Assembly: GCA_024638705.1 (NCBI GenBank)
Contig: JAHEJV010000008.1
Location: 1 to 36,851, forward strand
Source: Deltaproteobacteria bacterium
GTDB taxonomy: Bacteria; Myxococcota_A; UBA9160; SMWR01
Direction: 5' to 3'
DNA length: 36,851 nt
The translations under genes and the position numbers were made by a program. Under the pieces are notes generated by a model. The model did not search any database. It saw only the letters and a list, made by a program, of their open reading frames with translations, and was not told where the DNA came from. This document shows, piece by piece, positions 1-36,851 of this stretch; position 1 is the stretch's first letter, and the number at the start of each line of letters is the position of its first letter.

Positions 1-852
1 CCCCAGGAAGCGCGTCAGCGTGTAGAGCGACGCGATCTCCCCGGTGCGCGACTCGGCATGCGGAAGCAGCGCGCCGATCCCGGCGAGGTGTCTTCCCTCG
101 ACGAAAGCACCGAACCCGCCAGCGAGCACCCGGTCGAGGGCCGCCTCGTCTCGCTCGGCGAGGTAGCCCTCCGCCACCCCGCGCGCGATCAGATCGTGGG
201 CGGCGTCGAGGTCGTCGATGCCGAGTCGGCGGATGTCGACATAACGGTCCCGCGTGAAGAGCGTCCCGGAGCCCGCATAACTGAAGAGCTCCTCGCCGAG
301 GCCGTCGGCCGTGCAGACGTTCACCGCGGGCACGCCGGCCCGGAGCGCGGCTTCCACCTCGCGCAGGAGGGGCGCGCGCTTCGCCGCGTCACCCACCGGG
401 TCGGCGAAGAGCCCGGTCAGCTCCGCGAGATCGACGAAGGAGACACGCGAGCCGTCGCCGCGCACGAGCGCGCCGAGCGGGTCGAGATAGACGAGCTTCG
501 CGACGCCCAGGGCGATCGCGGCGTCGCGGCAGGCCGCGTCGAACCCCTCGCCCGGGTCGAGCAACCACGCGGTACGCACGTGCTCGCGGAGCGCGCGCCA
601 CACGGAACCGAGCGCCCGCGAAGCAGGCGTTTCGACGGGGCGCGCACCGAGTCGGTCGGCGAGACCCGGGTCGGAGGTCAGCAACACCACCCGCGTGCGA
701 TTGCGCTCGAGTTCGTCGAGCACGGCGCGGAACGCGGCGCCGTCCGAGACCTCCTCGCTCCGACACGCGATCGCGAGCGTGCGCTCGCGGAATTCGGCCA
801 GGTAGAAGGCCTTCTCCGAAAAGGAGGCGATCGCACGGGTTTCGCCCGACAT
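1..852 (-). CDS. Amino-acid N-acetyltransferase / N-acetylglutamate synthase-like (AAK-like + GNAT), 3' end truncated by window edge
   Basis: Own reverse-strand translation from ATG at 852 (MSGETRAIASFSEKAFYLAEFRERTLAIACRSEEVSDGAAFRAVLDELERNRTRVVLLTSDP...NVCTADGLGEELFSYAGSGTLFTRDRYVDIRRLGIDDLDAAHDLIARGVAEGYLAERDE...) is open to the window edge. The arrangement resembles the AAK-GNAT junction of ArgA-type proteins. Confidence 0.65.
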   Translation of the reverse strand, partial: MSGETRAIASFSEKAFYLAEFRERTLAIACRSEEVSDGAAFRAVLDELERNRTRVVLLTSDPGLADRLGARPVETPASRALGSVWRALREHVRTAWLLDPGEGFDAACRDAAIALGVAKLVYLDPLGALVRGDGSRVSFVDLAELTGLFADPVGDAAKRAPLLREVEAALRAGVPAVNVCTADGLGEELFSYAGSGTLFTRDRYVDIRRLGIDDLDAAHDLIARGVAEGYLAERDEAALDRVLAGGFGAFVEGRHLAGIGALLPHAESRTGEIASLYTLTRFLG

Positions 853-892
853 TCAGCCAGTTTGGCGGATGTTGGTGTATCGTGCCGCGCCG

Positions 893-2665
893 ATGGAGTG
901 GCAGGGTTGGCTCACGCTCGCGGTCGTTGGCGTGACGCTCGTCGCGATGGTCCGGGAAGTCGCCGGTCCCGACCTCATCATGATGGCCGGGCTCTTCGCT
1001 CTGGCCGGCGCCGGCGTGCTGACCCCGGCCGAGACCTTCGCCGGCTTCGCCAACCCGGCGCTCGCCACGGTCGGCATCCTCTTCGTCGTCTCCGCCGCCC
1101 TGCGCGAAACCGGCGCCCTCGACGACAGCATCGGTCGGCTGTTCTCACGCGCCCGCAACGAAGCGAGCGGGTTGATCCGGATCTGCCCGCCGGTCTCCCT
1201 GCTCTCTGCGTTCCTGAACAACGCCCCGATCGTCGCGATGATGACGCCGGTGGTGATCGACTGGACCCGTCGGGTCGGGCTCTCGCCCAGCCGCCTGCTG
1301 ATCCCGCTGAGCTATGCGGCGATCCTCGGCAGCATTCTGACGCTGATCGGCACGAGCACGACGCTCACCGTGGCGGGCCTCGTACACGAGTCGCCGGGGA
1401 TGGAGAAGATCGGCTTCTTCGAACTGACCCCGGCAACGCTCCCGATCGCGCTCGTCGGGCTCCTCTACCTCCAGTTCGTCGCACCGCGGCTGCTACCGAA
1501 CCGGATGGGCCCGGTCGACCGGCTCGGCGAGGAGCGCCGCGAGTACACGACGTCGATGCGGGTCGAGATGGAGAGCCCGTTGATCGGCCGCACCGTCGAA
1601 GACGCGAACCTGCGACAGCTGCCCGGCCTCTTCCTCGTGGAGATCGTGCGGGGGGGCCGCGTCGTGACCCCGGTCGGCCCCGAGGAGGTGATCGAAACCG
1701 GGGACGTGCTGGTGTTCGCGGGCGTCGTCTCGACGATCGTCGAGCTCCAGCGCATCCGCGGCCTCGTTCCGATCTCGGAGGAGGACGTCCCCGCGCACCG
1801 CTCGCCCGACGAACGGTTGATCGAAGCGGTGATCTCGGCGTCGTCCCCGCTGATCGACCAGAGCATTCGCGACGCGAACTTCCGCACGGTCTACGACGCC
1901 GCCGTCATTGCCGTGCATCGCAACGCCCAGCGCGTGCCGGGAAAGATCGGCGAGATCGTCCTCGAGGCCGGCGACACCCTGCTGCTCCAGACGGCGCCCG
2001 GCTTCATCCGCGCGCATCGCAACAGCCCGGACTTCTATCTCGTGAGCGAATTGCCGGACAGCGAAGCTCCCCGCCACGACCGCGCCTGGATCGCCATCGC
2101 GATCCTGCTCGCGATGGTCGTCGCCGCCGGCACCGGCGTGTATCCGATCTCGATCGCCGCCTTCCTCGCCGCCGGAATGTTGATCGCCACCCGCTGCATC
2201 AACGGGCGCATCGCGCGCAGCAGCGTGAACTGGTCGATCCTCGTGGTGATCGGCGCCGGCCTCGGGATCGCGGGCGCGATGGAGAAGAGCGGCGCCGCGG
2301 CCGCGGTCGCCGACACGATCGTGCTGGCGTCGGGCGGTCTCGGTCCGATGGCGACCCTCGCCGTGATCTACTTCTCCACCCTCCTCCTCGCCGAGCTCCT
2401 CCATCACAACGCGGCCGTCGCCCTCACCTTCCCGATCGCCGTCGCGACGGCGACGCAACTCGGTGTCGACACGCGGCCCTTCGTGATGGCGGTGATCCTG
2501 GGCGGATGTTGCGCATTCGCGTCTCCGGTCACCTACCAGACGCACCTGATCGTGTACGGCCCCGGTGGCTACCGCTTCGCCGACTTCGTGAAGGTCGGGC
2601 TGCCACTCGATGCGATCTGCGCGGTCGTCGCGCTGACGATGATTCCGCGCGTCTGGCCCTTCTGA
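893..2665 (+). CDS. SLC13/DASS-family permease with two central TrkA-C (RCK_C) domains
   Basis: Hydrophobic N and C halves (FLNNAPIVAMMTPVVIDW; LLHHNAAVALTFPIAVATA) flank regulatory segments (ESPLIGRTVEDANLRQLPGLFLVEIVRGG; ASSPLIDQSIRDANFRTVYDAAVIAVHR). Start could be 869 or 893. Confidence 0.92.
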   Translation: MEWQGWLTLAVVGVTLVAMVREVAGPDLIMMAGLFALAGAGVLTPAETFAGFANPALATVGILFVVSAALRETGALDDSIGRLFSRARNEASGLIRICPPVSLLSAFLNNAPIVAMMTPVVIDWTRRVGLSPSRLLIPLSYAAILGSILTLIGTSTTLTVAGLVHESPGMEKIGFFELTPATLPIALVGLLYLQFVAPRLLPNRMGPVDRLGEERREYTTSMRVEMESPLIGRTVEDANLRQLPGLFLVEIVRGGRVVTPVGPEEVIETGDVLVFAGVVSTIVELQRIRGLVPISEEDVPAHRSPDERLIEAVISASSPLIDQSIRDANFRTVYDAAVIAVHRNAQRVPGKIGEIVLEAGDTLLLQTAPGFIRAHRNSPDFYLVSELPDSEAPRHDRAWIAIAILLAMVVAAGTGVYPISIAAFLAAGMLIATRCINGRIARSSVNWSILVVIGAGLGIAGAMEKSGAAAAVADTIVLASGGLGPMATLAVIYFSTLLLAELLHHNAAVALTFPIAVATATQLGVDTRPFVMAVILGGCCAFASPVTYQTHLIVYGPGGYRFADFVKVGLPLDAICAVVALTMIPRVWPF

Positions 2666-2689
2666 GCGACGCTCCATGCGCAGCCCCGC

Positions 2690-2713
2690 GGGGCGCCGGC
2701 GCGAAGGCGCCCC
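2690..2713 (+). terminator. Stem-loop GGGGCGCC-(8)-GGCGCCCC 24 nt after the permease stop
   Basis: Perfect 8-bp inverted repeat; no T-tract, so terminator function is tentative. Confidence 0.4.
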
Positions 2714-2909
2714 GGAATGCGGGCAAGCTGCCGCCCGGCTGCGTAAGCGCTCGTTTTATCAAGGCATCTTCGTGAGGATCCGCGAGCGAATCGCCGATAC
2801 CTCTTCTTGCATTCGGGCCACGATCTGGTACTGCGGCGCGAATCCCCCATTCTCCGACCGGACGACTCCGCAGTCGGCGGTCCAACCCCCAGTTTTTCAT
2901 GGACTTTGA

Positions 2910-3110
2910 GGCGCCGATCCTGCAGAATACCGGGCTGTTCGGAGTGCCCCCCCGACATCGCTCACACGCCGCCGTCCGGCGGACGCCGTTTCCCCAATCC
3001 CTGCCTGTTGCGCCCAATGGCCGACGGCTCCACTCATGCTCACCGTCGGCGCTCCAGGGCCTCGTGCAACACGAGGGAACCGAGCCTGCGGAAACGCATC
3101 GAGAGGAGCC
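2910..3110 (+). ncRNA. Candidate 6S RNA (ssrS-like)
   Basis: ~200-nt unannotated stretch. Long irregular closing stem GGCGCCGAUCCUGC...CGGGCU with AGCCUG...GCAUCGAGAGGAGCC; apical CCGACGG...CCGUCGG; 3' bubble hairpin CCUCGUG-CAA-CACGAGG followed by GAACCGAGCCUGCGG, resembling the E. coli 6S 3' half (AAGGGUUACAGCCUGCGG). Confidence 0.4.
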
Positions 3111-3206
3111 GCCGGGAATGTCCCACAAAATGATTGAAACGAGATCGCTCCGGGCGGCATCCGACATCTTCGTTCGGAGTCGCACCGGCCGGTCGAGGTA
3201 TACGTC

Positions 3207-4649
3207 GTGAAGGTCGAAGAGAAGACCAAGTCGGCCAAGGCTGCTGCCAAGCCCACCAAGGCCGCAAAGTCTGCCAAGGCCACGAAGTCCGAGAAGTCGG
3301 AGAAATCCGAGGGGAAGACTTCCGTCGCGCAGGGAGCCACCCGCGCTGCACCCGCCGAGGATCTCGATCCCGGCCGTGAGCGGCGCCCCCTGGAATCGTA
3401 CTTCCAGGAGATCGGCGGAACCCGGACGCTCAAGCGCGAAGAAGAGGTGATCCTCGCCAAGGAGCTCGAGTCCGCGACGCAGCAGCTTCGCGAAGCGCTC
3501 TACGCCATCCCCACTTGTGCGCGTCACGTCGTGGCGCGGTGGGACGAGCTGCGCGCCCTGTCCCACACCGGCGCGAAGCTCTCCGAGTCGGTCGGAGACG
3601 AAGAGACCGGCGAGATCGCCGCGCGCGTCGAGCGGGCGGTGAAGCGCCTGCGCACGCTGCTCGGTCAGCGCGACAAGGCGCGCGCCGCGAAGAGCAGCAA
3701 GGACCTCGACAAGGTCGACGCCCGCATTTCCCGCGAGATGAAGTCGGCGCAGCTCTCGCTCGCCATGCTCGCCGAGATGCGCGGCAAGGTGCTCGAACTC
3801 TCGCGCGACATGAAGCGCGCGCGCCGGGGCACGAAGCGCTTCAAGGAGCTCGAGGAGCTGGCCGAGTTGTCACGCGCCGAGCTGCTCGACCGGGTCGCAG
3901 ACGTCGAGAACGCCCACGACCGGATGAGCGACGAGAAGAACCGCTTCATCGAGCACAACCTCAAGCTCGTCGTCGCGATCGCGAAGGACTACCGCAACCT
4001 CGGCCTGTCCTTCCCCGACCTCATCCAGGAAGGCAACCTCGGCCTGATCCGCGCGGTGGAGAAGTTCGATCACCGGCGCGGCTTCAAGTTCTCGACCTAC
4101 GCCGTCTGGTGGATCCGCCAGGCCCTCGTGCGCGCGATCCAGAACCACTCGCGGACGATCCGCCTGCCCTCCCACGTGCACGACCGGCTGCAGCGCAGCC
4201 AACGCGTGCGTGCGGAGCTGACCGGGAAGCTCGGCCGCGAGCCGACGCCGGCCGAGCTGGCGCCGGCGCTGGGAACCGACGCGGGCGCGCTCGAGGCGCT
4301 CGACCTCCTGTCGCGCGAGGCGATCTCGCTGGAATCGTCGGTCGCGGGCACCGAGAAGCGGCTCGAAGACTTCGTGGCCGACCCGACCTCGTCGGCGCCG
4401 GACAACGGCCTGGACGGCGAGCGCATGCGCTCGGGCGTCGGCTACCTGATCGGCGCGCTGACCTCGCGCGAGCAGCTCATCCTTCGCCTGCGCTACGGCC
4501 TCGGTGGCGAAGAGGAGCACACGCTCGAGCAGATCGGTCAGTCGCTCGGACTCTCGCGCGAACGCGTGCGACAGCTCGAAGCGCGCGCGCTCAAGAAGCT
4601 GCGCGAGACGCTGCCCGCGCAGAATCTGCATCCGATCCTCGAGCCTTAG
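3207..4649 (+). CDS. RNA polymerase sigma-70 family factor (RpoD/RpoS-type, probably group 2) with Lys/Ala/Ser-rich N-terminal tail
   Basis: Region 2 ([73 protein letters not shown]) and region 4.2 ([29 protein letters not shown]). GTG start. Confidence 0.95.
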
Positions 4650-4672
4650 CCCGGGGATCTCGCGGACGAAAC

Positions 4673-4703
4673 ATCGCCCGGAGGCACGCCGCCTCCGGGC
4701 GAT
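4673..4703. terminator. Bidirectional intrinsic-type stem-loop between convergent sigma-factor gene and uppP
   Basis: Perfect 13-bp inverted repeat ATCGCCCGGAGGC-ACGCC-GCCTCCGGGCGAT between stops at 4649 (+) and 4724 (-). Confidence 0.7.
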
Positions 4704-4723
4704 CTCGCTTCAGCGCCCGGCGC

Positions 4724-5503
4724 TCAGAGCCACGACCACGCCAGGAAGGCCGCCCCGGCCGCCCAGACGTAGTAGGCGAAGTGGTGGAAGCCCTGTGTGC
4801 GCAGCAGACGCACGAAGAGCCAGATCGCGGCGACGCCGGACACACCAGCCGCGGCGCTGCCCACCATGAGCGGCACGACCGCCTCCGGGGCGATCGCGGC
4901 GAGCTCTCCGAGCTTCAACACGGCCGCGCCGAGGATCACGGGAATGCTCATCAGGAAGGAGAACTCGGCAGCGGCCGTCGGGGCGATCCCGAGCGCGAGC
5001 GCCGTCGCCACGGTCGAGCCGCTGCGCGAGATGCCGGGCACGATCGCGAAGGCCTGGGCGCAGCCGATCCAGAGCGCGTCCGTGAAGCCCGGTGTCTCTC
5101 CGCGCGCGCCGGGAAGCGTGCTTCGCGTGGACCACAGGATCGCGCCCGTCGTCAAGAGCGCGAAGCCGACCACCGGCGGGCGATCGAAGAGCCCTTCGAG
5201 GAAATCCCCCGCGACGAGCACGAGCGCCACGGCGGGAAGCGTCGCGACGCCGAGCTTGCCGACGTACGCGATCGCCTCCGGTCGACGCTTCAGTGTGTCG
5301 ACGACCAGCTCGCCGACCCGCCTTCGGTAGAACACGAGCACGCTCACGAGCGTCGCGACGTGCACCGCCACCTCGAACACCACACCCGATTCCTCGAGGC
5401 CGAGGAGGCTCTGAGCCATCACCAGATGCCCGGAGCTGGACACCGGCAGGAACTCGGTGAGTCCCTGCACGAACCCGAGCCACAGCGCTTCGACCGTGGT
5501 CAT
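4724..5503 (-). CDS. uppP: Undecaprenyl-diphosphatase (BacA/UppP)
   Basis: MTTVEALWLGFVQGLTEFLPVSSSGHLVMAQSLLG and GISRSGSTVATAL motifs. Confidence 0.97.
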   Translation of the reverse strand: MTTVEALWLGFVQGLTEFLPVSSSGHLVMAQSLLGLEESGVVFEVAVHVATLVSVLVFYRRRVGELVVDTLKRRPEAIAYVGKLGVATLPAVALVLVAGDFLEGLFDRPPVVGFALLTTGAILWSTRSTLPGARGETPGFTDALWIGCAQAFAIVPGISRSGSTVATALALGIAPTAAAEFSFLMSIPVILGAAVLKLGELAAIAPEAVVPLMVGSAAAGVSGVAAIWLFVRLLRTQGFHHFAYYVWAAGAAFLAWSWL

Positions 5504-5531
5504 CGTCCGACCGGAATCGATGCGATTGCCG

Positions 5532-8500
5532 TCATCCGCCCCCCGCGACCGGCATCGGCAGGGTCGCGGTCTCGCGTGAGGGCTTCCGGCGGAGGCGCGC
5601 CGTGACGCGCTCGATCACGACGTAGGTCGCGGGCACGACGAAGAAGGTGAGCGCGGTGGAGAAGAACATCCCTCCGACGACCGCGATGCCGAGCGGCGCA
5701 CGCGCATCGCCGCCGGCGCCCCGTCCGAAGGCGATCGGGGCGATGCCCACGAGCGTGGCGAGCGCCGTCATCAGGATGGGCCGGAAGCGCGTCTTCGCCG
5801 CGCCGATCGCGGCCTCTTCGAGCCCCTGGCCGCGCCGCCGCAGCTGGTTGGCGAACTCGACGATCAGGATGCCGTTCTTCGTCACCAGGCCGACGAGCAT
5901 CACCAGGCCGATCTTCGAATAGATGTTCAGCGTCATCCCCGTCACCCCGAGCGCGAGCAGCGCGCCGGTGAAGGAGAGCGCGACGGCGACGAGGATCGTG
6001 AGCGGATGCACGAAGCTCTCGAACTGCGCTGCGAGCACGAGGTAGACGATCAGGATTGCGAGGCCGTAGGCGAACGCGAGCGCGCTCCCCGACTCGACGA
6101 ACTTCTCGGACTCCCCGGCCAACACGACGCGATAGCCGCCCTCTTCCGGCAGTCGCTCTTCGGCGAGCTTTGCGACGGTGGCGATCGCCTCGCCCTGCGA
6201 CACCTCCTCGGGCCGGACCGTGAAGCGGACGTTGCGCAGCCGGTCGTAGTGGTGGATCGAGCGCGGCGCGACCGTCTCCCGCACCGTCACCAGGCCCGAG
6301 AGGGAGGCGAGCTGGCCCGAGGCGTTGCGCACCGGAAGCTCGAGGAGATCGCGCGGATCGTTGCGCTCGCCGCGGCCGAGCTGTGCGACGACGTCGTAGG
6401 TCTCCCCTTCCAGCTTGAACGTCGACATGTCGCGACCGCCGAGCATCACCTGGAGCGTGCGCGCGATCTCGCGCACCGAGATGCCCTGATCGCTGGCGCG
6501 ATCGCGGTCGATCTCCACCTCGAGCTGTGGCTTGTCGAGATGGATGTCGAGGTCGGTCGACCCGTACCCCGGCAACGACTGCACCTCCTTCTCCACGGCG
6601 CTGCCGATCGCGGCGAGCGTCTGGAGATCGGGCCCCTGGATGCTGATGTCGACGGTCGCCGAGCTGAATCCGCGCAGCGGCGACGGCTCGTATGCGAAGG
6701 CCTTGATGCCCGCGACGTTCTCCAGGCGCTCGCCGATGTCGTCGGCCACCTCCTTCTGGCTGCGATCGCGTGTCGCCTCGGGCACGAGCGAGGTCATCAT
6801 GATGCCCTGGTTGACGATGCCGGGCGTTCCGATGCCGAGTGCGATCACCGAGAAGACACTCTTCACTTCGGGCGTCGCGAGGACGATCTGCTCCGCCTGC
6901 GCGTGATAGGCGTCCATGTACTCGATCGTCGCGCCCTCGGGCGCCTGGGTCCAGACGATGACGAAGTCGCGGTCGGTACCCGGGATCAGCTCTTCGTCGA
7001 TGCCCCGGACGAGCAACACCCCGAGCAGGACCCAGACCGCCGCGACCGCCACGACGAGGCCCGGCCGCGCGATCACCCGCTCGAGGAGCGACCCGTAGCG
7101 TTCGGAGAGCCGCTCGAAGAAACGCGCGAGTACACCCTTCAGCCCCGACTCGGTCTCGCCGCGCCGCACCACCCGCGCGCACAGCGCAGGCGAGAGCGTG
7201 ACTGCGACGAAGCCCGACACGGCGAGCGCCGCGGCGACGGTGACCGCGAACTCGCGGAAGAGGCGCCCGGTGAGGTCCTGCAGGAACGTGAGCGGCAGGA
7301 ACACCGCGACGGCGGAAACCGTGGCCGCCACCACCGCGAACGAGATCTCGCGCATGCCGCGACGCGCCGCCTCGATCGGGGACGTGCCCGACTCGACCCA
7401 GCGCGAGATGTTCTCGAGCACGACGATCGCATCGTCCACGACGAGTCCGATCGCGAGCGTGATCCCCATCAGCGTGAGCGTGTTCAGGGTGAAGCCGGCG
7501 AAGTAGAGGAACGCCATCGATCCCAGGATCGACACCGGAATCGCGACGGCCGGCACCAGCGTGGCGCGCAGCGAGCGCAGGAAGCCATAGATCACCAGCA
7601 CCACGAGGAGCGCCGCCTCGAAGATGGTGCGGGTGACGTCGTCGATCGATTGGCGGATGAAGATCGACGAATCGAAGGGGATGGTGAGCTGGACACCCTC
7701 GGGCAGCTCGCCGCGCAGGCGCTCCACCTCTGCGCGCACCTCGCGCGTGACGTCGAGGGTGTTCGCCTTCGACTGCTTCACGATGCCGAGGCCGATCGAC
7801 GGAATCCCGCCGACGCGCACGATCTTGCGGACCGTCTCCGCACCCACCTCCACGCGTGCGACGTCGCGCAGGCGCACGAGGTCGCCGCCGCGGTTTGCGA
7901 CCACGAGATTCTCGAACTCCTCGACGGTCCGCAGCTCGCCGAGGCTCCGCACCGTGAACTCGGTGTCCGCGGATTCGACGCGCCCCGACGGGATGTCGAC
8001 GTTCTGCCGCGACAGCGCGTCCTCGAGGTCGAGCACCGTGAGTCCGTGCGAAGCGAGGATCCGGTTGTCGATCCAAAGCCGCATGGAGTAGCGCCGCTCG
8101 CCGCCGATGATGATGCTCGCGACGCCCGGCAGCTTCGCGATGCGATCGGTGACGTAGCGCTCGGCGAGGGTCGTCAGCTCGATCTGGTCGTAGCGGGCAC
8201 CGGAGAGTGCGAGCCACATCTGGGCGTTGGCGTCCGAGTCGCGCTTCGCGACGACCGGCTCCTCGACTTCGTCGGGAAGATCGTTGCGCACCCGGGCGAC
8301 GCGATCGCGCACGTCGTTGGCGGCCTGGTCGACGTCCACGTCGAGCTCGAACTCGATCGAGATCGACGACACCTGCTCGCGGCTCTCGGACGTGAGGTGC
8401 TTCACGCCGGGGATGCCGTTGACCTGGTCTTCGATCACGTCGGTGACGGAGGTCTCGACCACCTCGGGCGCGGCGCCCGGGAACACCGTCGTCACCGATA

Positions 8501-8633
8501 CGACCGGCGGATCGATGTCGGGCAGCTCCCGGTTCGGCAGACGCGTGAACGAGATCACCCCGAAGAGCACGATCACGAGCGACATGACCGACGCGAGAAC
8601 CGGCCGATCGATGCAGACCTGGGAGATCCTCAT
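5532..8633 (-). CDS. RND (HAE1/AcrB-like) efflux transporter permease subunit
   Basis: 1033 aa; [103 protein letters not shown]. Confidence 0.97.
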
Positions 8634-8637
8634 GTTC

Positions 8638-8741
8638 GACTTCGCTCGCCTGCGGCTCGCTGCGCGCCGGCTCCGCCGGCTTGCGTGGCCGTCCGACTTC
8701 GCTCGCCTTCGGCTCGCTGCGCGCCGGCTGCGCCGGCTTGC
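8638..8741 (-). repeat. Two tandem cores (8638-8684 and 8695-8741, 57-bp period) of the palindromic repeat family, filling the MFP/RND intergenic gap
   Basis: Reverse strand reads GCAAGCCGGC(nnn)GCCGGCGCGCAGCGAGCCGMAGGCGAGCGAAGTC twice, reaching to within a few nt of the MFP stop and the RND ATG. Confidence 0.9.
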
Positions 8742-8742
8742 A

Positions 8743-9879
8743 TCAGGTGCCCTCGCCGATCAGCGAGCCTTCGGCGGGGGTCTTGCGGGCGCGACCCATC
8801 AACGGGTTCTCGGCAGCACGCACGAGGGTGCCTTCGCTCACTTTGTGGGTGCCGGCGGAAACGACGCGCGTGCCGGCCGGGAGCCCCTGCACGATCTCGA
8901 CGATGCCGCGCTCGCGGACGCCCACCTCGACGGGCTGGCGCGTCACGGTGTCGTCGTCGCCGACCTTCCAGACGTAGGGGCCGCGGTGATCGAGGGCGAC
9001 CGCGGATTCGGGAAGCACGATCGCCTTCGGCTCGCGGCGCAGCTCGAGATCGACGTTGGCGAACAGGCCCGGGGCGAGCCGGCCGTCCGCGTTGTCGATC
9101 CAGGCCTTCACCCAGATGCGGCGATTGGTGGGATCGAGCGTCGGGGAGACGAAGAACACCTCGCCGGGAAACTTCTCACCCGGGTAGGGACGCACCCACG
9201 CGCTGACGCGCATGCCCGGTCGGGCGAAGGGCAGCCCGTCGTCGCTGATCGCGAAGGTGACCTGCAACCGATCGACCGCGTCGACGCGGATCAGCTCGTC
9301 CTCCTCTTCGACGCGCGCGCCGGGGTCGACGTGGCGCTGCCCCACGACGCCGTCGAACGGCGCTCGGATCCGGGTTCGTTCGAGATCGACGCGGGCGAGG
9401 TCGACGCGCGCCCGCGCGACCTCCCATTCGGCGCGCGCGGCATCGGCCTGGGCGGCCGAGGAAGCGTTCGCACTCACCAGCTGCGAGGCCCGCTTCCAGC
9501 GCAGGTGGGCGAGATCGCGGTTCGCCTCGGCCTCGCGCAGCTTCGCCGCCTGCTCGCCGTCGCGCAGACGGAAGAGCACGTCGCCCTCGGCGACCCGCTG
9601 CCCCTGTTCGACCTCGATCGACGCGATCACGCCCTGGATCTCGGGTTTGAGCGTGACGGCATACTCGGCGTCCAGTTGTCCGCTGAAGACGGCCGTGTCG
9701 ATGAAGGGCTCGGGCTCGACCCGCAGCACCTCGACCACCACGGCCGAGGGACCTTCGTCGGCCACCTCTCCTTCCTCGCAGGACGCACCCATCAGGGCGA
9801 GGAGGAAGGCGGCAAGAACGGCTACGCGGCGCTGGATTGCACGCGCACGTTTCTCGTCTCGCCGGGTGAGGGTCCGCAC
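8743..9879 (-). CDS. RND efflux periplasmic adaptor (membrane fusion protein), lipoprotein
   Basis: [38 protein letters not shown] lipobox; [66 protein letters not shown]. The longer ORF to 10695 is an artefact over thrH. Confidence 0.93.
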
Positions 9880-9969
9880 ATTTCGAGCGTATCGAAGGGC
9901 CTCCGGCACCGCTCGAAACCCGCGTCCGGCAAGCGCCTGCGGACGCCCGGATCTGCTAGAAAGCCACCC

Positions 9970-10581
9970 GTGATCATCGCCTGTCTCGACCTCGAGGGCG
10001 TCCTCGTCCCGGAAATCTGGATCAACGTCGCCGAGCGCACGGGCATCGACGCGCTGCGCATGACCACTCGCGACGAGCCCGACTACGACGTGCTGATGGG
10101 CAAGCGTCTCGCGATTCTCGACGAGCACGGCCTCGGTCTTCCCGACATCCAGGACGTGATCGGAACCCTGTCGCCGCTCGAGGGCGCGCCGGCCTTCGTC
10201 GACTGGCTGCGCGAGCGCTTCCAGGTCGTGGTCCTGTCGGACACCTTCTACGAGTTCGCCGCGCCGCTGATGCGTCAGCTCGGATTCCCCACGCTCTTCT
10301 GTCACCGTCTGGTCGCAGACGGGAAGGGCCGCGTCACCGACTACCGGCTGCGCATGCCCGATCAGAAGCGCGCCGCGGTGAAGGCCTTCCACGGGCTGAA
10401 CTTCCAGGTGATCGCCGCGGGCGACTCCTACAACGACACCTCGATGTTGGGCGAAGCGGATGCAGGCATCCTGTTCCGACCGCCGGACAACGTGATCGAA
10501 GAATTTCCGGACTTTCCGGTGACGCGCACCTACGACGAGCTGCGCGAAGCCTTCCTGGAGGGAGAACGACGATGCGCTTGA
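9970..10581 (+). CDS. thrH: HAD phosphatase, ThrH-like (phosphoserine phosphatase/homoserine phosphotransferase)
   Basis: [50 protein letters not shown]...[29 protein letters not shown]...[28 protein letters not shown]. Confidence 0.92.
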
Positions 10582-11051
10582 TTCATGGAATGCTCTGCCT
10601 GACCGCTCTGGTCTTCGCGATCGCCTGCGGCGACTCGGGCGATTCCGCCCCCGCCCCGGCCCCCGCGCCGACGCCCGCTCCCGAGGCGCCGACACCGCCG
10701 CCGGCCCCGCCGGAGCCGGCGCCCGCGCCCGCCGAGCCGACGAGCGGACCCGATCCCGTCGCCGGGCAGATGAACTACAAGATGTTCTGCGCCACCTGCC
10801 ACGGCGAAGACGGCTGCGGTGGCGGGCCAGGCGCCGCCGGTCTCGACCCGAAGCCCGCGTTGCACTGCGACGGCGAGTACATGAACGCCCTCTCCGACGA
10901 GCACCTGTTCACGGTGATCAAGGAAGGCGGCCCGGCCGTCGGCAAGTCGCCGCTGATGACGCCCTGGGGCGGCACGCTCAGTGACGACGACATCTACGAC
11001 GTGATCGCCTACCTGCGGTCGATCGCGGATCCGCCCTACGAGGGCAGCTGA
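10572..11051 (+). CDS. c-type cytochrome lipoprotein with Pro/Ala-rich linker
   Basis: Lipobox-like VFAIACGD, linker [30 protein letters not shown], heme motif CATCH; overlaps thrH by 10 nt. Confidence 0.88.
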
Positions 11052-11086
11052 CCCGAGCGCGCGAAACGGGGCGGCGAAGCCGTGCG

Positions 11087-11911
11087 TCAGCCGGCGCCGG
11101 CCTCGCCCGCTTCGCGTTTTGCGTCGACCTTGAACATCCGGCGACCGCCGGGCTGATAGGTGATCACGAGCGCGCGGCGGCGCGTGTCGGAGTGGTTCGG
11201 CTGCGACCCGTGCACGGTGTGCGGGCTGAAGAAGACGAGGCTGCCGGCGGGTGCGGTGCACGCGACCTCGTCGGCGGCGTCGAACGCGCGCGGATCGGTG
11301 AAGAGCGGTCCGAGCCGACCCTCGCCCTCGAGCCCGGGCAGCATCCCCTTGCGGTGGCTGCCCCGGATCACGCGGAAGCAGCCGTTCTCCTCGTTGGCGT
11401 CGTCGAGCGTGACGAGCACGTTCGGCAGACGGTCGAGCTCGTCGGCGAAGTGCGCCCAGTAGGGCGAGTCCTGGTGCCAGCGGAAGCGCGAGCCCTCGCG
11501 CGGACGCTTGAGATTGAGCTTGTCGGTGAAGAGCGCGACGCGCTCGCTGCGCACGAGGTCGCGCATCGGCTCGACGAGGCGCGCGTCGTCGATGAGCGCG
11601 TTCAGGCGCTCGTCGAGGTGATGGAACGGCTCGATCACCCGGATCGTCCGCGAGCCGGGCTGATGCTCGAGCTGCACCGTCGAACCGCCGGCCTCGTGAT
11701 AGACGTTGCCGTCGATCGCATAGCGCTCGTTAGCCCCGAGCAGCGCGTCGTGGATGCGTGCGACGCAACGCTCGGCCGCGTCGCCGAACTCGCGGATCTC
11801 GTCGGCCGCGAAGACGGCCTTGCGCAGGAAGAAGCCGTCCTCTTCCCAGGCGCGCCGCTCCGCGTCGGTGATCCGTCCGGTGTGCGCCGTTTGCGATCGC
11901 TCCAGAGCCAT
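11087..11911 (-). CDS. Phytanoyl-CoA dioxygenase (PhyH) family protein
   Basis: MALERSQTAHTGRITDAERRAWEEDGFFLRKAVF...FRWHQDSPYWAHF...GSLVFFSPHTVHGSQPNHSDTRRRALVITYQ: HxD...H Fe(II)/2OG pattern. Confidence 0.9.
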   Translation of the reverse strand: MALERSQTAHTGRITDAERRAWEEDGFFLRKAVFAADEIREFGDAAERCVARIHDALLGANERYAIDGNVYHEAGGSTVQLEHQPGSRTIRVIEPFHHLDERLNALIDDARLVEPMRDLVRSERVALFTDKLNLKRPREGSRFRWHQDSPYWAHFADELDRLPNVLVTLDDANEENGCFRVIRGSHRKGMLPGLEGEGRLGPLFTDPRAFDAADEVACTAPAGSLVFFSPHTVHGSQPNHSDTRRRALVITYQPGGRRMFKVDAKREAGEAGAG

Positions 11912-12124
11912 TCCCTTTCTCCGTGCCGCCCGTCTTGCGGACCTGCCCCGCAGCATCGCGCGGGCCCGGCAGTGTCCGACTTGGCCACGCGCATCGCAAG
12001 GGAACCGGGCGGGACGCCCCGGCCAGACCACCTTTTACCCAAGTTTCACACCGGTCTCGCTGCGCCCCGCCGATCGTCCGCCTAGGGTCGGGCGGCTTTT
12101 GATGCAGGAATCGTCGAGGAGGGA

Positions 12125-13060
12125 GTGGTGGCAGAGGCAGTGGTTTCGAGCGGGGCCGGGGCGCAGAACGGGACGGACGGAGCAGCGGATCGGGAGGCGA
12201 GCCGCCTCTCGACCGCCGAGGGCTGGTGGACGCGCCAGGATTCGATCGCGCAGATCGTCTACTGGACGATCCACGCCGCGTGCGGGCTCGTGTTCTTCGT
12301 CGGCGTCTCGACCGCCGATCTCGTCCTGCTCGCCGCGCTCTTCTACGCGCGCATGTTCGCCATCACCGGCGGATACCACCGCTACTTCGCGCACAAGACC
12401 TACAAGACGAGCCGCGCGTTCCAGTTCGTGCTCGCCGCGCTCGGTTGCGCCGCCATCCAGAAGGGTCCGCTCTGGTGGGCCGGCAACCACCGCAACCACC
12501 ACAAGCACGCCGATCAGCCCGAAGACCTGCACTCGCCGAGCCACGGTCTGTGGCACGCCCACCAGGGCTGGATCTTCGAGGGTCGCTGGGACGGCACGCC
12601 GCTCGAGCAGATCGAGGACTTCGCGCGCTACCCCGAGCTGGTCTGGTTGAACCGCAACCACCACGTCCCGCCGCTCGTCCTCGCGGGCCTGTGTCTCGCG
12701 ATCGGCGGCTTCTCCGGTCTCGTCTGGGGCTTCGTCGTGTCGACCGTGCTCCTCTGGCACGCCACCTACACCATCAACTCGCTCTCCCACACCTGGGGAT
12801 CGCGCCGCTACGACACGACGGACACGAGCCGCAACAACTTCTGGCTCGCGCTGCTGACGCTCGGCGAGGGCTGGCACAACAACCACCATCACTTCTGCGC
12901 GTCCGCCCGCCAGGGATTCTTCTGGTGGGAGATCGACATCACCTACTACCTGCTGCGCGGACTGGCCGCCGTCGGCCTGATCTGGGACATCCGCGAGCCG
13001 CCTGCGCACGTCGTGCAGCGCACCGCCGTCGCGAAAGCGGCCCTGCGCGAGGCGGCCTGA
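12125..13060 (+). CDS. Acyl-CoA/fatty acid desaturase (membrane, stearoyl-CoA 9-desaturase type)
   Basis: His boxes HRYFAHK, HRNHHKHAD, HNNHHHF; SLSHTWGSRRYDTTDTSRNNFWLALLTLGEGWHNNHHHF. Confidence 0.95.
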   Translation: MVAEAVVSSGAGAQNGTDGAADREASRLSTAEGWWTRQDSIAQIVYWTIHAACGLVFFVGVSTADLVLLAALFYARMFAITGGYHRYFAHKTYKTSRAFQFVLAALGCAAIQKGPLWWAGNHRNHHKHADQPEDLHSPSHGLWHAHQGWIFEGRWDGTPLEQIEDFARYPELVWLNRNHHVPPLVLAGLCLAIGGFSGLVWGFVVSTVLLWHATYTINSLSHTWGSRRYDTTDTSRNNFWLALLTLGEGWHNNHHHFCASARQGFFWWEIDITYYLLRGLAAVGLIWDIREPPAHVVQRTAVAKAALREAA

Positions 13061-13082
13061 TCGAGCGCCGGCGCGAGCCGCG

Positions 13083-13592
13083 CTAGAAGTCCTCGATCAG
13101 CGCGGCCAGCGCCCAGATCTGCTCGCGCGAGAGGGTCCGGTCCCAGCCGGGCATCGTGTTCGGAACGCCCTCGCGGTCGCCGCCCTCGGCGATGCGGCGG
13201 TAGACGACCGCGCGAAATCCGTCCCCGGTGATCGCGAACGCGAACGCCGAGCCGAAGCTGCCCCAGTCGCGCGGCGGCTTCTGTCCCGGCGACGTGGCGA
13301 TCGTCGCGTCCTCCACGCGTCCGCGCGAGCCGTGACAGTGCGCGCAGAGATCGCGCCACAGAGCGCGCGCCTCCCGACGCATTTCCGTGTCAGAGCGCGT
13401 CTCGGCGGGGATCTCGGTCGAGAATGCGGCGTCGCGCTCCCGCGCGGCGGACTCCTCGATGCCGAGCTGGGCCGCGCGAAAGGCGTACCAGCCATCGCCG
13501 GCGTGCGACGGCCCGGGATCGACGGCGGGCGGCGCTCCCTGGCAGGCGGTCAGAAGGATCAGGCCGAGGATCGTCGGGAGTGTGCAGCGCAT
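13083..13592 (-). CDS. Cytochrome c-like lipoprotein (CxxCH)
   Basis: MRCTLPTILGLILLTACQGAPP...LWRDLCAHCHGSRGRVED...GVPNTMPGWDRTLSREQIWALAALIEDF. Confidence 0.87.
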   Translation of the reverse strand: MRCTLPTILGLILLTACQGAPPAVDPGPSHAGDGWYAFRAAQLGIEESAARERDAAFSTEIPAETRSDTEMRREARALWRDLCAHCHGSRGRVEDATIATSPGQKPPRDWGSFGSAFAFAITGDGFRAVVYRRIAEGGDREGVPNTMPGWDRTLSREQIWALAALIEDF

Positions 13593-13704
13593 CGGCGGCC
13601 TAGATTGCACGATCGCGCGCGGGTTCGCGACGCGAACACCGATATACTGCTTGGCCCTCCCGAGCCCGCCCTTCCCTCTTCCCCTCGACCGGAGACGATC
13701 GACC

Positions 13705-14529
13705 ATGCGCACCGGCCTGCTGCTCGGCCGCGATCACACGCGGATCGGCGATCTGGCCGCGCTCGCCGAGGGGAGGAGCGCGGTCGCGCTCTCGCGCGGC
13801 GGCGCCGCGAAGACCTACGACTATCGCGACCCGAACGAGGACGCCTGCGCCTTCGCGTTCACCGACCACGCCTATCTCGTCGCGGTGGCCGACGGACACT
13901 GGGGAAGCGGCGGGGCGGCGCTCGCCCTCGAACGTCTCCTCGAACGCCACGCGCCGCGTTGGCTCGCGCCCACCACCATCGCACTGGCCGAGCGCTGGCC
14001 GACGGAGGCGCCGGACGTCGTGCAGGATCTCGACCGCACGCTGGTCTCGGCCGGCGAAGGCGTGAATACGATCGGCCGCACGACGCTCACCCTCGTCGTC
14101 GCGCGTCCGGCCGACGGCTGGTGGTCCGGGCTCTGCGTCGGCGACAGCCATCTGTTCGAGATCGAAGGCGACGCGGTCCACGAGCACTTTCCGGCATCGG
14201 GCCGCGGCGGCCTGTTCGTCGGCGATCCGCGCACCGATCGCGAACGCGCCGAGGCCGGCACGCGCGCCGGCGTGCAGGCCCTGACGCCGTCGACCTGTTT
14301 CGTGCTCGCGACCGACGGGCTCTCCGAGCAGGGGATCGGCGTCCACGATCCGGGGCGCGCCGTCGCGGACGCCTTCCTCGCGGCCCGCGAAAGCGACGAT
14401 CCCTCCCTGCGACCGCTCGCGGCAGCGCGTCACCTGGCCGAGACCGCGCTCGAGTCGCACCGTCGACGGAAGGCCGGCGACAACATCGCCACCGCGTGTC
14501 TGTGGCTGGGCGAAGACGACGGCCGCTAG
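13705..14529 (+). CDS. PP2C-family Ser/Thr protein phosphatase
   Basis: DPNEDACAFAFTDHAYLVAVADGHWGSGGA...CFVLATDGLSEQG...AGDNIATACLWLGE metal-binding motifs. Confidence 0.85.
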   Translation: MRTGLLLGRDHTRIGDLAALAEGRSAVALSRGGAAKTYDYRDPNEDACAFAFTDHAYLVAVADGHWGSGGAALALERLLERHAPRWLAPTTIALAERWPTEAPDVVQDLDRTLVSAGEGVNTIGRTTLTLVVARPADGWWSGLCVGDSHLFEIEGDAVHEHFPASGRGGLFVGDPRTDRERAEAGTRAGVQALTPSTCFVLATDGLSEQGIGVHDPGRAVADAFLAARESDDPSLRPLAAARHLAETALESHRRRKAGDNIATACLWLGEDDGR

Positions 14530-15647
14530 AACGATGCGAGCAGGGAGACGACGCGCTCACCCAACGAGAGCGACGCCGTGAGGCCGGGCGATTCGATCCC
14601 GATCAGGTTCACGAAGCCGGGCAGGCGCGCGTCGGACTCCTCGTTCACCTCGAAATCGCGGAACGGCTCGCCCTCGGCGGAGAGCTTCGGGCGGATCCCG
14701 GCGTAGTCCGGGGTGAGCCATTCGGGCCGCATCGCGGCGAGATAGCGCCCGGCGGCCGCGGCGAAGGCTCGGTTCTTCTGCGGGTCGACGGCGTAGTCGA
14801 GCTTCTCGACGTACTCGGTGTCCGGGCCGAAACGGATCCGGCCGGCGAGGTCGAGGGTGGCGTGAACGCCGAGGCCGGCGCCGGCGGGCACGGGATAGAC
14901 GAGGCGGGAGAACGAGATCGGCGCCGACGGTGCGAGCGCGAAGTAGTCGCCCTTGCAGGGATGGAGCCGGTAGCCGCGGGCGTCGACGTCGATGCCCGCG
15001 AGCTCCGCCACGCGATCGCTCGCGAGGCCGGCGGCATTCACCACCGCCGCACTCTGCAGCGCAGCGGACTCGCCGTCGCTCGCGCGCGTCTCGACGCGAT
15101 AGCCCTCGGCGCCGCCGTCGATGCCACACACCTCGGTGTTCATCACGAGCAACGCCCCGTGCTCCTCGGCCTCGGCGGCGAGCGACAGACACAGCGCGTG
15201 GCCGTCGACGATCCCGGTCTCGGGCGACTCGAGTCCGGCGACGGCGCGCACGTCCGGCTCGCCGGCAGCGAGCTCGGCGTGCGACAACATGCGCATCCCG
15301 GGCACCCCGTTGGCATTCGCCTTGCGCTCGATGCCCTCGAGCGTCGCGGTCTCCGCCTCGGTCGTCGCCACGATCCACTTGCCGAGCTTCTGGTGCGGAA
15401 TGCCGCGTTCCGCGCAGCGCTCGTAGAGCATCTCGCGGCCGGCGACGCAGGTGAGCGCCTTCAGCGAGCCCTGCGGGTAGTAGATGCCGGCATGGATCAC
15501 CTCGCTGTTGCGCGACGTGGTCTCCTGGGCAAGCGCCGCGTGACGCTCGACGAGCACGACGCTGCGTCCCGCGCGCGCCAATGCCGCGGCGGCGGCCAGC
15601 CCGACCACCCCGCCTCCGATCACCACGACGTCGCAGTCGCGTTCCAT
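14526..15647 (-). CDS. lhgO: FAD-dependent oxidoreductase, L-2-hydroxyglutarate oxidase (LhgO)-like
   Basis: DVVVIGGGVVGLAAAAALARAGRSVVLVERHAALAQETTSRNSEVIHAGIYYPQGSLKALTCVAGREMLYERC; HPCKGDYFAL. Symbol by resemblance. Confidence 0.85.
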   Translation of the reverse strand: MERDCDVVVIGGGVVGLAAAAALARAGRSVVLVERHAALAQETTSRNSEVIHAGIYYPQGSLKALTCVAGREMLYERCAERGIPHQKLGKWIVATTEAETATLEGIERKANANGVPGMRMLSHAELAAGEPDVRAVAGLESPETGIVDGHALCLSLAAEAEEHGALLVMNTEVCGIDGGAEGYRVETRASDGESAALQSAAVVNAAGLASDRVAELAGIDVDARGYRLHPCKGDYFALAPSAPISFSRLVYPVPAGAGLGVHATLDLAGRIRFGPDTEYVEKLDYAVDPQKNRAFAAAAGRYLAAMRPEWLTPDYAGIRPKLSAEGEPFRDFEVNEESDARLPGFVNLIGIESPGLTASLSLGERVVSLLASF

Positions 15648-15732
15648 GCTCGCCTTCTCCCGCCGGTGCCTTTCTGCTTCGGCCGGCGCGACGTCCCGCT
15701 GGAGCGCTCACGGCGTGGCGCTGCGCGAGACC

Positions 15733-16668
15733 TCAGAAGCCGGAGCCGAACGAGTCCTCGTAGCGTTTGCGGATCGCGTCGGCGTCGTAGGACAACGCCT
15801 GCGCGCCCTCCACTTCCACCTGCCAGCCGCCGAGCACGCTGCCGAGGCGTCCCGCGACGTCGAGCGACTTGCCACGGGCCAGACCGAAGAGATAGCCCGC
15901 GCGATAGGCGTCGCCGCAGCCGGTCGGGTCGACGACCCGATCCACCTTCGAGGGCGGGATCTCGATCGACTTGCCGTCGCTGCGGATCTCGGAGCCCTCG
16001 GCGCCGCGCGTGATGATCACGCTGTCGCAGCGCGCCTCGATCTCCTGCTCGGACTGGCCGGTCTGTTCGAGGGTGAGCTTCCACTCGTAGTCGTTCACGA
16101 AGTAACCCGCGGCGCCGTCGATCAGCAGGAGGAGCTCTTCACGGGAAAGGATCGGAAGCCCGTGGCTCGGATCGATGTAGGTGGGGACGCCGCGCTGCTT
16201 GAGCGCGCGGGCGTGATCGAGCATCGCCTGCTTGCCGTTCGCCGACACGATCGCGAGCTCGACCGGCTCGTCGACGTCCTCGACGCGCGCCTCGTGTGCC
16301 CGCGCCATGGCGCCTTCGTAGAAGGCCCAGATCTGGCAGTCCTCTCTGTCGGTGGTGACGAAGCCCTGAGGCGTGCGGACGTCGTCGAACACGCGGATGC
16401 CGTCGCGGCGCACGCCGTGGCGGTCGAGCCAATCGGCGTACGGGCCGAAGTCGGAGCCGACCGTCGCGAGGATCAGCGGATCGGCGCCGAGGTGGCGCAG
16501 GTGATAGGCGATGTTCGCCGCGACCCCGCCGAAGTGGGTGTCGAGGCTGGTGATGTTGAACGAGACGTTCAGCGCATGCACCTGATCGGGCAGGATGTGA
16601 TTCGCGAACCGATCGGGAAACACCATGATGTGGTCGAGCGCAACGGAGCCGGAGACGAGTATCGACAT
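15733..16668 (-). CDS. PfkB-family carbohydrate/nucleoside kinase
   Basis: MSILVSGSVALDHIMVFPDRF...THFGGVAANIAYHLRHLGADPLILATVGSDFG...VDRVVDPTGCGDAYRAGYLFGLA. Longer ORF (to 16995) is repeat read-through. Confidence 0.9.
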   Translation of the reverse strand: MSILVSGSVALDHIMVFPDRFANHILPDQVHALNVSFNITSLDTHFGGVAANIAYHLRHLGADPLILATVGSDFGPYADWLDRHGVRRDGIRVFDDVRTPQGFVTTDREDCQIWAFYEGAMARAHEARVEDVDEPVELAIVSANGKQAMLDHARALKQRGVPTYIDPSHGLPILSREELLLLIDGAAGYFVNDYEWKLTLEQTGQSEQEIEARCDSVIITRGAEGSEIRSDGKSIEIPPSKVDRVVDPTGCGDAYRAGYLFGLARGKSLDVAGRLGSVLGGWQVEVEGAQALSYDADAIRKRYEDSFGSGF

Positions 16669-16686
16669 GGCGGGGAGGGGTAGCAT

Positions 16687-17128
16687 GCAAGCCGGCCCGA
16701 GGCCGGCGCGCAGCGAGCCGAAGGCGAGCGAAGTCGAAAGGATGCCTCCGCCCCTCTCGAGTCCCCTCCCTCTTCGAATCATCGAGCCCGTCACCGAAAC
16801 GAACACCGCACACGCACCCCACCGACGCGCTTCGCATCGCCCATGCAAGCCGGCCGAAGGCCGGCGCGCAGCGAGCCGAAGGCGAGCGAAGTCAAAAGGC
16901 TGCCTCCGCTCCCCCCGAAGCCTCCCACCCCTCGAATCATCGAGCCCGTCACCGAAACGAACACCGCACACGCACCCCACCGACGCGCTTCGCATCGCCC
17001 ATGCAAGCCGGCCGAAGGCCGGCGCGCAGCGAGCCGAAGGCGAGCGAAGTCAAGCGGATGCCTCCGCCTCTCTCGAGTCCCATCCCCCTTCGAATCATCG
17101 AGCCCGTCCCCGACACGAACACCGCACC
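16687..17128 (+). repeat. Tandem array of three 158-bp units (starts 16687, 16845, 17003) of the palindromic repeat family
   Basis: Each unit begins GCAAGCCGGCC(nnn)GGCCGGCGCGCAGCGAGCCGAAGGCGAGCGAAGTC and carries tail AATCATCGAGCCCGTC...ACGAACACCGCA; both offsets are exactly 158 bp. Confidence 0.97.
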
Positions 17129-17194
17129 CGCGAGCCCCGCACTCCCTTCACGACACCCCACCCCTCCTCGCCAATCCGCACTACGCTCCGCGCC

Positions 17195-17812
17195 ATGTCT
17201 CCCCTCCGCGTCGCCGTCCTGCTCTCCGGCGAAGGCACCAGCCTCGAGAACCTCTTCGAACACATCGACGCCGGGCTCCCCGCCCGGATCGAAGTCGTCC
17301 TCGCCTCGAAAGCGAACGCCGGCGGACTCGCGCGCGCGACGCGGCGCGGCGTCCCCGCCATCGCGGTGCCGCGCCGCGACCACCCCGAAGTCGGCGACTT
17401 CAACGACGCCCTCCACGCAGAGCTCGAACGTCACGAGGTCGACCTCGTCGCCCTGCTCGGCTTCCTCTCCCCATTCGAGCCGCGCGAGCGCTTCGCCGGC
17501 CGGGTCATCAACGTGCACCCGGCGCTGATCCCGGCCTTTTCCGGCCGCGGCTACTACGGACACCGCGTCCACGAGGCGGTCCTAGAAGCCGGGGTGAAGG
17601 TCAGCGGTGCGACGGTGCACTTCGCCGACGACGAGTACGACCACGGCCCGATCCTGCTCCAGGAGGCCGTGCCGGTCTTCGACGACGACACGCCCGACTC
17701 GCTGGCAGAGCGCGTGCAAGCGCTGGAGCGCCGAATCGTGCCCGAGGCGATCCGGTTGATCGCCGAGGGGCGGGTCACCGTCGACGGCCGCCGGGTGCGC
17801 ATCAAGTCCTGA
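17195..17812 (+). CDS. purN: Phosphoribosylglycinamide formyltransferase
   Basis: MSPLRVAVLLSGEGTSLENLFEHI...GFLSPFEPRERFAGRVINVHPALIPAFSGRGYYGHRVHEAVLEAGVKVSGATVHFADDEYDHGPILLQEAVPV. Confidence 0.95.
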   Translation: MSPLRVAVLLSGEGTSLENLFEHIDAGLPARIEVVLASKANAGGLARATRRGVPAIAVPRRDHPEVGDFNDALHAELERHEVDLVALLGFLSPFEPRERFAGRVINVHPALIPAFSGRGYYGHRVHEAVLEAGVKVSGATVHFADDEYDHGPILLQEAVPVFDDDTPDSLAERVQALERRIVPEAIRLIAEGRVTVDGRRVRIKS

Positions 17813-17845
17813 GCCGAGAGGGACCGGGCGCCGCGATCGCCGGTC

Positions 17846-17908
17846 GATTTTCGTCCTGCGAGATGGCGATTTTCGTCTTGTCAAAAGACGAAAACAAGAC
17901 GAAAATCG
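17846..17908. promoter_or_regulatory. Candidate operator of imuA-imuB: four GATTTTCGTCYTG-type half-sites forming a 42-bp palindrome
   Basis: Half-sites at 17846-17858 and 17868-17880 (forward, 22 bp apart), and at 17885-17895 and 17895-17907 (reverse, 11 bp apart). Perfect 15-nt arms CGATTTTCGTCTTGT/ACAAGACGAAAATCG at 17867-17881/17894-17908. Confidence 0.7.
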
Positions 17909-17916
17909 AAGATCCC

Positions 17917-18645
17917 ATGTCCCCCTCGCCCCCCGCGAAGGCCCGGGTCGCCCACGCGCGGCCCGGCCTGGCGCGCTTGCTGCGCGACCTCGGTCCCGAA
18001 CTCCAACGCGCCACCCAGTGCGCGAGCGACGAGCGCGAAGGCGTTCTCGCCACCGGTCTCCCCGCCCTCGACACCCTGGTCGACGGCGGCCTCGCCCGCG
18101 GGCGGCTCAGCGAGATCCACGGGCCGCCCTCTTCCGGCCGCACCTCGGTCGCCCTCTCCCTCCTGGCGCACACGACCGCGCGGGGCGCGCTCGCGGGATG
18201 GATCGACGGAGGCGACGCCTTCCACCCCGCTTCGGCGCAGGCCGCCGGTGTCGATCTCGAACGCGTCCTCTGGGTGCGGCCCCCGGGCGTCGCCGAGAGC
18301 GTGCGCTGCGCCGAGCGTCTGCTCGCGGCGCGCGGCTTCGCCGCGGTGGGGATCGATGTCGGCGGACGGGAACCAGAATGGGAAGCCCAGCCGACGGCGG
18401 TCTGGCAACGCCTGGTCCGCGCGGCGGCGGCCAGCGCGACGGCCCTGGTGGTGCTCTCCGGTCTGCAGCGGGTGACCGGCTCCTTCGCCGACCTCGCGCT
18501 CACCCTGCGCGCCACCCGCGCGCGCTTCACCGGCACGCCGAGCCTCTTCGAGGGGCTCGAGATCGAGGCCGCCGTGACGCGGCGACGACGCGGACCGCTG
18601 CGCGGCCCCGTCTCGGTGCGACTCCGCTCGGCGTCGGCGGCGTGA
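17917..18645 (+). CDS. imuA: ImuA-like (RecA-fold) mutasome accessory protein
   Basis: GVLATGLPALDTLVDGGLARGRLSEIHGPPSSGRTSVALSLLAHTTARGALAGWIDGGDAFHPASAQAAGVDLERVLWVRP; directly upstream of imuB. Confidence 0.85.
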   Translation: MSPSPPAKARVAHARPGLARLLRDLGPELQRATQCASDEREGVLATGLPALDTLVDGGLARGRLSEIHGPPSSGRTSVALSLLAHTTARGALAGWIDGGDAFHPASAQAAGVDLERVLWVRPPGVAESVRCAERLLAARGFAAVGIDVGGREPEWEAQPTAVWQRLVRAAAASATALVVLSGLQRVTGSFADLALTLRATRARFTGTPSLFEGLEIEAAVTRRRRGPLRGPVSVRLRSASAA

Positions 18646-18667
18646 CCGTGTTGCAGCGGTCCTGGCC

Positions 18668-20248
18668 ATGTCGGAGCGCCGCATCGCCTGCGCCCGCATC
18701 GCCGACCTTCCGCTCGCCGCCGAGTGGCGCGCCCACCCCGAGTGGCGCGGCCAGCCACTCGTCGTCGCCGAGGGCGAGGGGGCGCGCGCCGAGCTGATCT
18801 CCGTATCGCCGGAGGCCGCCCGGGTCGGCGTGCGCCGCGGCGCCAGCGTCGCGCACGCCCGCAGCGTCTGCGCGGAGCTCGTGGTGCGCGTGGTATCGCC
18901 CGCGTCGGGTCGCGCGGCGCGCGACACCCTGCTCGACGCCGCCCTCGCCTGCGCCCCGCGCGCCCGCCTCGCGGCGCCGGACCGCGGCGCGTTCGCGAAC
19001 GAAGCCGCCGTGTTCGTCGACGCGTCGGGCATCCAGTCGCTGTTCCGCTCGGAAGCCGGCTTCGCCACTGCGCTCGCCGCGCGCATCCGCGGGCTCGGCC
19101 TGCCCGCCGATGTCGCCATCGCGTCTTCGTGCAGCGTCGCGCGCATCGCGGCGCGCCAGATCGGAGTGGCCGACACCGATCCGTGTCGTAGCGAGGCATC
19201 CGAAGGACGCGTCCTCACGCTGCCCCCGGAACGCGAGCGCGCCTTCCTCGCGCCCCTGCCGATCGACCTGCTCGCCCCCGACGACGCCCTCGCCGGATCC
19301 CTCACCCGCTTCGGCGTGCATCGCGTGCGCGACCTGCTCGCCCTGCCCCGGCGCGGTCTCACCCACCGGCTCGGCAAGGACGCCCTCGGGCTGATCCGCC
19401 TCGCGGAAGGACGCGCGCAGGAGCCGCCCCTCCCCGAACTGCGCGAGACGCGCCTGGCCGAGGCGATCGATCTCGAAACGCCGGCCGAACGGATCGAGCC
19501 GCTGCTCTTCGTGTTGCAGGGCCTGCTGTCGCGCCTGCTCGAGCGCCTCGACGCGCGTCACCTCGGCTGCGGCGATCTCGCGCTCCAGCTCGACCTCGAC
19601 GGCGGCGGTCGCGACGCGCGCCAGATCGGCGTCGCCGCACCCACCGCCGACCTGCGCGTCCTCGTCCGCCTCCTGCGACACGCGCTCGAGTCCCGCGCGA
19701 TCGCGGCGCCGGTGCTCGGTGTATCGATCGAAACCCGGGGACGTCCGCTGCGTCGCGACCAGCTCGATCTGTTCCGGCCCGCGGGTCCGGCGCCCGCCGT
19801 GTTAGGCGAGACCCTCGCCGCGCTGCAGAGCCTGTGCGGCGAGGAGCGGATCGGCGCGCCGCTCGCCCCCGACAGTCACCACCCCGACGCCGAGGGGCTG
19901 CTCCCCTTCGCGCCTTCGCCGGCGTCTCCGGCCGCGAACGGACCCCCTCGGTCCGGCGGCGCCGGCGACGCGCTCGCCACCGGTGCCCTCGCCCTGCGCG
20001 CGCTGCGCCCCCCGCTCCCGGCCCAGGTGCGATCGCAGCAGCACCGCCCGGTGTGGCTGCGCAGCGCCGTCGCGAATGGTCGCGTCGTGCGCTGCGCCGG
20101 CCCGTGGCGCACGACGGGGGGCTGGTGGTCGCCCGAGGGACGCTTCGCCTTCGACCACTTCGACGTCCAAAGCGAGGATGGTGTGGTGGTTCGGCTCCGA
20201 TTCGACCACGTCGGACGCGTCTGGCAGATCGACGCCCTCTACGACTGA
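18668..20248 (+). CDS. imuB: ImuB-like inactive Y-family polymerase homologue
   Basis: Y-family-like layout lacking catalytic acidic motifs; DQLDLF clamp-binding motif; typical C-terminal HRPVWLRS...VVRCAGPWRTTGGWWSPEGRFAFDHFDVQSEDGVVVRLRFDHVGRVWQIDALYD. Confidence 0.92.
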   Translation: MSERRIACARIADLPLAAEWRAHPEWRGQPLVVAEGEGARAELISVSPEAARVGVRRGASVAHARSVCAELVVRVVSPASGRAARDTLLDAALACAPRARLAAPDRGAFANEAAVFVDASGIQSLFRSEAGFATALAARIRGLGLPADVAIASSCSVARIAARQIGVADTDPCRSEASEGRVLTLPPERERAFLAPLPIDLLAPDDALAGSLTRFGVHRVRDLLALPRRGLTHRLGKDALGLIRLAEGRAQEPPLPELRETRLAEAIDLETPAERIEPLLFVLQGLLSRLLERLDARHLGCGDLALQLDLDGGGRDARQIGVAAPTADLRVLVRLLRHALESRAIAAPVLGVSIETRGRPLRRDQLDLFRPAGPAPAVLGETLAALQSLCGEERIGAPLAPDSHHPDAEGLLPFAPSPASPAANGPPRSGGAGDALATGALALRALRPPLPAQVRSQQHRPVWLRSAVANGRVVRCAGPWRTTGGWWSPEGRFAFDHFDVQSEDGVVVRLRFDHVGRVWQIDALYD

Positions 20249-20357
20249 TCCCAGGCGGTGCCCGTCCGCCGCGGACGTCGGTTTGCCCGAGATCGGCTAT
20301 AAAGTGCCGGTCTCGTTTCCCACCTGCCCCGCCCAAATCGTCTCGGAGGACCCTCGC

Positions 20358-20972
20358 TTGTCCACGGCCAACCACTCCCCCCTGCGCCCGCAGCACGACG
20401 ACCGCCTCGCCTTCTTCCGCGGCTTCCTCAAGCGCCCGAAGGAAGTCGCGTCGATCATCCCGAGCTCCCGCTTCCTCGAGCGCCGCGTCATGCGCGCCAC
20501 CCGCGCCGACGAGGCCGACCTGATCGTCGAGCTCGGCCCCGGCACCGGCGGCACCACGCGCGCCCTGCTCGCCGCGATGAAGCCCGACGCGAAGCTGCTC
20601 GCCATCGAGATCAACCCGCACTTCGTCGAAGTGCTCGGACGCTGGCAGGATCCGCGCCTGATCGTCGCCGAAGGCAGCGCCACCGACATCCGCCAGATCC
20701 TCGCCAAGCACGAGCTCGGCGCGCCCGACGTCGTCGTGTCCGGCATCCCGTTCTCGACGATGGAGCGCCCGATCGGCCGCGACATCCTGCGCGCCGTCCA
20801 CGATGTCCTCGAGCCCGGCGGTGCGTTCGTCGCCTACCAGGTGCGCGACCGCGTCCACACCCTCGGCCGCGAAGTCTTCGGCCGCGCCATGATCCAGCGC
20901 GAGCTCCTCAACGTCCCCCCGATGCGCATCTATCGCTGGGAAAAGCAAGCCGGCGAAGCCGGCGCGCAGTGA
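20358..20972 (+). CDS. Class I SAM-dependent methyltransferase (phospholipid N-methyltransferase / KsgA-fold type)
   Basis: TTG start with GGAGGA upstream; DRLAFFRGFLKRPKEVASIIPSSRFLERRVMRATRADEADLIVELGPGTGGTTRALLAAM...LAIEINPHFVEVL. C-terminus QAGEAGAQ* is encoded by a repeat copy. Confidence 0.85.
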   Translation: MSTANHSPLRPQHDDRLAFFRGFLKRPKEVASIIPSSRFLERRVMRATRADEADLIVELGPGTGGTTRALLAAMKPDAKLLAIEINPHFVEVLGRWQDPRLIVAEGSATDIRQILAKHELGAPDVVVSGIPFSTMERPIGRDILRAVHDVLEPGGAFVAYQVRDRVHTLGREVFGRAMIQRELLNVPPMRIYRWEKQAGEAGAQ

Positions 20973-21065
20973 GCCGAAGGCGAACGAAGTCAAAAGACGG
21001 CCTCCGTCTCCCCTGACACCTCCGCCCCCAGAATCATCGAGCCCGCTCCCGCAACGAACACCGCA
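20945..21065 (+). repeat. Full-length (121-bp) copy of the palindromic repeat, overlapping the 3' end of the methyltransferase gene
   Basis: GCAAGCCGGCGAAGCCGGCGCGCAGTGAGCCGAAGGCGAACGAAGTCAAAAG...AGAATCATCGAGCCCGCTCCCGCAACGAACACCGC. Confidence 0.93.
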
Positions 21066-21174
21066 AAGGCGCTCCTCGCGATCCCCGCCCGGCTCAAGTC
21101 CAACGCCCACGCGCCGATACGACTCCTGTTGCATCCGGATGAGCCCGTAGAGCGGGCCGCCACCGGAGGAGCCG

Positions 21175-22122
21175 GTGTCGATCGAACTCAGCGTGGTCCT
21201 GCCGATCTTCAACGAGGCGCAGAACCTCGCCCCGCTGCTCGATCGGATCCGCGCGGCACTCGACCCGCTCGAGATCGGGTACGAGATCGTCTGCGTCGAC
21301 GACGGCTCGACCGACGAGACCGCAGATCGACTCGCGACGCTCTCGGTCGCCGACCCGCGCGTGCGTCCGCTCCTGCTGACGCGCAACTTCGGCAAGGAGG
21401 CGGCGCTCGAGGCCGGGCTCGAGTCGGCCGTCGGTGAGGCCGCCGTCTTCCTCGACGCCGACCTCCAGCATCCGCCCGAATTGATCCCGCAGATGGTGGA
21501 GCTCTGGCGGGAACAGGGCGTCGATGTCGTCGACGCGTGCAAGCGCTCGCGCGGCGACGAGGGACCGCTGCACCGCGCCGCCGCGAAGCTCTTCCACGCG
21601 CTGCTGGGCGCGTCGGTGGACCGCGACCTGCGCGGGTCGTCCGACTTCAAGCTGCTCTCGCGCGATGCGATCGACACGATCGCATCGCTGCCCGAACGCA
21701 CCCGCTACTTCCGCGGGCTCGTGCACTGGATCGGCTTCGAGACCGCCCGTCTCGAGTTCGACGTCGAGGCGCGCAGCGCCGGGACGACGGGTTGGAGCCG
21801 CCTCGCGCTGCTGCGCTACGGCATCGACAGCCTGCTCTCCTTCACGACATTGCCGCTCGTGATCATCGCCGTCGCCGGCCTCGGCACCACGGTCGTCGGC
21901 GCGATGCTCGGCTGCGTCGCGCTCTATCAGTGGGCCACGGGCACCGCGGTGAGCGGCTTCACCACGGTGATCGGGCTCCTCACGCTCTTCTCGGGCCTGA
22001 TCCTCTCGAGCCTCGGCACGATGTCGCTCTATCTCGCGCGGCTCGTCGAGGAGGCGAAGGCGCGTCCGCTCTTCCTGATCCGGCCTGCGAAGAAGCCCGA
22101 GCCGCCGGCGGCTCGCCGGTGA
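21175..22122 (+). CDS. Glycosyltransferase family 2, polyprenyl-phosphate sugar transferase type (GtrB/ArnC/DPM1-like)
   Basis: MSIELSVVLPIFNEAQNLAPLLDRIRAAL...IVCVDDGSTDETADRL...VFLDADLQHPPELIPQMVELWREQGVDVVDACK; two C-terminal TM segments. Confidence 0.94.
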   Translation: MSIELSVVLPIFNEAQNLAPLLDRIRAALDPLEIGYEIVCVDDGSTDETADRLATLSVADPRVRPLLLTRNFGKEAALEAGLESAVGEAAVFLDADLQHPPELIPQMVELWREQGVDVVDACKRSRGDEGPLHRAAAKLFHALLGASVDRDLRGSSDFKLLSRDAIDTIASLPERTRYFRGLVHWIGFETARLEFDVEARSAGTTGWSRLALLRYGIDSLLSFTTLPLVIIAVAGLGTTVVGAMLGCVALYQWATGTAVSGFTTVIGLLTLFSGLILSSLGTMSLYLARLVEEAKARPLFLIRPAKKPEPPAARR

Positions 22123-23798
22123 GCACGGACACGACGGCAGAACCGACACACGAAAGCGTCGACCCCAAGGAGCCCTGGCTCCCCTTCGCCGTGCTCTTCC
22201 TCGTCGCGCTCGTGTATGCGCCCTCGCTCGGCGGCGACTGGATCTGGGACGACGTCTACCAGTTCCGCGACAACCCGGCGATCACGCAGCCCGGCGTGTT
22301 GCTGACGTCCGACATCTGGTCGCCCACGGGACATGCGGATCCCCGGAACACGCCCGCCTATCGCCCGCTCGCGATGGTGAGTCACGTCCCCGGCCAGACA
22401 CTGTGGCCCGGCCCGGCGATCGAGCGCGTAGTGAATCTCGCGCTGCACGCACTGATCGTCCTCGGCGTCGCACTCCTGGCCGCGGCACTCGGCGCGAGCC
22501 GACGCGCCGCTTGGTTCGGCGCGCTGCTGCTCGGCGTCCACCCCGCGGCCGTCGAGGGCGTGGCGTGGATCAGCTCGCGCGGCGACCTCCTGGGCACGGC
22601 GCTCCTGGTCTACGGACTGCTCGCCGTCTGCCGCGAGCGACCGTTCGCCGCAGGCCTGTGTCTCGCGGTCGCCCCGTTCTGCAAGGAGACCTGGCTGCTC
22701 GCGCCGGTCGCGGCGGGACTCTGGTGGATCGGTACGGGGCGCGGCTCGTGGTCGACGCTGGGCATCGGCGCCTTCGGCGGTGCGGCCTATCTCGCCGTCC
22801 GCGCCGCGCTCGACATCCCGGTGCCGACGGACGCAGCGTCCCACGCTCCGACGGAACTCCTCGGCGCGGTCGGCGCCGTGGCGACACGCGGCCTCGAGCT
22901 GCTCGTCGTGCCGACGGCGCCCGACGCCGTGCCCCCGCTGACCCTTCGGCCCACCCTCGGCGCGGCCGCACTCGTCCTCGGAATCGCCGCGATCGCGGCC
23001 CTGCCGCGACGCCGCTGGCTCGCACCGATCGTCGCGACGCTCCCGCTGCTCGCGCTGGCCGCGCCCGCCTCGCTCGCGAACGGCCTGATCGCCGACCGCT
23101 ACTTCACCGTCGTCGCCGCGGGGCTCGCCGTCGCGGCCGCGCTCGCGTTCGACGCCGCGCGCTCCGCGGGTGCGAACCGCTGGGCCCCGGCGCTCCTCGC
23201 CCTCCCGCTCGCGCTCGCGCCCTTCGCCGCGCATCGCGCACAGGACTGGACGAGCGCCGCGCGGCTGTTCGACGCCAGCCTCGACCGACACCCCGACAAC
23301 CCGCGCGCCCTGTTCCACCGCGGCCACGCCTACCACACGATCGACGGCGACTGCGTCGCCGCGATTCCGTTCTACGAGCGCGCGATGGCCACGGAAGAAC
23401 GCGCCGGCAACAACCTCCAGGCGTGCCTGATCACGCTCGGACGGCTCGAGCGCGCGGCCGCGCTCGGCCCCGAGCTCGTGGAACGCGATCCGTTCCGCGC
23501 CACGCCTGCCCTGAACACCGGCCGCGCGCTCGCGGTGCTGGGCCGCGCCGAAGAAGCCGAGCCCTGGGTGCGCGAGGCGCTGCGCCGCGACCCGCAAGCG
23601 AAGCGCGCCCACGTCCTGCTCGGCAACGTGCGCGGCATGCAGGGCGACTACGCCGGTGCACTCGAACACTTCGAGCGGGCCCTCGCGATCGCGCCCGGCG
23701 ATGCCGATGCCCGGCGCGGCGCGGCGATCGCAGCGCGTCATCTCGCCTCCCCGGCGGCTTCGCTCGCGCCCACGCGCGCCGAACAGGACGCCTCGTGA
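22119..23798 (+). CDS. Multi-spanning membrane protein with C-terminal TPRs (TMTC/GT-C-like)
   Basis: GTG start overlapping preceding TGA (GTGA). LVYAPSLGGDWIWDDVYQFRDNPAI, ~10 hydrophobic segments, then TPR-like HPDNPRALFHRGHAYHTIDGDCVAAIPFYERAMA...GDYAGALEHFERALAIAPGDADAR. Confidence 0.82.
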   Translation: MSTDTTAEPTHESVDPKEPWLPFAVLFLVALVYAPSLGGDWIWDDVYQFRDNPAITQPGVLLTSDIWSPTGHADPRNTPAYRPLAMVSHVPGQTLWPGPAIERVVNLALHALIVLGVALLAAALGASRRAAWFGALLLGVHPAAVEGVAWISSRGDLLGTALLVYGLLAVCRERPFAAGLCLAVAPFCKETWLLAPVAAGLWWIGTGRGSWSTLGIGAFGGAAYLAVRAALDIPVPTDAASHAPTELLGAVGAVATRGLELLVVPTAPDAVPPLTLRPTLGAAALVLGIAAIAALPRRRWLAPIVATLPLLALAAPASLANGLIADRYFTVVAAGLAVAAALAFDAARSAGANRWAPALLALPLALAPFAAHRAQDWTSAARLFDASLDRHPDNPRALFHRGHAYHTIDGDCVAAIPFYERAMATEERAGNNLQACLITLGRLERAAALGPELVERDPFRATPALNTGRALAVLGRAEEAEPWVREALRRDPQAKRAHVLLGNVRGMQGDYAGALEHFERALAIAPGDADARRGAAIAARHLASPAASLAPTRAEQDAS

Positions 23799-24664
23799 CT
23801 CCCGTCGAAGGCGGCGCGATCGCAACCGAACGCGCGGCGTGTCCCCTCTGCGGGGCGGCAGCGCATCATCCGCTCTACCCGCCGGCCGCGTTCGCGCCGT
23901 ACGGCGTCGTGCGCTGCGACGCGTGTCGCTTCGTCTTCCTCTCCCCGCGGCCACCGGAGCGCGCGCTCCGCGCGATCTACGAGAGCGGCGCCTACTACGA
24001 AGCGTCCGGCGACGAGGGATATGCGAGCTACGACGAGCAGGAAGAGGCGCTGCGCCTGACCTTCCGCCGCGTGATGCGCACGCTCGCGCGGCGCGGCCTC
24101 ACCGGCGGCGATCTCCTCGAGGTGGGTTGCGGTTTCGGCTTCCTGCTCGACGAGGCGCGCGGCCACTTCGCGCGCCGCCACGGCACCGAGATGTCGCCCC
24201 AGGCCGCCGCCGCGGCGGCCAAACGCGCCGACCACGTCGAGGTGGGCGATGCGATGCAGGCCCCGCGCGATGCGACCTACAACGTCGTGCTCTCGAGCCA
24301 GGTCATCGAACACGCGCATCGCCCGGTCGACTTCCTGGCCGATCAGCTCGCACGGCTGCGTCCCGGCGGCGCGCTCGTCGTGGCGACACCGTGGATGGGG
24401 AGCCCCTGGCAGCGCGTCCTCGGCAGCCGCTGGCCCTCCTTCAAGGTGCCCGAGCACGTGTGTTATTTCGATCGCGCGGCGCTGCACGGGCTGCTCGAAC
24501 GGATCGGACTCGTCGGGATCGAACGACTGCCGTGGCCGCACGCCTTCCCGCTCTCGCTGGTGGCGGCGAAGTTCGGCGCATCGCTTCCCGACGCGATCGG
24601 CCGGCGGCCGGTGTGGATCCCGGGCACGACGCTCGCCATGGTCGGGCGCAAGCCGCTCGTCTAG
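23795..24664 (+). CDS. Class I SAM methyltransferase with N-terminal zinc-ribbon-like CxxC pairs
   Basis: ACPLCGAAAHHPLYPPAAFAPYGVVRCDACRFVFLSPRPP...GDLLEVGCGFGFLLDEARG...SSQVIEHAHRPVDFLADQLARLRPGGALVVATP; GTGA overlap with upstream gene. Confidence 0.9.
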   Translation: MTPVEGGAIATERAACPLCGAAAHHPLYPPAAFAPYGVVRCDACRFVFLSPRPPERALRAIYESGAYYEASGDEGYASYDEQEEALRLTFRRVMRTLARRGLTGGDLLEVGCGFGFLLDEARGHFARRHGTEMSPQAAAAAAKRADHVEVGDAMQAPRDATYNVVLSSQVIEHAHRPVDFLADQLARLRPGGALVVATPWMGSPWQRVLGSRWPSFKVPEHVCYFDRAALHGLLERIGLVGIERLPWPHAFPLSLVAAKFGASLPDAIGRRPVWIPGTTLAMVGRKPLV

Positions 24665-25902
24665 GACGTCGAATCGTCCTCGCCGCGTTTGTGTTGGAGC
24701 GAGAGGCCGGAGCGTGCGGCGGGGCGGGCGTCACCCCGCACGACGGCGCTGTTGCCGAAGCGGTCGGCGATCGTGTCGAGGGCGCGGTTCAGGCGGGCCC
24801 GGCGCTCGTCGCGCGGTGCCGCGAAGAGCGCGAGCTGGCCGGTGTCGGCACTCACCAGGTTCGTCGCGCCGACGCCGAGCAACCGGACCGGTTCGGTGAG
24901 CGCGGCGCGCGACAGGAGCCGGGTCGCGACCCGGGAGAGCGTCGCGCCGTCGTCGCTGGCGTCGGCGAGGGTCGCGCGCCGCGTGAGCAGCGGATAGCCG
25001 CGCGGCCCGGCGGCCACGCGGCGCGCGAGCTTGAGCTTCAGCACGACGGTGCGCGCGCGCAGCCGGTCGCGTCGCAGACGCCGCGCGACGGATTCGGCGT
25101 GCGTGATCAGCGCCGACTCGAGCACCTCGCGCGACGAGACGTCCTCGCCGAAGGTGTTCTCCTCGCTGTACGACACCGCATCCCGGTAGGGCTCCACCTC
25201 GGAGAGGTCGCGGCCGCGCCCGAGACGCGCGAGCGCGAGACCCCAGTCGCCGAGGCGCGCTTCGAGCGCGCGAGGGTCGGCGCGGACGAGATCGTCGATC
25301 GTCTCGAAGCCCGCCTCGTGCAGGCGCCGTTCGGCGACGGGACCGACGCCCCAGATGCGACGCACGGTCAGCGGCGCGAGGAATTCGCGCACGCCGTCGC
25401 GGGGCACTTCGAGGAGTCCGTCGGGCTTTCCGAGGTCACTCGCGATCTTCGCCACCATCTTCACCGGGGCGATCCCGACCGACACGACGAGGCCGGTCTC
25501 CTCGGCGACGGCCTTCTTCAACGCTTCGCCCACTGCGCGCGGCGGGCCCCACAGGCGTTCCGTGCCGGTGAGGTCGAGGAAGGCCTCGTCGAGGGAGAGC
25601 CCCTGCACGACGGGCGTGAAGCGGCGGAAGATCTCGAAGATGCGCTTGCTCTCGGCGGCATAGCGCGACATCGATCCGCCGACGAAGACGAGATCGGGGC
25701 AGCGGCGCTTCGCCTCGATGCTCGGCATCGCCGAGTGCACGCCGAAGACGCGCGCCTCGTAGCTCGCAGCCGAGACGACGCCGCGCGGGCCGTCGCCGCC
25801 GACGGCGACCGGGCGTCCGCGCAGCTCGGGATGGTCGCGCTGCTCGATCGACGCGTAGAAGGCGTCCATGTCGGCGTGGAGCACGACGCGGGGGGCGTGC
25901 AT
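24661..25902 (-). CDS. dinB: DNA polymerase IV (Y-family)
   Basis: VVLHADMDAFYASIEQRDHPELRGRPVAVGGDGPRGVVSAASYEARVFGVHSAMP...GLSLDEAFLDLTG...VGIAPVKMVAKIASDLGKPDG; QLALF clamp motif. Confidence 0.97.
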   Translation of the reverse strand: MHAPRVVLHADMDAFYASIEQRDHPELRGRPVAVGGDGPRGVVSAASYEARVFGVHSAMPSIEAKRRCPDLVFVGGSMSRYAAESKRIFEIFRRFTPVVQGLSLDEAFLDLTGTERLWGPPRAVGEALKKAVAEETGLVVSVGIAPVKMVAKIASDLGKPDGLLEVPRDGVREFLAPLTVRRIWGVGPVAERRLHEAGFETIDDLVRADPRALEARLGDWGLALARLGRGRDLSEVEPYRDAVSYSEENTFGEDVSSREVLESALITHAESVARRLRRDRLRARTVVLKLKLARRVAAGPRGYPLLTRRATLADASDDGATLSRVATRLLSRAALTEPVRLLGVGATNLVSADTGQLALFAAPRDERRARLNRALDTIADRFGNSAVVRGDARPAARSGLSLQHKRGEDDSTS

Positions 25903-25984
25903 GACGATTCAGCGTACACGAAGCGCGGCCGATGGCTCGGGGTATGCTCCGCGCTCGCATCACGCTCACGAGGAACCACGATTC

Positions 25985-27808
25985 ATGACCGAGACGGTCC
26001 CTTCGAACGATCCCACGGCCGGCGGCCCCGCGGCCGGCGTCCGCTGGGATCTCACCCATCTCTACGCGAGCCCCGACGACCCGAAGCTCGAAGCCGACCT
26101 CGACGCCGCGGACGCCGCATCGGAGGCGTTCGCCGAGCGCTACCGGGGCCGCGTCGCCGAGCTCGACGCGAAGACCCTCGCGCAGGCCGTCGGCGAGCTC
26201 GAGGTTCTCCAGGAGCCGGTCGGTCGCGCCGGCGCCTTCGCGTCGCTCGCGTTCGCGGCGGACACGGCGGCGCCCCGTCACGGTGCGCTGCTCCAGCACA
26301 TCCAGGAGCGCGGCACGGAGATCCGCAATCGGCTGCTCTTCTTCGAGCTCGAATGGCTGGCCGTCGACGGTGCGCGCGCGGCGTCGCTGCTCGAAGACCC
26401 GGCCCTGGCCCGGCGTCGCCACTTCCTCGCAGGGATGCGCCGTTACCGCGATCACGTGCTCTCGGAGCCCGAGGAAAAGATTCTCGGCGAGACGCACATC
26501 ACCGGCACCGCGGCGTTCAGCCGGCTCTTCGACGAGATCATGGCCGACGCCACGTTCGAGGTGACGATCGGTGAGGAGACGAAGACGCTCTCGGAAGAAG
26601 AGACGCTCGCTCTCCTCTACGATCCCGACCGCGAGAAGCGCCGCGCCGCGGCCGCCGGGCTCACCGCGGGCCTGCGCAAGCACGCGCGCGTGCTCGGCTT
26701 CATCTTCAACACGCTGGTGCAGGACAAGGCCGCCGACGACCGTCGCCGCGGCTACCCCACCGCGATGACGGCACGCAATCTCGCCAACGAGGCGAAGGCC
26801 GAGAGCGTCGATGCGCTGATCGACGCCTGCGTCGGCCGCTACGACCTGGTGGCACGCTACTACCGGCTCAAAGCGAAGCTGCTGGGCCTCGACGCGCTGG
26901 CCGACTACGACCGCTACGCCCCGCTCGAAGACGCCGCGGGCGAACGCAGCTTCGGCGAGGCACGCGACATCGTGCTCGCCGCCTATCGCGACTTCTCGCC
27001 GCGCATGGCCGACGTGGCGAAGCGCTTCTTCGAGGAGCGCTGGATCGACGCCGAGCTGCGTCCCGGGAAGCGCGGCGGCGCCTTCTCCGCCTCGACCGTG
27101 CCGTCGGTGCACCCCTACGTGCTGCTCAACTACACCGGCAACCTGCGCGACGTGATGACCGTCGCCCACGAGCTCGGCCACGGCGTCCACCAGACGCTCG
27201 CGTCGCCGCAGGGGCTCTTCGAGCAGGACACCCCGCTCACCACCGCCGAGACGGCGAGCGTGTTCGGCGAGATGCTCGTGTTCCGCCGCCTGATGCGCGA
27301 GGAGAAGGACCCGAAGGTCCGCCTCGCGCTGCTGTGCGGAAAGCTCGAAGACGCCTTCGCCACGGTGTTCCGACAGGTGGCGATGACCCGTTTCGAGCAG
27401 ATGCTCCACACCGCGCGCCGCGAAGAGGGCGAGCTGGCGCTCGATCGCGTCAACGAGCTCTGGATGGACGCGAACCGCCCGATGTTCGGCGACTCGGTGC
27501 AGCTCTCGGACGACTACGCCTGGTGGTGGCTCTACATCCCGCACTTCGTCCACTCGCCCTTCTACTGTTATGCCTACGCCTTCGGCGAGCTGCTCGTCCT
27601 GGCCCTGCTGCGGCGCTACGACGAGGAAGGCGAGAGCTTCGTGCCGAAGTACGAGGCACTGCTCGCGTCCGGCGGCTCGGACACCCCCGAGAACCTGCTC
27701 GCCGCGATGGACCTCGACATCGCCGACCCGGCCTTCTGGCAGGGCGGCCTGGCGCTGCTCGAAGAGCTGCTCGAGGAGGCGGAGACGCTGGCCGCGGAAG
27801 TCGGCTGA
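25985..27808 (+). CDS. pepF: M3-family oligoendopeptidase F-like
   Basis: VRWDLTHLYASPDDP..., zinc motif VAHELGHGVHQTL, SVHPYVLLNYTGNLRDVMT, MTRFEQMLH. Confidence 0.94.
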   Translation: MTETVPSNDPTAGGPAAGVRWDLTHLYASPDDPKLEADLDAADAASEAFAERYRGRVAELDAKTLAQAVGELEVLQEPVGRAGAFASLAFAADTAAPRHGALLQHIQERGTEIRNRLLFFELEWLAVDGARAASLLEDPALARRRHFLAGMRRYRDHVLSEPEEKILGETHITGTAAFSRLFDEIMADATFEVTIGEETKTLSEEETLALLYDPDREKRRAAAAGLTAGLRKHARVLGFIFNTLVQDKAADDRRRGYPTAMTARNLANEAKAESVDALIDACVGRYDLVARYYRLKAKLLGLDALADYDRYAPLEDAAGERSFGEARDIVLAAYRDFSPRMADVAKRFFEERWIDAELRPGKRGGAFSASTVPSVHPYVLLNYTGNLRDVMTVAHELGHGVHQTLASPQGLFEQDTPLTTAETASVFGEMLVFRRLMREEKDPKVRLALLCGKLEDAFATVFRQVAMTRFEQMLHTARREEGELALDRVNELWMDANRPMFGDSVQLSDDYAWWWLYIPHFVHSPFYCYAYAFGELLVLALLRRYDEEGESFVPKYEALLASGGSDTPENLLAAMDLDIADPAFWQGGLALLEELLEEAETLAAEVG

Positions 27809-27851
27809 ATCCGGGCGCGCCCCGGTGATCCGGATCGCGCCCGCGCTCGAC

Positions 27852-27888
27852 CCTGTTCCGAGGCCCCGATGGGCCCAGGAGGAACAGG
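27852..27888 (+). promoter_or_regulatory. mRNA hairpin overlapping the Shine-Dalgarno region of the 65-aa ORF
   Basis: CCTGTTCC...GGAACAGG (8 bp, perfect), inner GGCCC-CGAT-GGGCC; SD AGGAGG at 27877-27882; ATG at 27889. Confidence 0.55.
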
Positions 27889-28086
27889 ATGAGCGCCCCG
27901 CTTCACACCGCAGCCCCCCAGCCCACCAGCACCGGAACCACCCTTCTCGCGCTCGTGCAGCGCCTCACGGACGAAGGCGTCCACGAAGACGTCGTGGTCG
28001 AGCGGGCGCTCGAGCTGCTCGAGACCGGCCAGGCCCACCTGACGGGCAACTTCCGCGGCGTCCCGGTGGCGGTGTTCCGCGCCTGA
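27889..28086 (+). CDS. Small hypothetical protein (65 aa)
   Basis: MSAPLHTAAPQPTSTGTTLLALVQRLTDEGVHEDVVVERALELLETGQAHLTGNFRGVPVAVFRA with AGGAGGAAC upstream of ATG. Confidence 0.6.
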   Translation: MSAPLHTAAPQPTSTGTTLLALVQRLTDEGVHEDVVVERALELLETGQAHLTGNFRGVPVAVFRA

Positions 28087-28115
28087 CCGGTGTTCCACAC
28101 CCGAGCCCCGCGAAA

Positions 28116-28154
28116 CTTCTTGAAGAAGGGCGAATAAAAGACGAAAATCCGTCT
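28116..28154. promoter_or_regulatory. dnaE2 upstream regulatory region: 13-nt palindrome plus a copy of the imuA half-site
   Basis: CTTCTT-G-AAGAAG at 28116-28128; AAAAGACGAAAATC at 28136-28149 (reverse GATTTTCGTCTTTT); AGACG-N6-CGTCT at 28139-28154; 8 nt from the GTG start. Confidence 0.6.
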
Positions 28155-28157
28155 CCC

Positions 28158-31100
28158 GTGTCCCGCCACCCCCCGGCTGCCGACTACGTCGAGCTGCGCT
28201 GCAAGAGCGCCTTCTCGTTTCTCGAGGCGTCCTCGAATCCGGAAGACCTGGCCGAGGTCGCGGCCGAGCGCGGCCATCACGCCCTCGCCCTCGCCGACCG
28301 CGACGGCCTCTACGGCATCCCGCGTTTCCACCAGGCGGCGAAGGCCGCCGGGGTCCGGGCGATCGTCGGCGCGGAGCTGGCGATCACCGATCGAGCCCCG
28401 CAAGCGGCCGCGGGCCGCGCGCAGCGAGGCGAAGCCGAGCGAGGTCCCAGCGGGCACGGACCCCGGCTGCAGCTGCTCGTCGAATCGCCGCGCGGCTATC
28501 GCCATCTCGCGCGCCTCGTCACCTGCGGACACGGGCGCGGCGAGAAGGGCGAGGCGAGCGTCACCTGGGACGAGCTGGAGGAGTACGCCGGCGAGTTGTG
28601 CGCCCTCGTCCACGGCGACGCCGCGGTCGACCGCACCGCGCTCGACCGCCTGCGCGCGCTCTTTCCCGGACGCCTGTGGGTCGACGTCTCGCGCCACGGC
28701 CGCCGTGACCAGGAGTGCGCCAACCGCCGCGCCGTCGATCTCGCCCTGGCGCTGGGCGTGCCCGTCGTCGCCACCGGCGACGTGCGCCACGCGCGCCCCG
28801 AAGACCGCAAGCTCACCGACGCCCTCACCTGTCTGCGTCACAAGACGCGCCTCGATCGCGCCGGCCGCGTGCTCGCCGCCAACGCCGAGCCCCATCTCCA
28901 TACCCCCGCCGAGATGGCGCGCCGTTTCGCCGACCGTCCGGAGTGGGTGCGCGCCACCCGCGCGATCGCCGAGCGCTGCGCCTTCACCCTCGAGAACCTC
29001 GGCTACCGCTTCCCCGAGTTCCCGATTCCGCCCGGTGAGTCGCAGGCGTCCTTCCTGCGCATCCTCACCGAGTACGGCGCGCGCGAGCGCTACGGCCACC
29101 CGGTGCCCCCGAAGGCGCGGCGTCAGCTCGAGCACGAGCTCGCGCTGATCGAGAAGCTCGAGCTCGCCGGCTACTTCCTGATCGTGCACGACATCGCGCG
29201 CTTCGCCCGCGAGGCACCGATGCTCGCCCAGGGCCGCGGCTCGGCTGCGAACAGCGCGGTGTGTTATGCGCTCGGCATCACCGCCGTCGACCCGGTGGCG
29301 ATGGGCCTGCTCTTCGAACGCTTCCTCTCGGAAGAGCGCGGCGAGTGGCCGGACATCGACATCGACCTGCCCTCGGGCGAGCAGCGCGAGTCGGTGATCC
29401 AGCACGTCTTCGAGAAGTACGGCCACCACGGCGCCGCGATGACGGCGGTGGTGATCACCTACCGCACGAAGATGGCGGTGCGCGAGATGGGGAAGGTGCT
29501 CGGGCTCGGCGACGACGCGATCGGGCGGCTCGCGAAGCTGCTCTCGAGCGTCGACCACCCGGAAGATCCCGGCACCGCCGAGGGCGCGTTGAAGGAAGCC
29601 GGCGTCGACCCCGGGTCACCGCGCATCGCCGCGCTGCTCGACCTGGTGTCGCGCGTGCGCGGACTGCCGCGCCATCTGGGCCAGCACTCGGGCGGCATCG
29701 TGATCGCCGCGGGCCGTCTCGACGAGGTGGTGCCGATCGAGCCCGCCGCGATGGCGAACCGCCGCGTCGTGCAGTGGGACAAGGAGGACTGCGCCGACCT
29801 CGGCATCATCAAGATCGACCTGCTCGGCCTCGGCATGCTCGCCGCGCTCGAGGACACGCTCGTGCAGGTGCAGCGACACGAAGGGGTGACGGTCGACCTC
29901 GCGAAGCTCCCCGCCGACGACCCCGACACCTACGCCATGATTCGCGAGGCCGACACCGTCGGCACCTTCCAGATCGAGAGCCGCGCCCAGATGGCGACGC
30001 TCCCGCGCATGAAGCCCGAGCGCTTCTACGACCTCGTCGTCGAGGTGGCGATCATCCGGCCGGGCCCGATCACGGGGAAGATGGTGAACCCGTATCTCGA
30101 ACGCCGCGCCGGACGCGAGCCCGTCCGCTATCCGCACCCGTGCCTCGAGCCGATCCTCGAGCGGACGCTCGGCGTCCCGCTCTTCCAGGAGCAGCTGCTG
30201 CGCATCGCGATGACGGCGGCCGGCTTCACGGGCGGCGAAGCCGAAGAGCTGCGGCGCGCGATGGGGTTCAAGCGTTCGGTGGAGCGGATGAGCCGGATCG
30301 AGGAGCGGCTCGTCGCGGGGATGACCGAACGAGGCATCGATTGCTCTGCGCAGGAGGAGATCCTGCGCGGCATCACCTCGTTTGCGCTCTACGGATTCCC
30401 CGAGTCGCACGCGGCGTCGTTCGCGCTGATCGCGTACGCGTCGTCCTACTTGAAGTGTCACCACCCGGCGGCCTTCCTCGCCGGCCTGCTCAACGCGCAG
30501 CCGATGGGCTTCTACAGCGCGGCCAGCCTGGTGAAGGACGCCCAGCGCCACGGCGTCGTGGTGCTGCCGATCGACGTCGCGCGGTCGGGGTGGAACTCGG
30601 AGTTGGAAGCAAGCCGGCCGGAGGCCGGCGCGCAGCGAGGCGAAGCCGAGCGAAGTCAAAAGGATGCCTCCGCCTCCCCTGAAGACTCTCCCCAGGAATC
30701 ATCGAGCCCGCTCCCGCAACGAACACCGCGCACTCGTTTCCTCGAGGTCCCCAGCCGAAACGAATGGGCCGTGCGGCTGGGGTTGCGGCGCGTCGCCGGA
30801 CTGCGCGAGGAGACGGCCGAGCGCATCGTCGCCGCGCGCGCCGACGCGCCCTTCGCGAGCGCCGCCGACCTCGCCGCGCGCGCCCGGCCGAGCCGCGAGG
30901 AGCTCGCCACCCTCGCCGAGCTCGGCGCCCTCGCGAGCCTCGACGCGACGACGCGAACGCGGCGACGGGCTCTCTGGCAGGTGACCGGCCTCTCGCGCGA
31001 CCCGCTGCTCGTCGGCGCGAGCCCGACGCCCGAGCCGTCGCCGCTGCCCGAGATGAGCCCCGTCGAGGAGACCCTCGCCGACTACGCCCGAAGCGGCCTC

Positions 31101-31469
31101 ACCACCGGCGTCCACCTGATGGCCCACCTGCGCGAAGGCCTCGACGCGCGCGGCCTGCTCTCCGCTGCGGCACTGCGCGAAGTGCCCGACGGACGCTTCG
31201 TCCGCACCGCCGGCCACGTGATCGTCCGCCAACGCCCGGGCAGCGCGAAGGGCTTCTGCTTCCTCACCCTCGAGGACGAGACCGGCACCTCGAACGCCGT
31301 CCTCACACCCGACGTCTTCCAGCGCTTCCGCATCGGCCTCCACAGCGGAGCGATCCTCGAGATCGCCGGGCCGGTGCAGAACGTGGAAGGGGTCATCCAC
31401 GTGCGGGTCCGCGACCTGCGCCCCCTCGTCCCCGGCTCCGAGCTGCCGCGCAGCCACGACTACCGCTGA
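28158..31469 (+). CDS. dnaE2: Error-prone DNA polymerase DnaE2/ImuC
   Basis: PHP start YVELRCKSAFSFLEASSNPEDLAEVAAERGHHALALADRDGLYG; WPDIDIDLPSGEQRESVIQHVFEKYG catalytic motif; GLPRHLGQHSGGIVIA; FALYGFPESHAASFALIAYASSYLKCHHPAAFLAGLLNAQPMGFYS. Confidence 0.95.
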   Translation: MSRHPPAADYVELRCKSAFSFLEASSNPEDLAEVAAERGHHALALADRDGLYGIPRFHQAAKAAGVRAIVGAELAITDRAPQAAAGRAQRGEAERGPSGHGPRLQLLVESPRGYRHLARLVTCGHGRGEKGEASVTWDELEEYAGELCALVHGDAAVDRTALDRLRALFPGRLWVDVSRHGRRDQECANRRAVDLALALGVPVVATGDVRHARPEDRKLTDALTCLRHKTRLDRAGRVLAANAEPHLHTPAEMARRFADRPEWVRATRAIAERCAFTLENLGYRFPEFPIPPGESQASFLRILTEYGARERYGHPVPPKARRQLEHELALIEKLELAGYFLIVHDIARFAREAPMLAQGRGSAANSAVCYALGITAVDPVAMGLLFERFLSEERGEWPDIDIDLPSGEQRESVIQHVFEKYGHHGAAMTAVVITYRTKMAVREMGKVLGLGDDAIGRLAKLLSSVDHPEDPGTAEGALKEAGVDPGSPRIAALLDLVSRVRGLPRHLGQHSGGIVIAAGRLDEVVPIEPAAMANRRVVQWDKEDCADLGIIKIDLLGLGMLAALEDTLVQVQRHEGVTVDLAKLPADDPDTYAMIREADTVGTFQIESRAQMATLPRMKPERFYDLVVEVAIIRPGPITGKMVNPYLERRAGREPVRYPHPCLEPILERTLGVPLFQEQLLRIAMTAAGFTGGEAEELRRAMGFKRSVERMSRIEERLVAGMTERGIDCSAQEEILRGITSFALYGFPESHAASFALIAYASSYLKCHHPAAFLAGLLNAQPMGFYSAASLVKDAQRHGVVVLPIDVARSGWNSELEASRPEAGAQRGEAERSQKDASASPEDSPQESSSPLPQRTPRTRFLEVPSRNEWAVRLGLRRVAGLREETAERIVAARADAPFASAADLAARARPSREELATLAELGALASLDATTRTRRRALWQVTGLSRDPLLVGASPTPEPSPLPEMSPVEETLADYARSGLTTGVHLMAHLREGLDARGLLSAAALREVPDGRFVRTAGHVIVRQRPGSAKGFCFLTLEDETGTSNAVLTPDVFQRFRIGLHSGAILEIAGPVQNVEGVIHVRVRDLRPLVPGSELPRSHDYR
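28400..28446 (+). repeat. In-frame core-only copy of the palindromic repeat inside the dnaE2 PHP region
   Basis: GCAAGCGGCCGCGGGCCGCGCGCAGCGAGGCGAAGCCGAGCGAGGTC; encodes QAAAGRAQRGEAERG. Confidence 0.85.
30609..30729 (+). repeat. In-frame full-length copy of the palindromic repeat inside dnaE2
   Basis: GCAAGCCGGCCGGAGGCCGGCGCGCAGCGAGGCGAAGCCGAGCGAAGTCAAAAGGATGCCTCCGCC...GAATCATCGAGCCCGCTCCCGCAACGAACACCGC; encodes ASRPEAGAQRGEAERSQKDASASPEDSPQESSSPLPQRTP. Confidence 0.95.
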
Positions 31470-31474
31470 CGCCG

Positions 31475-31491
31475 CCCGCCCTCGCGGCGGG
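31475..31491 (+). terminator. Short stem-loop just after the dnaE2 stop (CCCGCC-CTCGC-GGCGGG)
   Basis: 6-bp GC stem 5 nt downstream of the stop codon; no T-tract. Confidence 0.4.
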
Positions 31492-31538
31492 GGACACGGC
31501 GTCGCGGGACGACCAAGCGCTGATCGAAGTGACCGCGC

Positions 31539-31769
31539 TCAGGCGCGGTTGAGCTCCTTCGGAGCGCGCTTGCGGAAGAAGCGGCGCGGACGGGCGTAGA
31601 GCGCGCGCTCGTCCACGAGGGGGTCGCGCTCGTCGAGCGGGCAATCGCCGCCGTCGGCGCAGGCCACCGTGCCGTACCAGTCGTCGCCGCGCTTCACCGA
31701 CGCCAGACCCAGCGAGCGCTGACAACGGATGCACGACCCATAGGCCGGCACGCGATCCACCTCGGACAT
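31539..31769 (-). CDS. Small Cys-containing hypothetical protein (76 aa)
   Basis: MSEVDRVPAYGSCIRCQRSLGLASVKRGDDWYGTVACADGGDCPLDERDPLVDERALYARPRRFFRKRAPKELNRA; CIRC and CADGGDC possible metal site. Confidence 0.55.
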   Translation of the reverse strand: MSEVDRVPAYGSCIRCQRSLGLASVKRGDDWYGTVACADGGDCPLDERDPLVDERALYARPRRFFRKRAPKELNRA

Positions 31770-31916
31770 CCACCTCTCCCTTCGCACGAACGGCCCGAAA
31801 ACCGGGCGCGCCGGAGCTTGCCACCCTCGGACGGCTGTGACCAGCGCTCTCGCGCCTCGCGAGCGCGCTCCGAGAGCCCCCCGATCGCCAACCGCTGTTT
31901 TGAGGTAAGTTGGTCG

Positions 31917-31946
31917 CGGGCCTTCCCGCGGCGCGGGCAAGGCCCG
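31917..31946 (+). promoter_or_regulatory. Strong leader hairpin upstream of DAHP synthase gene
   Basis: CGGGCCTT-CCCGC-GGC-GCGGG-C-AAGGCCCG: 13 bp with a single bulged C, 73 nt before the ATG at 32020. Confidence 0.5.
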
Positions 31947-32019
31947 TCTCCCATCCAGAGCCAACCCGAGCGATCGCGGCCACATCCCTCCGGCGATCGA
32001 GGAACCCACCCGAGCCCCC

Positions 32020-33078
<1,059 letters not shown>

Positions 33079-33086
33079 GCGGCGCC

Positions 33087-34463
33087 GTGGCGGAGAAGGT
33101 TTCCGTTCAGCTCTTCTCGGGTTTCCTCGGTGCGGGGAAGACGACGGCGATCCTCGCGCAGCTCGACGCACGCCGGAAGCGCGGCGAGCGCGTCGCCGTC
33201 ATCGTGAACGACTTCGGCGAAGCCTCCCTCGACGAGGAGGCGCTCGCCGAAGGCGAACCCTTCCGCATCACGAACATCCCCGGCGGCTGCGTGTGCTGCA
33301 CCGCGCCCGAAGGGTTCGTCGCGGCGCTCGAAGCCGTCCTCGGCGAGGAGCCCGACCGCCTGCTGATCGAGCCGACCGGCCTCGCGCGTCCCCAGGACCT
33401 GATCGACACGATCCGGCGCTGCCCGCAGCGCGACGCCTTCGAGCTGGCGCCTACCGTCGTGCTCGTCGATCCGCGCCAGCTCCGCGAGACGAGCGCGCGC
33501 GGCGACGACGAGACGCGCCAGCTCCTGCGCGAACAGGCCCAGGTGGCGGACGTGCTCGTCGCCAACCGCACCGACCTCGCGAGCGAGGCCGACCTCGACG
33601 CCTTCGACGCGCTCGCGACCGACCTCTGGCCCGGGCCCCTCGCCGTGCACCGCACGACCCACGGCGCGCTGCCCCCGGAAGCCTTCGACTGGCCGCCGGG
33701 CGAAGGGCCGCGCGCAGAACCCCACGCGTCCGACGGACACGCCCACCACGCCCACGACCCGTCCACCGACGGACATCGCGCCCGCTCCTGGGTGTGGCCC
33801 CAGGACGCCGTGTTCTCGGGCCGCCGTCTGCGCGACACGCTCCAGTCGCTCGCCGGCGAGAAGGGCGTCGCGCGCCTCAAGGGGATCTTCCGCACCGAGG
33901 AGGGCACGAGTCGCCTCGAGATCTCGGGTGGCGTCCTCCACGATCGGCTGACTTCCTACCGCCGCGACAGTCGCGCCGACGCGATCGTGCGATCGGAAGC
34001 GGAAGCGCTCCTCGACACGATCGCGAAGCAGCTCGAAGCGGCCCTGCTCAGCGAGGCCGAGCGCGCCGTCGACCCGAACCGGATCGAATGGGTGCTGCCC
34101 GATGGCCGCGTGTTCGGCGTCGATCGCGCCGCCCTGCGCGCGCTGCCCGACGGCATCGCGGACGTGTCGACGCTCTTCCCGAAGCGCGCGGGCGCTGCCG
34201 CGCGCGTCCAGGCCGTGTTCGAGTCGCTGCCGCTGCCCGAAGATGGGAGCGCCGTCGTCGTGGCCGGCGACGGCTTCGCCAGCGATCCGGTCGACATCGC
34301 GGTGCTGCGACGGGGCGTCCTGCTGCACAGCCAGGACGACGGCCCGCTCCCGGAGAAGCAGGGAGGCCCGTTCCGGCTGCTGATCCCGGAAGACGCCTCG
34401 CCCGAGCCGGTCTCGTGCGCGAACGTGAAAGGCGTCGCGAAGGTGGTGCTTCGCGAGAGCTAG
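33087..34463 (+). CDS. CobW/COG0523-family P-loop GTPase with His-rich loop
   Basis: QLFSGFLGAGKTTAILAQLDARRKRGERVAVIVNDFGEASLDEEAL...ITNIPGGCVCCTAPEGF...LIEPTGLARPQDL; His-rich HASDGHAHHAHDPSTDGH. Confidence 0.93.
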   Translation: MAEKVSVQLFSGFLGAGKTTAILAQLDARRKRGERVAVIVNDFGEASLDEEALAEGEPFRITNIPGGCVCCTAPEGFVAALEAVLGEEPDRLLIEPTGLARPQDLIDTIRRCPQRDAFELAPTVVLVDPRQLRETSARGDDETRQLLREQAQVADVLVANRTDLASEADLDAFDALATDLWPGPLAVHRTTHGALPPEAFDWPPGEGPRAEPHASDGHAHHAHDPSTDGHRARSWVWPQDAVFSGRRLRDTLQSLAGEKGVARLKGIFRTEEGTSRLEISGGVLHDRLTSYRRDSRADAIVRSEAEALLDTIAKQLEAALLSEAERAVDPNRIEWVLPDGRVFGVDRAALRALPDGIADVSTLFPKRAGAAARVQAVFESLPLPEDGSAVVVAGDGFASDPVDIAVLRRGVLLHSQDDGPLPEKQGGPFRLLIPEDASPEPVSCANVKGVAKVVLRES

Positions 34464-34494
34464 CGTGGGCCCGGCCCGTCGAGCTGGCGCGGGC

Positions 34495-34818
34495 CTAGTT
34501 CGTCGCGCTGCCCGTGACGCGGTTCGGCGTGCGGAACGCGAGCAGCGTCTGCACCAGCGTCACCACCAGGCCGCTCCCGAAGAGCGCCACCAGGAACCCG
34601 AACGCGACCATCGCCGGCGTGCTCCCCTCTGCCTGCGCGCTGAGCGACAGGTAGACGAAGAGGCTCACGAGCGTGAGGTAGAGGCCGCAGGCCCCGAACC
34701 ACTCCACGATCACGCGCCTCGGGCTCGGCGCCGAAAACGACACGACGAGCCAGGACACGATGAGCATTCCCAGGCCGGCGTATCCCAACAGCGCGACTCC
34801 CGTCGTCGGCAATGTCAT
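34495..34818 (-). CDS. Small membrane protein (107 aa, ~3 TM), hypothetical
   Basis: MTLPTTGVALLGYAGLGMLIVSWLVVSFSAPSPRRVIVEWFGACGLYLTLVSLFVYLSLSAQAEGSTPAMVAFGFLVALFGSGLVVTLVQTLLAF. Confidence 0.65.
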   Translation of the reverse strand: MTLPTTGVALLGYAGLGMLIVSWLVVSFSAPSPRRVIVEWFGACGLYLTLVSLFVYLSLSAQAEGSTPAMVAFGFLVALFGSGLVVTLVQTLLAFRTPNRVTGSATN

Positions 34819-34951
34819 GATTCCCCCCTGCTGATTCGGACCGCCCCGCAGTCGCCGCGCCCTCTCGCCCGGCTCCCCGGCTGCCCCGCGGGGCCCGCCC
34901 CGTTCCCCTCCGCATCGGCCGATTCGCCGACCTTCCGGAGTAGCTGGACCC

Positions 34952-36851
34952 CTACACCACCTCGATCGATCGCAGATGCTGGATGACCGAGGCGGAGAGG
35001 CGATCCGGTGTGAAACCGAAGAACTCGGCGAGATCCGCGTAGGGCGCCGAGGCGCCGAAGCGCTCGACGCCGTACATGAGCCCGCGCGTGCCGAGCAGGC
35101 CCTGGAGGCTCTGTCCGCGCCCGGCTTCGACCACGACGACCGGCGGGCCGTCCGGCGGCACCAGCTCGTCGCGCCATTCTTTCGGCTGGCTCATGAAGAA
35201 CTCGAGGCAGGGCAGCGACACCACCCGGGCCTCGATGCGCTCCGCGGCGAGCTTCTCGGCGGCGTCGCAGGCGAGTGACACCTCGGAGCCGGTGGCGACG
35301 AACACCACCTTCGGCTCCTCCGGATCGCGCACGACGTAGCCGCCGAGCAGGACGTCCGTGAGCTTGAAGCTCGCGGGTCGCGACAGCGGCGGGAGCTTCT
35401 GGCGCGTGAGCGCCACCAGCGCCGGGCCCTCCACCTTGCGCGCGATCCACTCGTAGATCACCGCCGTCTCGACCCCGTCCGCCGGGCGGAACACCGGCAG
35501 ATCCGGGATCGCGCGCAGCGCGTCGAGCTGCTCGACCGGCTGATGCGTGGGGCCGTCCTCGCCGAGGTAGATGCTGTCGTGGGTGAAGATGAAGAAGTTC
35601 GGCGTCTTCATCAGGGCGGCGAGCCGGATCGCCGGACGCAGGTAGTCGCTGAAGATCAGGAACGTTCCGCAGAAGGGACGCAGCGTCCCGTCGAGCGCGA
35701 TGCCGTTGCTGATCGCGCCCATCGCGTGCTCGCGGACGCCGAAGTGGATGTTCGTACCGGCGTAGAAATCCGCGCCCGTCTCGTCTTCCTCGACCTGGCC
35801 GATCGCACCGAGGCCTTTCAGGAAGGGCGGCGCGTTCGACCCCGCGAGGTCGGCGGACCCGCCCAGCAGGTAGGGCGCCGCCTCCGCATAGCGCTCGAGC
35901 ATGATCGCGGCGTGGTTGCGCGTGGCGTCGGCCTTGTCTTCGCGTCCCTCGAGCATGCGTTCGAGCAGATCGTTCGGGACCGTGCGGTGACGCGCCGTCT
36001 TCCACGCCGCGAACGCGACCGGTTGCGACGTCTGCCACGCGGCGAAGGTCTCGTCGCGCTCGGAGCGATCGTCGCGCTTGAGCTCGGCGCGCTCGGCAAA
36101 GTAGGCGCGCACGTCGTCGGGCACGTAGAGCTCGCGGTCGGTCGGCCAACCGACGGCCTCCTTCGCCTCGCGGACGGCGTCGGGGCCGAGCGGTGCGCCG
36201 TGCGCCTTCGACTTCCCCGCCACGACGCTCCCGCGTCCGATCACCGTGCGGGTGACGATCATCGAGGGACGCTCGACCTCGTCCTTCGCGCGGTCGATCG
36301 CCGCCTCGAGGCCTTCGACGTCCTCGCCGTCGACTTCGGCCACGTGCCAGCCCTGCGCCTCGAAGCGCTTGCGCACGTTCTCCGAGAAACACAGCTCGGT
36401 GCCGCCGTCGATCGTGATGCGGTTGTCGTCGTAGAGGTAGATCAGGTTGCCGAGCTTCCAGTGAGCGGCGAGGGAACCGGCCTCGGCCGAGATCCCCTCC
36501 ATGAGGTCGCCGTCGCTGACGATCCCGTAGACGAGATGGTTGCCCGGACCGATGTCGTCGGACGCGAAGCGCGCGCGCGTCGCGCGGGCGGCGAGCGCCA
36601 GCCCCACGCCGTGCGCGAATCCCTGGCCGAGCGGACCGGTCGTCACCTCGACGCCCGGCGTCAGTCCGAACTCGGGGTGGCCGGCCGTCCGCGAGTGCAG
36701 CTGACGGAAACGCGCGAGGTCGTCCATCGTCAGCCCGAGCTCGTAGAGGTGGATCAGCGAATAGAGCAGCATCGAAGCATGCCCGGCCGACAGGACGAAA
36801 CGATCGCGCAGCACCCAGTCGGGTTCGTCGGGATCGAAACGCAGGTGCTGG
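34952..36851 (-). CDS. tkt: Transketolase, 5' end truncated by window edge
   Basis: QHLRFDPDEPDWVLRDRFVLSAGHASMLLYSLIHL...HPEFGLTPGVEVTTGPLGQGFAHGVGLALA...YDDNRITIDG...GVREHAMGAISNGIALDGTLRPFCGTFLIFSDYLRPAIRLAALM. Confidence 0.97.
   Translation of the reverse strand, partial: QHLRFDPDEPDWVLRDRFVLSAGHASMLLYSLIHLYELGLTMDDLARFRQLHSRTAGHPEFGLTPGVEVTTGPLGQGFAHGVGLALAARATRARFASDDIGPGNHLVYGIVSDGDLMEGISAEAGSLAAHWKLGNLIYLYDDNRITIDGGTELCFSENVRKRFEAQGWHVAEVDGEDVEGLEAAIDRAKDEVERPSMIVTRTVIGRGSVVAGKSKAHGAPLGPDAVREAKEAVGWPTDRELYVPDDVRAYFAERAELKRDDRSERDETFAAWQTSQPVAFAAWKTARHRTVPNDLLERMLEGREDKADATRNHAAIMLERYAEAAPYLLGGSADLAGSNAPPFLKGLGAIGQVEEDETGADFYAGTNIHFGVREHAMGAISNGIALDGTLRPFCGTFLIFSDYLRPAIRLAALMKTPNFFIFTHDSIYLGEDGPTHQPVEQLDALRAIPDLPVFRPADGVETAVIYEWIARKVEGPALVALTRQKLPPLSRPASFKLTDVLLGGYVVRDPEEPKVVFVATGSEVSLACDAAEKLAAERIEARVVSLPCLEFFMSQPKEWRDELVPPDGPPVVVVEAGRGQSLQGLLGTRGLMYGVERFGASAPYADLAEFFGFTPDRLSASVIQHLRSIEVV

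Follow-up and report, generated by a model that had tools for sequence, protein, structure and literature searches.

The window analyzed here, i.e., the whole stretch of 36,851 nucleotides, contains imuA, imuB, and dnaE2, the genes of the mutasome, as well as a dinB gene. On the forward strand, imuA (17917-18645) encodes a RecA-like protein of 242 aa (Pfam RecA; ImuA_translesion E=2e-13, below the curated cut-off) and is directly followed by an imuB-like gene (18668-20248) for a Y-family protein of 526 aa (Pfam IMS E=1e-15), with both assignments made from these weak family scores plus gene order. The three genes do not form a single imuA-imuB-dnaE2 operon: dnaE2 (28158-31469, forward strand), encoding an error-prone DNA polymerase III alpha of 1103 aa (NCBIfam NF004225, 1250 bits), starts 7.9 kb past the end of imuB. 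Just upstream of dnaE2, at 27889-28086, is a small reading frame (~65 aa) that has a good ribosome site (AGGAGGAACAGG). The dinB gene (24661-25902, reverse strand, 413 aa; Pfam IMS and IMS_C) served as an internal negative and has no box upstream. Among the 24 genomes, including this one, that carry imuA and dnaE2 on one contig, the two genes are always on the same strand (24/24) at distances of 1.8-17 kb, and they are separated in 23, the exception being genome G024.

The initial annotation had noticed that a 14-nt sequence before dnaE2, AAAAGACGAAAATC, recurs as "half-sites" before imuA in the same orientation relative to the gene. Sequence search of the window bore out this resemblance, with AAAAGACGAAAATC located at 28136-28149 (+), ending 8 nt before the dnaE2 GTG (28158), and two imuA-proximal copies, also on the forward strand, at 17883-17896 (2 mismatches) and 17894-17907 (1 mismatch), the imuA copy ending, as had been stated, 9 nt before the ATG (17917). 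At up to 3 mismatches, 0.59 matches are expected in the window and five are present: a single one upstream of dnaE2 and four upstream of imuA, of which two are on the opposite strand. The 4.76-Mb genome has five copies of AAGACGAAAA, of which four are upstream of imuA and dnaE2. The fifth, a single GAAGACGAAAATC copy near position 8549 of contig C406 (L009:3046-3059), has one repeat only and is flanked by a permease gene and a sigma-70-like reading frame, with an ogt-like gene downstream of the latter.

What is conserved in the upstream DNA of orthologues from 60 relatives, though, is not a half-site but a direct repeat, CGAA-N7-CGAA, with an 11-bp period. This period equals one helical turn, which puts both repeats on one face of the DNA. 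The first dnaE2 repeat unit, GGCGAA at 28129-28134, had been missed, and AAAAGACGAAAATC is instead the second unit of a full two-repeat operator within a promoter, consisting of the second repeat plus the -10 element; we thus rejected the half-site-only reading, since both repeats are there and are conserved in relatives. The operators are CGAATAAAAGACGAA before dnaE2 (28131-28145, +) and CGAAAACAAGACGAA before imuA (17889-17903, +), scoring 37.3 and 38.2 bits, respectively, with a matrix that was trained on relatives only, this genome being left out. The next-best score in the 36.8-kb window is 0.4 bits, and the dinB upstream region, already described as motif-free, reaches at best -13.8 bits. 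Two further elements that had been pointed out next to the motif, the palindrome CTTCTTGAAGAAG (28116-28128) and AGACG-N6-CGTCT (28139-28154), are present in the sequence but absent from every other orthologous upstream region examined, and were rejected as regulatory elements.

Across the order, exact CGAA-N7-CGAA is found upstream of dnaE2 in 41/46 relatives, imuA in 47/51, and lexA in 27/28, counts that come from related, non-independent sequences with DnaE2 identities of ~58-81% across most of the set. The conservation that co-regulation would predict before orthologous imuA and dnaE2 is therefore seen. When spacers of 0-20 were scanned over 300 bp of upstream DNA, a spacer of 7 was recovered in 40 (dnaE2), 47 (imuA), and 27 (lexA) sequences, versus at most 10 sequences for any other spacer and averages of 0.8-1.6 in shuffles. 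The imuA and dnaE2 copies are very similar within this one genome, as would be expected from chance likeness or if upstream DNA had recently been copied locally from one gene to the other; shuffled sequences fail to reproduce the repeat, however, and the boxes of both genes are kept in dozens of genera spanning the above DnaE2 identities, so this conservation in orthologues rules such an origin out for practical purposes. In genomes with imuA and dnaE2 apart, almost every copy of either gene is preceded by an operator of its own. In G024, the 1.8-kb gap between them leaves room for imuB only and dnaE2 lacks its own box, as expected if one operon promoter serves all genes. Together, an operator at each separate gene and none at the contiguous G024 dnaE2 support the initial proposal that imuAB and dnaE2 are co-regulated despite their separation, which is itself conserved.

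Structurally, the operator is embedded in a promoter. Before dnaE2, a -35 element TTGAAG (28120-28125, +) is placed 17 bp before a -10 element GAAAAT (28143-28148, +), itself 9 nt before the GTG; before imuA, TTGTCA (17878-17883, +) is placed 17 bp before GAAAAT (17901-17906, +), 10 nt before the ATG. The operator of both genes thus lies between -35 and -10 and overlaps the -10. Column frequencies among orthologues yield the same picture around the repeat, namely a -35 TTGAC, a 17-bp spacer, and a -10 GAAAAT/GAAAGT/GAAACT, with TTGAC as the commonest hexamer start at the -35 place (37/84; TTG in 56/84). The -10 position and spacing are conserved across 81 orthologous promoters, in which the start codon follows the -10 at a modal and median distance of 6 nt, nearly always 5-12. 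The 8 and 9 nt initially given for dnaE2 and imuA correspond to this gap, becoming 9 and 10 nt when measured from the -10 hexamer. Because the gap is most often 6 nt, the sequence suggests that the imuA and dnaE2 mRNAs are leaderless, with transcription starting on the start codon or right next to it.

Given that the second CGAA overlaps the -10 GAAAAT, with TTGAC 17 bp upstream, the repeat might be read as a conserved core promoter for a sigma factor only, with no operator at all. We regard this as very unlikely, since the first CGAA falls within the spacer, for which sigma requires no such sequence, the repeat of the lexA promoter is in reverse polarity and directly follows the -35 TTGAC, recA promoters are devoid of the repeat, and AAGACGAAAA hardly occurs elsewhere in the genome. 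In the order, many lexA promoters (L150, L151, L152, L156, and others) have a pair of boxes in opposite polarity, ~30-36 bp apart. In the window, two extra half-sites are located upstream of imuA on the reverse strand (17868-17881 and 17846-17859), 22 bp or two helical turns apart and oriented toward the main imuA operator; this pair could possibly represent a second, inverted LexA site of this genome.

The initial annotation left the regulator behind the shared motif unnamed; the shared regulation stands, and the evidence here points to LexA. LexA autoregulation usually shows itself in an operator before lexA. Nearly all relatives encode a single LexA, and that of this genome (G000:C326; TIGR00498, 195.8 bits vs a cut-off of 110.95) has the helix-turn-helix and, in an alignment with solved LexA structures, retains the Ala-Gly cleavage site as well as the active-site Ser and Lys. 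The combination of -35 and box at lexA, TTGACTTTCGN6TTTCG, was found in 45/80 same-order, 3/11 other same-class, and 0/288 rest-of-phylum genomes (2 matches in 379 genomes for the reversed control), so that within the phylum it is confined to this class. An exact box was not found within 220-260 bp of lexA in class members G309, G340, G192, and L071 or in the Bryobacterales L093 and L095. Box and LexA recognition helix vary together within the phylum: the helix reads SSVATVHKHVQHL (SSVATVHKH) in the class versus RSTNGVNDHLKAL (RSTNGVNDH) in other Myxococcota, and the wing reads KAWNRSRS versus REDMKSRA or similar. Outside the phylum, the Acidobacteria with the box at dnaE2 (L074, L075, L091, L093, L095, and L099) all have an ATVHKH LexA helix, and L075, L091, and L099 have the box at lexA as well. 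As positive controls, the same scan recovered GTTC-N7-GTTC at the Caulobacter and Brevundimonas lexA and GAAC-N4-GTTC at one Myxococcales lexA.

Upstream of recA, no box was found within 300 bp (0/30 genomes). An SOS site at recA is common to many SOS systems but not universal, and uncoupled cases are known. The boxless recA is nonetheless one of two points in favor of a different damage regulator, e.g., an XRE or WYL protein, acting on lexA, imuA, and dnaE2 through the repeat while LexA binds elsewhere; the other is that the damage response of Myxococcus xanthus is largely LexA-independent, with the XRE protein DdiA activating dnaE2 (PMC12288472). Against such a regulator, which we consider improbable, 27/28 lexA promoters contain the box, whose range tracks the class-specific LexA recognition helix, Acidobacteria included. 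Box-like repeats do occur ~2.3 kb upstream of recA, near pgpA in a pgpA-cinA-recA cluster (G000:C320:1988 in L302, and L338, L340, L347, L348, and L349); they may be a distant operator of this recA cluster in a few genomes or perhaps reflect coding constraint, because several of them fall inside the pgpA reading frame.

How far a LexA regulon would extend beyond these genes depends on the stringency of the pattern. The looser pattern RCGAANNNNRRVCGAAR is not enriched genome-wide over its reversed control (8 vs 14 in this genome), so the limits of the regulon cannot be drawn from the motif alone, and we rejected a genome-wide regulon built on it. With the stricter TTTCGN6TTTCG, most genomes have more matches than with its control (7 vs 1 in G000, the genome studied here, 10 vs 1 in G001, and 12 vs 0 in G052). 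LexA-type boxes stand directly before radical SAM genes whose products start with NPxxRFE (L328:1758, L329:2816, and L288:1501), and a gene for a radical SAM protein recurs among the SOS targets of other phyla (PMC7739468). Boxes of the TTGACTTTCG type stand at L310:2236, L311:3943, L312:4565, and L314:3085, three of them in one genome (G007), before genes whose proteins end in an HNH-endonuclease-like motif; the HNH assignment is a reading of this motif, and the L310 frame that was tested had no Pfam match. From their boxes, both the radical SAM gene (L288, L328, and L329) and the HNH-like genes (L310, L311, L312, and L314) are candidate additional targets. Further boxes were observed at L313, L315, L321, and L308.

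Based on the repeat, its spacing and conservation, its overlap with the promoter, its presence at lexA and absence from recA and dinB, and its co-variation with the LexA helix, we posit that the reported motif is very probably one half of a lineage-specific, direct-repeat LexA box that co-regulates lexA, imuA(B), and dnaE2, a co-regulation that the genomic evidence supports. Mechanistically, operators of the type RCGAA-N6-RCGAA, with their 11-bp period, fill the 17-bp spacer and overlap the -10 of the imuA(B) and dnaE2 promoters, such that LexA bound there and at lexA would block RNA polymerase. Upon DNA damage, RecA filaments would form and LexA would cleave itself, and lexA, imuAB, and dnaE2 would be derepressed together, with transcripts beginning on the start codon or no more than a few bases away from it. 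LexA binding, leaderless transcripts, and damage induction are predictions from the DNA sequence.

In an unrooted tree of full-length LexA, the class groups with Acidobacteria and Alphaproteobacteria (support 100/99), while the C-terminal domain alone rejects neither a grouping with other Myxococcota (p-AU 0.30) nor one with Acidobacteria (0.57). The RecA tree favors neither side on lateral LexA transfer. In the DnaE2 tree, whose sequences were picked for their similarity to the window, the class again sits next to Acidobacteria, along with two further Myxococcota sequences. An alphaproteobacterial-type lexA is on record for Acidobacterium capsulatum (a 2006 paper, as relayed in PMC3323433). 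As a tentative scenario, to which we give rather less than even credence, this Myxococcota class may have swapped its native LexA for one of acidobacterial/alphaproteobacterial type that brought CGAA-N7-CGAA with it, with the SOS response rebuilt around lexA, the split imuAB/dnaE2, the radical SAM gene, and HNH endonucleases, largely without recA and with leaderless promoters.

Among repressors, LexA is the textbook example of a binding site that differs from one bacterial group to the next. By 2021, 17 LexA motifs had been reported (PMC8565304), and in literature outside subscription journals we found no description of CGAA-N7-CGAA or of a LexA site for this class. The box would add a further direct-repeat motif, with matching recognition-helix changes, in an uncultured Myxococcota class and apparently part of the Acidobacteria, and it allows a direct test of the origin of tandem-site LexA and its movement between phyla. 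For many environmental genomes, the box further predicts that DNA damage induces mutagenesis, and a box at each gene offers a way for a split mutasome to remain co-regulated.

Compared with known systems, the box resembles the alphaproteobacterial GTTC-N7-GTTC in being a direct repeat with an 11-bp period at SOS promoters, including that of lexA, but differs in its half-site, which is CGAA(A) here (TTTCG on the other strand) and GAAC/GTTC there, and in the LexA recognition helix (SSVATVHKH here vs ASKSGIHRL in Alphaproteobacteria); GTTC-N7-GTTC itself was not found at the class lexA promoters scanned. With the Myxococcus-type and Gram-positive boxes (GAAC-N4-GTTC and relatives) it shares the protein family, the class of targets, and a GAA half-site core, whereas those boxes are palindromic and this one is tandem, and the LexA of other Myxococcota, with its RSTNGVNDH helix, goes without CGAA-N7-CGAA. 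The LexA direct repeat of Balneolaeota, TTACACATATTTTWTACATA (PMC7739468), is likewise an independent direct-repeat motif from an understudied phylum, but has another half-site and a regulon that includes recA. Finally, the genes and their predicted damage-type regulation are those of the LexA-regulated imuA-imuB-dnaE2 cassette, except that here the cassette is split over 1.8-17 kb, with each part under its own operator unless the genes are contiguous.
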